Assembly (NCBI GenBank): GCA_003223835.1
Contig: QHWR01000074.1
Span: forward strand, 82,414 to 134,413
Length of the DNA stretch: 52,000 nt
Reading direction: 5' to 3'
Origin: Acidobacteriota bacterium
Lineage (GTDB): Bacteria; Acidobacteriota; Vicinamibacteria; Vicinamibacterales; 2-12-FULL-66-21
In this document: piece after piece, positions 1-52,000 of the stretch
Layout: each line of letters starts with the position of its first letter
How positions within the stretch are numbered: the stretch's first letter is position 1
Notes under the pieces: generated by a model
What the model was told of the DNA's origin: nothing
Database searches by the model: none
The model's input: the letters and a program-made list of their open reading frames with translations, nothing else
Translations under genes and position numbers: made by a program

Positions 1-1106
1 CGGATCGTGACGACTTCCGTGCCCGCGGCACGGAACGTGTCGAGCGCCGCAGCCCTGTCGTCCGGGGACGCGTGCGCGAGCGACAACGCGGCGTCGCGCC
101 GGCGTTCGAACGCGCGCGCGAAGTCCGCCTCGATGGCGCGATATTCCGCGGCGCGGGCGCTCCGCTCGATGCTGCCGTCGTACTTCGCCTTGAACAGCAG
201 CGGCGGCGGATTGAAGACGTAGAACAGGAACACGAGGACGCCGACCAGCAGTACGAGCACCTGCAGCGGGATTTTCAGGAACGCGCTCATCAGCAGCGAA
301 TGCCGCGCCTGGGTCAGCGACTTCGCGGTCAGGTATCGCTGCACCTGGCTCTGGTCGCAGCCGAAGTACGAGAGGTGCAGGAAGAAGCCGCCGAGCAGCC
401 CCGACCAGAACGTGTACGTCTGACGGAGATCGAAATGGAAATCGACGGTGTTCAGCCGGCCCGCGGCCCCCGCGACGTGAAGCGCCTGTCCGAGACCGAC
501 GTCGTGCGGCAGCCCGAGAACGAGCGCGATCACCACGCAGAAGAGTCCCGAGACGACGAGCGCCATCTGCTTGACGTCCGTCCACGTGACCGCCTGGACG
601 CCCCCCATCATCGTGTAGAGCACCGTCGGGCCGCCGATCGCGAGAATCGTCAGGGTCAGGTTCCACTTGAAGATGATCGAGAGGATGACCGCGGGCGCCG
701 AAATGATCGCCCCCGTGGACATGCTGCGGCCGAAGAGGAACAGGAGGCTCGCGACCGTCCGCGTCTTCCCGTCGAAGCGGCGCTCCAGGTATTCATACGC
801 CGTGTAGACGCCCGACCGATAGAAGAACGGCACGAGCGTGATCGACAGGACCACCATCGCGATCGGCAGCCCGAAGTAGAACTGCACGAAGCGCATCCCG
901 TCCGCGTACGCCTGCCCCGTAGTCCCCACGAGCGTAATCGCGCTGAGCTGCGTCGCCATGACGGACAGGCCTACGGCCCACCAGGGCAGACTGCGATTCG
1001 CGAGGAAGTAGCCTTCGATTTTGTCCGCGGCCTTGGTGCGGCGGAGGCCGTCGTACACAATCCAGATGAGGTAGGACGCGATGACGACCCAGTCGAGCGC
1101 GCGCAA
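1..1106 (-). CDS. Sodium:solute symporter family transporter (partial, C-terminus outside window)
   Basis: Reading the minus strand from 1106 gives an unbroken polytopic membrane protein that runs off the left edge. It opens with [17 protein letters not shown] as the first membrane segment. The loop [20 protein letters not shown] and the segment [20 protein letters not shown] follow, as in the N-terminal half of the SSS family (LeuT fold, Na+-coupled uptake). The substrate cannot be told. No ORF in the supplied track covers it because it lacks an ATG. I chose TTG at 1106, directly after an in-frame TGA (1112-1110), because the first membrane helix starts there. No convincing Shine-Dalgarno sequence is visible. 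The stop-proximal upstream codons also encode a hydrophobic stretch, so the true N-terminus is uncertain. Confidence 0.8.
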
Positions 1107-1197
1107 GAGTCAGGCGAACACGCGCTGGAACAACCACAGCGCGGAGATGACGACGGCTTCGGTGACGATGACGAGCGCGTAGGTCAGGGCTAACGGG

Positions 1198-1338
1198 CTG
1201 TCGCCCGGAGTAATTGGTGAATTGGTGAGTTGGTGAATTGGTGAATTGGGCAAGCTGGTGAATTGTACTCGATGACAATTCACCCCTTACCAATTCACGA
1301 ATTCACCAATTCACCAGCTCACCAATTTCAGGCGACAG
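1198..1338. repeat. Foldback tandem repeat, word GGTGAATT
   Basis: The left half repeats TTGGTGAA on the plus strand and the right half repeats its complement TTCACCAA. GGTGAATTGT (1257-1266) and ACAATTCACC (1275-1284) form a perfect 10-bp stem with an 8-base loop. The outer ends also match in inverted orientation: CTGTCGCC at 1198-1205 and GGCGACAG at 1331-1338. The right outer arm lies inside the last codons of the lipoprotein gene. The block is AT-rich against a very GC-rich background. It could act as a terminator for the minus-strand lipoprotein gene, but its length and iteration go beyond a normal terminator. Confidence 0.85.
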
Positions 1339-1810
1339 GAGACCCGAGCCCGTTATCGAGGCGGTAAGCGGGGCCGCGCGGGCGCGCGACGCGCGCCGCG
1401 CCGACGACGAACTCGATGTGAGAATCGATGTCGCCGCGGGTGAGATCGACGACGTCGGGGCGCTTCGTCAGCGTCTCGCCGTCGTGCAGCGCAAGCTCGA
1501 GCCGGTATTTTCCAGGCGGCAGCTTGAGCGTGAACCCGCCGGTCGTGCCCGTGACGACGCTGGCGCGCTCGCCGGTGTTGAGGTTCACCGCCTCGACGGT
1601 CCGGCCGCTCATCGGTGACGTCCCTTCCGGTCCTCTCACCATCCCGGTAATCGTCCCGTTCGCGACGCGCGGTTTCGGCGCGGTATCGACGATCGGCACG
1701 CCGCGACGGCAGGCGCCGATGAACAAGAGCGCCGCGATGGCGATGGCGAACCACGTGCATGAGAGCCAACGTGGACAGTATTGCCACGCTGGAGATCGGC
1801 CGCTATGCAC
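1328..1810 (-). CDS. Small lipoprotein with carboxypeptidase-regulatory-like beta-sandwich domain
   Basis: This 160-residue frame is the C-terminal part of the 1328..2404 ORF. The upstream part of that ORF is the antisense of the glycosyltransferase gene and is not coding. I chose GTG at 1810, which gives a basic N-terminus, a hydrophobic stretch FAIAIAALLFIGAC and a lipobox (I-G-A-C). The protein is therefore probably lipid-anchored and periplasmic or surface exposed. Residues about 50-135 (GTITGMVRGP, VTGTTGGFTLKLPPGKYRLEL) follow the pattern of a CarboxypepD_reg-like domain, a small beta-sandwich often used as an adhesion or stability module. It is divergent from the GT2 gene across a 120-base gap. 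The function is unknown. Confidence 0.65.
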   Translation of the reverse strand: MHSGRSPAWQYCPRWLSCTWFAIAIAALLFIGACRRGVPIVDTAPKPRVANGTITGMVRGPEGTSPMSGRTVEAVNLNTGERASVVTGTTGGFTLKLPPGKYRLELALHDGETLTKRPDVVDLTRGDIDSHIEFVVGAARVARPRGPAYRLDNGLGSPVA

Positions 1811-1930
1811 GGGAAATGCGGGTGCAATCGTGAGGCCACGGAACACGGTATTCCGGTTGCAGGCAGAGCTCCGGAACGCATGAGGCGTCCTGCGGGAGAG
1901 GAGAAACGCGGCAACAAAAGGAAACCGAGG

Positions 1931-3007
1931 ATGCGCCTGGATGTGCTCGTCCCCACACTCAATCGAGCGCCGCTCGTCGAGCGCGCCGTCCGCTCGGTGC
2001 TGCGCGCGCAACAACCGTATGGCCTCGTGGTGCACGTCACCGTCATCTGCAATCGCTGCACGGACGACACGGTCGACCGGCTCGCCGTCCTGCAACAGGA
2101 AACGCCCGGGCGCATCGCCGTCATCCACGAACGCCGGCGCGGCAAGTCGCGCGCGCTGAACGCCGGCTTCGCCGCCACCACCGGCGACCTCGTCGGGATG
2201 ATCGACGACGACGAGGAAGTCGACTCCCAATGGCTCATCCGGATTGCCGCGGCGTTCACCGATCGGTCGCTGGATTTCGTGGGAGGTCCGTACGTCGCGG
2301 TGTGGAACGCGCGATCCCCGAAATGGGTACCCGAAGACTACCTTGCGGTGATCGGCGACGCCGACGGCGGACCTGAACCGCGCGAGTACGGACCGGAGTT
2401 TCACCCGATGCTGAAGGGTGGCAATGCCGTCATCCGGCGATCGACCCTGTATCGCGTCGGGCCTTACGCCGAGTATCTCGGCCCGGGCACATACTCGCGG
2501 CTCTTCTCATGTGAGGACGAGGAGATGCACTGGCGGCTCGTGAAGCACGGCGCGCGTGGACGCTATCTTCCCGATCTCGTGGTGTATCACCACGTCTCGC
2601 CGTCGAGGGTGACGCCCGAATACTTCCGGCGCTGGTGCTTCTGGCGCGGCGTCTCGCGTGGCTTGATGGACCGCCGGCATCCGCTGCCGGTGCGCTACCT
2701 GGCCGGCGTGCCGCGGTTTTTGTGCGGACGCGCGCTGACCAGCCTCGTGCGCCTGGCGTCAACGCCGGCGTCACGGCGCGATCCGGCGTCGCGTATGGCG
2801 GATGAGCTGCGTCTGTGGGATCTGGCGGGCTATTGGTACGGACGTCATGTCTACACGCTCGCGCGGTTCTCGCCGGTGCAGAGCCGCCGAAAGGCGCCGA
2901 CGCCGTGGCCCGCGCCGCCTCCCGCCGAGGTTGTGACCACGGCCGGGCTGGAGGGCGTCATCGGCCCTGACGACGATTTCCTCATTCCGGGGAAGCCGGC
3001 GGCCTGA
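1931..3007 (+). CDS. Family 2 glycosyltransferase
   Basis: The 358-residue product starts with the GT2 signature DVLVPTLNRAPLVERAV. Around residues 90-100 it has an IDDDEE cluster, the metal/nucleotide-sugar binding DXD position. CEDEEMHWRL, later in the fold, is the usual catalytic acidic motif. The C-terminal 100 residues are Arg-rich and not recognisable. ATG at 1931 is preferred over the longer ORF start because an AAGGA lies about seven bases upstream and homology begins there. It is the first gene of the plus-strand polysaccharide cluster (GT2, permease, ATPase, GT2, GT2). It probably adds one sugar to a lipid-linked glycan on the cytoplasmic face. Confidence 0.85.
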   Translation: MRLDVLVPTLNRAPLVERAVRSVLRAQQPYGLVVHVTVICNRCTDDTVDRLAVLQQETPGRIAVIHERRRGKSRALNAGFAATTGDLVGMIDDDEEVDSQWLIRIAAAFTDRSLDFVGGPYVAVWNARSPKWVPEDYLAVIGDADGGPEPREYGPEFHPMLKGGNAVIRRSTLYRVGPYAEYLGPGTYSRLFSCEDEEMHWRLVKHGARGRYLPDLVVYHHVSPSRVTPEYFRRWCFWRGVSRGLMDRRHPLPVRYLAGVPRFLCGRALTSLVRLASTPASRRDPASRMADELRLWDLAGYWYGRHVYTLARFSPVQSRRKAPTPWPAPPPAEVVTTAGLEGVIGPDDDFLIPGKPAA

Positions 3008-3059
3008 CCGCTTCCTGTTGCCCGCTCAGCGGCAGCCTGTTTGCTTCGACCGCGGCGGT

Positions 3060-3896
3060 ATGCACGCCGTGCGCACGGTCGTCATCCGTCCCGCGTCATC
3101 CTCCTGGCTGCACCTCGGTGAACACCTCGGGCGCCTTCGAGAGTACGGCGACCTGCTCTACACGCTGAGCGTCCACCGCGTCAACGTGCGTTATAAGCAA
3201 ACGGCGCTCGGCGTCCTCTGGGCGGTGCTGCAGCCGCTCCTGATGATGGTGATTTTCACGGCGGTGTTCTCGGTGCTGGCGCGCATGCCGAGCGACGGCC
3301 GTCCGTAAGCGCTCTTCGCGTACGCGGCGCTGCTGCCATGGACGTTCTTTGCGACATCGCTCAGCAACGGCACGAACTCGCTCGTCGCGCACACGCAACT
3401 CATTACGAAGGTCTACTTCCCGCGAGAGATCCTTCCGCTCACATACATCGTCGCCGGTCTCTTCGATTTCGCGATCGGGTTCGTCGTCCTGCTCGGGCTG
3501 CTGGCGTGGTACCACGTCGGGCTCACCGCGCAGGCCTGGAACCTCATTCCGATCGTCGCGCTCCTCGCGGCGTGGACGCTCGCCGTCGCCTTGTTCCTCG
3601 CGGCGCTCCAGGTGCGTTTCCGCGACGTCGGCGTCGCGCTGCCCGCGCTCGTCCAGCTGTGGATGTTCGCGTCTCCCGTGATCTATCCGCTCGGCGTCGT
3701 TCCGGCAGGCTGGCGAACGTGGTACCTGCTCAACCCGATGGCGGGCATCGTCGCGTCGTGCCGCAGCGTGCTGCTTCAGGGCCAGGCGCCGGAGGCATTG
3801 CCGCTGCGGATGGCGGTCATCGTGACGGTCGTTGCGTTGCCGCTCTCGTATCTGTTTTTCAAGCGCGCGGAAGCCACCATGGCGGACGTGATCTAG
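3060..3896 (+). pseudogene. Wzm-type polysaccharide ABC transporter permease interrupted by in-frame TAA
   Basis: The two ORF pieces 3018..3308 and the segment ending at 3896 are in the same frame and join across a single TAA at 3306-3308. Read through, they give one complete 278-residue ABC-2 type permease. The N-terminal NVRYKQTALGVLWAVLQPL is typical of polysaccharide exporters. The stop follows MPSDGRP, where relatives usually carry an aromatic residue before a LFAYAALLPWTFF-like segment, so a TAC to TAA change is likely. The downstream half is intact (GLFDFAIGFVVLLGLLAWYH, LWMFASPVIYPL) and keeps no other stop. The following gene is its cognate ATPase, 10 bases away. This is either a recent nonsense mutation or a sequencing error. 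Confidence 0.85.
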
Positions 3897-3906
3897 GCCC
3901 GGCCGC

Positions 3907-5115
3907 ATGCGACCCCTGATCGACATTCGATTCGACGCCGTCTCGAAGCGATACCGGGTCCGCCAGCCGATCGGGCGCGACGGCGGAGGCCGTTACCGCG
4001 ATTTCTGGGCGGTGCGGGACGTCAGCTTCGACGTCGCCCGCGGCGAAACGCTCGGCATCATCGGCCACAACGGCGCCGGCAAGAGCACACTGCTGAAGCT
4101 GCTCTCCCGGATCACTGCGCCGACGTCGGGGACGATCACGCTGAGCGGGCGCCTGGCCGCGTTGATCGAGGTCGGATCCGGCTTCCACCCGGAGCTGACC
4201 GGCCGCGAGAACATCTTCCTCAGCGGATCCCTCCTCGGCATGAAGCGGCGCGAGATCGCGTCGAAGCTCGACCGCATCGTCGCGTTCGCGGGCGTCGGCC
4301 CGTTCATCGACATGCCGGTCAAGTGGTACTCATCCGGCATGTACATCCGGCTGGGCTTCGCGGTGGCGGCGCATCTCGAGGCGGACATCCTGCTCGTCGA
4401 CGAAGTGCTGGCGGTGGGCGACGCGGCGTTCCAGCTGCAGTGCCACGAGCGCATCGCCGAGCTTCGGCGCGACGGCACGACGATGCTGTTCATCTCGCAC
4501 GACCTGACGTCGATCGCGCGGCTGTGCGACCGGTCCATGCTGATGGACCGCGGGCGGATTGCCTTGACCGGCGTGTCCCGCGACGTGATCGCGGAGTACA
4601 ACCGCATCGTCGCCGACTCGCAGGCGCGCGAGGTCGCCGACGCGGTCGCTGTTGACGCGAGGTCGCTGGCGCGCGTCGTCGACGTGCGGTTCCTCGATGA
4701 CGACGGACGCGAGTCGGTCGTGGTCCGCACGGGCGAGCCGCTGCGCGCCCTGGTTGATGTCGACGTGACGCTGCCGGTACGCGACGCGGTGATCGAGGTC
4801 TTCTATTACTCGCGCGATGGGCGCACGCTGCACTGCCAGCACAGCACCGCGCTCAGCGGACCGCGGCTCGATTTGATGGCCGGCCGCCGCCGGATCGAGT
4901 TCCTCTGCGACGAGATCGGCCTGCAGCCGGGGATCTACGCGATCGGCGCGTCGGTGCGCGAGCGAACGGGATCCACCGCGCTCGACTGGTGGTACGGCGT
5001 GCGGCTCCTCAACGTGGAACAGGGAAAACCGGTGCGCGGGTACTTCTACGCGCCGCACGAGTGGAGGTGCGCTGATGCCGGCGCCGCGGCTCAGTGTCGT
5101 GCTGCCGACGCATAA
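3907..5115 (+). CDS. Polysaccharide ABC transporter ATP-binding protein (Wzt-like) with C-terminal extension
   Basis: Residues about 1-245 form an ABC ATPase: Walker A GHNGAGKST, an SSGMYIRL signature in place of LSGGQ (usual for polysaccharide and teichoate exporters), Walker B ILLVDEVLAVGD and the H-loop FISHD. Residues about 255-402 form a beta-rich C-terminal domain like the Wzt carbohydrate-binding domain that reads the exported glycan's end. With the permease just upstream it would export a lipid-linked polysaccharide across the inner membrane. Since that permease is interrupted, activity of the pair is in doubt. The last 41 bases overlap the next GT2 gene in another frame. Confidence 0.9.
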   Translation: MRPLIDIRFDAVSKRYRVRQPIGRDGGGRYRDFWAVRDVSFDVARGETLGIIGHNGAGKSTLLKLLSRITAPTSGTITLSGRLAALIEVGSGFHPELTGRENIFLSGSLLGMKRREIASKLDRIVAFAGVGPFIDMPVKWYSSGMYIRLGFAVAAHLEADILLVDEVLAVGDAAFQLQCHERIAELRRDGTTMLFISHDLTSIARLCDRSMLMDRGRIALTGVSRDVIAEYNRIVADSQAREVADAVAVDARSLARVVDVRFLDDDGRESVVVRTGEPLRALVDVDVTLPVRDAVIEVFYYSRDGRTLHCQHSTALSGPRLDLMAGRRRIEFLCDEIGLQPGIYAIGASVRERTGSTALDWWYGVRLLNVEQGKPVRGYFYAPHEWRCADAGAAAQCRAADA

Positions 5116-6004
5116 TCGCGCCGGCGAGCTGCGTCACGCGATCGAGGCGCTGCTGCGACAGACGCCGTCTGCCGGCGCGTACGAGGTCATCGTCGTCGCG
5201 AACAATTGCACGGACGGCACCACCGATCTGCTCGCCTCGATCGACGACGCGCGGCTGAAAGGCATCCCCGAAAACCGTCAGGGCCTTTCTTACGCGCGCA
5301 ACACGGGGATCGCGGCGAGCGCGGGCGATTACGTGGCCTTCACGGACGACGACGTCGAGGTGGCGCCTGACTGGGTCGCGACGCTGCTGCACGCGTTCGA
5401 GGCGCACCCTGACGTCGACGGCGTCGGCGGCCGCGTGCTGCCGTCCTGGCGCGACGCCTGCCCGGGATGGCTGACGCGCGCACATTGGGCGCCGCTCGCG
5501 CTGCAGGACCACGGCGACACGCGTCGCGTCTTTGACGCCGCGACCCCGATCGGGCTCATCGGCGCGAACGTCGCGTTCCGCCGCGGCGTCTTCGCGCGGG
5601 TGGGCACATTCGCGGCGGCCGTGCAGCGCGTCCGCGATGGGATCGGGTCGACTGAAGACCACGAGTTCCTGCTGCGGCTGTACGCCGCGGGCGGCCGCAT
5701 GCTGTACCTGCCGAAGCTGGTCGCGCGCGCCCGCGTACAGCCGGATCGCTGCGTCCGCACGTACCACCGGCGATGGCATTTCGGTCACGGACGGTTCCAC
5801 GCGCTCATGCGGGACCCGCGAATCGAGCGCTCGCGCACGTACATCTTCGGGGTGCCGGGCCATCTGCTGCACGCGGCCGCGCGCGACGCGGCGCATTGGT
5901 TCGTGTCGCTCCTCCGCCGCGACGACGCGGAAGTGTTTGCGACCGAGCTGCGCCTGCGTTTCGTCGCCGGCTTCGTGCGTCAGCGTTTGAGAGGCGCCCG
6001 GTGA
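5075..6004 (+). CDS. Family 2 glycosyltransferase
   Basis: The 309-residue protein starts LSVVLPTHNRAGELRHAIEA, has FTDDDVEVAPDW as the DXD region near residue 90 and STEDHEFLLRL as the later acidic motif. GGAGG sits seven bases before the ATG at 5075, which fixes the start inside the end of the ATPase gene. It ends in a GTGA overlap with the following GT2. Translational coupling across the ATPase and both transferases is likely. It is probably cytoplasmic and membrane-associated, adding a sugar to the same polysaccharide; the sugar is not predictable. Confidence 0.88.
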   Translation: MPAPRLSVVLPTHNRAGELRHAIEALLRQTPSAGAYEVIVVANNCTDGTTDLLASIDDARLKGIPENRQGLSYARNTGIAASAGDYVAFTDDDVEVAPDWVATLLHAFEAHPDVDGVGGRVLPSWRDACPGWLTRAHWAPLALQDHGDTRRVFDAATPIGLIGANVAFRRGVFARVGTFAAAVQRVRDGIGSTEDHEFLLRLYAAGGRMLYLPKLVARARVQPDRCVRTYHRRWHFGHGRFHALMRDPRIERSRTYIFGVPGHLLHAAARDAAHWFVSLLRRDDAEVFATELRLRFVAGFVRQRLRGAR

Positions 6005-6909
6005 CGGTCTCCGTCGTCATTCCGTGCTTCAACCAGGCGCATTATCTGGGCGAGGCGCTCGCGAGCGTCGACGCGCAGCGCGAGCGCGCCGACGTCATCG
6101 TCGTCGACGACGGATCGACGGACGATACGGCCGGCGTCGCATCGAGGTCCGGTGGCGTTCGGTGTTTGCGCCAACGCAATCAGGGACCGGCCGTCGCGAG
6201 AAATGCCGGCCTCGCCGCGGCGCGAGGCGAGTACGTGGTCTTCCTCGACGCCGACGACCGTCTCCTGCCGGATGCGGTTGACGTTGGAGTGGACGCGTTC
6301 GACCGCCATCCGGAGTGCGGGCTCGTCTTCGGCCGCGCGGTGATGATGGGGCCGGACGGCGCGCTGTGGCCCACGCCCGACCAGCCACGCGTCGAGCGCG
6401 ATCACCACCTCGCGTTGCTCCGCCGCAATCTGATCTGGGCCCCCGCCATGGCGATGTTCCGGCGCAGCGCCGTCGTCGCCGCCGGCGGGTTCGCGACGGG
6501 TGTCGACGCCGCAGCGGATTATGACCTTTACCTCCGCGTCTCGCGCGGGACGCCGGTGTTCGATCACGGCCGGCTCGTCGCGTGTTATCGGCGCCATTCG
6601 CACAACATGAGCGCGAACGCGGTCCGCATGCTGCGCGAGACGCTCACCGTCATGCAGCGTCATCGCCGTTTCGCCGCCGCCGATCCAGCGACGCTCGCGG
6701 CCTGGCGCGAAGGCCGGCGAACCTGGCAGGAATTCTACGGAACGGCTCTCGTCGAGGAGATTCGCGGTCACGTCCGACGCGGTGAATGGAACCGAGCGCT
6801 CGTGAAAGCGTTCGTCCTCGCGCGCCATCACCCCCGACGCATCCCGCGCGAACTCACACGCCGCATCGGCAACATGCGGCGCTACGGCGTGGTTCGCCGA
6901 TCTTCGTAG
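6001..6909 (+). CDS. Family 2 glycosyltransferase
   Basis: The track ORF starts at 5773, but the family signature VSVVIPCFNQAHYLGEAL begins at 6001, where a GTG overlaps the previous gene's TGA (GTGA). The 302-residue product carries VVDDGSTDDT, the DXD-type FLDADDRLLPDA and a late VDAAADYDLYLR motif. This is a processive-type GT2 layout without membrane segments. It is the last gene of the plus-strand cluster. A hairpin follows directly. Confidence 0.88.
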   Translation: MTVSVVIPCFNQAHYLGEALASVDAQRERADVIVVDDGSTDDTAGVASRSGGVRCLRQRNQGPAVARNAGLAAARGEYVVFLDADDRLLPDAVDVGVDAFDRHPECGLVFGRAVMMGPDGALWPTPDQPRVERDHHLALLRRNLIWAPAMAMFRRSAVVAAGGFATGVDAAADYDLYLRVSRGTPVFDHGRLVACYRRHSHNMSANAVRMLRETLTVMQRHRRFAAADPATLAAWREGRRTWQEFYGTALVEEIRGHVRRGEWNRALVKAFVLARHHPRRIPRELTRRIGNMRRYGVVRRSS

Positions 6910-6910
6910 C

Positions 6911-6928
6911 GCAGGGCTTCAGCCCTGC
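6911..6928. terminator. Hairpin between convergent genes
   Basis: GCAGGGC (6911-6917), loop TTCA, GCCCTGC (6922-6928) form a perfect 7-bp stem in the 43-base gap between the plus-strand GT2 and the minus-strand methyltransferase. It can serve as a bidirectional terminator although no T-run follows. The core GGGCTTCAGCCC resembles the palindromes at 26833 and 39372, so it may belong to the same repeat class. Confidence 0.5.
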
Positions 6929-6952
6929 TCGTGGGGCGCTCTGGCGGGTCGG

Positions 6953-7765
6953 TTACGCCGGTCTGGCAATTCCGGCCGCCGAAATCTCTTCCGCGAGTTG
7001 GCGTGCTTCGAGTTCGTCGGGCAGCCGATGGTGCAGCGCGGGGGCGACGGTGGCGCAGACGACCGTCTCCGCGAACGCTTCCGTCGCGCGGAAGTCCACG
7101 CGGAATCCAGCGGTCTTCAGGAGCGACGTCAGGCAGCTCGGCGTCAGTCCCCAGAACCAGTTTCCATATCCATCCGCCGGCTCGAACTCGCTGCTGATCC
7201 CCGCCTGGTGCAACAGCCCCAGGCTCCGCAGATTCCACAGGCGGCGCGCGCGCTCGTCGAGCATCGGAAAGTACACCGCCGCATTGGGCAGACCGTCGAT
7301 CTCCGGAATCGTGGAGGTGCGGAGAATCAACGTCTCGCGACAGATCCGGCGCAGCGCGACGAGCAGATCGAACGGGCTCGGATGGTGATACAGCACACCC
7401 GCGCAAAAGACGACGTCACTCTGTCCAATCTGCGCGAGCGTGTCCGCGCGCGTGATGTCGCCGAGCACGAACCGGACGCTCGAGCCTCTCGATCGGCGCT
7501 TGTCCTCGAACTCCGGCGTCGGCCCGAAGACGTCGACGCCCGTCACCGACGTCGCGCCCGCGGCCTCGGCGATGAACGAGTACTCCCCGTTGATCCCCCA
7601 CATGCAGCCGATGTCGGCGAATGAATGACCCGGCGCGTGGGCCCGGATGTATTCCGGCAGCCGCTCGTAACTGCCGACGACGTCACCGCGACGGCCGCGC
7701 CAGCGGCGCCAGAGGCCGTTCAGGAGCGGGCGCTTAAGCGAGAGGACTTTGTATCGATACAGCAT
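6953..7765 (-). CDS. Class I SAM-dependent methyltransferase
   Basis: From ATG 7765 the product is 270 residues. SFADIGCMWGINGEYSFIAEA is the SAM-binding motif I region, VTGVDVFGP is the motif II acidic loop, and SDVVFCAGVLYHHPSPF is the post-motif segment seen in tRNA-cmo5U- and sugar-type methyltransferases. The longer frame to 7816 would overlap more of the upstream GT2, so ATG 7765 is preferred; it still overlaps that gene's end by 32 bases. As the last gene of the seven-gene glycan operon, it probably methylates a sugar or a glycan terminus, although the exact substrate is unknown. Confidence 0.75.
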   Translation of the reverse strand: MLYRYKVLSLKRPLLNGLWRRWRGRRGDVVGSYERLPEYIRAHAPGHSFADIGCMWGINGEYSFIAEAAGATSVTGVDVFGPTPEFEDKRRSRGSSVRFVLGDITRADTLAQIGQSDVVFCAGVLYHHPSPFDLLVALRRICRETLILRTSTIPEIDGLPNAAVYFPMLDERARRLWNLRSLGLLHQAGISSEFEPADGYGNWFWGLTPSCLTSLLKTAGFRVDFRATEAFAETVVCATVAPALHHRLPDELEARQLAEEISAAGIARPA

Positions 7766-9059
7766 GATTGGTTGCGGGCGCCGGCCGAGCGGCGGCCGAC
7801 ACGTCGCGCAGGACACGCTCCGATGGCAGGACGTACGCCGCGCTCGGCCCGAAGCGTCGCACGCGTCGCCGCGCCTGCCACAGCGCCCATGGGCCGGCGA
7901 GGTTGCCGGCGATCTCGGTCACAATCAGATCCAACGGGTAATCGCTGCGGCGACGCAGGCGCTCGACCGCGCGACGCAGGTACACCTTCGGCAGCGACCA
8001 TCCGAGCCGGACCAGCGCGCGCGGATCGCGATCGCGCATCAACGTGGTGAGGTGGTACGCCACGTGCCCCTTGCTGTATGCGTAAATCTGATTGCGGAGC
8101 GACGACGAGTCGTTCCGATGGCGGTGCCACACCCATGCGGTCGGCTCGTACACGATCGTGTGGCCCGCTTTCAGGATCCGGTAAAAGAGATACGTATCCT
8201 CGCTGCAGCCCGTCGGCATGCCGGCGCCGAGGGCTTCGTCGAGCAGCCCGATCGCCGGGTCGCGGAAGCACGCCGCGCGGAATGCCGCGTTCGCCGTCGC
8301 GCCGAGGTGCCACGTCGGCACCGCGGTCCTGCGGCTGCGGAACCACGACCCGTCGACCTCGAACCGCGCGAATCCTTTCCCGAGGCCGCCGTACGCTTCG
8401 AAGCGGCACTGCGATTCCGTTTCGAGCTCCACCGGCAGCACGTGTCCCGTGACCGCCATCACGTCGGCGCGGCCGAACGGCGCGACGAGCCGCTCCAGCC
8501 ATCCCGCCGGCACCGTCACGTCGTCGTCGATCGCGATGAGGATGTCGCCGGTCGCCTCGACGAAGCCGGCATTGCGCGCGTAGGAGAGCCCCGGCCGGTG
8601 TTCCTCGATCAAGCGCGCTTCCGGAAAGTCGCGGACGACGTTCGGCGTAATCGCGGTTCCAGGCCGGTTGTCCACCACGACGATCTCGACCGCGCGTGCC
8701 GAGCGCTGCGCGCGGAGCGCCATCAGGCAGCGCCGAAGATCGTCCGGCCGGTTGCACGTGGGGACGACGATCGAGACCGTGACGGCCGGCGAGAGCGGCG
8801 GTTCCGCCGTGACCCCGATCTGCCGCTGCAGCGCACGCTTCATCAGCCGCCAGGCCTGCCAGTCGCCAATGGCCTGACGCAGCCGCGGGGCCGAAATCGG
8901 GCGGCGGCAGTTGTGGATGTCCACGCTGCCGATCAGCACGCCTGCATCGAGCACGAATACGCGCGTGCGCGGATACTCCGTGAGGTCGTCGATGCCGCGG
9001 AGGGCATCCTGCACCTCGATCATGCGGACGGCGATGGGCCAGTCGCGAGACGGCTTCAT
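7734..9059 (-). CDS. Family 2 glycosyltransferase with extra N-terminal module
   Basis: The GT2 catalytic domain starts near residue 95 with VTVSIVVPTCNRPDDLRRCL, followed by IAIDDDVTVPAGW (DXD) and CSEDTYLFYRIL. About 90 residues precede it; RVFVLDAGVLIGSVDI and the following LRQAIGDW align by eye with the same region of the neighbouring gene at 9056-10312. ATG 9059 forms an ATGA overlap with that gene's stop, which decides the start over the 548-residue ORF. The C-terminus has a basic region and a predicted amphipathic tail. It likely acts in the same polysaccharide pathway. Confidence 0.85.
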   Translation of the reverse strand: MKPSRDWPIAVRMIEVQDALRGIDDLTEYPRTRVFVLDAGVLIGSVDIHNCRRPISAPRLRQAIGDWQAWRLMKRALQRQIGVTAEPPLSPAVTVSIVVPTCNRPDDLRRCLMALRAQRSARAVEIVVVDNRPGTAITPNVVRDFPEARLIEEHRPGLSYARNAGFVEATGDILIAIDDDVTVPAGWLERLVAPFGRADVMAVTGHVLPVELETESQCRFEAYGGLGKGFARFEVDGSWFRSRRTAVPTWHLGATANAAFRAACFRDPAIGLLDEALGAGMPTGCSEDTYLFYRILKAGHTIVYEPTAWVWHRHRNDSSSLRNQIYAYSKGHVAYHLTTLMRDRDPRALVRLGWSLPKVYLRRAVERLRRRSDYPLDLIVTEIAGNLAGPWALWQARRRVRRFGPSAAYVLPSERVLRDVSAAARPAPATNHAVSIQSPLA

Positions 9060-10312
9060 GACTGCGCTCCGTACGCGGCAAGAATTCTCGCGGCGTGCCG
9101 CCGTGCGGCCGCGTAGCGGCGCAGCCCCGCGATCGAGCCGCGCAGTTCTGCCAGGATCAAATCCCGTGGAAACGCCGCCGGCCGCACGAGCGCGCGCAGG
9201 AGCCGCCGCACGTTCCACCACCACATCCACCACACGCCAAGCCGGAGGATCGCGCCGCGTTCGTCGGGATACGCCTGCGCGGCGCGGACCAGGTACGCGT
9301 AGAACCCAATCCCGTTGTTCCGAATCTTCGTTTTCAGCGCGTCGTAATCGTGACCGTGGCGGTGACGCACGACCGCGCACGGCTCGTAGACGAGCGTGCC
9401 GCCTTCCTTGAGCACGCGGAAGAACATCTCCAGGTCGCCGCCGCCGTTGGCGGGCGTGCCGACGTCGAGCGCCGGATCGAAGAGGCCGATGCGCGAGAAC
9501 GTCTCGCGCCGGAACGCCATGTTCGCGCCCGTGCCGAACTTGCCGGTGCCGCCGTGGTGCGGCGCCGTCCGCTCCCCCGCTTCGACGTCAACCCGGTAAA
9601 CCGCCCGCCTGAACCCTCGCCCGAACCCGCCGTACTGCTCGAAGAGCACCTGAGCGCGCGAGTCCAACGCGTCCGGCACGACGAGGCCGGTGACGCAGAG
9701 CGCGTCGCGCTCCTCCTCGAACGTTCGTGCGAGCGCGCGCACCCACTGGTCATCGACGATGACGTCGTCGTCGGTGAACGCGACGATGTCGTGGCGCGCT
9801 TCGCGGATGGCGCGGTTGCGCGCCCAGTCGAGACCCGGACGCGGCTCGCGGATGTACCTGACGCCCGGGTATCGCGCGACGACGTTCGCCGTGGATTCAT
9901 CGCTGGGCGCGTTGTCGATGACGAGGCGTTCGACGAGCGGCGCCGGATAGTCGAGCGCCATCAACGCGTCGAGACAGTCCGCGAGGCCGGCCGCACGATT
10001 CCTGGTGCAGACGGCAACCGTCACCGTCGCGCGCGGAGCAGCCCCGCGCGGACAGGCGCGCGACAGGCGCATGAATTCGTCGACGTTGGTGGCGCCCCCG
10101 AGGCCGTCGACGGCGAGATGATGCGCGATCGGCCACGCACACTCGTCGGCGATCCGCCGGCCGAGCTCGGACGCGGTCAAGCCGGGTGTGCGGCCGAGCT
10201 TCAGCATGCCGATCGGACAACGATGCAGACGCACGAGGACCCACTGCTCGCCAAGCGTGGCCGGCGGGATCGATGGCAGCGGCGACTCGAGATCGATGCA
10301 GATGAGCTTCAT
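9056..10312 (-). CDS. Family 2 glycosyltransferase with extra N-terminal module
   Basis: This 418-residue protein has an N-terminal module of about 90 residues (QWVLVRLHRCPIGMLKLGR) and then the GT2 domain: VTVAVCTRNRAAGLADCLDA, AFTDDDVIVDDQW and GGGDLEMFFRVLKEGG. The order of elements is the same as in the downstream neighbour, so the two look like diverged duplicates. A tryptophan-rich segment (RLGVWWMWWWNVRRLL) near residue 345 suggests membrane contact. ATG 10312 begins MKLICIDLES. The gene sits 30 bases after a small membrane-protein gene in the operon. Confidence 0.87.
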   Translation of the reverse strand: MKLICIDLESPLPSIPPATLGEQWVLVRLHRCPIGMLKLGRTPGLTASELGRRIADECAWPIAHHLAVDGLGGATNVDEFMRLSRACPRGAAPRATVTVAVCTRNRAAGLADCLDALMALDYPAPLVERLVIDNAPSDESTANVVARYPGVRYIREPRPGLDWARNRAIREARHDIVAFTDDDVIVDDQWVRALARTFEEERDALCVTGLVVPDALDSRAQVLFEQYGGFGRGFRRAVYRVDVEAGERTAPHHGGTGKFGTGANMAFRRETFSRIGLFDPALDVGTPANGGGDLEMFFRVLKEGGTLVYEPCAVVRHRHGHDYDALKTKIRNNGIGFYAYLVRAAQAYPDERGAILRLGVWWMWWWNVRRLLRALVRPAAFPRDLILAELRGSIAGLRRYAAARRHAARILAAYGAQS

Positions 10313-10342
10313 CGCGAACGCTCGCAGCGCGCTCGCTGACGA

Positions 10343-10519
10343 TCAGATGATCGCGTCGGCGTCCGCGGCGGTTGGCGTGTTGTCGAAGATGACCGAGCCG
10401 CGATCGCGTGGCGGCAGGGAGCGAAGACGCCTCGATCGGCCGCGCTGGCTTGTCCACCACCATGCGCCGAGAGCCGATCCAACGATCGTCGCGACGAGGC
10501 CCAGAGTCCGAATGCTCAC
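10343..10519 (-). CDS. Small single-pass membrane protein
   Basis: The frame encodes 58 residues. LGLVATIVGSALGAWWW near the N-terminus is a membrane segment. A basic stretch QRGRSRRLRSLPPRDRG follows, then an acidic tail containing VIFDNTP. GGAGG is placed six bases before the GTG at 10519, which argues that it is real and picks this start over the GTG at 10525. It lies between the polytopic membrane protein and two GT2 genes in a tight operon. I do not recognise the family; it could be an accessory or anchoring subunit for the glycan machinery. Confidence 0.6.
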   Translation of the reverse strand: MSIRTLGLVATIVGSALGAWWWTSQRGRSRRLRSLPPRDRGSVIFDNTPTAADADAII

Positions 10520-10570
10520 GCGCACCTCCGGAAACGGACGAGCAACATGGGTGCCAGCGGTCCTCGTGCC

Positions 10571-12187
10571 TTACCGCATTCGGAACAACACGGCTTCGCC
10601 GCCTCGGTCTGAAAAACGGCCGAGCTGGATGAACGCCGCCGTGTTCTCGACGTCGCGCGCGAGATCGGCGAAGCGGGCGTCCGGCGCGCCCGCACTGTGG
10701 ACTATCACGTAGCGAACGTCGTCACGACGCAATTGCGCGAGTGCCCGGGCATCGGGAAACGCGGCGAGACGATCGAGGCGGTCGACGTACGACTGCGGAT
10801 AGAAACCGCTGTACCCGTTCACGAGCGGAAACCAGTGAAACGTGGAGTCGTAGGCGTAGGCGGGATCCGGCCCCGGAAGCGCGCTCGCCTGCGGGACGGG
10901 GAATTCGGCGACGACACCCGCCGGCTGCCGCGCAAGAAAGTCATACACCGGCGGCGCCGTGTTCGGATACGGCACCAGCTCCATCGGCCGCACCGAGTAC
11001 TCGACGACCAAACCCAGCAACCACACGCCGAACGCAACGTGTCGCACTGCGCGCGAGCGCCGGTCGGCAATGGCAGCGTAGCCGTACGCCGCGAGAACCG
11101 CGAGAAACATCAACACGAACATGCCGGCGCGCGCGAGCGCGCGCAGCGACCGAAAGGCGCCGACGTGTTCGTACAGAAAGCTGAAGCTGAAGCCGCCAAG
11201 CCCGAGCGACAGCTCGAATGCGATCACCAGAACGAGGAGGTACACGATCTGCCGGCTCGAAGGCTTGCGCGCGAACAGCCCGATCAGCGCGAGCAGCACC
11301 GGCAGCGCGCCCGGAAAGAGACGACGCTCGGGCGGACTGCGGCGGGCGACGCGTTCGCCGTACAGGCGGTTATTCGGCGTGGCGATCAGGTAATTCGCGG
11401 GGCGCGCGCTGTAGCGCGACAACTCGTCGATCGGCCGGTCGCCAACCTGCGCGCGCGTTCGCACGTACGGCCGCGCATACGCGCCGCATATCAACGCCGC
11501 CACCGCCAGACCCGCGGCAAGACTCCGTGCGACGCGCCACCGAGAGGCGCGCCGATCGGCGACGAACAACAGAACGGCCGCGGGCGCGAGGAGCGTCGCC
11601 AGCAAAACGCCGTAGTAAATGCTCGACAGCATCTGGAGCGCCGCCATCGCGCCGGCGGCGACGCCGAAACGCCAGGCCCCGGTGTCGAGCGTGCGATGCA
11701 CGGCCCAGAACGCCCACGGCATCCACATGGCCCACTGCAGCTCCATGTGCATGTAGTGTTCGTATCGATACGGCGCAAAGCAGAAGATCACGCCCGCGAG
11801 CAGCGCGGCGGCGGTGCTGCCGGTGAGATACCGCGCGAGCGTGAACATCCCGAGACCCGACACGACGATCGCGCCCAACAGCAGCAGGTTGTGCACGAGC
11901 ACGGGAGGACACCGCGCCCGAATCAGCGGCGTCGCCACGAGTCCCTCGACGATCATCGCGTCGGAATACGTGAGCGTGCGCGGCTCGGGATAGAAGATGT
12001 TCGCGTCGAAGAGATGACGCGGGTTCGTCGTGACGGCGTGCGCCACCCATGCGAGCCGCCACATGTTGAAGTAGATGTCCTGGTGCGCGACCGACGCGTC
12101 GCCAATCCGGCGTGCCTGCGGCCACGTCATGAAGACGGTGAGCGCGGTGAAGAACAGCGCCGCCCCTACCCAGCGGCGCAGCGTCAT
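10571..12187 (-). CDS. Polytopic membrane protein, GT-C-like
   Basis: The 538-residue product has roughly ten or more hydrophobic segments (for example VLLALIGLFARK, FVLMFLAVLAAYGYAAI). A loop after the first segment, VAHQDIYFNMWRLAWVAHAV, is of the kind seen in GT-C or O-mannosyl/arabinosyl-transferase-like proteins. The last 120 residues are soluble (YDFLARQPAGVVAEFPVPQ). The family assignment is by layout only, with no catalytic motif identified with certainty. It starts in an ATGA overlap with the MutS-like gene. A GT-C enzyme using a polyprenyl-linked sugar in the periplasm would fit the locus. Confidence 0.6.
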   Translation of the reverse strand: MTLRRWVGAALFFTALTVFMTWPQARRIGDASVAHQDIYFNMWRLAWVAHAVTTNPRHLFDANIFYPEPRTLTYSDAMIVEGLVATPLIRARCPPVLVHNLLLLGAIVVSGLGMFTLARYLTGSTAAALLAGVIFCFAPYRYEHYMHMELQWAMWMPWAFWAVHRTLDTGAWRFGVAAGAMAALQMLSSIYYGVLLATLLAPAAVLLFVADRRASRWRVARSLAAGLAVAALICGAYARPYVRTRAQVGDRPIDELSRYSARPANYLIATPNNRLYGERVARRSPPERRLFPGALPVLLALIGLFARKPSSRQIVYLLVLVIAFELSLGLGGFSFSFLYEHVGAFRSLRALARAGMFVLMFLAVLAAYGYAAIADRRSRAVRHVAFGVWLLGLVVEYSVRPMELVPYPNTAPPVYDFLARQPAGVVAEFPVPQASALPGPDPAYAYDSTFHWFPLVNGYSGFYPQSYVDRLDRLAAFPDARALAQLRRDDVRYVIVHSAGAPDARFADLARDVENTAAFIQLGRFSDRGGEAVLFRMR

Positions 12188-14001
12188 TCGGCGTCGATCC
12201 CGATCAGCCGCATCAGCCGCAGCGCGTTGCGCGACGTGGCCAGCCCGTCGCGCAGCCGGTAGTCGAACGTCATCGTCCCGTCGGGCAGCACCTGTTCCGT
12301 GAAGTGCACGAGCCGCGCGGCCGACGCCAGCGGCTCTTCACCGGCCAGCGCGAGATCGTGCGTCGTCAGGATGCCGATCGCATTGGCGTGGAGCAGGTGG
12401 CGGACGACGGCGCGGACGGCGATGCTGCGCTCGACGCTGTTGGTCCCCTGAAGGATCTCGTCGAGCAAGTACAGCAAGGGCCTCGTCTCGTCGCGCCGCT
12501 CGGCGGCATCGACGATCGCTTTGAGGCGTGCGAGCGCCGCCATGAAATACGAGAGTCCCAGCTCCAGCGAGTCCTCGATCCGGATGCTCGCCTGCAGCTC
12601 GCACGAGGGCATCGACAGCGCGGCCGCGCAGACGGGCGCGCCCGCCTGCGCGAACACCGCGTTGAGGCCGACCGCGCGCAGGAGCGTGCTCTTGCCGGAC
12701 ATGTTCGATCCCGTGACGAGCAGGAGCGTGCCCGGCGGCCCTACCTCGACGTCGTTGGCGACGCGGCGATCGTCGGGGATCAGCGGATGCGCCAGTGCCC
12801 GCGCGTCGAATCGCTTCAGCGAGGGATCGATCGTGGCGAACGCCCAACCGGGATAATCATGATGGACGATCGCGAACGTCGAGAGGGCGTCCACCTCGCC
12901 AAGCGCGGCGATCCAGTCGCGCGCCGATCGGCCGGCGTCCCGGCGCCATCGATCGAGGGCGAACGCGACATGGAAATCCCAGAGCGTCAGCGCCTGGATC
13001 GGCAGGTGCAGGAGCGCCGCGCCGCGGCGCAGCTCGGAGAAGCCCACGAGGCGTGACAGGGACCGAAACCGCTCGGGGGCCGACCGGCCGCTCGTCTCCA
13101 TCCGGCGCCGCATCGCCAGGAGCGACGGCGTCTGCCACGCGCGGCCGCATACGAGGTCGAACATCGCGACGTACCGCTCGATGGCGTGCTCGCCGACGCT
13201 GACATCGTCGAAGTCGTGGTGCAGGCGGCGCGCGACCCGGAACCACAGAATCAGCCCGAGGATCAGCGGGAGCGACCACCACGGCGTCGCGATCAGGTTG
13301 GTGAAATCCGCGGCGGCGAGCACCCAGATCGCGATCGTCAAGGTCCAGGTGACGGCCTGCCACAGCGCGGGATTTCCGAACGACGGCTGACGCGACTCCG
13401 CCCACGCCAGGAACCGCCGCAGCTCTTCGCCGCGCAGCATCGCGAGCGAGCCTTCGGCCGCGAGCGTTTCGCGCCACCCGGCCAGCGGGCCAAGCTCGCG
13501 AATCGCGGCCTGCCGCGCCGCCACGACGTCCGGTGGCGCGGACGCAAGGAGCCATTCCTGCAGCGTCGCGGCGCCGGCCGCCGTGGCCGTCGGCCCGAGC
13601 CACTGCGCGACCGACGCGTGCCCGAACAAGTCGAGATCGCGCGCGTAGGGGTGCCGATCGAGGTGCGCGTCCTGCGTCGGCGCGACGTCCGGCAGCGCCG
13701 CCCACTCGCGCGCGAGACGCGCGAGCGCGCGCACGTTGATGACGCGCGCCGCTTCGTGCCGGGCACGCTCGTCCTCGACGCGCGCGTGACGCACGACCAG
13801 CGCGGCAAACGTCAGGAGCAATGCGCCGGCGCCGGCCGCGCCGGGAAGGCTGCCGGCGCGCGCGGCCCAGATCAGGAGCGCAACGCCGCTGAGAAACGTC
13901 GCGAGGCGGAAGCGAGAGAACCGCGCGGACCGTCCCGCCGCCGCGTCGCGGCGGCCGGCGCATTCGCGCACCCGGCGCTCGTACCACTCGCGTGCCGTCA
14001 T
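12184..14001 (-). CDS. Membrane-anchored MutS-family ATPase
   Basis: The 605-residue protein starts at ATG 14001 (ATGA overlap with the methyltransferase), not at 14865 as in the track. Hydrophobic segments lie near residues 33-70 and 212-256. Between them are MutS core-like helices (HPYARDLDLFGHASVAQWLG). The C-terminal MutS ATPase has Walker A GSNMSGKST near residue 431, Walker B LLYLLDEILQGTNSVER near 509 and ILTTHDLAL. The mismatch-recognition domain I (Phe-X-Glu) and connector of true MutS are absent. It thus resembles the membrane-embedded MutS-like proteins of several phyla whose function is not established. Its place in a glycan operon is unusual. Confidence 0.82.
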   Translation of the reverse strand: MTAREWYERRVRECAGRRDAAAGRSARFSRFRLATFLSGVALLIWAARAGSLPGAAGAGALLLTFAALVVRHARVEDERARHEAARVINVRALARLAREWAALPDVAPTQDAHLDRHPYARDLDLFGHASVAQWLGPTATAAGAATLQEWLLASAPPDVVAARQAAIRELGPLAGWRETLAAEGSLAMLRGEELRRFLAWAESRQPSFGNPALWQAVTWTLTIAIWVLAAADFTNLIATPWWSLPLILGLILWFRVARRLHHDFDDVSVGEHAIERYVAMFDLVCGRAWQTPSLLAMRRRMETSGRSAPERFRSLSRLVGFSELRRGAALLHLPIQALTLWDFHVAFALDRWRRDAGRSARDWIAALGEVDALSTFAIVHHDYPGWAFATIDPSLKRFDARALAHPLIPDDRRVANDVEVGPPGTLLLVTGSNMSGKSTLLRAVGLNAVFAQAGAPVCAAALSMPSCELQASIRIEDSLELGLSYFMAALARLKAIVDAAERRDETRPLLYLLDEILQGTNSVERSIAVRAVVRHLLHANAIGILTTHDLALAGEEPLASAARLVHFTEQVLPDGTMTFDYRLRDGLATSRNALRLMRLIGIDAE

Positions 14002-14777
14002 TCCGCCGCGCGCGCCGAGATGTTCAGACGCCAGTAGTCGAGCGTGAACGGAGGATTGTCGGCGGCCGCCGCGTCGGCGAGGCTTTCGACGAACGGACGC
14101 CGCAGCGGCACAGGCAGCGTGTCCACGTGGTGCCGTACGCACACGCACGCAATGAAGTCCACGAACGTCGCGCGATCCTTCATCGTCGTCGGCGCCGGCT
14201 CGAGATCGGCGTGGACGTCGCGGAATCCCGCCGCGTCGAGACGCGCGATCGTCTCGTTCACATCCGCAAACATCCACGGATCCGTCCATCGCCCGAAGTG
14301 CGCCGCGTAGCGGGGATCCCGCATGAGATCGTGGGTGTGCGCCAGCAGACGCGCGAGGTTCGGTCCGCCGCCGCACTGCGCCTCGAACCGGCCGCCCGGC
14401 CGGAGCGCGGCGCGGATCTCGCGGAAGAGCCGATCGTGATCCGGGATCCAGTGAAACGTCGCCGCGCTGAAGACGACGTCGAACGCGGCGCGAAAGGGCA
14501 GGCCGGCGCCGCTCGCGCGGACGAGTTGGACGTTGGGCGCGCGCTCGCGCAGCCATGCCGCCGCCGTCTCGATCATCGAGGCGGACACGTCGAGCGCCAC
14601 CACACGTCCGCCGGGGAGCCGCTCGGCGAGCGCAGCGCTCAGGTGCCCCGTGCCGCAGCCGAGGTCCAGCACGCGCTCGTCCCCGTCGAGCGGCAGACGC
14701 GCGAGGACGCGCTGCCCCCACGCCTGCTGCGGCGCGGAGAGCTGGTGATACACGCCGGCGTTCCAGTCGGCCGTCAT
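13998..14777 (-). CDS. Class I SAM-dependent methyltransferase, trans-aconitate-methyltransferase-like
   Basis: This 259-residue enzyme carries VLDLGCGTGHLSAALAERL (motif I), VVALDVSASMI (motif II) and FSAATFHWIPDHDRLFREIR, which resembles Tam-type methyltransferases (AALQWVPDH). The substrate is not determined by sequence alone. GGAGA lies a few bases before ATG 14777. It is the first gene of the minus-strand operon and shares ATGA with the MutS-like gene. The 144-base gap to the divergent creatininase-like gene should hold the operon promoter; I see no clear -35/-10 there. Confidence 0.82.
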   Translation of the reverse strand: MTADWNAGVYHQLSAPQQAWGQRVLARLPLDGDERVLDLGCGTGHLSAALAERLPGGRVVALDVSASMIETAAAWLRERAPNVQLVRASGAGLPFRAAFDVVFSAATFHWIPDHDRLFREIRAALRPGGRFEAQCGGGPNLARLLAHTHDLMRDPRYAAHFGRWTDPWMFADVNETIARLDAAGFRDVHADLEPAPTTMKDRATFVDFIACVCVRHHVDTLPVPLRRPFVESLADAAAADNPPFTLDYWRLNISARAAE

Positions 14778-14838
14778 CGTCTCCGGATGCGCTGATCAGT
14801 GTACAGTCCACCGCAGCGGATCGATCGTCTGAACGGGA

Positions 14839-14866
14839 GATCTTCCGCCTGAAGGCGGAAGCCACC
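14839..14866. repeat. Dispersed palindromic repeat, GATCTTCCG family, copy 1
   Basis: GATCTTCCGCCTGAAGGCGG followed by AAGCCACC contains a perfect 8-bp stem CTTCCGCC / GGCGGAAG with loop TGAA. Two further copies occur at 19479-19511 and, inverted, at 19531-19563. It lies in the divergent gap before the creatininase-like gene, 56 bases upstream of its start, and may fold in the 5' leader. Confidence 0.85.
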
Positions 14867-14921
14867 GTTTCTCAAAAGGGATCGCTGCGCGGCCCGCAGC
14901 CCGCGATTTCCGGAGAATCAC

Positions 14922-16280
14922 ATGAACCGCTTCGCGATCGCCGGCGCCGTCGCCGTCAGTCTCGCCGCCGCAGCCGGCCGGCCAGGGCCGCCGCCGCCGC
15001 GCGGTGTCCGGCTCATCGATCTCTCATGGGTCCAGGCGGAGCCGCTGCTCGACGTTTCGGCGATTGTCGTCTTTCCACTCGGGGCCGGCGCGATCGAACA
15101 TGGCCAGCACCTGAAACTGAACGCGGATCAGCGGCTTGCGAACTACCTCACCTCCCGCGTCCTCCTGGCCGCGCAGGTCGTCGTCGCGCCGGCGCTGACC
15201 TATCATTTCTATCCCGCGTTCGTCGAGTATCCCGGCTCCACGTCGCTGTCGCTCGCGACGGCGCGGAGCCTGACGGTGGAAGCCGTCCGCTCCATCGCGC
15301 GCTCGGGGCCGCGCCGGTTCTACGTCCTCAACACGAGCCTCTCGACGGTGCAGCCGCTTCAGCAGGCGGCCGACGCGCTCGTGGCGGATGGCGTCCTGCT
15401 GCAGTTCACGGACATCGACGCGAAGCTCGCGGCCGCCGCGCGGCGCCTCCAACAGCAGCCCGGCGGCACCCACGCGGATGAAATCGAAACGTCGATGATG
15501 CTGTACATCGACGCGGCGTCGGTGGACATGACGAAAGCCGTCAGGGACTACAACCCGCCGCCGTCGACGACGGGGCCATTTACGAGGCGGCGCGGCGCGC
15601 CGGGAACGTACTCGCCGACCGGCGCGTTCGGCGATCCGACGCTCGCGACGCCGGAGAAGGGACGCGAACTGGTCGAAACGCTCGTCGCGGGAATCCTGGA
15701 CGACCTTCAACGTCTGCGAACGGCGCCGCTGCCGGCCGCCATGCCCGCTCTCGCGCCGCGCCCGCAAAGCGGCGCACGCTCCTCCGCGGCGGAATCGGAA
15801 TCGGGCGGGCCCGACTGCTCCCCGGGCGACGAGCGCGCGATCCGGAACATCGGCGTCGCGTTCACGACCCATTGGGCGAACAATGACGCTGAGGGAATCG
15901 CTCGACTCTGGATGAAGGACGGCGACATCCGCCATCCCGACGGCACGATCGAGCGCGGCGTGCAGATCATCCGCGAGAACCGCGCGCAGCTCTTCATGCA
16001 GCGCGCCTATCAGGGGACGAAACATCCCGTCACGCTCTACGATGTGCGCTGCGTGGGACGCGACGTGGCCATCGCCGACGGCAAATGGGAGCTGCGCGGG
16101 CTCGCCGACGCCAGGGGCGCACAGACGACCTACGCGGGCCTCGTCACGATTGTCGCGCGCCGATCGGGACCGGAGAGCCGGTGGTCCATCGAGGCGTGGC
16201 GCTACACGATCAATCCACCGCCGAGCGCCCCGCCGCCGCCGACGGTCCTCAAGAAGCCGGGGTGGCCGGGCTACGATTAG
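14922..16280 (+). CDS. Creatininase-like domain fused to SnoaL-like domain, exported
   Basis: After a signal peptide (FAIAGAVAVSLAAAAG), residues about 30-275 resemble the creatininase family of metal-dependent amidohydrolases. GAIEHGQHLKLNAD supplies the Glu/His/Asp metal ligands and HADEIETSMMLYID matches the conserved HAxExETS motif. The family's NGHGGN/NGHYEN motif, which supplies further metal ligands, is replaced by NTSLST, so the metal site must be altered or activity lost. Residues about 305-440 (AFTTHWANNDAEGIARLWM, RWSIEAWRYTIN) form a SnoaL/DUF4440-like cone domain. This two-domain secreted fusion has no clear pathway. It is monocistronic on the plus strand. Confidence 0.7.
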   Translation: MNRFAIAGAVAVSLAAAAGRPGPPPPRGVRLIDLSWVQAEPLLDVSAIVVFPLGAGAIEHGQHLKLNADQRLANYLTSRVLLAAQVVVAPALTYHFYPAFVEYPGSTSLSLATARSLTVEAVRSIARSGPRRFYVLNTSLSTVQPLQQAADALVADGVLLQFTDIDAKLAAAARRLQQQPGGTHADEIETSMMLYIDAASVDMTKAVRDYNPPPSTTGPFTRRRGAPGTYSPTGAFGDPTLATPEKGRELVETLVAGILDDLQRLRTAPLPAAMPALAPRPQSGARSSAAESESGGPDCSPGDERAIRNIGVAFTTHWANNDAEGIARLWMKDGDIRHPDGTIERGVQIIRENRAQLFMQRAYQGTKHPVTLYDVRCVGRDVAIADGKWELRGLADARGAQTTYAGLVTIVARRSGPESRWSIEAWRYTINPPPSAPPPPTVLKKPGWPGYD

Positions 16281-16335
16281 CCACCATTCGTGCGCGATGA
16301 TTCCGGTGTGGTTCGTCCCGACGCTGGAAGGATGA

Positions 16336-16773
16336 CTATTTTCCTCTGTCGACCGGATTCCCCTCGCTCAGCCACTTGTTGAATCCGCCGAGCAGCGCGT
16401 GCGCGTCGACGCCGGCCTTCTGGAGCGTGAGCGCCGCCCGGGCGCTCGTATGCTCCTGCGGTCAACTGCAGTAGGTGACGATCCGCTTCTTCAACCGCTT
16501 CAGCTCGTCGAGATGATCCGCGACGGCGGACGCGGGGATGACGCGCGCGCCGGGAATGTGTCCAGCCTCGAACGATGCCGCGTCGCGCGTGTCGATGACG
16601 ACCACTCCGTGCGTGTCGTACAGCTTCTTGAACTCGTCGTAGTCGATCCGCAGCGCCGGCGAGTTCATGTCGTCCTGGACGACCGGGTCCGGCGTCGGCA
16701 GGGGGGGCACCTGTGGCGGCGCCTGCAGAGCCACGGCATGCACGAGCGCGATGAGCATCAGCATGCCCGCCAT
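16336..16773 (-). CDS. Exported rhodanese-like protein with in-frame UGA at the CxCP loop (candidate selenoprotein)
   Basis: Read through one TGA (16464-16462), the frame gives a complete 145-codon rhodanese. It has a signal peptide (MLMLIALVHAVALQ), VVVIDTRDAASFEAGHIPGA, the active loop IVTYCS-TGA-PQEHTSARAA, and the terminal GGFNKWLSEGNPV. Relatives of this branch carry YCxCPxExxSAR, so the TGA occupies the second Cys of the loop. The coding pattern is intact on both sides and ends at a normal TAG. Alternatives are a selenocysteine codon, a nonsense mutation (TGC to TGA) or an error. ATG 16773 or 16764 is the start. Only 24 bases separate it from the divergent oxidase gene. Confidence 0.7.
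16429..16447 (-). promoter_or_regulatory. SECIS-like hairpin downstream of the rhodanese UGA
   Basis: On the minus strand, GAGCGCC, loop CGGGC and GGCGCTC make a perfect 7-bp stem whose loop begins 22 bases after the UGA. Bacterial SECIS elements sit inside the coding region just downstream of UGA, with an apical loop about 16-37 bases away and a G among the first two loop bases; here the second loop base is G. In such GC-rich DNA a 7-bp stem can arise by chance, so this is suggestive only. Confidence 0.4.
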
Positions 16774-16797
16774 TGTACCGCGGAGTAGACTCTCGCC

Positions 16798-18315
16798 GTG
16801 CCGCTCGACCGCTATCTCTCGGATGCCGCGCACTTTCCGGGCGGTCACACCGCCGGCGTCATCGTCCCCCGCTCCGTGGACGAGATTCCAGCCATCGTCC
16901 GATCCGCCCCCGCGCTGCTGATCGTCGGCGCGCAGTCGTCGCTCACCGGCGGCGCCACGCCGATGGGAGAACTCGTGCTCTCCACCGAAAAGCTGACGCG
17001 CATCGTGGACATCTCGCCGACGCTCGTCCGCGTCGAGGCCGGCGTGACGGTCGCGGCGCTGCAGGAGCATCTTGCCTCGCGCGGCGCGTGGTTTCCACCC
17101 ACGCCGACGTTCACCGGCGCCTTCGCCGGGGGAATCGTGGCGACGAACGCGGCGGGCGCGGCGACGTTCAAGTACGGCGCGGTCCGCTCGTGGGTCGAGG
17201 CTTTGACCGTGGTTCTCGCCGACGGCTCGTCGCTCGCGATTCAGCGTGGCGAGCAGCGTGCGAGTGGCCGCCGTCTGCGCCTCGGCGCCGTCGACGTGCC
17301 GGTCCCCATGTATCGGATGCCGGATGTCGTGAAACGGTCGGCCGGCTACCACGCCGAGCCCGAGATGGATCCGATCGATCTGTTCATCGGCTCCGAAGGG
17401 ACGCTCGGCGCGATCACGACGGTGACGTTCCGCGTCCTGACGCCGGCGCCGACGACGGCGCTGGCGCTCGTGCCGTGCACGTCGGAGCCGCGCGCGCTCG
17501 CGCTTGTCGCGGCGCTGCGCGACGCGTCGATCGCCACGTGGCGGACGAGCGATCCCGACGGCGTGAACGTCGCCGCGATCGAGCACATGGATCGGCGGTG
17601 CCTCGAGATCCTGAAAGAGGACGGCGTCGATCGGAAGTACGACGTGACGCTGCCGTCCGGCGACGGTCTGGCGCTGCTGGTGCAGCTCGAGCTGACACCG
17701 GGCACCACGGAGGCGCAGGCGTTCGATCAGATCGCGTCGGCACAGGCGCGCGACGCGCGGGGCGGACTCGCGGCGTTCTGCCGCGTGCTCGAGCAGCACG
17801 GCGGGTTCGACGAGACCGAAATCGCGCTGCCGGGGAATGTCCGTCGCGCGGAACAGTTCGTCGCCGTCCGCGAAGCGGTCCCCGCCGGTGTGAATCGACG
17901 AGTGGGCGACGCCCAGCGCGACGTGGATGCCCGCATCGCGAAGACCGCGGCCGACATGATCGTCCCGTTCGATCGGTTTGCCGAGATGATGGAGATCTAT
18001 CGCGCCGGCTTCGTCGCGCGCGGACTCGACTTCGCCGTCTGGGGACACGTCTCCGACGGCAACGTGCACCCGAACGTGCTGCCGCGGTCGTACGCGGACG
18101 TCGAGCGTGGGAAGGAAGCGATCCTGGCGTTCGGCCGCGAGGTGACGCGGCTGGGCGGCTGTCCGCTCGCCGAGCACGGCGTGGGACGCCATCCCGTCAA
18201 GCAGGCGTTACTGCGCGGGCTTTACGGCGACGCCGGGATCGATCAGATGCGCGCCGTCAAGCGCGCGCTCGATCCGGCGTGGAAACTCGCACCAGGCGTC
18301 ATTTTCCCGGCGTGA
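16798..18315 (+). CDS. FAD-linked oxidase (glycolate oxidase / D-lactate dehydrogenase GlcD-like)
   Basis: The 505-residue protein begins at GTG 16798. Residues 20-200 form a PCMH-type FAD-binding domain (VGAQSSLTGGATPMGELVLS, GGIVATNAAGAATFKYGAVR, FIGSEGTLGAIT). The C-terminal domain has WGHVSDGNVHPNV and CPLAEHGVGR, which belong to the GlcD/Dld family that oxidises 2-hydroxyacids such as D-lactate or glycolate and passes electrons to a quinone or cytochrome. The specific acid is not determinable. There is no adjacent GlcE/GlcF. Its end overlaps the convergent YHS gene by 17 bases. Confidence 0.85.
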   Translation: MPLDRYLSDAAHFPGGHTAGVIVPRSVDEIPAIVRSAPALLIVGAQSSLTGGATPMGELVLSTEKLTRIVDISPTLVRVEAGVTVAALQEHLASRGAWFPPTPTFTGAFAGGIVATNAAGAATFKYGAVRSWVEALTVVLADGSSLAIQRGEQRASGRRLRLGAVDVPVPMYRMPDVVKRSAGYHAEPEMDPIDLFIGSEGTLGAITTVTFRVLTPAPTTALALVPCTSEPRALALVAALRDASIATWRTSDPDGVNVAAIEHMDRRCLEILKEDGVDRKYDVTLPSGDGLALLVQLELTPGTTEAQAFDQIASAQARDARGGLAAFCRVLEQHGGFDETEIALPGNVRRAEQFVAVREAVPAGVNRRVGDAQRDVDARIAKTAADMIVPFDRFAEMMEIYRAGFVARGLDFAVWGHVSDGNVHPNVLPRSYADVERGKEAILAFGREVTRLGGCPLAEHGVGRHPVKQALLRGLYGDAGIDQMRAVKRALDPAWKLAPGVIFPA

Positions 18316-18451
18316 CGTATTTTGCGGGATTCTGATCGAATTTCGTCTTACACACCGGCGCGCAGAAATAGTACGTCTCCCCTCTGAAGTCACTCTTGCC
18401 TGCCGCGGTCTTCTCGTCGATCGTCATTCCGCAGACGGGATCTTTTACCAT
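18299..18451 (-). CDS. YHS domain metal-binding protein
   Basis: The 50-residue product VKDPVCGMTIDEKTAAGKS with YYFCAPVCKTKFDQNPAKY is a complete YHS domain (DPVCGM, then FCxxxCxxKF), associated with copper or heavy-metal binding in P-type ATPases and cytochrome-linked systems. AAGG lies about seven bases before ATG 18451. The ATG overlaps the cytochrome gene's TGA by one base (TGATG), so the two are translated together. It is probably a small metal-binding or chaperone protein. Confidence 0.8.
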   Translation of the reverse strand: MVKDPVCGMTIDEKTAAGKSDFRGETYYFCAPVCKTKFDQNPAKYVTPGK

Positions 18452-19041
18452 CAGGACCTTCCGTGTTTGTGCGCGGGGCCGGCCGGACGTTTCGGCTCCG
18501 CGTGACCCGGTTGCTCCGCCATCTCGTCGGGCGCTTTCGGATTGAGCTTCTTCATCGCCGTCAACTCCGCCGGCGTGATCTTCGGCAGATGCCGAACGAA
18601 GAGGACGAGCCGCCACGAATCCTGCTCGCCGTGCCCCTCCTTGTCCGCCGGCTTCTCATCTTTCTCTTCATCGTCGCCGGCGAACGCAGGCATGCCGGTG
18701 AAGCGGACGCCGTTCTGAATGATGTGAAACAGCTCGCCGTCGGTCAGCGACTGCGTCCGCTCTTGTTTGAGGTCGGGCGGTTTCGGATAGAGACCGCCGC
18801 CGATCTCCGTGCTTCCGCTGCCGTCGTTCGCGTGACACACCGCGCAGTGGTCGGCGAAGTGTTCCATTCCCGCGCTCGGAATCGTGAAGCTGCGCAGCCG
18901 CAGGGCGACGGCCGTCTCGATCGGTCCCGGCTTCGCGCGCGCGCTGAACCCGTTCCGCTGGATGTACCAGATCGTCACGGCGCCGGCGACGACCAGCGCG
19001 AGAACCAGTAGCACGAGCGCTCGCAGCAATCGCATCAGCAT
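18451..19041 (-). CDS. Membrane-anchored cytochrome c
   Basis: From ATG 19041 the product is 196 residues. An N-terminal membrane anchor (LVLLVLALVVAGAVTIWYI) is followed by one CAVCH haem motif near residue 68, and TGMPAFAG supplies the distal Met. The last 70 residues are charged and Pro/Lys/His-rich (EKDEKPADKEGHGEQ). It is a monohaem periplasmic cytochrome. With the FAD-linked oxidase convergent to it, it could receive electrons from that enzyme, though co-transcription is impossible. The track ORF to 19305 extends through the TTTTCCG repeat, which is not coding. Confidence 0.85.
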   Translation of the reverse strand: MLMRLLRALVLLVLALVVAGAVTIWYIQRNGFSARAKPGPIETAVALRLRSFTIPSAGMEHFADHCAVCHANDGSGSTEIGGGLYPKPPDLKQERTQSLTDGELFHIIQNGVRFTGMPAFAGDDEEKDEKPADKEGHGEQDSWRLVLFVRHLPKITPAELTAMKKLNPKAPDEMAEQPGHAEPKRPAGPAHKHGRS

Positions 19042-19076
19042 TGTGAGTTCCGCGTCTGTCGATCGGCCTGTCTTTG

Positions 19077-19119
19077 TTTTCCGTTCTTCTGTTTTCCGTT
19101 TTCCGTTTTCCGTTTTCCG
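19077..19119 (+). repeat. Heptamer tandem repeat TTTTCCG
   Basis: TTTTCCG occurs five times, at 19077, 19092, 19099, 19106 and 19113, the last four perfectly contiguous. It lies 36 bases upstream of the minus-strand cytochrome start and so in its promoter/leader region. No inverted arm is present, unlike the other word repeats in this window. Confidence 0.9.
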
Positions 19120-19212
19120 TCTTTCTTCTGCGGCTATCATACGTCTCATGAGGATCGCGTGCTGGGGGGACCTACTGACGAGTTGGCCTCTCATTCGGCA
19201 GATCCGGCCAGT

Positions 19213-19455
19213 TGATCTTTCATCGCGGCGGGCGCGTCGTATCCGTCGATCTCCGAAGGGCATCTGTGTCCGAAATGGGCCGCGACGTTCGGACTGCTGA
19301 CACACGCCGGACGTCAGACGCGCGTCAAGTATCGCGCGCCGTACGCGATGTCGTGGACGGATCTCGATCTCGAGACGGGATATGGTCGCCGAGCGCGTCT
19401 GGTCGTCGCGCGATCGTCATTTCAAGGAAAAGGGGTTGATGCAGCGCCGGTGTCG
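19213..19455 (+). pseudogene. Decayed fragment of a molybdopterin formate dehydrogenase alpha subunit
   Basis: No full ORF exists, but three adjacent pieces in shifting frames line up with the N-terminal region of formate dehydrogenase N/O-type catalytic subunits. The first is HRGGRVVSVD; in another frame comes ISEGHLCPKWAATF...VKYRAPY; after a further shift comes DMVAERVWSSRDRHFKEKG. The motif order (GRVV, GxLCPKG, YRAP, then a helix ending SRDRHF) matches the family, with G to W in CPKG. About 75 residues of a protein of about 1000 remain, with at least two frameshifts. It stops at the palindromic repeat pair beginning at 19479. This is recognition by eye and needs a search. Confidence 0.5.
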
Positions 19456-19478
19456 AGAACAGCCGGGGTCACTGGAGA

Positions 19479-19563
19479 GATCTTCCGGCTGAAGCCGGAA
19501 GCCACGAATTCATTGAGGGAGCCCGTGGGCGAACTCGTGGCTTCCGCCGCGAAGCGGAAGATC
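19479..19563. repeat. Inverted pair of the GATCTTCCG palindromic repeat (copies 2 and 3)
   Basis: GATCTTCCGGCTGAAGCCGG... at 19479-19511 and its inverted relative at 19531-19563 share GATCTTCCG, CGGAAGCCACGA and TTC at matching places, with a 19-base spacer. Each copy is itself a hairpin, so the unit can fold either as two small stems or as one long one. It sits between the formate dehydrogenase remnant and the GT4 gene and resembles a REP/BIME arrangement. Confidence 0.88.
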
Positions 19564-19625
19564 GCCCGTTGGCACCGTGTTTGGAACCGTGAGCTCCCGG
19601 ACCTGCATTCCAGGGAGTCTCACTC

Positions 19626-20675
19626 TTGCATATTGCCCTCGTCGCGCCCCCGTTCATCCCTGTTCCGCCCGTCGCTTACGGCGGCACCGAACTCTTCGTC
19701 GCGCACCTCGCCGAAGGTCTCTCCGCGCGCGGGCATGACGTGATCGTGTACGCCAACGGCGAGTCGCGTGTATCGTGCGAAACGCGCTGGCGCTACGCCG
19801 AGACGGACTGGCCGCCACGGCCGGGCTCGGAGACGACGCTGAAGTCCATCGACCACGCCGCCTGGTCGGTCGCCGACATCGCGCGCGAACGATTCGACGT
19901 CGTGCATCTCAACGAGGCGGTCGCGGTTCCGCTGTCGCGATTCATGTCGATGCCGGTCGTCTATACACTGCACCACCCGTTCGAACCGGATCTCTCCGCG
20001 CTGTATGCGAAGTACCCGGACGTGAACTACGTCGCGATCAGCGATGCGCAGCGCGCGCGCGAAACGGCGGCGAAGCTCCGCACGATCCACCACGGGCTCC
20101 GCGTCGAGGACTACGTGTTCGAGGATCGCAAGCAGGACTACGTCTGTTTCCTCGGCCGGATCGCGCCGGTGAAGGGGCCGCATCTGGCGATCGCGGCCGC
20201 GCGGCAGGCGGGCGTGCGCCTCAAGCTGGCGGGAGAAATCCAGCCGACCTTCAAGGATTACTGGGATCGACAGGTCGCGCCGGACATCGACGGCGCGCAG
20301 ATCGAATACGTCGGCGAAGCGGACCATCAACTGAAGAACGAACTGCTGGCGAACGCCCGCGCGCTCCTCTTTCCAATCCAGTGGGACGAACCGTTCGGCC
20401 TCGTCATGATCGAGGCGATGGCCTGCGGCACGCCGGTGCTCGCGCTCCCGGGCGGCTCCGTCGCGGAGGTCATCGCCGACGGCGAAAGCGGGCGCATCTG
20501 CGCGGACGTGGACGAGTTGGCCGAATGGGCCGTCAACCCCGGCATCGACCCGCACGACTGCCGGCGCTACGCCGAGAAGCGCTTTTCGGTGGACCGCATG
20601 GTGGACGAGTACGAGGCGCTGTACCGCGAGCTGATCGTCGGCGCGCACGTGCCCGCTGAGAAACAGAGACTGTAG
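19626..20675 (+). CDS. Family 4 glycosyltransferase
   Basis: The 349-residue protein begins at TTG 19626, with GGGAG eight bases upstream. The N-terminal Rossmann domain has HIALVAPPFIPVPPVAYGGTE. The C-terminal domain shows CFLGRIAPVKGPHLAI and the GT4 E-x7-E motif EPFGLVMIEAMACGTPV, which holds the nucleotide-sugar. It is six bases upstream of the debranching-type enzyme, so the pair probably forms an operon for a glucan or trehalose-like compound. The acceptor is unknown. Confidence 0.87.
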   Translation: MHIALVAPPFIPVPPVAYGGTELFVAHLAEGLSARGHDVIVYANGESRVSCETRWRYAETDWPPRPGSETTLKSIDHAAWSVADIARERFDVVHLNEAVAVPLSRFMSMPVVYTLHHPFEPDLSALYAKYPDVNYVAISDAQRARETAAKLRTIHHGLRVEDYVFEDRKQDYVCFLGRIAPVKGPHLAIAAARQAGVRLKLAGEIQPTFKDYWDRQVAPDIDGAQIEYVGEADHQLKNELLANARALLFPIQWDEPFGLVMIEAMACGTPVLALPGGSVAEVIADGESGRICADVDELAEWAVNPGIDPHDCRRYAEKRFSVDRMVDEYEALYRELIVGAHVPAEKQRL

Positions 20676-20681
20676 AACGCG

Positions 20682-22850
20682 ATGGCCGACGTCATCAAGG
20701 TCGAAGATCAGTACTACATCCTGGCGACCGCGGCGCGCGCGCGCGGCTCGTCGGCCGTGCTGAAACACGCGGACACGTTCGCGGTCTTCGACTCGCTCGG
20801 CGACATCGTCGGCGCCGGCCTCGGCGAGCAGGGACTCTACCACCAGGGCACGCGATTCCTGTCGCTCCTGCGGCTGCGTCTCGGTCACGACCGGCCGCTG
20901 CTGCTCAGCTCCCGCACGCACACCGACAACGCGGTGTTCGGCGCGGATCTCACGAACGCGGACGTCATCTCCGGCGGCGCCGTGAAGCTGCCGCGCGACG
21001 TCGTCCACATCTATCGGTCGCGGTTTCTCTGGAACGGCGTGCTGTACGAGCGGCTGCGGCTCGTCAACTACGCCGCGGACACGGTGCGGCTGACGATCGT
21101 GTACGAATTCGCCGCCGACTACGCCGATATCTTCGAGGTGCGCGGCACCCGTCGCGAGCGGCGCGGCGCGCAGCTCGGCACGCGCCGGGACGACGACTGG
21201 ATGGAAACCGGGTATCGCGGCCTCGACGGCGTCGTGCGTTGCACGCGCATCGAGTGGGATCAGCGTCCGGTTGACGTTCGCGACGAACAGGCATCGTGGG
21301 ACGTCTCGCTCGCGCCGCACGAGACGCTCACGCTCTCGATGCAGGTGAGCTGCGTCGTGGAGTCCAGTTCCGCGCCTTCAGCGCCGTCACTCGACGACGC
21401 GTATCGGATGTTGTGCGATCGACAGCGCGAGGCGGCCGCGGCGTATGCGAGGGTCGATACATCCAACAGACAATTCGACGCCTGGATCCAGCGATCGTTC
21501 GCCGACGTGCAGATGATGGCGACCGACACGGCGTACGGGCCGTATCCCTATGCGGGCGTGCCGTGGTTCAACACGGCGTTCGGGCGCGACGGCATCATCA
21601 CGGCGCTCGAGCTGCTCACGGTCAATCCGTCGCTGGCGCGCGGTGTCCTCCGGTACCTCGCAGCGACGCAGGCGGACGCGGTGGTCCCGGATCGCGACGC
21701 CGAGCCGGGCAAGATTCTCCACGAGACGCGCGGCGGCGAGATGGCGGCGCTGGGCGAGGTGCCGTTCGGGTTGTATTACGGCAGCGTCGACGCGACGCCG
21801 CTTTTCGTGGTGCTCGCCGGCGCGTATTACCGGCGGACGGCGGACCGCGCGCTGCTCGAACACCTGTGGCCGCACGTGGAGCGCGCGCTCGAATGGATCG
21901 ATCGCTACGGCGACCGCGACGGCGACGGCTTCGTCGAGTACGAGCGCCGCACGCCAACGGGGCTGGCGCACCAGGGCTGGAAGGACTCGCAGGACTCGGT
22001 GTTCCACGCGGACGGCGTGCTCGCGGACGCGCCGATCGCGCTCTGCGAAGTCCAGTCGTACGTGTTCGGCGCGCGCAAGGCCGCCGCGATGCTCGCGCGG
22101 GCGCTCGGCTCCTCGTCACGCGCCGAAGAACTGGAGCACGCGGCGGAGGATCTGCGCGGCCGATTCGAGCGCGACTTCTGGTCGGAGGAGTTGGGAATGT
22201 ACGCGCTCGCGCTGGACGGCGCGAAACGCAAATGCGTCGTACGGACGTCGAACGCGGGGCAATGTCTGCTGACGGGCATCGCGCGGCGCGACCGCGCGCG
22301 CCGCATCGCCGAATCGATGGTCTCCGGAGATCTGTTTTCGGGCTGGGGCGTGCGGACGGTGGCGGCAACCGAAGCGCGCTACAACCCGATGTCGTACCAC
22401 AACGGATCCATCTGGCCGCACGACAACGCGCTCGTGGCCGCAGGCTTTGCGCAGTACGGATTCAGCGACCTGGTGCAGCCGATCCTGGCGGCCCTCTTCG
22501 ATGCGAGCCTCCATGTCGAGCGCCACCGGCTGCCCGAGTTGTTCTGCGGCTTCCGCCGCCGCAGCGACGAAGCGCCGACGCTCTATCCGGTCGCGTGCTC
22601 GCCGCAAGCCTGGTCGGCGGGGAGCGTGTTCCTGCTGCTGCAGGCCTCGCTCGGACTGACGATCGACGCGACGCAGCGCCGCGTGGCCGTCGCGCACGCG
22701 GAGCTGCCGCCGTTTCTGGAGCGGGTCACCATCCGCGACCTTCGGATCGCCGACGCGTCCGTCGACCTGCTGTTCGAGCGCCGCGCGCGCGACGTCGGCG
22801 TCACCGTCCTCGAACGGCGGGGCGACGTCGAAGTCGCCATCACGAAATAG
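20682..22850 (+). CDS. Glycogen-debranching-type amylo-alpha-1,6-glucosidase (GDE_C family)
   Basis: The 722-residue protein has an N-terminal beta-sandwich domain (about 1-240; FAVFDSLGDIVGAGLGEQGLYH) and a C-terminal (alpha/alpha)6 barrel. The barrel shows FNTAFGRDGIITALELL, EPGKILHETRGGEMA, GWKDSQDSVFHADG and NGSIWPHDNALVA, all typical of bacterial GDE_N_bis/GDE_C proteins. These cleave alpha-1,6 branches of glucans or hydrolyse related glucosides. No signal peptide is visible, so it is cytoplasmic. It starts six bases after the GT4 gene. Its stop codon is fused to an AGCTTCCAG word repeat. Confidence 0.88.
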   Translation: MADVIKVEDQYYILATAARARGSSAVLKHADTFAVFDSLGDIVGAGLGEQGLYHQGTRFLSLLRLRLGHDRPLLLSSRTHTDNAVFGADLTNADVISGGAVKLPRDVVHIYRSRFLWNGVLYERLRLVNYAADTVRLTIVYEFAADYADIFEVRGTRRERRGAQLGTRRDDDWMETGYRGLDGVVRCTRIEWDQRPVDVRDEQASWDVSLAPHETLTLSMQVSCVVESSSAPSAPSLDDAYRMLCDRQREAAAAYARVDTSNRQFDAWIQRSFADVQMMATDTAYGPYPYAGVPWFNTAFGRDGIITALELLTVNPSLARGVLRYLAATQADAVVPDRDAEPGKILHETRGGEMAALGEVPFGLYYGSVDATPLFVVLAGAYYRRTADRALLEHLWPHVERALEWIDRYGDRDGDGFVEYERRTPTGLAHQGWKDSQDSVFHADGVLADAPIALCEVQSYVFGARKAAAMLARALGSSSRAEELEHAAEDLRGRFERDFWSEELGMYALALDGAKRKCVVRTSNAGQCLLTGIARRDRARRIAESMVSGDLFSGWGVRTVAATEARYNPMSYHNGSIWPHDNALVAAGFAQYGFSDLVQPILAALFDASLHVERHRLPELFCGFRRRSDEAPTLYPVACSPQAWSAGSVFLLLQASLGLTIDATQRRVAVAHAELPPFLERVTIRDLRIADASVDLLFERRARDVGVTVLERRGDVEVAITK

Positions 22851-22870
22851 CTTCCAGCTTCCAGCTGCCA
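22849..22870 (+). repeat. AGCTTCCAG word repeat, copy at a stop codon
   Basis: AGCTTCCAGCTTCCAGCTGC-CA starts on the last two bases of the TAG stop of the debranching enzyme. The same 22-base string with one difference occurs at 31966-31987 directly after the actA stop codon. The remainder of the gap to 23110 shows no gene that I can support. Confidence 0.8.
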
Positions 22871-23110
22871 CCCGAACCGAGAAGCCCCGCGGCAGCGGCC
22901 GATGCGATCGATCGCTGGTCGAGCGAACGCATTCCCGTCAGGCTGATCGGGAATGCCGCCGAGGCGCTGTGGGCTGGCGACCGGTCTCGTGCTCTCCACC
23001 GACACGGGCGCGCTGGGGGCTGGTGCAGGGACAGGGTGCTGAGGAAAAGCGGGCCGAGTGCTAGGATTGGGGCTTCCCCCAGGTGTTTCTTGTCTGCCAG
23101 GAGGTCCGCT

Positions 23111-23626
23111 ATGAACGAACTCGACATGTTTCTGGGCGCGTGGGAGCGCGAGTCGGAGAGCACGCTGAAGCTGCTGCGTGCGCTGCCGGCGGCGCAGTAC
23201 GATTTTCGGCCTGATGCCGGCGGCCGATCGCTCGGCGAGCTGGCGTGGCATCTCGCCGAGGGTGACGCCTACATGAGCTACGGGATCGAGAATGGCACGT
23301 TCGCGATGGACGCGAAGCCGCCGAACATCGAGCGTCCGCGTCAGGTCGAGGCGCTCGCGCCCGGCTACGAGCGGATCCACCGCGAGGCGGTTGCGCGGAT
23401 CCGGAAGCTGAAGCCGGAGGATCTGGATCGCACCGTGTCTTTCTTCGACGGCAGGGGGGTCCCGATCCGCGACATTCTGTGGGGATTCATCATTTCCCAC
23501 GGCATCCATCACCGCGGTCAGCTCAGCCTGATGTGTCGGCTCGCCGGCGGTTGTGCGCCCGGGCTGTACGGGCCGAACCGCGAGGAGACCGCCGCGATGC
23601 GCGCCGCCGCCGCCGCGCGCGCATAG
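23111..23626 (+). CDS. DinB-family protein
   Basis: Inside the 21296..23626 ORF, only the part from ATG 23111 is real; AGGAGG is placed six bases before it. The 171-residue product is a four-helix DinB/YfiT-type bundle: ELAWHLAEGD supplies the first metal His and SHGIHHRGQLSLM supplies the next two. These proteins bind a divalent metal and often act as thiol-dependent S-transferases, for example with bacillithiol or mycothiol. The substrate is unknown. It is single, ending in a strong hairpin. Confidence 0.88.
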   Translation: MNELDMFLGAWERESESTLKLLRALPAAQYDFRPDAGGRSLGELAWHLAEGDAYMSYGIENGTFAMDAKPPNIERPRQVEALAPGYERIHREAVARIRKLKPEDLDRTVSFFDGRGVPIRDILWGFIISHGIHHRGQLSLMCRLAGGCAPGLYGPNREETAAMRAAAAARA

Positions 23627-23642
23627 CGTCAGCCGTTCCTCG

Positions 23643-23668
23643 AGCCCGCCTCGTCCTCGAGGCGGGCT
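23643..23668 (+). terminator. Rho-independent-like terminator after the DinB gene
   Basis: AGCCCGCCTCG (23643-23653), loop TCCT and CGAGGCGGGCT (23658-23668) form a perfect 11-bp stem, followed by TCTCTCATTT. It lies 16 bases after the DinB stop codon. Confidence 0.8.
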
Positions 23669-23738
23669 TCTCTCATTTCGCGCATCGGTGACGAGGAGCG
23701 ACGTCGGCGACGCAACATTGCCGTGACTGTCCGTCGCC

Positions 23739-24008
23739 GTGCACCCGACCGTGGTCGTGCCGACCGCTCTCGCCTGGCATCTAGTGTTAGACTGTGTACA
23801 TCATCACACAATCGATCACAAATGCTCGAAATCGTTTCTCGCCGCGGAAGCGATCGCCGCGTTCGTCGACGCGGAGAGTTGGCAACTCGATGAGATTCAG
23901 ATGGGGCTTCACGAGCTCGACGGGGACGTGACCGTCGACCACAAGCAGGTCTCGACGTGGCTTCGTTCGTGGGGAGGCAAGCGTGAGCGAAAGGCTCCTC
24001 GCGTGTGA
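23739..24008 (+). pseudogene. RHH-type antitoxin with truncated or replaced N-terminus
   Basis: The C-terminal 65 residues (KSFLAAEAIAAFVDAESWQLDEIQ) match the helix 2 and toxin-binding tail of CopG/ParD-like antitoxins that pair with RelE/ParE toxins. The usual N-terminal 30-35 residues, with the DNA-binding strand and first helix (RLD...LD.LA..THRS), are missing. In their place are non-homologous codons with a His-rich run. Candidate starts are GTG 23739 or GTG 23784. The operator-like palindrome at 23793 lies within the frame, as if a deletion had joined the promoter to the second half of the gene. Toxin neutralisation may survive while DNA binding is lost. Confidence 0.5.
23793..23810 (+). 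promoter_or_regulatory. Palindrome, possible antitoxin operator
   Basis: TGTGTACATCATCACACA is an 18-bp palindrome with arms TGTGT/ACACA, preceded by TTAGACT, which could serve as a -10. Operators of this kind overlap promoters of ParD/RelB-type toxin-antitoxin pairs. This is an inference from position. Confidence 0.35.
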
Positions 24009-24289
24009 ACATCGTCTGGTCGCGGCAGGCCATCGGTCATCTCGCGCAGTTACGGACGTACATCGCCCGTGACAGTCCAGGCGCGGCAGCCCGAGTCGCT
24101 GCTACCTTGCTGGATGCCGTCGAACGTCTCGAGGAGTTTCCCAACATCGGTCGTCCGGGTCGAGTGGCTGGCACACGCGAGTTAGTCGTTCCGGGTACTC
24201 CCTATGTGATCCCATACAGGCTGCGGGGCGACCGCCTTGAAATCATCGCCGTCTTCCACGGGCGTCAGAAATGGCCGAAGCGGCTTTGA
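24005..24289 (+). CDS. RelE/ParE-family toxin
   Basis: The 94-residue protein starts at GTG 24005 in a GTGA overlap with the antitoxin stop. The sequence IVWSRQAIGHLAQLRTYIARD, then FPNIGRPGR, ELVVPGTPYVIPYRL and IIAVFHGRQKWP follows the ParE/RelE fold closely, including the conserved Arg/Tyr and C-terminal H-G-R-Q. Most members inhibit gyrase or cut mRNA on the ribosome; which one applies cannot be decided here. The toxin looks intact beside a damaged antitoxin. Confidence 0.85.
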   Translation: MNIVWSRQAIGHLAQLRTYIARDSPGAAARVAATLLDAVERLEEFPNIGRPGRVAGTRELVVPGTPYVIPYRLRGDRLEIIAVFHGRQKWPKRL

Positions 24290-24309
24290 AGCGGGTGCAA
24301 CACTGCGCA

Positions 24310-25764
24310 TCAGGCGGTCAGGGCCGGCGACGATCGCATGTGCTCGATTGCGCCGGCCAGCTTCCGGACGCCGGCGTCCAGCGCCGAGGGCAGCACGCTC
24401 GTGAAGCACAAGCGCAGCTGCGAATCGCCGGCGGGATCCGGATAGAACGCCGGGCCCGCGACGAACGCGACGCCGGCGGCCAGCGCGCGCTCGAGCAGCG
24501 CGGTCGCGCTCATCCCCGGCTCCAGCCGGCACCAGACGTACAGCCCGCCCTGCGGGCGCGCGAACCGCAGCGCGCCGGCGGGCACGTGACGCTGGAGCGC
24601 CGCAAGCATCAGCCCCGAGCGGCGCGCGTGCTCCGCGCGGATCCGTTTCAGGTGCGCGTCGAACGCGCCCTGCCTGATCAGCCGCGCCATCGCGAATTGG
24701 ACGAGGTTCTGCGTGTGCGGGTCGAGACGCTGCTTCATGATCGCGATCTGCTCGACGATCGACGGCGCCGCGGCGATCCAGCCAAGCCGCAGCCCGGGCG
24801 CCAGCACCTTCGAGAACGAGTTGAGATGGATCACGAGGTTGTGCCCGTCCAGCTCCCGCAGCGTCGGCGGCGCCGGTTCGTTGAAGTACAGATCGTGATA
24901 CGTCGCATCCTCGACGATCGGCACGCGATACCGCTGCGCGAGCGTCAGCAGCTCGCGCCGGATCCGGATCGGCATCGTGATGCCCGTGGGATTCTGGAAG
25001 GTCGGGTTCGTGTAGACCAGCTTCGGCCGGTAGCGCACGAGCAGATCCTCCAGCTCGTCGACGTCGCCCGCGGCGACGTCCCAGCCAATCAGCTTCGCGC
25101 CCGCCGCGCGGAACGACTGAATCGCGCCAAGGTAGCCGGGGCGATCGACGATCACCGCGTCACCGGGATCGATCAGACACCGGGCGAGCAGATCGAGCCC
25201 CTGTTGCGCGCCGCCCAGAATCAGCACGCGCTCGCGCGGAACGCCGTAGCGATCCGAGATCGCATGACGGAATTCCGGCTGACCCTCCGTCGGCCCGTGC
25301 CGCCACGCCGACGCGGGATCGTTGCGGAGCACGTGCGCGACCGCTTCCTGGAACGCGTCGTTCGGAAAGAAGTCGATCGCCGGCTCGCCGGCCGCGAGCG
25401 AGAGCATCCGCGGATCGGACGCGTGACGGACGACATCACGAAGCGTGGAGTCGCTCGTGCGCAGCGCGGCGGCGGCAATCTTGCCGCGCCACGCGAACGG
25501 CGTCCCCTCGGGCTCCGGCGGCGCGCACACGAACGTGCCGCGCCCGACATACCCGCGCAGCAAGCCGCGCGACTCCAGCTCCCGATACGCGCTGACGACG
25601 GTCGTCCGGCTGATCTTGAGCCGCCCGGCGAGCGTGCGTTCCGGCGGCACGCGCGCGCCCGACGGCAGATCGCCCCGCGCGATCGCCGATTCGAGCAGCG
25701 TGACCAGATGGCTATAAAGGGGGCGCGAGGTGCGGACGAAGTCGGTCTCGAGCGACGCCAGCAT
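24310..25764 (-). CDS. MocR/PdxR-type regulator: GntR winged helix fused to class I aminotransferase
   Basis: From ATG 25764, with GGGAGG seven bases upstream, the product is 484 residues. The GntR-type DNA-binding domain spans about 15-80 (SGARVPPERTLAGRLKISRT, YRELESRGLLRGYVGRGTFV). A fold-type I PLP domain fills the rest: GGAQQGLDLLARCL, TNPTFQNPTG, VEDATYHDLYF, and the PLP lysine in NSFSKVLAPGLRLGW near residue 319. MocR proteins usually control pyridoxal phosphate, GABA or ectoine metabolism genes and use PLP as effector. No such target is adjacent. The flavoprotein gene lies 155 bases upstream on the same strand and could be regulated with it. Confidence 0.88.
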   Translation of the reverse strand: MLASLETDFVRTSRPLYSHLVTLLESAIARGDLPSGARVPPERTLAGRLKISRTTVVSAYRELESRGLLRGYVGRGTFVCAPPEPEGTPFAWRGKIAAAALRTSDSTLRDVVRHASDPRMLSLAAGEPAIDFFPNDAFQEAVAHVLRNDPASAWRHGPTEGQPEFRHAISDRYGVPRERVLILGGAQQGLDLLARCLIDPGDAVIVDRPGYLGAIQSFRAAGAKLIGWDVAAGDVDELEDLLVRYRPKLVYTNPTFQNPTGITMPIRIRRELLTLAQRYRVPIVEDATYHDLYFNEPAPPTLRELDGHNLVIHLNSFSKVLAPGLRLGWIAAAPSIVEQIAIMKQRLDPHTQNLVQFAMARLIRQGAFDAHLKRIRAEHARRSGLMLAALQRHVPAGALRFARPQGGLYVWCRLEPGMSATALLERALAAGVAFVAGPAFYPDPAGDSQLRLCFTSVLPSALDAGVRKLAGAIEHMRSSPALTA

Positions 25765-25918
25765 GGGACCCTCCCAAAAGGAGAACTGTGGATCAGGTGG
25801 GTCGGCGAAGTCGAGGTCCAATTGAGGCGTGGCAGGCCAGGAAGTCAAGGCCAATGGGCCTGATGGCGGGTTTCTCGAGGCTTCGGAGAAGTCCAATTCC
25901 GCGGCGGCCCTCGCCGCG

Positions 25919-26824
25919 TTACTTCAGATCTTCCCTCAACAAATCCGTGTTGATCGCGAACGCCGCTTCCGCTCCTTCGGCGGCCGCGACGACCACCCAC
26001 TGCACGGCGCGCGACGCGTCGCCGGCGACGTAGAGACCGGGCAGGTGCGTCGCTTCGTACTTGCCGGTGCGCACCGTCCCCTTCTCGTTGAATTCGCAGC
26101 CGAGGCGGAGCGCAAGACGCGACTGCTGCGTCTGGCCCGTCGTGAAGAAGAGCGCGCGCCGCGGGAGCGCGTCGCCGCGGGCGAAGACGATGCGCTCGAG
26201 ACGCCCGTCGCGTCCCTCGAGACGATCGACGCGATCCTCCCGCACGGCGATGCCGTTGCGCGCCAGCCGCTCGCGTCCGTCGGCGTCGATCTCCGGCGGC
26301 CCGTCGGTGCAGAGGACGATGTCGCGGCTCCAGCCGATCAACTCGAGGGAGAGGCCGAGTCCGCGCGCGCCGCGGCCGTAGACGGCGAGCGGCTCATCGC
26401 GCAGTTCCCAGCCGTCGCAGTACGGGCAGTGGAAGATGCTCCGTCCGAAGAGCTCGCGGAAGCCGTCGATCTCGGGGAGGTTGTCCACCACGCCGGTCGC
26501 GATGAGGAGTTTGCGCGACGCGAACTCGCGGCCGTCCGTGAGCGCGACGCGGAAGCGGCGGTCGGGCCGGCACTCCGCCTCCACCACTTCGGCGTCCTGC
26601 CAGTCGATCGTGTCGTACTGCCGGAGCTGGTCGCGTCCGATGCGAAGGAGCTCGGCGGGCGCGATGCCGTCTCGCGTCAGATAGCCGTGCAGCGCCTGCG
26701 ACGCGGCGTTGCGCGGCCGCCCGCTGTCGCAGACGAGGACGCGCCGCCGGCACCGCCCGAGCACGAGCGCCGCGCTCAAGCCAGCCGGGCCGGCGCCGAC
26801 GATGATGACGTCATACATAGACAT
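25919..26824 (-). CDS. Thioredoxin-reductase-like FAD/NAD(P) oxidoreductase
   Basis: The 301-residue flavoprotein has the FAD Rossmann motif VIIVGAGPAGLSAALVLGR at the N-terminus, a redox-active HCPYCDGWE pair near residue 130, and VAGDASRAVQWVVVAAAEGA, the C-terminal FAD loop. The length fits the low-molecular-weight TrxR/AhpF family. The NADPH motif GxGxxA is less canonical (YGRGARGLG), so it may be a ferredoxin- or thioredoxin-reductase relative of unknown partner. ATG 26824 or ATG 26818 are both possible. The 5' end lies inside an inverted repeat. Confidence 0.82.
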   Translation of the reverse strand: MSMYDVIIVGAGPAGLSAALVLGRCRRRVLVCDSGRPRNAASQALHGYLTRDGIAPAELLRIGRDQLRQYDTIDWQDAEVVEAECRPDRRFRVALTDGREFASRKLLIATGVVDNLPEIDGFRELFGRSIFHCPYCDGWELRDEPLAVYGRGARGLGLSLELIGWSRDIVLCTDGPPEIDADGRERLARNGIAVREDRVDRLEGRDGRLERIVFARGDALPRRALFFTTGQTQQSRLALRLGCEFNEKGTVRTGKYEATHLPGLYVAGDASRAVQWVVVAAAEGAEAAFAINTDLLREDLK

Positions 26825-26870
26825 AGGGCGTTGGGCTTCAGGCTTGATGCCTGAAGCCCGTCTATGTCTG
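26819..26870. repeat. Palindrome GGGCTTCAGGC with inverted flanks reaching into both genes
   Basis: GGGCTTCAGGC (26833-26843), loop TTGAT and GCCTGAAGCCC (26849-26859) form a perfect 11-bp stem. The flanks AGACATAG (26819-26826) and CTATGTCT (26863-26870) are also inverted copies; the left one contains the start of the flavoprotein gene and the right one the final codons of the kinase gene. It may terminate kinase transcription, but the matching flanks are not needed for that. Confidence 0.88.
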
Positions 26871-29213
26871 CGCGATCGCAGCGAAGCGCGGGTCGTCCCG
26901 CAGCGACTCCAGGTCCGGATCGCGGACGATGCGGGCGGCGGTGAGCCTGGGGAGCGCCTTGGCGACGCGTTCGAGCGCGGCGAGCGCGCGGTCGCGGTCG
27001 CCGCGGAGCGCGTGCAGGCAGGCGATGTAATAGCGCGTAAACGGATCGTCGGCGCCGTTTGCGACGCGGGCGTCGAAGGCCTTGAGCGCGACGTCGAAGC
27101 ACGCCGCCGCCTCCGCCGTCCGCCCCTCGCGCAGGTGCGCGGCGCCGAGCTTCACGTGCAGCTCGATCGACTGGCGATCGCGCAGCGCGTGATCGCTCGT
27201 CGAGACGAACGCCAGCTCCTTGTCGTACTCGGCGATCGCCTGCGCGTAGCGTCCCTGGAGATAGTGGACGTAGCCGTAGCGCGCGTGCGCGCCGACGATC
27301 TCGAGGCCGGCGCTGCCGGAGATGTACTGCTCCTGCAGATCGACGGCGCGGCGGCTGGCCGTCTCGGCCTCGGCGAACCGGCGCTCCCACGCGTAGAGCA
27401 GCGCCAGCTGCAGCCACGCGTAGCCCGCTTCCGGGTTCAACGCGATCGCGCGCTCGAACTCCGCGATCGATCCCTCGAAGGCCCCCTGGCCGACCCATAA
27501 CGTGCGCGCCAGGCTCGCGTGCGCCTGCGCGTTGCCGGGATCGAGGCGCACCGCCTCGCGCATCGACACGATCGCCTCGTCGATGTGGCCGAGCGTGAGG
27601 TGCGCGGAGCCGAGCCACATCTGCGCGTCGGTCAGCTGCGGATCGAGCCGCAGCGCGCGCTGCTCGAGATCGATCGCGCGGTTGGCGAGATCCGGCAGCC
27701 CCATCAGCGACGCCTTCAGGCCGTAGGCCCCGCCGAGCGCGGCCCACGCCTCCGCGTACTCCGGGTCGCGGCCGACGGCGTGCTCGAACGCGTCGATCGC
27801 CCGCTCGAGCGAATCGCGCGTGGCGTTGCGCAGGTTCAGCATGCCGCGCGCGTAGCTCTCGTACGCCTCGACCGACCGCGTTTCCTGCTTCTCGATCCCC
27901 GCGATTTCCGAGCCGCGCAGCTCCACGTTCAGCTTCTGCGTCAGCTCGTAGACGATGCGGTCCTGCAGGTCGAAGATGTCGGCGAGCGGGCCATCGACCT
28001 TGACGGTGCCCCGTTGTTCGCCGCTGTCGACCGCCACGAAGCTCGCGGTGATGCGCACGCGATCGCCGATGCGCTGGTAGCCGCCGACGACGACCCACGT
28101 CGCGCCGAGCCGGCGGCCGATGTCGATCGCGAGCCGATCGTCGAGCGTCCCCTCGGTCGCGCTCAGGTGGCGCAGCGCGTCGAACACGCGCGCGCGGCCG
28201 ATGATGATGAGGCCGTGCACGTTCTTGAGGTCCGCGCTGACGGTCTCGGCGATGCCGCTGCCGATCCAGTCGTCCGAGGGCTCGCGCGTGATGTTGGCGA
28301 ACGTCATGACCGCCACCGCGCTCGCGGGCGTCGCCACGACGAGTCCGCTGCGGATGCTCGCCGTCAGCGGCCGGTCGAAGCCGCGCGACAGATCGCGAAG
28401 ATCCGTTTTCAGATCGCCGGCCGATTGATACCGCGCCGACAGGGTCTTCTCCATCGCGCGCCGCACGATCGCGTCGAACGCGGTCGGCACCGCGGCGTTC
28501 AACTGGGACGGCGGCGGCGGCGACGCGTGCAGGACCTGATCGATGATCTCCGTCGGCGTGCTTCCCTCGAACGGCAGCCGCGCCGTCACGGCTTCGTACA
28601 GGACGACGCCGAGCGAGAAGATGTCGGACCGCCCGTCCACGGGCCGTCCGAGCGCCTGTTCCGGAGACATGTACGAAACCGTCCCGAGAATCACGCCGGC
28701 GATGGTCATCTGCGCCTGCGTCGCGGTCGGATCGGGCTGCCGGTCCGCGAATTTCGCGAGGCCGAAATCCAGGACCTTCACGACGCCGCGGCCGGTCAGC
28801 ATCAGGTTCGCGCTCTTGATGTCGCGGTGCACGATCCCGTGCCCGTGCGCTTCCTCGAGCGCGTCGGCGACCTGCACACCGATCTCAGCCGCCTCGCGGA
28901 CGCCGAGCGGTCCGCGCGTGAGCCTCTCGGACAGCACTTCGCCCTCGACGTACTCCATCGCGATGAACGCCGACCCGCCGTACTCGCCGATGTCGTAGGT
29001 GACCGCGATGTTCGGCGAGCGCAGCAGCGAGGCGGCGCGCGCTTCGTTCATCAACCGCGCGCGGCTGTCCGGATCCGCCCGGAACGCGGCGGGCAGGAAC
29101 TTCAGCGCGACGGGACGACCCAGCCGGACGTCCTCGGCGCGGTAGACCTCTCCCATGCCGCCGGCGCCGAGCCGCTCGGTGATTCGGTAATGCTGGATCG
29201 TTGTCCCGATCAA
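26862..29213 (-). CDS. Serine/threonine protein kinase with TolB-like and TPR domains
   Basis: The 783-residue protein starts at TTG 29213, overlapping the peptidase stop (TTGA), giving IGTTIQHYRITERLGAGGMG as usual for this family. The kinase domain spans about 1-265: glycine loop GAGGMGEVY, Lys in ALKFLP, HRDIKSAN near 129, DFGLAK and GTVSYMSPEQ. Residues about 298-400 (VAVMTFANITREPSDDWIGS) form a FlgO/TolB-like domain found after kinases or adenylate cyclases. TPR-like repeats fill the remainder (AEAWAALGGAYG, EAIVSMREAVRLDPGNAQAH). No membrane segment is seen, so it is cytoplasmic. It is coupled to the M61 peptidase gene. Confidence 0.9.
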   Translation of the reverse strand: MIGTTIQHYRITERLGAGGMGEVYRAEDVRLGRPVALKFLPAAFRADPDSRARLMNEARAASLLRSPNIAVTYDIGEYGGSAFIAMEYVEGEVLSERLTRGPLGVREAAEIGVQVADALEEAHGHGIVHRDIKSANLMLTGRGVVKVLDFGLAKFADRQPDPTATQAQMTIAGVILGTVSYMSPEQALGRPVDGRSDIFSLGVVLYEAVTARLPFEGSTPTEIIDQVLHASPPPPSQLNAAVPTAFDAIVRRAMEKTLSARYQSAGDLKTDLRDLSRGFDRPLTASIRSGLVVATPASAVAVMTFANITREPSDDWIGSGIAETVSADLKNVHGLIIIGRARVFDALRHLSATEGTLDDRLAIDIGRRLGATWVVVGGYQRIGDRVRITASFVAVDSGEQRGTVKVDGPLADIFDLQDRIVYELTQKLNVELRGSEIAGIEKQETRSVEAYESYARGMLNLRNATRDSLERAIDAFEHAVGRDPEYAEAWAALGGAYGLKASLMGLPDLANRAIDLEQRALRLDPQLTDAQMWLGSAHLTLGHIDEAIVSMREAVRLDPGNAQAHASLARTLWVGQGAFEGSIAEFERAIALNPEAGYAWLQLALLYAWERRFAEAETASRRAVDLQEQYISGSAGLEIVGAHARYGYVHYLQGRYAQAIAEYDKELAFVSTSDHALRDRQSIELHVKLGAAHLREGRTAEAAACFDVALKAFDARVANGADDPFTRYYIACLHALRGDRDRALAALERVAKALPRLTAARIVRDPDLESLRDDPRFAAIAQT

Positions 29214-31063
29214 TTCTTCGTTTGCCTTGATCCCAGCCACGCGTCCCTGAACGCTTTCTCCTCCGGCCTCAGTCTGCCGCCCGGCGTCGCCTCGACGAGC
29301 GTCGCCGTCAACGCCGGATCCTCCTGGAGCGTGACGGCGGCGGTCGCGGGACCGCTCCGGCGGTTGAAGGCAAGGGCGATCGTATCTCCAGGCTTGTGCG
29401 CCGCGAGCGCTTCCTGAATCTGCTGCGCGTTCGCGACGCTCTTCCCGTCCACCGCCGTCACCACATCGTCCTGCTCGAGGCCCGCGACGAACGCGGGGCT
29501 GCCCCACGGGACGAGCGTCGAGATCCGCGTACCGTCGAATCCGACGTCGCCCAGCCACGCCCGACCCGGATTGCGCCTGACCAGCGCGACGCCCGCGCGC
29601 GCGAGCAGCGTCGCGTAATCGACGACCTCGCGGCCGCGAATGTACCGCGCGACGAAATCGTCGGCGAACGCGCGGTCGCCCGATACGTCGGCCAGCCGAT
29701 CGCGGACGTCGTTGACGGAGTAGGGACGCCCGACGAGTCCGGGGGCCGGGCCGCCGGGCTTGCCGTGCACGCGCCACATCGCGCGCATGAAGTCGTCGAG
29801 CGTGATCTTTCCGGCGCTGCGCTCGCGCAGCGTCAGGTCGAGCGCCAGCGCGATGGCGCCGCCATAGCTGTAATACGAGATGAAGGTGTTCGACAGATTC
29901 GTCCGATCGATCGAACGCGCGCCGTCGGCGAAGGGCGCGGCGTGGCTCATGCCGACGGCCGAGCGGAACTGACGTCCGGGCGCGTTGATGACGTCGTTCG
30001 CGAGCCCCCCGAACGAGCCGATCGCCTGCGCCGGATCGATGAGGCCCGCGCGCGTCCGGATCAGCGGACCGTAGTACTGCGTGAAGCCCTCGCCGAGCCA
30101 GAGTGAATCCGTCAGGTTGGCGTCCTCGAAGTTGAACGGCTCGAGCCCCTCGGGCCTGATGCGCTCGACGTTCCAGCAGTGAAAGAACTCGTGGGCGGCG
30201 GTGCCGAGCGCGCCGCGCAGCGCGCGTCCCGTGACGACGGTGCTGTTACGGTGCTCCATGCCGTCGCCGCCGGCCCACGGCAGGTAGTCGGCGAGAAACG
30301 TATACGTGCCGGGCTCGTAGTCCGGAAACTCGCCGAACACCGCCTCCGCCTCCCGGACGATCTTCTCGAGGCCCGCGGCGTACTGATCGATGTCCTGATC
30401 GGACGCGTCGGAATGAACCGCCGCCCGGATCGTGTACGTCTTGCCGCCCGGGTTCGTCACGGAAAACTGCCGCAGCTTGTACGCGCTCAGCTCCGTCGGG
30501 CTGTCGAACAGGTACTGCAGGTTGGGCGCGGTGAACGTGAACGGATCGCTCGTCGGATAGAGCTGCGTCGCCGCCTTCCAGCCGGAGCCCGGCGGCGGCG
30601 TGAACGTGACGCGGACCGGGCGATCGTCGAAGCCGCGCGCCCAGATCAGGAGCGCCGGCAGATTCATGTGCGCGTGCGTCGTGTCGATCGCGAGGTATGT
30701 GCCGTCGATCGTGTCGCCGTACACCTTGTACTGGATCCGGACGGTGCCGTCGTGGCCGGCGACGTTCCACTGATGCGGGTTCACGCGCACCGCCGTCAAC
30801 TCCTTGCCGCTGCCGTCGAACGCGCGCAGGTCGAAGACGTTCTTCGCGAACTCGTGGACCGCGTAGCGGCCCGGCGAGGATCGACTCATGCGCGCCTCGA
30901 GCGCGCCCTGCACGCGCGTAAACGTCGCCTCCACCTGCGCCCATCGATGCTCCGGCGCGGGAAACGTCACCGTGTACTCGGTCCGACCGACGCCCGCCTG
31001 CGCGGCGAGCAACACGGGCAAGACCGCGATCGCGAAGAGAATCGCCCGGATCCTGAGACGCAT
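29210..31063 (-). CDS. M61-family metallopeptidase with PDZ domain
   Basis: From ATG 31063 (GGAG nine bases before) the product is 617 residues with a signal peptide (AILFAIAVLPVLLAAQA). The N-terminal beta domain is followed by AAHEFFHCWNVERIRPEGL, carrying the HEXXH zinc site, and LWLGEGFTQYY with the third ligand Glu, both typical of M61 glycyl-aminopeptidase-like enzymes. A C-terminal PDZ segment (STLVPWGSPAFVAGLEQDD, AVDGKSVANAQQIQEAL) ends the protein. It is likely periplasmic. The gene overlaps the kinase start by four bases. Confidence 0.9.
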   Translation of the reverse strand: MRLRIRAILFAIAVLPVLLAAQAGVGRTEYTVTFPAPEHRWAQVEATFTRVQGALEARMSRSSPGRYAVHEFAKNVFDLRAFDGSGKELTAVRVNPHQWNVAGHDGTVRIQYKVYGDTIDGTYLAIDTTHAHMNLPALLIWARGFDDRPVRVTFTPPPGSGWKAATQLYPTSDPFTFTAPNLQYLFDSPTELSAYKLRQFSVTNPGGKTYTIRAAVHSDASDQDIDQYAAGLEKIVREAEAVFGEFPDYEPGTYTFLADYLPWAGGDGMEHRNSTVVTGRALRGALGTAAHEFFHCWNVERIRPEGLEPFNFEDANLTDSLWLGEGFTQYYGPLIRTRAGLIDPAQAIGSFGGLANDVINAPGRQFRSAVGMSHAAPFADGARSIDRTNLSNTFISYYSYGGAIALALDLTLRERSAGKITLDDFMRAMWRVHGKPGGPAPGLVGRPYSVNDVRDRLADVSGDRAFADDFVARYIRGREVVDYATLLARAGVALVRRNPGRAWLGDVGFDGTRISTLVPWGSPAFVAGLEQDDVVTAVDGKSVANAQQIQEALAAHKPGDTIALAFNRRSGPATAAVTLQEDPALTATLVEATPGGRLRPEEKAFRDAWLGSRQTKN

Positions 31064-31093
31064 CGGAAATAACTCCGGGGTCCATCTTATACG

Positions 31094-31145
31094 GATGATG
31101 GAGGACGGATGAGAGATGGGAGATGGGGGATGAAAAGTCATCCCG
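31094..31145 (+). repeat. GGATGA/GAGATGGG word repeat in the M61-actA gap
   Basis: GGATGATGGAGGACGGATGA followed by GAGATGGGAGATGGGGGATG is a run of GATGG-type words ending in an inverted GTCATCCC. The string GGTGGAGGACGGATGACGG inside actB (33735-) uses nearly the same words. It lies immediately upstream of the putative actA promoter, within the divergent regulatory region. Confidence 0.75.
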
Positions 31146-31146
31146 T

Positions 31147-31176
31147 TTGACATCCTTGTGAAAAGTTTCACATTAT
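31147..31176 (+). promoter_or_regulatory. Promoter of the act/cox operon with CRP/FNR-type operator
   Basis: TTGACA (31147-31152) is followed 18 bases later by CATTAT (31171-31176), a good -35 and fair -10 for a housekeeping sigma factor. Between them lies the perfect palindrome TGTGAAAAGTTTCACA (31157-31172), exactly the TGTGA-N6-TCACA consensus of the CRP/FNR family. It overlaps the spacer and the first base pairs of the -10, which suits repression or spacing control rather than classical activation. The actA start is about 130 bases downstream. Confidence 0.6.
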
Positions 31177-31305
31177 TGGATCCGGTGGCTCCCGCCGGGC
31201 GTGGAAGTGGCGCGCCGCTTCGCGGCCGCACGCTGTTCCATCTTCGCAAAGCCTCCTCGTTCGGAGTAGGCTGGGGGGCGCGCGTGCGTCGCGGACGTTC
31301 AGACA

Positions 31306-31965
31306 ATGAGTCAGATCTTCCTCCGCCCCTTCAACATCTACTCGAAGCTGAGCATTGTCGTGACGGCGGTTCTCGTCGGTGGCCTCTCCATCATCGTCTT
31401 CGGCATGAGCTGGACGGGCTACGTCACCGGCCAGGGCGTCACGCGCGATCAACCGATTCAGTTCAGTCACGCACATCACGTCGGCTCGATGGGCATCGAC
31501 TGCCGCTACTGTCATTCGACGGTCGAGGAGTCCGCCTTCGCGAACATTCCGCCGACGAAGACGTGCATGAACTGCCACGCGCAAATCTGGACCAACGCGC
31601 CGATCCTCGAGCCGGTGCGCGCGAGCTTTCGCGACAATCGCCCGCTTCAGTGGTGGCGCATCCACGATTTGCCCGATTTCGTGTACTTCAACCACAGCAT
31701 CCATGTGAACAAGGGCGTGGGATGCGCCACGTGCCACGGCCAAGTCGACCGAATGCCCCTCCTCTATCAGGAAGCCTCCCTGCAGATGAGGTGGTGCCTC
31801 GATTGTCACCGCAACCCGGCCAAGTACGTGCGCCCCCGCGACCAGGTGTTCAACATGAACTGGGAGCCGCCGGCAGACGACCCCGGCCTCGGCGAACGAC
31901 TCGTCAAGGAATACAAGATCATGGACGTCCGGCAGCTCACGAGCTGCTCGACATGCCACAGGTAA
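31306..31965 (+). CDS. actA: Alternative complex III subunit A, pentahaem cytochrome c
   Basis: The 219-residue protein has one N-terminal membrane segment (LSIVVTAVLVGGLSIIVFGM) and five CXXCH motifs (CRYCH, CMNCH, CATCH, CLDCH, CSTCH), the haem count of ActA. It is the periplasmic multihaem cytochrome of the quinol:cytochrome c oxidoreductase that replaces bc1. It starts the act-cox operon. The actA-actB junction is separated by a 100-base word repeat rather than the usual tight spacing. Confidence 0.93.
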   Translation: MSQIFLRPFNIYSKLSIVVTAVLVGGLSIIVFGMSWTGYVTGQGVTRDQPIQFSHAHHVGSMGIDCRYCHSTVEESAFANIPPTKTCMNCHAQIWTNAPILEPVRASFRDNRPLQWWRIHDLPDFVYFNHSIHVNKGVGCATCHGQVDRMPLLYQEASLQMRWCLDCHRNPAKYVRPRDQVFNMNWEPPADDPGLGERLVKEYKIMDVRQLTSCSTCHR

Positions 31966-32063
31966 AGCTTCCAGCTTCCAGCCGCCAGCTTCCAGCTCTC
32001 ATGCTGGACCGAGTGCGGCACCGTTCTTAGCCGGAAGCTGGTCGCTGGAAACTGGAAGCTCGA
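31966..32063. repeat. Foldback GCTTCCAG word repeat between actA and actB
   Basis: Directly after the actA TAA come AGCTTCCAGCTTCCAGCCGC-CAGCTTCCAG on the plus strand, then GCCGGAAGCTGGTCGCTGGA-AACTGGAAGCTCG, which are the same words inverted. The first 22 bases repeat the element at 22849 with one mismatch. The block can fold into a long imperfect hairpin between two operon genes and runs to within a few bases of the point where actB coding begins. Confidence 0.85.
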
Positions 32064-32067
32064 AAGA

Positions 32068-32213
32068 ATGGACTTTTCTGCAATCCGCTGTACTGGCGCA
32101 GCCTGGGCGAGCTGGCCGACACGCCGGCGTTCCGCGAGTATCTGCACCGCGAGTTTCCCGAGCAGGCGTCGCAGTGGAACGATCCCAAGGGACGCCGGCA
32201 GTTCCTGAAGCTG
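32068..32213 (+). other. 5' coding segment of actB without an in-frame start
   Basis: Codons in the actB frame from 32088 (LYWRSLGELADTPAFREYLH) match the N-terminus of ActB, and KGRRQFLKLMSASLALAG is a Tat signal needed for export. The in-frame reading opens after a TAG at 32028 but contains no ATG, GTG or TTG before 32214. An ATG at 32068 is one frame off: adding one T to the TTTT run (32073-32077 region) would give a continuous MDFFCNPLYW start. The start is therefore lost, shifted or misread. Confidence 0.65.
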
Positions 32214-35086
32214 ATGAGCGCGTCGCTCGCGTTGGCGGGCGTGGGCGCGTGCACGAAGCAGCCCCCCGAGAAAATCATCCCGTACGTGCGGCAGCCGGAA
32301 GATCTCGTGCCCGGCAAGCCGCTCTTCTTCGCGACGGCGCTTCCCTTCGCGGGGGTCGCGGCGCCGGTGCTCGTCGAAAGACACGAGGGACGGCCGACCA
32401 AGGTCGAAGGCAACCCGCAACATCCCGCGAGTCTCGGCGCGACCGACGCGTTCGCTCAGGCGGACGTCCTCACGCTCTACGACCCCGATCGCGCGCAGAC
32501 GGTGATGTACCGCGGCGAAGTCCGCGGGTGGGGCGATTTCCTCACCGCGAGCAGGTCGGTCCTTGCGATCCAGAAAACGAAACAGGGATCCGGCCTTCGG
32601 TTCCTCACCGAAACGATTACGTCGCCGACCGTCGGCGAACAGTTGCAGCTTCTCCAGAAGGACTTTCCCCGGGCGAAGTGGCACCAGTGGGATCCGATCA
32701 CGCGTGACGCGGCGCGCGCCGCGGCGCGGCAGAGCGCCGGCCACGCCGCCGACGCGGTCTACCACTTCGACCAGGCCGACGTCGTCGTTTCGCTCGACGC
32801 GGACTTCTTGACGGTGGGTCCGGGCCACGTTCGGTACACGAAGGATTTCTCGGCCCGCCGCCGCGTCACCGACGACAAGAAGGACATGAACCGCCTCTAC
32901 GTCGTCGAGAGCACGCCGACGCTGACGGGCGCCAAGGCGGATCACCGCCTCGCGTTGAAGGGCGCGGACGTCGAGGGCTTCGCGCGCGCGCTGGCGTCAG
33001 CGCTAGGCGCGGGCGGGGGCGCGGCGGCGACGACCGCGTCCGCAGAGTCCGCGAAGTGGGCGCCCGCGATCGCGAAGGAGCTGCAGGCGAGCCGCGGCAA
33101 GAGCCTCGTCGTCGCCGGCGACTATCAGCCGGCGTCGGTGCATGCGCTCGCGCACGCGATGAACCAGACGCTCGGCAACGTCGGGACGACGGTCACGTAC
33201 GCGCCGACGATCGAAGTGAACCCGACCGATCAGGTGTCGTCGCTGCGCGATCTCGTGCAGGCGATGGACGCCGGGCAGGTCGAGGTGCTCGTCATCGTCG
33301 GCGGGAACCCGCTCTTCACGGCGCCCGCGGATTTCCGGTTCCAGGATCGGCTCGCGAAGGTGCCGCTCGCGGTCCATCACAGCCTCTACTACGACGAGAC
33401 GTCGGCGTATTGCCACTGGAACCTGCCGATGGCGCATGCGCTCGAGAGCTGGGGCGACGCCCGCGCGTACGACGGCACCGTCACGATCGTGCAGCCGCTC
33501 ATCGCGCCGCTCTACGAGGGGCGGACGATGCACGAGCTGTTCGCGGCGTTCATCGACGCGCAGAACGGCAAGTCCGGGCACGACCTCGTGAAGGATTACT
33601 GGACGCGCGCGCACGGCGGCAAGGTTGCCGGCTGGACGATCCACGACACGGCCGGCGCGCCGTTCAAGAGCGCCGACAGCTTCTGGAAGCACGTGCTGCA
33701 CGATGGGTGGATTCCGGGAACTGCCGCAGCCGATGGTGGAGGACGGATGACGGATGGTGGAAAGGCCGGCGATGCCTCCGCGAACCGTCAACCGGCGTCC
33801 ACCATCCAACAACCGTCGTCCGCCATCCATCAACTGTCATCCGTCATCCCCGCCGCGAGCGGAGCGAGCGGCGGCCTCGAGATCATCTTCCGCCCCGACC
33901 CGCACATCTGGGACGGGCGTTTCGCGAACAACGGATGGCTGCAGGAGCTGCCGAAGCCGATCACGAAGGTCACGTGGGATCCGACGGCGTGGGTGAGCCC
34001 GCGGCTCGCGGAGCAGCGAGGGCTCAACGAAGGGGACCTGATCGAGCTGCGCTATCGCGGCAACGCCGCGCAGCTGCCGGTCGTGATCGTGCCCGGGCAA
34101 CCCGATGGATCGGTGACGGTGTTTCTCGGCTACGGGCGGCGGCGCACGGGACGGGTCGGGAGCGCCGTGACGGGCGAGTCGCAGGCGTTCGACGTCTACA
34201 AGCTGCGCTCGTCGGACGCGCTGTGGTTCGGCGACGGCCTGGAGATCGCGAAGGCGGGCGGCAAGTACGTCCTCGCGCGGACGCAGGAACATCACCTGAT
34301 GGAAGCGCCGCGGTCGCTGTCGATCGTTCCCGAGTGGGAATACAACGGCTACAAGTGGGGGATGGCGATCGATCTGTCGTCGTGCACCGGCTGCGCGACG
34401 TGCACGATCGCGTGCGTCGCGGAGAACAACATTCCGGTGGTCGGCAAGGACGAAGTGCACAAGGGACGCGACATGCACTGGATCCGCGTGGACCATTACT
34501 TCGCCGGCGATCTCGAGAACCCGGAGATGTACCACCAGCCCGTGCCGTGCATGCAGTGCGAGAACGCGCCGTGCGAGCTGGTGTGTCCGGTCGGCGCGAC
34601 CGTGCACAGCTCGGAAGGGCTGAACGACATGGTCTACAACCGGTGCGTCGGCACGCGCTACTGCTCGAACAACTGCCCGTACAAGGTCCGCCGCTTCAAC
34701 TTCCTGCTCTACTCCGACTGGGACACGAAGAGCCTCTATCCGCTGCGCAACCCGGACGTGACGATCCGGAGCCGCGGCGTCATGGAGAAGTGCACGTATT
34801 GCGTGCAGCGGATCAACGCGGCGCGGATCGAATCGGAGAAGCAGGACCGACGGATTCAGGACGGCGAGGTCGTCCCGGCGTGCGCGGCCGCCTGTCCGGC
34901 CGACGCGATCGTGTTCGGCGACCTCAACGATCCGAAGAGCCGCGTCAACACGCTGAAGGCGCAGCAGCGCGAGTACGGGCTGCTCGAGGAACTCAACACA
35001 CGTCCGCGCACCAGTTATCTGGCCGCGCTCCGGAACCCGAATCCGGAGCTGGAGTCCTCGCGCGGCGCTTCGACGACTGAGCACTG

Positions 35087-35087
<1 letters not shown>
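32214..35087 (+). CDS. actB: Alternative complex III subunit B, molybdopterin-like and iron-sulfur protein
   Basis: The ORF of 957 residues begins at the first in-frame ATG, but homology continues upstream and the Tat signal is cut by this start. Residues about 1-640 resemble a degenerate molybdopterin oxidoreductase domain. The C-terminal part is a ferredoxin-like module: CTGCATCTIACVAENN, CMQCENAPCELVCPVGAT, CVGTRYCSNNCPYKVRRF and CTYCVQR...CAAACP, binding four clusters. It takes electrons from the quinol-binding subunits. A 118-base word repeat is inserted in frame near residues 507-546. The stop overlaps actC (TGATG). Confidence 0.9.
33732..33849 (+). repeat. In-frame foldback repeat inside actB
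   Basis: GATGGTGGAGGACGGATGAC-GGATGGTGG, a spacer and then CCACCATCCAACAACC...GCCATCCATCAACTG, GTCATCC form inverted word arrays. The segment keeps the actB frame and encodes a low-complexity Gly/Ala/Ser/Gln linker (GGGRMTDGGKAG, PASTIQQPSSAIHQLSS). It sits between the molybdopterin-like part and the segment LEIIFRPDPHIWDGR. GATGG words are shared with the element at 31094. Confidence 0.8.
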
Positions 35088-36465
<1,378 letters not shown>

Positions 36466-36466
<1 letters not shown>

Positions 36467-37002
36467 TGGCCGACCCGGCGCTCCACGGCGTCCTCGCGGA
36501 GTTCGACAACCCGACGAGCCTGCTCAACGCCGCGCACAAGGCGCGCGAGGCGGGCTACCGCGACCTCGACGCGTTCACGCCGTACCCGATCGAGGAGATC
36601 TCGGACGCGATCGGGTTCCACGATCGGCGGCTGTCGAAGATCGTGCTGGGGGGCGGGCTCGCGGGCATGCTCGCGGGCTACGGGCTGCAGTACTGGGTGC
36701 ACGCGGTTACGTATCCGATCAACGTCGCGGGAAAGCCGCCGAACAGCTGGCCGCAGTTCGTGCCGGTGACCTTCGAGCTGACGATCCTCTTCTCGGCGCT
36801 CGCCGCCGTCATCGGGATGATCGTCCTCAACGGGCTGCCGATGCCGTACCACCCGGTGTTCAACGTGCCGCGCTTCTCGAACGCCAGCCGCGACCGCTTC
36901 TTCCTGCTCGTCGAGGCGACCGACCCGAAGTTCGATCGCAAGCAGACGATGGACTTCCTGAAAACGCTGCAGGCGCGCGAAGTCAGCGAGGTGGAACCGT
37001 GA
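36466..37002 (+). CDS. actD: Alternative complex III subunit D (DUF3341)
   Basis: The 178-residue protein has HGVLAEFDNPTSLLNAAHKA and ARLE-like YRDLDAFTPYPIEEISDAIG at the N-terminus. Two membrane segments follow (IVLGGGLAGMLAGYGLQYWV, VTFELTILFSALAAVIGMIV). This layout is typical of ActD/DUF3341. TGATG overlap couples it to actC. The 60 bases between its stop and actE contain the inverted actC copy. Confidence 0.92.
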
Positions 37003-37045
37003 CGCGCTTCCAACGCTGCTGTCTGCTTTTCTCGGTGCTCGCGGG

Positions 37046-37081
37046 GCAGGCTCGTGACGACGATGACGAAGCGCTCGAGCC
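37046..37081 (-). repeat. Inverted 36-base copy of actC coding sequence
   Basis: Bases 37046-37081 are the exact reverse complement of 36240-36275 inside actC (the codons for LERFVIVVTSL and neighbours). The match stops abruptly at both ends. It overlaps the 5' end of actE and supplies part of its leader sequence. Confidence 0.92.
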
Positions 37082-37692
37082 GCAGGCGCTTCTCCTGTCT
37101 CCTGTCTTCTGTCTCCTGCTCCTGTCTTCTGTTCATGGCCTGCCGTCAGGACATGCACAACCAGCCGAAGTACATCCCGCTGCGCGAGAGCGAGTTCTTC
37201 GCGGACGGTTCGAGCGCGCGGCCGCTCGTCGAGGATACCGTTGCGCGCGGCACCCTCCAGGACGACTCGGCGTTCTACACGGGCAAGAGCGGCACGCAGG
37301 AGCTGGACACGCTGCCGTTGCCGCTGACGAAGGAACTGCTCGACCGCGGCGAGGCGCGCTACAACATCTTCTGCGCCCCGTGCCACGACCGGCGCGGCAA
37401 CGGCGTCGGCATGATCGTCCACCGCGGCTACCGCCAGCCGCCGTCGTACCACATCGACCGGCTGCGGCAGGTCCCGATCGGGCATTTCTTCGACGTCATC
37501 ACCAACGGGTTCGGCGCGATGCCCGACTATCGCGCGCAGATCCCGCCGCGCGATCGCTGGGCGATCGCGGCCTACATCCGCGCGCTGCAGCTCAGCCAGC
37601 ACGCGTCGGCCGCCGATATTCCCGCGCCGGAGCGCGACAAGCTCTCGCAAACGTCGGCGCCGCCGCAGGGAACGGAGAAGCGCGAACACTGA
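37063..37692 (+). CDS. actE: Alternative complex III subunit E, monohaem cytochrome c lipoprotein
   Basis: The mature part contains PLTKELLDRGEARYNIFCAP with CAPCHDRRGNGVG, one CXXCH haem, and an FGAMPDYRAQIPPRDRWAI axial Met segment, as in ActE. ATG 37063 or GTG 37054 is the start. The N-terminal signal (SCLLSSVSCSCLLFMAC) is lipoprotein-like but its lipobox is imperfect, and it is made of CTGTCTTCTG/CTCCTG words. Its leader partly arises from the inverted actC copy, so the ordinary signal sequence seems to have been rebuilt. Its stop overlaps actF (TGATG). Confidence 0.87.
   Translation: MTKRSSRRRFSCLLSSVSCSCLLFMACRQDMHNQPKYIPLRESEFFADGSSARPLVEDTVARGTLQDDSAFYTGKSGTQELDTLPLPLTKELLDRGEARYNIFCAPCHDRRGNGVGMIVHRGYRQPPSYHIDRLRQVPIGHFFDVITNGFGAMPDYRAQIPPRDRWAIAAYIRALQLSQHASAADIPAPERDKLSQTSAPPQGTEKREH
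37091..37134 (+). repeat. TCTCCTGTCTTCTG word repeat encoding the actE signal peptide
   Basis: CTTCTCCTGTCTCCTGTCTT-CTGTCTCCTGCTCCTGTCTTCTG repeats CCTGTCTTCTGT/CTCCTG five times in the coding strand of actE, giving the residues SCLLSSVSCSCLLF. The repeat unit is not a multiple of three, so the protein is not itself repetitive. Confidence 0.8.
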
Positions 37693-38822
37693 TGGCCACA
37701 CAGGGTTTGACGACTGACCTTCCGGTCCTCGGACGGCTGCGGCGGCAGGGGCTCATGGTCGGGGCCGCGGGACTCATCCTCGGGGCGATCGGCGCCTTCG
37801 CGCAGCCGGATCAATTCATGCCGGCGTGGCTGATCGGCTTCACGTTCTGCCTGGGCCTGTCGCTCGGCTGCCTCGCGATGCTGATGATTCAGCACATGTC
37901 CGGCGGCAGGTGGGGGCTCGTCGCGCGCCGCGTATTCGAGGCCGGCAGCCGTCTGCTGCCGTATTGCCTGCTGCTCTACATCCCGATCGGGGTGATGTTG
38001 CCGAAGCTCTACATCTGGGCGCGCCCGGCCGCGGTGCAGGCGGACCACATCCTTGTCTTGAAGCAGCCCTATCTGAACGTCCCGTTCGCGCTGGTCCGCG
38101 CCGCGATCTATTTCGGGGTCTGGATCTTCTGCATGTGGCACCTGAACCGCTGGTCCGTCCGCCAGGATCGCGGCGAGGTCGCCGTCACGCCCGCCGACAT
38201 GCGCCGGTTCCGCGTCATCAGCGCACCGGGGCTGCTCGCCTACGTGATCCTGATGACGTTCGCCTCCGTCGACTGGCTGATGTCGCTCGACCCGCGTTGG
38301 TACTCGACGATTTTCGGCTTCATCGTGGTCGTCGGGCAGGGCCTGGCGGCGCTCTCGCTCGCCGCCGTGTCTCTGGCGCTGCTGGCGCCGTACGACCCGC
38401 TGGCTCGCTATCTGAAGCCGGTGCACGTGCACGACATCGGCAAGCTCACGCTCGCGTTCGTGATGTTGTGGGCCTACATGTCGTTCTCGCAGTTCCTGAT
38501 CATCTGGGCGGGCAACCTGCCCGAGGAAATCCCGTTCTACCTGGTCCGCATGCGAAGCGGCTGGCAATACGTGAGCCTGCTCCTGGCGCTCGGCCATTTC
38601 GCCTTGCCGTTCTGTCTGCTCCTCTCGCGCGATCTGAAGCGGCATCCGCGGCTGCTCGCGCGCGTCGCGCTGTTCATCCTCGCGATGCGTCTGCTCGATT
38701 TGATCTGGATCGTGGCGCCCAATTTCAATCAGAACGGCTTCCCGATCCACTGGATGGACGTGTCGATCCCCGTCGGCCTCGCCGGCGTCTGGGTGTTCCT
38801 GTTCGCCGCCGCCGGGCACTGA
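37692..38822 (+). CDS. actF: Alternative complex III subunit F, quinol-binding membrane protein
   Basis: The 376-residue protein has about ten membrane helices. The segments RFRVISAPGLLAYVILMTFA, SVDWLMSLDPRWYSTIFGFI and AFVMLWAYMSFSQFLIIWAG are typical of ActF. It pairs with ActC in the quinol:cytochrome c oxidoreductase. The C-terminus (VFLFAAAGH) ends slightly earlier than in many relatives, and the next frame begins with HPHGSLHNPDVAHE without a start codon between them. Confidence 0.9.
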   Translation: MATQGLTTDLPVLGRLRRQGLMVGAAGLILGAIGAFAQPDQFMPAWLIGFTFCLGLSLGCLAMLMIQHMSGGRWGLVARRVFEAGSRLLPYCLLLYIPIGVMLPKLYIWARPAAVQADHILVLKQPYLNVPFALVRAAIYFGVWIFCMWHLNRWSVRQDRGEVAVTPADMRRFRVISAPGLLAYVILMTFASVDWLMSLDPRWYSTIFGFIVVVGQGLAALSLAAVSLALLAPYDPLARYLKPVHVHDIGKLTLAFVMLWAYMSFSQFLIIWAGNLPEEIPFYLVRMRSGWQYVSLLLALGHFALPFCLLLSRDLKRHPRLLARVALFILAMRLLDLIWIVAPNFNQNGFPIHWMDVSIPVGLAGVWVFLFAAAGH

Positions 38823-38898
38823 AGGGGCGACGCACCCGCACGGCAGCCTCCACAACCCCGACGTCGCGCACGAGTCGAGCGACATCAACGTTCGCGGC

Positions 38899-39372
38899 GT
38901 GATCTGGTTTCTGGTCACGCTCGTCGTCGTCGCCGCCCTCGTGTACGTCTCGATGTGGGCGATGATGCGCGTGCTCGACAAGATCGAGGCGCGCAACGAC
39001 CCGCAGGTGTCGCCGCTCGCGGCCCCCGCCGGCGAGCTGCCGCCAGAGCCGCGCCTGCAGACGACGCCATGGGCGGATCTGCGCGTCTTCCGCGCCGCCG
39101 AGGACAAGGCGCTCTCGAGCTACGGGTGGATCGATCAGAAGAACGGGGTCGCCTACATGCCGATCGAGAAGGCGAAGGAGCTGCTCCTGCAGCGCGGCCT
39201 GCCGGCGCGCGCGAGCGCGGACGTCATGGAAGGGACGTACGTCGCGTCGAGCGGCGAGTCGGACGGCGGCCGCAGCATTCCAGCCGGACAACCGGATCAG
39301 TCGTCGGCCGTCGCCGCGAAGCCGGCGCCGCCATCGACACCGCCGGCGGCGGCGAAGAAAGGAGGGCTTTAG
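38899..39372 (+). CDS. Membrane-anchored periplasmic protein of the act-cox operon
   Basis: From GTG 38899 the frame gives one membrane helix (WFLVTLVVVAALVYVSMWAM) and a periplasmic part with DLRVFRAAEDKALSSYGWID and GVAYMPIEKAKELLLQRGLP, conserved in the gene that follows actF in other act clusters; its function is unknown to me. The frame continues upstream without a stop to HPHGSLHNPDVAHESSDINV, which also looks conserved, but no ATG/GTG/TTG is found. An ACG at 38830 just after AAGGGG may be a mutated or non-canonical start. The C-terminal 50 residues are low-complexity Ala/Pro. Confidence 0.65.
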   Translation: MIWFLVTLVVVAALVYVSMWAMMRVLDKIEARNDPQVSPLAAPAGELPPEPRLQTTPWADLRVFRAAEDKALSSYGWIDQKNGVAYMPIEKAKELLLQRGLPARASADVMEGTYVASSGESDGGRSIPAGQPDQSSAVAAKPAPPSTPPAAAKKGGL

Positions 39373-39411
39373 GCTTTGGGCTCGAAGCCCAAAGCCCCAA
39401 AGCCTGAAGCC
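39364..39411. repeat. Palindrome GGCTTTGGGCT at a stop codon
   Basis: GGCTTTGGGCT (39372-39382), loop CGA and AGCCCAAAGCC (39386-39396) make a perfect 11-bp stem. It starts on the last base of the TAG stop and is followed by CCCAAAGCCTGAAGCC, an inverted second set of words. It ends eight bases before the sco start. Confidence 0.85.
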
Positions 39412-39418
39412 AGAACAC

Positions 39419-40282
39419 ATGCAGATGTCCAGCAAGACCGCGGCAGCCGCAACGCTGCTGGCCGTGTTGATGACGCCCACGCTGGCGCGCGCCCAGGCGA
39501 TGGGCGCCGAGCCGCCGGAGCTGAATCCGTCGACCAAGAAGCCGCGGATTCTCGAGCAAGTCGGCGTCGATCAGCGGATCGGCCATCAGGTGCCGCCGGA
39601 CCTGAGGTTCCGCGACGAGACGGGGCGGGACGTCAGGATCGGCGACTACTTCGGCCGGCGGCCGGTCGTCCTCGCGCTCGCGTACTACAACTGCCCGATG
39701 CTGTGCACCCAGGTCCTCAACGGAATCGTGGGGACGCTGAAAACACTGGCGTTCCAGCCGGGGCGCGACTACGAGGTCGTCGTCGTCAGCATCGACCCGC
39801 GGGAGGGACCGAGGCTGGCGGCCGAAAAGAAAGCGACGTACGTGAAACATTTCGACCGCCGCGAGACGGCGCCCGCGTGGCACTTCCTCACCGGGAAGGA
39901 CGAGCACATCCACGCGCTGGCCGCGGCCGTCGGGTTCCGTTACCAGTACGACCAGAACATCGATCAGTTCGCGCACGCCGCGGTCTTCGAGATTCTGACG
40001 CCGGCCGGCGTCGTGTCGCACTACTTCTACGGGATCGAATTCGCGCCGCGCGACGTGAAGTTCGCGTTGATCCAGTCGTCGGGCAACACGCTCGGCAGCG
40101 CCGTGGACCAGGTGCTGCTGCTCTGCTACCACTACGATCCGGCGAGCGGCAAGTACGGCGCGAGCATCATCAACGCGGTGCGCGCGGGCGGGATCCTGCT
40201 CATCGCGGCGTTCGGCACGTTCCTGTTCGTGAACCTGCGGCGCGAGCGCGCGCAGGCGCGCCACATCGAGGGCCGTCTCTAG
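39419..40282 (+). CDS. SCO1/SenC-family copper chaperone
   Basis: The 287-residue protein has a signal peptide (LLAVLMTPTLARAQA), a thioredoxin-like fold with the copper-binding NCPMLCTQVL (CxxxC) near residue 96 and the conserved His in FAHAAVFEIL near residue 185. A C-terminal membrane segment (LLIAAFGTFLFVNL) anchors it. SCO proteins deliver copper to the CuA site of cytochrome oxidase subunit II, which is the next gene. It is four bases upstream of coxB. Confidence 0.93.
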   Translation: MQMSSKTAAAATLLAVLMTPTLARAQAMGAEPPELNPSTKKPRILEQVGVDQRIGHQVPPDLRFRDETGRDVRIGDYFGRRPVVLALAYYNCPMLCTQVLNGIVGTLKTLAFQPGRDYEVVVVSIDPREGPRLAAEKKATYVKHFDRRETAPAWHFLTGKDEHIHALAAAVGFRYQYDQNIDQFAHAAVFEILTPAGVVSHYFYGIEFAPRDVKFALIQSSGNTLGSAVDQVLLLCYHYDPASGKYGASIINAVRAGGILLIAAFGTFLFVNLRRERAQARHIEGRL

Positions 40283-40285
40283 ACG

Positions 40286-41313
40286 ATGTTCGAGAATCTT
40301 CCGCTCTTTCCGGAGCAGGCGTCGGAGCAGGCCGCGCAGGTCGACGCGCTGTTTTTCTTCCTCGTCGCCGTCTCCGCCTTTTTCGCGATTCTGATCGCGA
40401 TGATGGTCGCGGTGTTCGCGGTGAAGTTCCACCGGCGGCGGCAGGACGAGGTCGGCGACGCGATCCACGGGTCGATTCCGCTCGAGCTGTTCTGGACCTT
40501 CATCCCGCTCGGCATCACGATGGTGATGTTCGTGTGGGGCGCGTGGCTCTTCTTCCATCTGACCCGAGCGCCCAAAGGGGCGATGGAGGTCTACGTCGTC
40601 GGGAAGCAGTGGATGTGGAAGGTCGAGCACATGGACGGGCAGCGCGAGATCAACGAGCTGCACGTGCCCGTCGGCCGGCCGGTGAAGTTGATCATGGGGT
40701 CCGAGGACGTGATCCACAGCTTCTTCATTCCTGCGTTCCGGGTGAAAGCGGACGTCATCCCCGGGCGCTACAACACGATGTGGTTCACGGCGAACGCCCC
40801 GGGGCGGTATCACATCTTCTGCACGCAGTACTGCGGCACGAAGCACGCCGCGATGATCGGGTGGGTGACGGCCATGGAGCCCGCCGGCTACCAGGCGTGG
40901 CGGAGCGGCGGCGGCGCGACGGGCGGTCCCGTCGAAAACGGTGCAAAGCTCTTTCAGGACCTGGCGTGCAACACGTGCCACAAGGAGGACGGGTCGGGGC
41001 GCGGTCCCGTGCTGAAAGGACTCTTCGGAAAAGAGGTGCAGCTCTCGAGCGGGCAGACCATCACCGTCGACGAAGCCTACGTGCGCGAGTCGATCCTGAA
41101 TCCACAGGCGAAGGTGGCCGCGGGGTTCCAGCCGATCATGCCGACGTTCCAGGGGCTCGTCAGTGAAGAGCAGGTCCTGCAGCTGATCGCGTACGTGAAG
41201 TCGCTCAGCGGTGAAGGAAGCGCGGCGCCCGGCACGTCGGCGACGCAGGCCCCGTCGCCGGCCGGCGGCGCGCAGCCGCCCGCGCCTCCGGCGAAGAAAT
41301 CCGGGATGAACTG

Positions 41314-41314
<1 letters not shown>
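40286..41314 (+). CDS. coxB: Cytochrome c oxidase subunit II with fused cytochrome c (caa3 type)
   Basis: The 342-residue protein has two membrane helices, a CuA domain with [14 protein letters not shown] and [12 protein letters not shown] ligands, and a C-terminal cytochrome c with [14 protein letters not shown] near residue 233 and an axial Met in PIMPTFQGL. The fused haem accepts electrons from ActE-type cytochromes. The last 35 residues are Ala/Pro/Gly-rich. TGATG overlap with coxA. Confidence 0.94.
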
Positions 41315-42925
<1,611 letters not shown>

Positions 42926-42933
<8 letters not shown>

Positions 42934-43633
42934 CGGACACGCGCACGCGGCGCCGCTCGACGCGCACGGCCACCCGCACGAGCCCGCGCACCCGAAGCTG
43001 CAGCATCACTTCGACGACATGGGCCAGCGGGCCGAGGCGTCGACGCTCGGCATGTGGGTGTTCCTCGTCACCGAGATCCTGTTCTTCGGCGGGCTGTTCA
43101 TGTGCTACCTGGTGTACCGGTGGAAATCGCCGTCCGGATTCCAGGAGGCGAGCTTCGAGCTCAACCGCGTGTGGGGCGCGACGAACACCGCCGTCCTCAT
43201 CATCAGCTCGCTGACGATGGCGCTCGCGGTGCGCGCGGCGCAGACGAGCGCGAAGCGCGGGACGCAGGTCTTCTTCCTCGGGCTGACGATGTTCTTCGGG
43301 CTCGTGTTCCTCGGAATCAAGGCGATCGAATACACGGACAAGTTCGTGCACCATCACGTGCCGGGCCCGCATTTCCACTGGGACGGCCAGTACCCGAAGC
43401 CGGCGGAGCAGTTCTACTCGCTCTATTTCGCGATGACCGGTCTTCACGCGGTCCACATGATCGTGGGCGTCGGAATCATGGCGGTCATCACCTGGATGGC
43501 GTGGCGCGAAACGTTCGACGAGGACTACTACACCCCGGTCGAAGTCGCAGGGCTGTACTGGCACTTCGTGGACATCGTGTGGATTTTCCTGTTCCCGCTG
43601 CTGTATCTCATCGGAGGCCATTTCAAGGGGTAG
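42926..43633 (+). CDS. coxC: Cytochrome c oxidase subunit III
   Basis: From TTG 42926 the 235-residue protein has a His-rich N-terminus, five membrane helices beginning with [20 protein letters not shown], and [20 protein letters not shown] at the C-terminus, typical of subunit III. It stabilises subunit I. The start overlaps coxA and is not an ATG. Confidence 0.92.
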
Positions 43634-43659
43634 CGCTGGGAACCTGGGGTTTTTGGATC

Positions 43660-43962
43660 ATGACGGAGCATCACATCGCGCCGCGGGGCATGTATTACGT
43701 CGTCTTTCTCGCCCTCATCATCGGTACGGGACTCACCGTCGCCGCCGCCGAGGTGGACCTCGGCGCCCTCAACAACGTTCTCATGCTGGCGATTGCGTGC
43801 GCGAAGGCGCTGCTCGTCATCCTCTTCTTCATGCACCTGCGATGGGGCACCCGCCTGACGTGGGTCGTGGTCGGCTCGGGGTTCTTCTGGCTGTTGATCA
43901 TGTTCAGCCTGACGATGAGCGACTACATGAGCCGCGGCTGGGTGGAAGGGACACTGCGCTGA
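43660..43962 (+). CDS. coxD: Cytochrome c oxidase subunit IV (CoxD/CtaF-like)
   Basis: The 100-residue protein starts at ATG 43660, inside the longer track ORF. It has three hydrophobic segments (YYVVFLALIIGTGLTVAAAE, AIACAKALLVILFFMHLRWG, GFFWLLIMFSLTMSDYMSR), the layout of caa3 or bo3 subunit IV. It ends the respiratory operon. The 158 bases after it hold a probable promoter and a short TCAGC repeat. Confidence 0.88.
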   Translation: MTEHHIAPRGMYYVVFLALIIGTGLTVAAAEVDLGALNNVLMLAIACAKALLVILFFMHLRWGTRLTWVVVGSGFFWLLIMFSLTMSDYMSRGWVEGTLR

Positions 43963-44011
43963 CCGCCGCTCGCCGGTTCGACGCCACCATTCGCCGGGCC
44001 CGCCGGGGACA

Positions 44012-44040
44012 GGACGCGCGTCTCTCGTATTGTCTATACT
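44012..44040 (+). promoter_or_regulatory. Possible promoter of the efflux operon
   Basis: TATACT (44035-44040) is a good -10 hexamer, with GGACGC about 17 bases upstream as a poor -35. It lies 80 bases before the adaptor start and after the coxD stop, where a new operon would begin. Confidence 0.4.
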
Positions 44041-44086
44041 GAGTGCTGCGGAAGGTTCCGGGTATCCCCTATCCCTTCCGTCTTCA

Positions 44087-44117
44087 TTCAGCCATCAGCG
44101 CTCAGCACTCAGCCATT
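44087..44117 (+). repeat. TCAGC word repeat before the efflux adaptor
   Basis: ATTCAGCCATCAGCGCTCAG followed by CACTCAGCCATT contains TCAGC four times, spaced 7-8 bases apart. It lies immediately upstream of the adaptor start and leaves no room for a strong Shine-Dalgarno sequence. Confidence 0.7.
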
Positions 44118-44120
44118 GGT

Positions 44121-45350
44121 ATGTCGGATCTCAAAACAGATCTCGCGGCGTTGCGCATCGATCAGACCGCCCGGGCCGGGGGCGGCTCGCGGAAGGGCCT
44201 CTGGATCACGCTGGTCCTGATCGTCCTCGCGGTCGCCGGCGCGGGACTCTACTGGACGATGGGGGCGCAGGCGGCGCCGGTGAAGACGGCCATGGTGACC
44301 ACCGTCACGGGCGGCGCGGTCGCGCCGGGCGCCGTGCTCAACGCGTCCGGGTACGTGACGGCGCGGCGCCGCGCGACGGTGTCGTCCAAGGTGACCGGCA
44401 AGGTCCTCGAGGTGTCGGTCGAGGAAGGACACCCGGTGAAACAGGGACAGGTGCTCGCGCGGCTCGACGACGCGCAGGCGCGCGCGGCGCTCGCGTTCGC
44501 GGAGGCGCAGCTCGGCGCGTCGCAGAAAGTCGCCGCCGAGGATCAGGCCAAGCTGCGCGAAGCGCAGCTGCATCTGGGCCGGCTGCAACAGCTCGTCAAG
44601 GACAACGTCGTGGGCAAGGCCGAGCTCGATACAGCGGAAGCGAATGTCGAGGCGCTGAAGGCGCGGATTGCGCTCGAGCAGCAGCAGGTCCAGGTCTCCG
44701 AGCGCCAGGTCGATCTGCGCCGCACCGATCTGACCGACACGATCGTGCGAGCGCCGTTCAGCGGGATCGCGATCTCGAAGGACGCGCAACCGGGCGAGAT
44801 GATTTCTCCGGTGTCGGCCGGCGGCGGCTTCACGCGGACCGGCATCTGCACGATCGTCGACATGGCGTCGCTCGAGATCGAAGTGGACGTGAACGAGAGC
44901 TACATCAACCGCGTGCGGCCCGCGCAGAAAGTCGAAGCGGTGCTCGACGCCTATCCGGACTGGCGGATCCCGGCGCACGTGATCGCGGTCGTGCCGTCGG
45001 CCGACCGCCAGAAGGCGACCGTCAAGGTCCGGATCGGGTTCGATGGGCTCGACGATCGCATCCTCCCCGACATGGGGGTCAAGGTGTCGTTCCTCGGCGA
45101 CGAGCGCCCGCGCGACGCGTCCGTGCCGGGACGGCGCGTGCTGATGCCGAAGGCCGCCGTCCGCCACGTCGACGGCAAGTCGATCGTCTTCGTCGTGCAC
45201 GAGGACCGGGTCGAGCGGCGCGCGGTGCGCGTCGGCGTCGAGGACGGCGACAAGGTCGAAGTGCTGTCGGGACTCTCGGCGGGCGACCGCGTCGTGACGG
45301 ACGGCCCCGCGTCGCTCAAGGACGGCGACAGGGTCAAGGTGCAGGCGTAA
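44121..45350 (+). CDS. MacA-like periplasmic adaptor (membrane-fusion protein)
   Basis: The 409-residue protein starts at ATG 44121. It has an N-terminal membrane anchor (GLWITLVLIVLAVAGAGLYW), a biotinyl-lipoyl half VSSKVTGKVLEVSVEEGHPV, a coiled-coil hairpin (about 120-200, GRLQQLVKDNVVGKAELDTAE) and the second lipoyl half TIVRAPFSGIAISKDAQPGE, followed by beta-barrel and MP domains. With the ABC ATPase and two permeases that follow, it makes a MacAB-type exporter or envelope-lipid-type system. No outer-membrane channel gene lies nearby. Confidence 0.88.
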   Translation: MSDLKTDLAALRIDQTARAGGGSRKGLWITLVLIVLAVAGAGLYWTMGAQAAPVKTAMVTTVTGGAVAPGAVLNASGYVTARRRATVSSKVTGKVLEVSVEEGHPVKQGQVLARLDDAQARAALAFAEAQLGASQKVAAEDQAKLREAQLHLGRLQQLVKDNVVGKAELDTAEANVEALKARIALEQQQVQVSERQVDLRRTDLTDTIVRAPFSGIAISKDAQPGEMISPVSAGGGFTRTGICTIVDMASLEIEVDVNESYINRVRPAQKVEAVLDAYPDWRIPAHVIAVVPSADRQKATVKVRIGFDGLDDRILPDMGVKVSFLGDERPRDASVPGRRVLMPKAAVRHVDGKSIVFVVHEDRVERRAVRVGVEDGDKVEVLSGLSAGDRVVTDGPASLKDGDRVKVQA

Positions 45351-45373
45351 CTGGCTCAAGTCGGAGAGACAAC

Positions 45374-46069
45374 ATGGCGAATGCGTTGGTGACGGTCCGG
45401 AATCTTCACAAGGTATTCTTCCGCGGCGGCGAACGGATCGACGTGCTGCAGGGGGCCAACCTCGACATCCCGCAGGGGGACTTCCTCGCGCTGATGGGAC
45501 CGTCGGGCTCGGGCAAGACCACCCTGCTGAACCTGATCGGCGGCCTCGATACGCCGACGGAGGGCACCGTGGACGTCGGCGGGGACCGCATCGACAAGAT
45601 GGCGGGCAGCCGTCTCTCGGCGTGGCGCGCGCGTCACATCGGCTTCGTGTTCCAGCTGTACAACCTGCTGCCCGTGCTGACGGCGGCGCGCAACGTCGAG
45701 CTGCCGCTGCTGCTCACCAAGCTGTCGAAGGCGGAGCGGCGGAAGCGCGTGGACGTCGCGTTGTCGGTGGTCGGCCTCGCCGAGCGGGCGCATCACTATC
45801 CGCGTCAGCTCTCCGGCGGTCAGGAGCAGCGCGTCGGCATCGCGCGCGCGATCGTGACGGATCCGACGCTGCTGCTCTGCGACGAGCCGACGGGCGACCT
45901 CGATCGCAAGGCGGGCGACGAGATCCTCGACCTGCTGCAGGCGCTCAACCGCGACCAGGGCAAAACGATCGTGATGGTGACGCACGATCCGCACGCGGCG
46001 GCGCGCGCGAAGCGGACGCTGCATCTCGACAAAGGCGTCCTCGTGACGCAGGCGGAGGCGGTCGCATGA
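45374..46069 (+). CDS. MacB/LolD-type ABC transporter ATP-binding protein
   Basis: The 231-residue ATPase starts at ATG 45374 (GGAGA eight bases before). Walker A is GPSGSGKTT, the signature LSGGQEQRVGIARA, Walker B LLLCDEPTGDLD and the H-loop is VTHD. This subfamily drives MacB/FtsX-type permeases rather than classical importers. ATGA overlap with permease 1 shows coupling. Confidence 0.92.
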   Translation: MANALVTVRNLHKVFFRGGERIDVLQGANLDIPQGDFLALMGPSGSGKTTLLNLIGGLDTPTEGTVDVGGDRIDKMAGSRLSAWRARHIGFVFQLYNLLPVLTAARNVELPLLLTKLSKAERRKRVDVALSVVGLAERAHHYPRQLSGGQEQRVGIARAIVTDPTLLLCDEPTGDLDRKAGDEILDLLQALNRDQGKTIVMVTHDPHAAARAKRTLHLDKGVLVTQAEAVA

Positions 46070-47232
46070 AATTCTTTCCGATCGTGTGGCGCAACCTGCT
46101 CCGGCGGAAATTCCGCACCATTTTCACCATCGGCGCCATCTTCTTCGCGTTCCTGCTGTTCGGCGTGCTGATGGCGATCCGCGCCGCCTTCAGCATGGGC
46201 GTCGACATGGCGGGACAGGGACGGCTGATGGTGATCGACAAGGTGTCGATCATCAACCCGCTGCCCGCCGCCTACGAGGGCAAGATCAGGCAGGTCGAGG
46301 GCGTGACCGACACCACGCACGCGAACTGGTTCGGCGGGTACTACCAGGACGTCAGGAACCAGTTCGCCACCTTCGCGGTCGAGCCGGCGAGCTGGCTCCG
46401 CATCTACGCGAGGGAGTTCGAGCTGCCCGAGGATCAACGGAAGGCCTGGATCGCCGACCGGACCGGCGCCATCGTCGGGGCCGACACGGCCAGGCGATAC
46501 GGGTTCAAGGTCGGACAGCGTGTCCCGATCCAGGGGACGATCTACCGCCGCCCCGACGGCGGGCCGTGGGAATTCACGATCGACGGCATCTACGACTCGA
46601 AGATCAAAGGGGCGGACAAGACGAACCTCGTGTTCAACTACCAGTTTCTGAGGGAAACCATCCCCGAGCGAAGCGGGTTCAGGGACCGCTACAACTGGTA
46701 CGTCTTCACGATCGACAACCCGGACAAGGCCCCGGAGATCGCGGCGAAGATTGACGCGCTCTTCGCCAACTCGCCGTCGGAGACGAAGACGAACACCGAG
46801 AAGGCGTTCGTCGCGGATTGGGCGAAGCAGGTCGGCGACATCGGCAAGATCATGATGTGGATCGTCGCGATGGCGATGTTCACGATCCTGCTGGTCTCCG
46901 GCAACACGATGGCGCAGGCCATCCGCGAACGGACGAACGAGCTCGCCGTCCTGAAGACGCTCGGGTTCGGCGAAGGACGCATCCTCGGCATGGTGCTGCT
47001 CGAATCGTTGGTGATCGCGATCGTCGGCGGCGGGCTCGGTCTCGCGCTGTCGTACACGATCATCACGCTGGTCGGCGACCCGACGCACGGGCTGCTGCCG
47101 GCGTTCTACTTCCCGACGCCGTCGCTTCTGGTTGGCATGGTCCTGGTCGCGGCGCTCGGGATGGCGTCCGGCCTCCTGCCGGCCTGGCAGGCGAGCCGGC
47201 TGAGGATCGTCGATGCGTTACGGAGAAACTGA
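46066..47232 (+). CDS. MacB/FtsX-type ABC permease 1
   Basis: The 388-residue protein has an N-terminal helix (TIFTIGAIFFAFLLFGVLMA), a large periplasmic domain (about 45-270) with a MacB_PCD-like region, and three C-terminal helices (MMWIVAMAMFTILLVSGNTM, NELAVLKTLGFGEGRILGMV, LLVGMVLVAALGMASGLLPA) of the FtsX fold. It pairs with the second permease of the operon to form a heterodimer. The stop is followed by a 150-base foldback repeat that splits the operon. Confidence 0.9.
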   Translation: MKFFPIVWRNLLRRKFRTIFTIGAIFFAFLLFGVLMAIRAAFSMGVDMAGQGRLMVIDKVSIINPLPAAYEGKIRQVEGVTDTTHANWFGGYYQDVRNQFATFAVEPASWLRIYAREFELPEDQRKAWIADRTGAIVGADTARRYGFKVGQRVPIQGTIYRRPDGGPWEFTIDGIYDSKIKGADKTNLVFNYQFLRETIPERSGFRDRYNWYVFTIDNPDKAPEIAAKIDALFANSPSETKTNTEKAFVADWAKQVGDIGKIMMWIVAMAMFTILLVSGNTMAQAIRERTNELAVLKTLGFGEGRILGMVLLESLVIAIVGGGLGLALSYTIITLVGDPTHGLLPAFYFPTPSLLVGMVLVAALGMASGLLPAWQASRLRIVDALRRN

Positions 47233-47234
47233 AA

Positions 47235-47386
47235 GTCCCTCGTCCCTAGTCCCTCGTCGCGGGTCCCTGGTCCCGGGTCCCTGGTCCCGGGTCCCTGGTC
47301 CGGGTTCCGCGCCACGGGGAACCTTTGGACAAGGGACAAGTGACCCGGGACAAGGGACGCGGGACCAGGGACTAGGGACGAGGGAC
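47235..47386. repeat. Foldback GTCCCT word repeat between two permease genes
   Basis: The first 20 bases (47235-47254, GTCCCTCGTCCCTAGTCCCT) are an exact inverted copy of the last 20 (47367-47386). Between them run GGTCCCGGGTCCCTGGTCCC... and the complementary AAGGGACAAGTGACCCGGGA... words. The right arm ends five bases before the ATG of the second permease, and its GAGGGA serves as that gene's ribosome binding site. The hairpin lies inside an operon, so it may uncouple expression of the two subunits. Confidence 0.92.
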
Positions 47387-47390
47387 TGAC

Positions 47391-48575
47391 ATGTTTTCGC
47401 AAATCATCGCCGTAACCGGAGTCAACATCCGTTCGATTCGCGCGCGCCTCGGCTCGTCCAGCGTCGCCGTCGTCGGCATCGCGGGGGTCGTCCTCGTGTT
47501 CGTCGCCGTGCTCTCGATCGCGGAAGGCGTGAATGCGACGATGAAGGCGTCGGGCGATCCCAACGTGGTGCTGATTCTGCGGGCCGGCAGCGACACCGAG
47601 ATGACGAGCGGACTGGGCGGCGACGCCGTCCGTGTGATTCAGGACGCGCCCGGCATCGCGCGCGACCAGGGCGGCGGCCCGCTCACGTCGCCGGAATTGT
47701 TCGTGGTCGTCGATCACCCGCTGAAACGGTCGGGCAGCCCCGCCAACGTGCCGCTTCGCGGCGTGACGCCCGAGGCGTTCAAGGTCCACGATCGCCTCAA
47801 GATCGTTCAGGGACGCAACATCGAGTTCGGCAGGAACGAAATCATCGCGGGGCGCGCCGCGGCGCGGCAGTTCGTCGGCCTCAACGTCGGCACGACGTTG
47901 AAATGGGGCGAGAGCACGTGGACGCTCGTCGGCATCTTCGACGACGGCGGGTCGGTGTCGGAGTCGGAGCTGTGGTGCGACGTCAAGGTGCTCCAGCCCG
48001 CGTATCGCCGCGGCAACAGCTACCAGTCGGTGTACGCGCGGCTGGCATCGCCTGATTCGTTCTCGCAGCTGAAGGACGCCCTGACGTCGAACCCGCAGCT
48101 CACCGTGGCCGCGATGCGGGCTCCCGAGTACTACGGCAGCCAGACCGAGACGCTGCAGAAAATCATCCGGACGATCGGCGGGATCATCGCGATCCTGATG
48201 GGCGTCGGGGCGGTGTTCGGCGCGGTCATCACGATGTACACGGCCGTGGCGAGCCGGACCCGCGAAATCGCGACGCTGCGCGCCCTCGGGTTCGGCAGCG
48301 TGCCCGTCGTGTTCTCGGTCTTGTCGGAGGCCACGCTCCTGAGCATCGTCGGCGGCCTCGTCGGTGGAGCGATCGCCTGGGCGGCATTCGACGGCTACGA
48401 AACGGCGACCATGAACTTCCAGTCGTTCAGCCAGATGGCGTTCGCGTTCGCCGTGACCCCGCGGCTCCTCGCGCAGGCGCTCGTGTATGCGGTCCTCATG
48501 GGCCTGCTCGGCGGCCTTTTGCCCGCGATTCGCGCGGCACGGCTGCCGGTGGTGACGGCGCTGAGAGAATTGTAG
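47391..48575 (+). CDS. MacB/FtsX-type ABC permease 2
   Basis: The 394-residue protein has the same layout as permease 1: one N-terminal helix (SVAVVGIAGVVLVFVAVLSI), a periplasmic domain of about 220 residues and C-terminal helices (IGGIIAILMGVGAVFGAVIT, TREIATLRALGFGSVPVVFS, ALVYAVLMGLLGGLLPAIRA). The ATG is directly after the foldback repeat, whose GAGGGA lies at proper distance. It ends the four-gene export operon. The cargo is unknown. Confidence 0.9.
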   Translation: MFSQIIAVTGVNIRSIRARLGSSSVAVVGIAGVVLVFVAVLSIAEGVNATMKASGDPNVVLILRAGSDTEMTSGLGGDAVRVIQDAPGIARDQGGGPLTSPELFVVVDHPLKRSGSPANVPLRGVTPEAFKVHDRLKIVQGRNIEFGRNEIIAGRAAARQFVGLNVGTTLKWGESTWTLVGIFDDGGSVSESELWCDVKVLQPAYRRGNSYQSVYARLASPDSFSQLKDALTSNPQLTVAAMRAPEYYGSQTETLQKIIRTIGGIIAILMGVGAVFGAVITMYTAVASRTREIATLRALGFGSVPVVFSVLSEATLLSIVGGLVGGAIAWAAFDGYETATMNFQSFSQMAFAFAVTPRLLAQALVYAVLMGLLGGLLPAIRAARLPVVTALREL

Positions 48576-48819
48576 CCATAGGTTCGGGCGTAGCATTTCC
48601 AGACACGCCCCGAGCACTAGCCGTACAGGATCCTGCGCCCCAGCTCGGCGGCCGCGCCGGCCAATAAGGCAGAGCTGGCGTTGTTAAACCACGCGTATTG
48701 TGTCACTTACAGCCAGCCTGCCCCTTCCAATATCGTCACCAGGATCACCCGGCACATACGTTGCTCTATTGACCGCACTGCAACAGAGGGGAATCGTGGC
48801 ACACGTGCGGAGGACCCTT

Positions 48820-49068
48820 ATGCGTATGGACGACGTGCTACAGCGGATTCAGGGCGAGTTCGTCGAGATGCCCGGTCTTCGCCTTACAGCCGCCCAGGCG
48901 CAACGGCTTTGGGGTCTGGACCGGGACATGTGCGATTCGCTGCTCGGCACGCTCGTAGATGCCAACTTTCTCGCGCAGACCCGCGACGGCGCGTTCGTGC
49001 GTCGCGAAGGTGCGCGGCCAACGCGTGTAACAACGGTGCGCCACGCACCGAAAACGGCCGTGGCTTGA
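48820..49068 (+). CDS. Small winged-helix-like protein
   Basis: ATG 48820 with GGAGG seven bases upstream gives 82 residues; the longer track start at 48700 has no support. The core MPGLRLTAAQAQRLWGLDRD, then CDSLLGTLVDANFLAQTRDG AFVRR follows the helix-turn-helix plus wing pattern common in small acidobacterial proteins of unknown role. It could bind DNA. The 244 bases before it (48576-48819) hold no gene I can support and have lower GC than the surroundings. A terminator-like hairpin follows. Confidence 0.6.
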   Translation: MRMDDVLQRIQGEFVEMPGLRLTAAQAQRLWGLDRDMCDSLLGTLVDANFLAQTRDGAFVRREGARPTRVTTVRHAPKTAVA

Positions 49069-49076
49069 ACGCAGAC

Positions 49077-49100
49077 CCCGGGCTTGGGCCCGGGACTTTT
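49077..49100 (+). terminator. Rho-independent-like terminator
   Basis: CCCGGGC (49077-49083), loop TTGG and GCCCGGG (49088-49094) form a 7-bp stem followed by ACTTTT. It lies nine bases after the stop of the small winged-helix-like gene. Confidence 0.75.
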
Positions 49101-49205
49101 GACCCACCGGTGCCGGTCGGCTGACAACCTGCCTCGTCAGCCACAAGCGGCCGGCTCGCCACCCTCGTTCCCGGGCGACAGCGCCCGCGGCCAGGTTTCG
49201 TCGGA

Positions 49206-49230
49206 GGTTGAAGGCCACAAGCCTTCAACC
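49206..49230. terminator. Hairpin GGTTGAAGGC, likely terminator of the minus-strand signal-peptidase pair
   Basis: GGTTGAAGGC (49206-49215), loop CACAA and GCCTTCAACC (49221-49230) form a perfect 10-bp stem 16 bases beyond the minus-strand gene's stop. Its sequence resembles the GGCTTCAGGC palindromes elsewhere in the window. No T-run is seen on the minus strand. Confidence 0.6.
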
Positions 49231-49245
49231 TTCGATGCACGCCTT

Positions 49246-49737
49246 TTACCGTTCCAGCACGCGCACCGGCGCGACGCGGGCGATCAGCCAGTCGCGCTCG
49301 GGCTTGACGACCTGCAGGGTGAATTCGGTCGCGTCGATCGCGCGGCCATCTCCGGCGGGATCGATGTAGGTCGCCGTCAGCTCGACGTGCGCGTGCGTCT
49401 CGTCGTCCTTCGTCACCGAGACGTCGCGGATCTCGACGTTCAGGCCCTCGGTTCGAGGCTGGAGCCGTGTGGCGATCGCCATCAGCGTGTCCTTGCCGCG
49501 GATCGTCATTCCCTCCCGCGTCTGCACCTCGACGTCGGTCGTGAACGCACGGCCGATCTGCGCGGCGCGCGTCATCGCGTCGAGCCCTTCGGCGGGGTGG
49601 TTCAGCGCCGCGACCAGCTCTTCGAGACGCTGGCGAATGCGCTGCTCGTCGGACGGAAACAAGACGCGGTAGCCGACGCCGAGAAGCACCGCTGCGACGA
49701 CGGCGGCGGCCGCCATCGGGATGTTCGCGCGGCGCAT
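49246..49737 (-). CDS. Membrane-anchored SnoaL/DUF4440-like protein
   Basis: From ATG 49737 the product is 163 residues, with an N-terminal anchor (IPMAAAAVVAAVLLGVGYRV) and a cone-shaped domain: EQRIRQRLEELVAALN, REGMTIRGKDTLMAIATRLQ and VELTATYIDPAGDGRAID match the SnoaL-like fold. No catalytic residues are obvious. Its start overlaps the signal peptidase stop by one base (TGATG), so the two genes form an operon. Confidence 0.7.
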   Translation of the reverse strand: MRRANIPMAAAAVVAAVLLGVGYRVLFPSDEQRIRQRLEELVAALNHPAEGLDAMTRAAQIGRAFTTDVEVQTREGMTIRGKDTLMAIATRLQPRTEGLNVEIRDVSVTKDDETHAHVELTATYIDPAGDGRAIDATEFTLQVVKPERDWLIARVAPVRVLER

Positions 49738-50231
49738 CAGAAGAGGACCTTGCCGATGATGCGGGCCCTCGGCGCGCGGCCGAAATCGTGTTCCCCTTCC
49801 GACATGCCGCGGTTGTCGCCGACCAGGAAATACTCGTCGCTCGCGAGGTGCATCTCCGAGAGGTTCCACGGCGCGCGGTTCCGCACGTACGGCTCGTCGA
49901 GAGGACGTCCGTTCACGACCACGACACCTTTCAGGATCGCCACGCGCTCGTCGGGCATCCCCACGATGCGCTTGATGTAGACGACGTGCGGACCTGCGAG
50001 CTGCACGGCGACGACGTCGCCGCGCGACGGCGCGTTGATCGTGTACGCGAGCCGGTTGACGAGATTGAAGCTGCCGGATTCATACGTCGGCAGCATGCTG
50101 ACGCCCTGCGCGCGAACCGGAATCAGAATCCAGGTGAACGTGATGAAGCTGACGACGGCGAGCACCACGAGGCGGACGACCGTCCGCCGCGGGTTCCGCC
50201 CGAAGAGAACCTGCCGCGCTCTGTCTGACAC
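49737..50231 (-). CDS. lepB: Signal peptidase I
   Basis: The 164-residue protein has one N-terminal membrane segment (VVRLVVLAVVSFITFTWILI), the catalytic Ser in GVSMLPTYESGS and the catalytic Lys in VVYIKRIVGMPDE, plus GDNRGMSEGEHDFG as box E. It is shorter than E. coli LepB but fits the Gram-positive-like length. It cleaves signal peptides on the outer face of the inner membrane. GTG 50231 is the start; the upstream word repeat at 50258 probably contains the promoter region. Confidence 0.9.
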   Translation of the reverse strand: MSDRARQVLFGRNPRRTVVRLVVLAVVSFITFTWILIPVRAQGVSMLPTYESGSFNLVNRLAYTINAPSRGDVVAVQLAGPHVVYIKRIVGMPDERVAILKGVVVVNGRPLDEPYVRNRAPWNLSEMHLASDEYFLVGDNRGMSEGEHDFGRAPRARIIGKVLF

Positions 50232-50257
50232 TCATTGAGAGTAGCAGACAGACACAA

Positions 50258-50401
50258 AGAATGCTGAATGCCGAATGGCGAGTGCCGAATCGCCGAATGC
50301 GGAATGTCGAATGCTGAATGAATCGCCGAATGCCGAATGCCGAATCGCCGAATGCTGAATGCCGAGAGAGATTTCGCCCGCATTCAGCATTCGGCATTCC
50401 G
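50258..50401. repeat. GAATGCCGAAT word repeat with terminal hairpin
   Basis: GAATGC(T/C)GAATGCCGAAT words are repeated about ten times (GAATGCTGAATGCCGAATGG, CGAATGCTGAATGAATCG). The last unit GCCGAATGCTGAATGC (50347-50362) pairs exactly with GCATTCAGCATTCGGC (50380-50395) across a 17-base loop. It fills the gap between the secreted protein's stop and the signal peptidase's start and includes no open frame of note. Confidence 0.88.
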
Positions 50402-51232
50402 CTACGGCCGCCGCGAATATGGGGCGACGAAGCCCGGCGCGGCCGGCAGATACACGCTGCCGCGGTCGCTGCCGCGCGCGTAAACGGTGAAGCCGCGGTA
50501 ATCCCCGATGGGCGTGAAGTTCCCATCGAGTTCGACCGCCGGACCGGCGCTGAACCACCGCTGCCGCTCATAGTCGATCCACACGTTGTTGATCCCTTTC
50601 GGCCGCCGCGCGGATTCGAGCGGACGCGAGGCGGGTGCCACGATGATCCGTCCTTTCGTCCCGGTCGCCGCGGCGACGGCCGGCGCCGTGAGCGGCGGCG
50701 AGGTCATCACCGCCGCCGGTGCGGTCGTCGAAACCGCCGGCGCCGGCGGCCCGGAAAGCGGCGCGACGTCGTAGGCGCGGGCGAACGAGGGCGCACCGGC
50801 CGACTGAGGCATTCCCGGCGGGGCTCCCTGCAGCCGCAGCTCGCCGATGGTCTGCACCGGAAACGACGGCGCCATGCTTCCGGTCGTCCCCGCCCGCTCA
50901 CCGGCGCGCCGCCGTTCGTACGGCTGCATGACGCCGCCGTTCAACGGGACGTAGACGATGCTGTATGGCTCGATCGTGGCGTCCGTGTAGAGCGGAATGC
51001 CGCGGTACGAACCGGAGCGGACCATGTGGTTGCCGTTGAAGAACACCTGCGGACCGGCGGAGTAGTAGTAATCGCCGGACCACGTGATCGGTTCCCCGGC
51101 GAGGAACCACGTCTCGTTGTCGGCGGTAACGAGCGGCGGCGGCGTGGGTTGGAGCAGCACCTGGGCACCGACGCGCGCGGGCACGATTGTCAGAAGAGCG
51201 GCGAGAACATACCGATGGGCTCGGGAGCGCAT
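50402..51232 (-). CDS. Secreted protein with two copies of an SH3-like or WSC-like repeat
   Basis: From ATG 51232, with GGAGG at a good distance, the 276-residue protein has a signal peptide (YVLAALLTIVPARVGAQ). Two segments resemble each other: YSAGPQVFFNGNHMVRSGSY-RGIPLYTD...YVPLNGGVMQPYERR and FSAGPAVELDGNFTPIGDY-RGFTVYARG...YLPAAPGFVAPYSRR. They flank an Ala/Pro/Thr-rich linker of about 100 residues. Some beta-rich repeat adopting a small barrel is likely. I do not recognise the family. It is probably periplasmic or surface exposed. Confidence 0.6.
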   Translation of the reverse strand: MRSRAHRYVLAALLTIVPARVGAQVLLQPTPPPLVTADNETWFLAGEPITWSGDYYYSAGPQVFFNGNHMVRSGSYRGIPLYTDATIEPYSIVYVPLNGGVMQPYERRRAGERAGTTGSMAPSFPVQTIGELRLQGAPPGMPQSAGAPSFARAYDVAPLSGPPAPAVSTTAPAAVMTSPPLTAPAVAAATGTKGRIIVAPASRPLESARRPKGINNVWIDYERQRWFSAGPAVELDGNFTPIGDYRGFTVYARGSDRGSVYLPAAPGFVAPYSRRP

Positions 51233-51279
51233 AGTTCCTCCGAGCGAGTTCGTATCAACGCCGATGCCACGCTCCGCCG

Positions 51280-52000
51280 CTAACGTCCGGCGACGTCGCG
51301 CTTGCGCCAGTAGCGGGCCAAGCCCTGCCATGAATAGTTGAGTCCGCCCGCCGCGACGTACAGTTGAGCTTCTTCTTCACCGAGCTTGCGTCGCAGCTCG
51401 CCGAGCGCTTCCTCGACGAACGCCCGCTCGCGCGCGGCGTCGTCCGTCGAGCCGTCGGCGAGCAGACGGCGGACGATTCGGCTCCACTCGTCGATGTGCG
51501 CGAACAACGCGTCGAACTGCTGGCGCGCCCCCTGGTACGGACCGAAGTGCGTGACGAACAACGTGTCCGGATCCCAGGCGAGAATGCGGCGGCCGCTCTC
51601 GCGCCATGCGTCGAGGTCGATGTCGGGCGGCGGCGTCGGCGGCAGGATGTAGGTGCCCGAGCCGCGGCGAATGCCCGCGACGTCGCCGACGAACGCGACG
51701 CGGGACGCGACGTCGAGGAACGACACGTGATGCGACGCATGGCCCGGCGTGTACTCGACGCGGATGTCGCGTCCGGCGACCGTCAACGTTTCACCGCCGG
51801 CGAGCGTCCGCACGCGGTCCGCGCGCACCGGCCTCACGTCGCCCCACAAACGATCCATGTCCTGTCCGTACAGACGGCCGGCGCTCGAGAGCAGCTTCGC
51901 CGGATCGATCAGGTGCGGTGCGCCGCGCTCGTGCACGAACACGCGGATGTGCGGGTGGCGCTCGACGAGCGCGCCCGTCACGCCGGCGTGGTCCAGGTGA
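51280..52000 (-). CDS. MBL-fold metallo-hydrolase (partial, N-terminus outside window)
   Basis: The frame runs off the right edge with HLDHAGVTGALVERHPHIRV, carrying the HxxxDH metal motif of the metallo-beta-lactamase fold. YTPGHASHHVSFLD provides the next His ligand, and VAFVGDVAGIRRG the Asp ligand. THFGPYQGARQQFDALFAHI provides the last His. It belongs to the hydrolase branch of glyoxalase II or lactonase-like enzymes. Substrate unknown. It lies 47 bases upstream of the secreted repeat protein on the same strand. Confidence 0.85.
   Translation of the reverse strand, partial: HLDHAGVTGALVERHPHIRVFVHERGAPHLIDPAKLLSSAGRLYGQDMDRLWGDVRPVRADRVRTLAGGETLTVAGRDIRVEYTPGHASHHVSFLDVASRVAFVGDVAGIRRGSGTYILPPTPPPDIDLDAWRESGRRILAWDPDTLFVTHFGPYQGARQQFDALFAHIDEWSRIVRRLLADGSTDDAARERAFVEEALGELRRKLGEEEAQLYVAAGGLNYSWQGLARYWRKRDVAGR

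Follow-up and report, generated by a model that had tools for sequence, protein, structure and literature searches.

Rex binds its operator and represses transcription when bound to NAD+, and NADH releases it from DNA (PMC8836258, PMC5355995). The published operator consensus is TTGTGAANNNNTTCACAA (PMC5317091, PMC5355995), and comparative genomics of Rex regulons (Ravcheev et al. 2012), as far as it is cited in PMC5317091, gives this common consensus together with the same NADH-release logic. For Rex of Thermotoga maritima, the DNA contacts are Gln46, Arg48, Lys49, Gly61, and Tyr64 (PMC8836258). In Streptomyces, experiments have established nuo, atp, and rex as targets, and footprinting in S. 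avermitilis placed the Rex sites of nuoA1 and atpI between the -35 and -10 elements (PMC5355995).

Here, a palindrome in the promoter of an act-cox operon of an Acidobacteriota bacterium was analyzed in a 52-kb window (the whole stretch of DNA studied) and across related genomes. The palindrome is very probably a Rex operator, as predicted from its sequence, its conservation, and the regulators encoded in the genome, with Rex sensing NAD(H). It has the same 18-bp consensus and the same respiratory kind of target as the S. avermitilis operators of nuoA1, atpI, cydA1, and rex-hemA, shares the -35/-10 placement of nuoA1 and atpI, and ends in CACAT like the nuoA1 site (PMC5355995). The system differs from that of Streptomyces in the phylum, in the neighbor of rex (moaC here, hemA there), and in the terminal branch, which is alternative complex III plus a heme-copper oxidase rather than cytochrome bd.

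The act-cox promoter and its operator

A consensus scan of positions 30500-32000 found one sigma-70-like promoter match against 0.1 expected. Its -35 hexamer TTGACA (31147..31152, plus strand) and -10 hexamer CATTAT (31171..31176, plus strand) are 18 bp apart and were also recovered in the alignment of relatives; the -10 is a weak match, with four of six bases. Motif and promoter scans placed the palindrome between these hexamers, at the positions that the original prediction had given. The exact TGTGA-N6-TCACA sequence, TGTGAAAAGTTTCACA, occupies 31157-31172 and is the only exact match in the window. The conserved unit is one base longer on each side than this palindrome, namely the 18-mer TTGTGAAAAGTTTCACAT (31156..31173, plus strand), a candidate Rex operator (ROP) with one mismatch to TTGTGAANNNNTTCACAA. 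Allowing one mismatch at most, a scan for TTGTGAANNNNTTCACAA found this site alone in the window and none in 100 dinucleotide shuffles. The inner 16 bp form an exact CRP consensus because the Rex motif contains the CRP consensus. The operator and the -10 hexamer share three bases, the last of the former and the first of the latter. An operator within the act-cox promoter thus has support from the sequence, and its position would suit the proposed block of polymerase from the spacer.

The genes downstream, all on the plus strand, carry Pfam domains that bear out the reading of the operon as alternative complex III plus an oxygen reductase. The first is actA, a multiheme cytochrome c (31306..31965; Cytochrome_C7; start aligned with relatives), followed by actB, the molybdopterin-like/FeS subunit of alternative complex III (32214..35087; Fer4_7, Molydop_binding), actC, an NrfD-like membrane subunit (35087..36466; NrfD), actD (36466..37002, with an approximate start; ActD, 2.4e-65), and an actE-like monoheme cytochrome c (37054..37692; Cytochrome_CBB3). 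A SCO1/SenC copper chaperone (39419..40282; SCO1-SenC) precedes cox subunits II (with a cytochrome c domain), I, and III (40286..43633; COX2, Cytochrom_C, COX1, COX3). The gene order after actA is ActB, ActC, ActD, cytochrome c, SCO1, COX2, COX1, COX3, and COX4.

Divergent from actA lies a gene for an M61 glycyl aminopeptidase with a PDZ domain (29213-31063, minus strand); the gene starts near 31063, and the open reading frame listed at 30246-31085, which overlaps it, is spurious. Control of this peptidase gene by the site was considered and rejected. A match to this neighbor was found in just 3 of the 36 act regions of relatives, and the site therefore goes with act.

Conservation of the promoter-operator module

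The original prediction had staked itself on conservation of the palindrome upstream of related act operons, and such conservation was found. Among 37 act operons of the order (DNA upstream of actB from 36 relatives plus the window), 27 had a site upstream of actA with two mismatches or fewer, compared with 1 of 3,700 Markov shuffles. In general, 52 of the 60 relatives had at least one site at no more than one mismatch, and the reversed pattern matched in one genome. Sequences related to actB were present in all 60 relatives searched, some of them merely paralogous or partial.

When 22 act promoters were aligned, TTGACA, two to three bases, TTGTGAANNNTTTCACA, and [T/C][T/C]AT followed one another in fixed order, with TTGACA two to three bases ahead of the operator in every case. 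Thirteen of the 14 specified operator positions were invariant. At operator position 18, 21 of 22 promoters have the off-consensus T. This base doubles as the third of the -10 hexamer, which accounts for its retention; the hexamer reads CA[T/C]YAT in the relatives with its final A and T invariant. Conservation fell at the edges of TTGACA-operator-CATYAT, with flanks that were near random, and the distance to actA varied from 60 to 252 bp. The arrangement is best read as one putative functional module, conserved and moving together relative to actA. When 297 genomes of the phylum were scanned, 7 contained the exact composite of promoter and operator; each belongs to the same order and has it at an act promoter.

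In more distant genomes, sites with zero or one mismatch stand at the corresponding place before act operons (L081, L076, L089, and L025); these lack the TTGACA/CATYAT frame. Five relatives have second act operons (L276-L280; ActA about 45% identical) without a Rex site, and control therefore differs between the paralogous complexes. In addition, six Rex-bearing genomes (G012, G033, G040, G048, G052, and G055) have no site at act. The link between Rex and act is not universal.

Even with a Rex operator in place, Rex might only modulate the promoter while another, unseen regulator dominates. A precedent is atpI of S. avermitilis, which has a Rex site and whose expression declines when oxygen is limiting, whether or not rex is present (PMC5355995). 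Against such a regulator at act-cox, no second conserved motif was visible in the 40 bp flanking the module upstream or downstream, and we consider its dominance unlikely.

Rex and CRP/FNR proteins as candidate regulators

The host genome encodes one PF06971 protein, its sole canonical Rex (L001 1450-2220; NCBIfam Rex, 1.6e-71), in which the winged helix-turn-helix (HTH) PF06971 is joined to the NAD(H)-binding Rossmann domain PF02629. Its nearest solved structures are those of Thermus Rex (3IKV/3IKT), and moaC lies immediately downstream of the gene. The recognition helix QIRKDL and the wing GVRGVGY match the DNA-contact residues of T. maritima Rex, and both are retained in nearly all relatives.

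The original prediction had named a regulator of the CRP/FNR family, with cAMP, oxygen, NO, or redox state as its signal, as the protein that blocks the promoter from the spacer. In favor of it, TGTGA-N6-TCACA is exact at the site, and the search for CRP/FNR genes did find four clear CRP-type HTH (HTH_Crp_2) proteins in the host genome. The residues for reading TGTGA are missing from them, however. CRP reads TGTGA through E181 and R185. The recognition helices of the four proteins (IQRPTVSV, TNRPTVSV, ATRSRVNF, and TTRARVNF) have no equivalents of these residues, and neither the CRP (R-E...R) nor the FNR (E..SR) helix was present among the four, in an assembly that is 93% complete and could lack one such gene. 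FNR sites have the form TTGAT-N4-ATCAA. For CRP sites, the inner 16 bp are alike, but the co-occurrence and the regulon do not fit. There are just three exact CRP-type sites in the 5.75-Mb genome, the act-cox site included, and the conserved stretch is the 18-bp Rex motif, which exceeds the CRP core.

The distribution of sites across genomes points the same way. In three genomes (G041, G045, and G053), Rex and the sites are present without any HTH_Crp_2 match. In one family (f5), Rex is absent from two genomes (G015 and G028, which have HTH_Crp_2 and no sites) and represented only by a divergent form in three (G038, G047, and G056). All five of these genomes have nuoA, four have a CRP-type HTH above the cut-off, and act is assembled in three; sites were found at none of the three act operons and at none of the four nuoA genes tested. 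The only site in the family lies beside the divergent rex gene of G047. This comparison concerns one clade with one or a few loss events, and its Fisher p of 0.015 ignores shared ancestry. Across genomes, the predicted sites follow Rex, not CRP.

A CRP/FNR regulator was rejected because of the recognition helices, the number of sites, and the pattern of co-occurrence, and it must be regarded as very improbable; the 18-bp motif and the sites at nuo, atp, nadA, and rex also favor Rex. Of the redox-dependent repression first proposed, a redox signal remains likely, but it would act through NADH/NAD+ and not through O2, NO, or cAMP directly. A functionless chance palindrome, which a single site always permits in principle, was rejected as extremely improbable on the window shuffles, the retention of the site at act operons relative to shuffles, and the confinement of the exact composite to act promoters of one order.

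The predicted Rex regulon and its proposed mode of control

The host genome has two sites at no more than one mismatch, that of act-cox and TTGAGAAAAGATTCACAA ahead of nuoA; the reversed pattern gave none. The second strong candidate Rex site, TTGAGAAAAGATTCACAA, is located at L007 1501-1518 (G000:C277:16726-16743), starting 41 bp before nuoA, and the run nuoA-nuoB-nuoC follows it. The nuoA site is asymmetric: the half-site TTCACAAGC is strongly kept in relatives, and the other half varies (TTGAGAA, TTGCGAA). Three sites with two mismatches (L009, L010, and L011) were set aside; each falls within or next to an unrelated reading frame and appears to be a chance match. At up to two mismatches, no atp or nadA site was seen in the host genome.

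All nine genomes tested from the host's own family carry a nuoA site with two mismatches or fewer, and such sites precede nuoA in at least seven further families. Genes next to these companion sites were checked with Pfam on representatives. In several families of the order, Rex-type sites stand ahead of F-type ATP synthase operons, at atpI/atpB (L101, L102, L103, L112, L118, L120, L136, and L138). Directly before nadA, the gene for quinolinate synthase, they were seen in L110, L133, L137, L146, L149, and L156; NAD synthesis seems to be under an NAD(H) sensor in several families. Sites also precede some rex genes and an MbhD-like (Mrp/hydrogenase-type) membrane operon.

At a low NADH/NAD+ ratio, dimeric Rex-NAD+ would sit on the act-cox site, covering the spacer and the -10 hexamer and keeping RNA polymerase off TTGACA/CATTAT. 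When NADH accumulates, through low oxygen or excess reductant, NADH-bound Rex would leave the DNA. Transcription of the act-cox operon would then accompany that of nuo, which has the other strong site upstream, and electron input and quinol-to-oxygen output would rise together. The quinol-oxidizing complex and the oxygen reductase are thus probably turned on as NADH builds up; we infer repression by analogy with characterized Rex proteins.

With moderate confidence, we propose that in the order (probably Vicinamibacterales) Rex is a single NADH thermostat for the entire aerobic chain: complex I, alternative complex III, and the terminal oxidase, joined by ATP synthase and NAD synthesis in some families. 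Alternative complex III would then join the Rex targets for the first time, and promoter and operator would have shifted jointly with respect to actA. The operator itself is of a known kind; the act-cox target in Acidobacteriota was not found described. Our literature search found no Rex repressor in Acidobacteriota and no regulatory link between Rex and alternative complex III, Ravcheev et al. 2012 being outside this comparison. Alternative complex III is widespread, and no account of Rex control of its genes was found. For a large group of bacteria, most of them uncultured, the predicted operator names both a regulator and its signal (NADH/NAD+) and yields a prediction that can be tested. 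In addition, wherever TGTGA-N6-TCACA occurs in a respiratory promoter, the 18-bp Rex form should be looked for before the sequence is assigned to CRP.

Other genes in the relatives are also preceded by such sites. Promoters of the form TTGAC-[Rex site]-AAT lie directly ahead of an ABC/FtsX-type exporter gene (L104, L105, and L132) and before the gene for a putative exported small protein with the motif RVQDRDTGRDSRA (L124, L128, L129, and L162). Neither exporter nor exported-protein genes of this type are usual Rex targets. In two genomes (L117 of G047 and L142 of G052), a site lies directly upstream of the gene for a Rex-like protein of divergent sequence (about 32% identical, with QVRRDL and a changed wing), and this gene is probably self-regulated.
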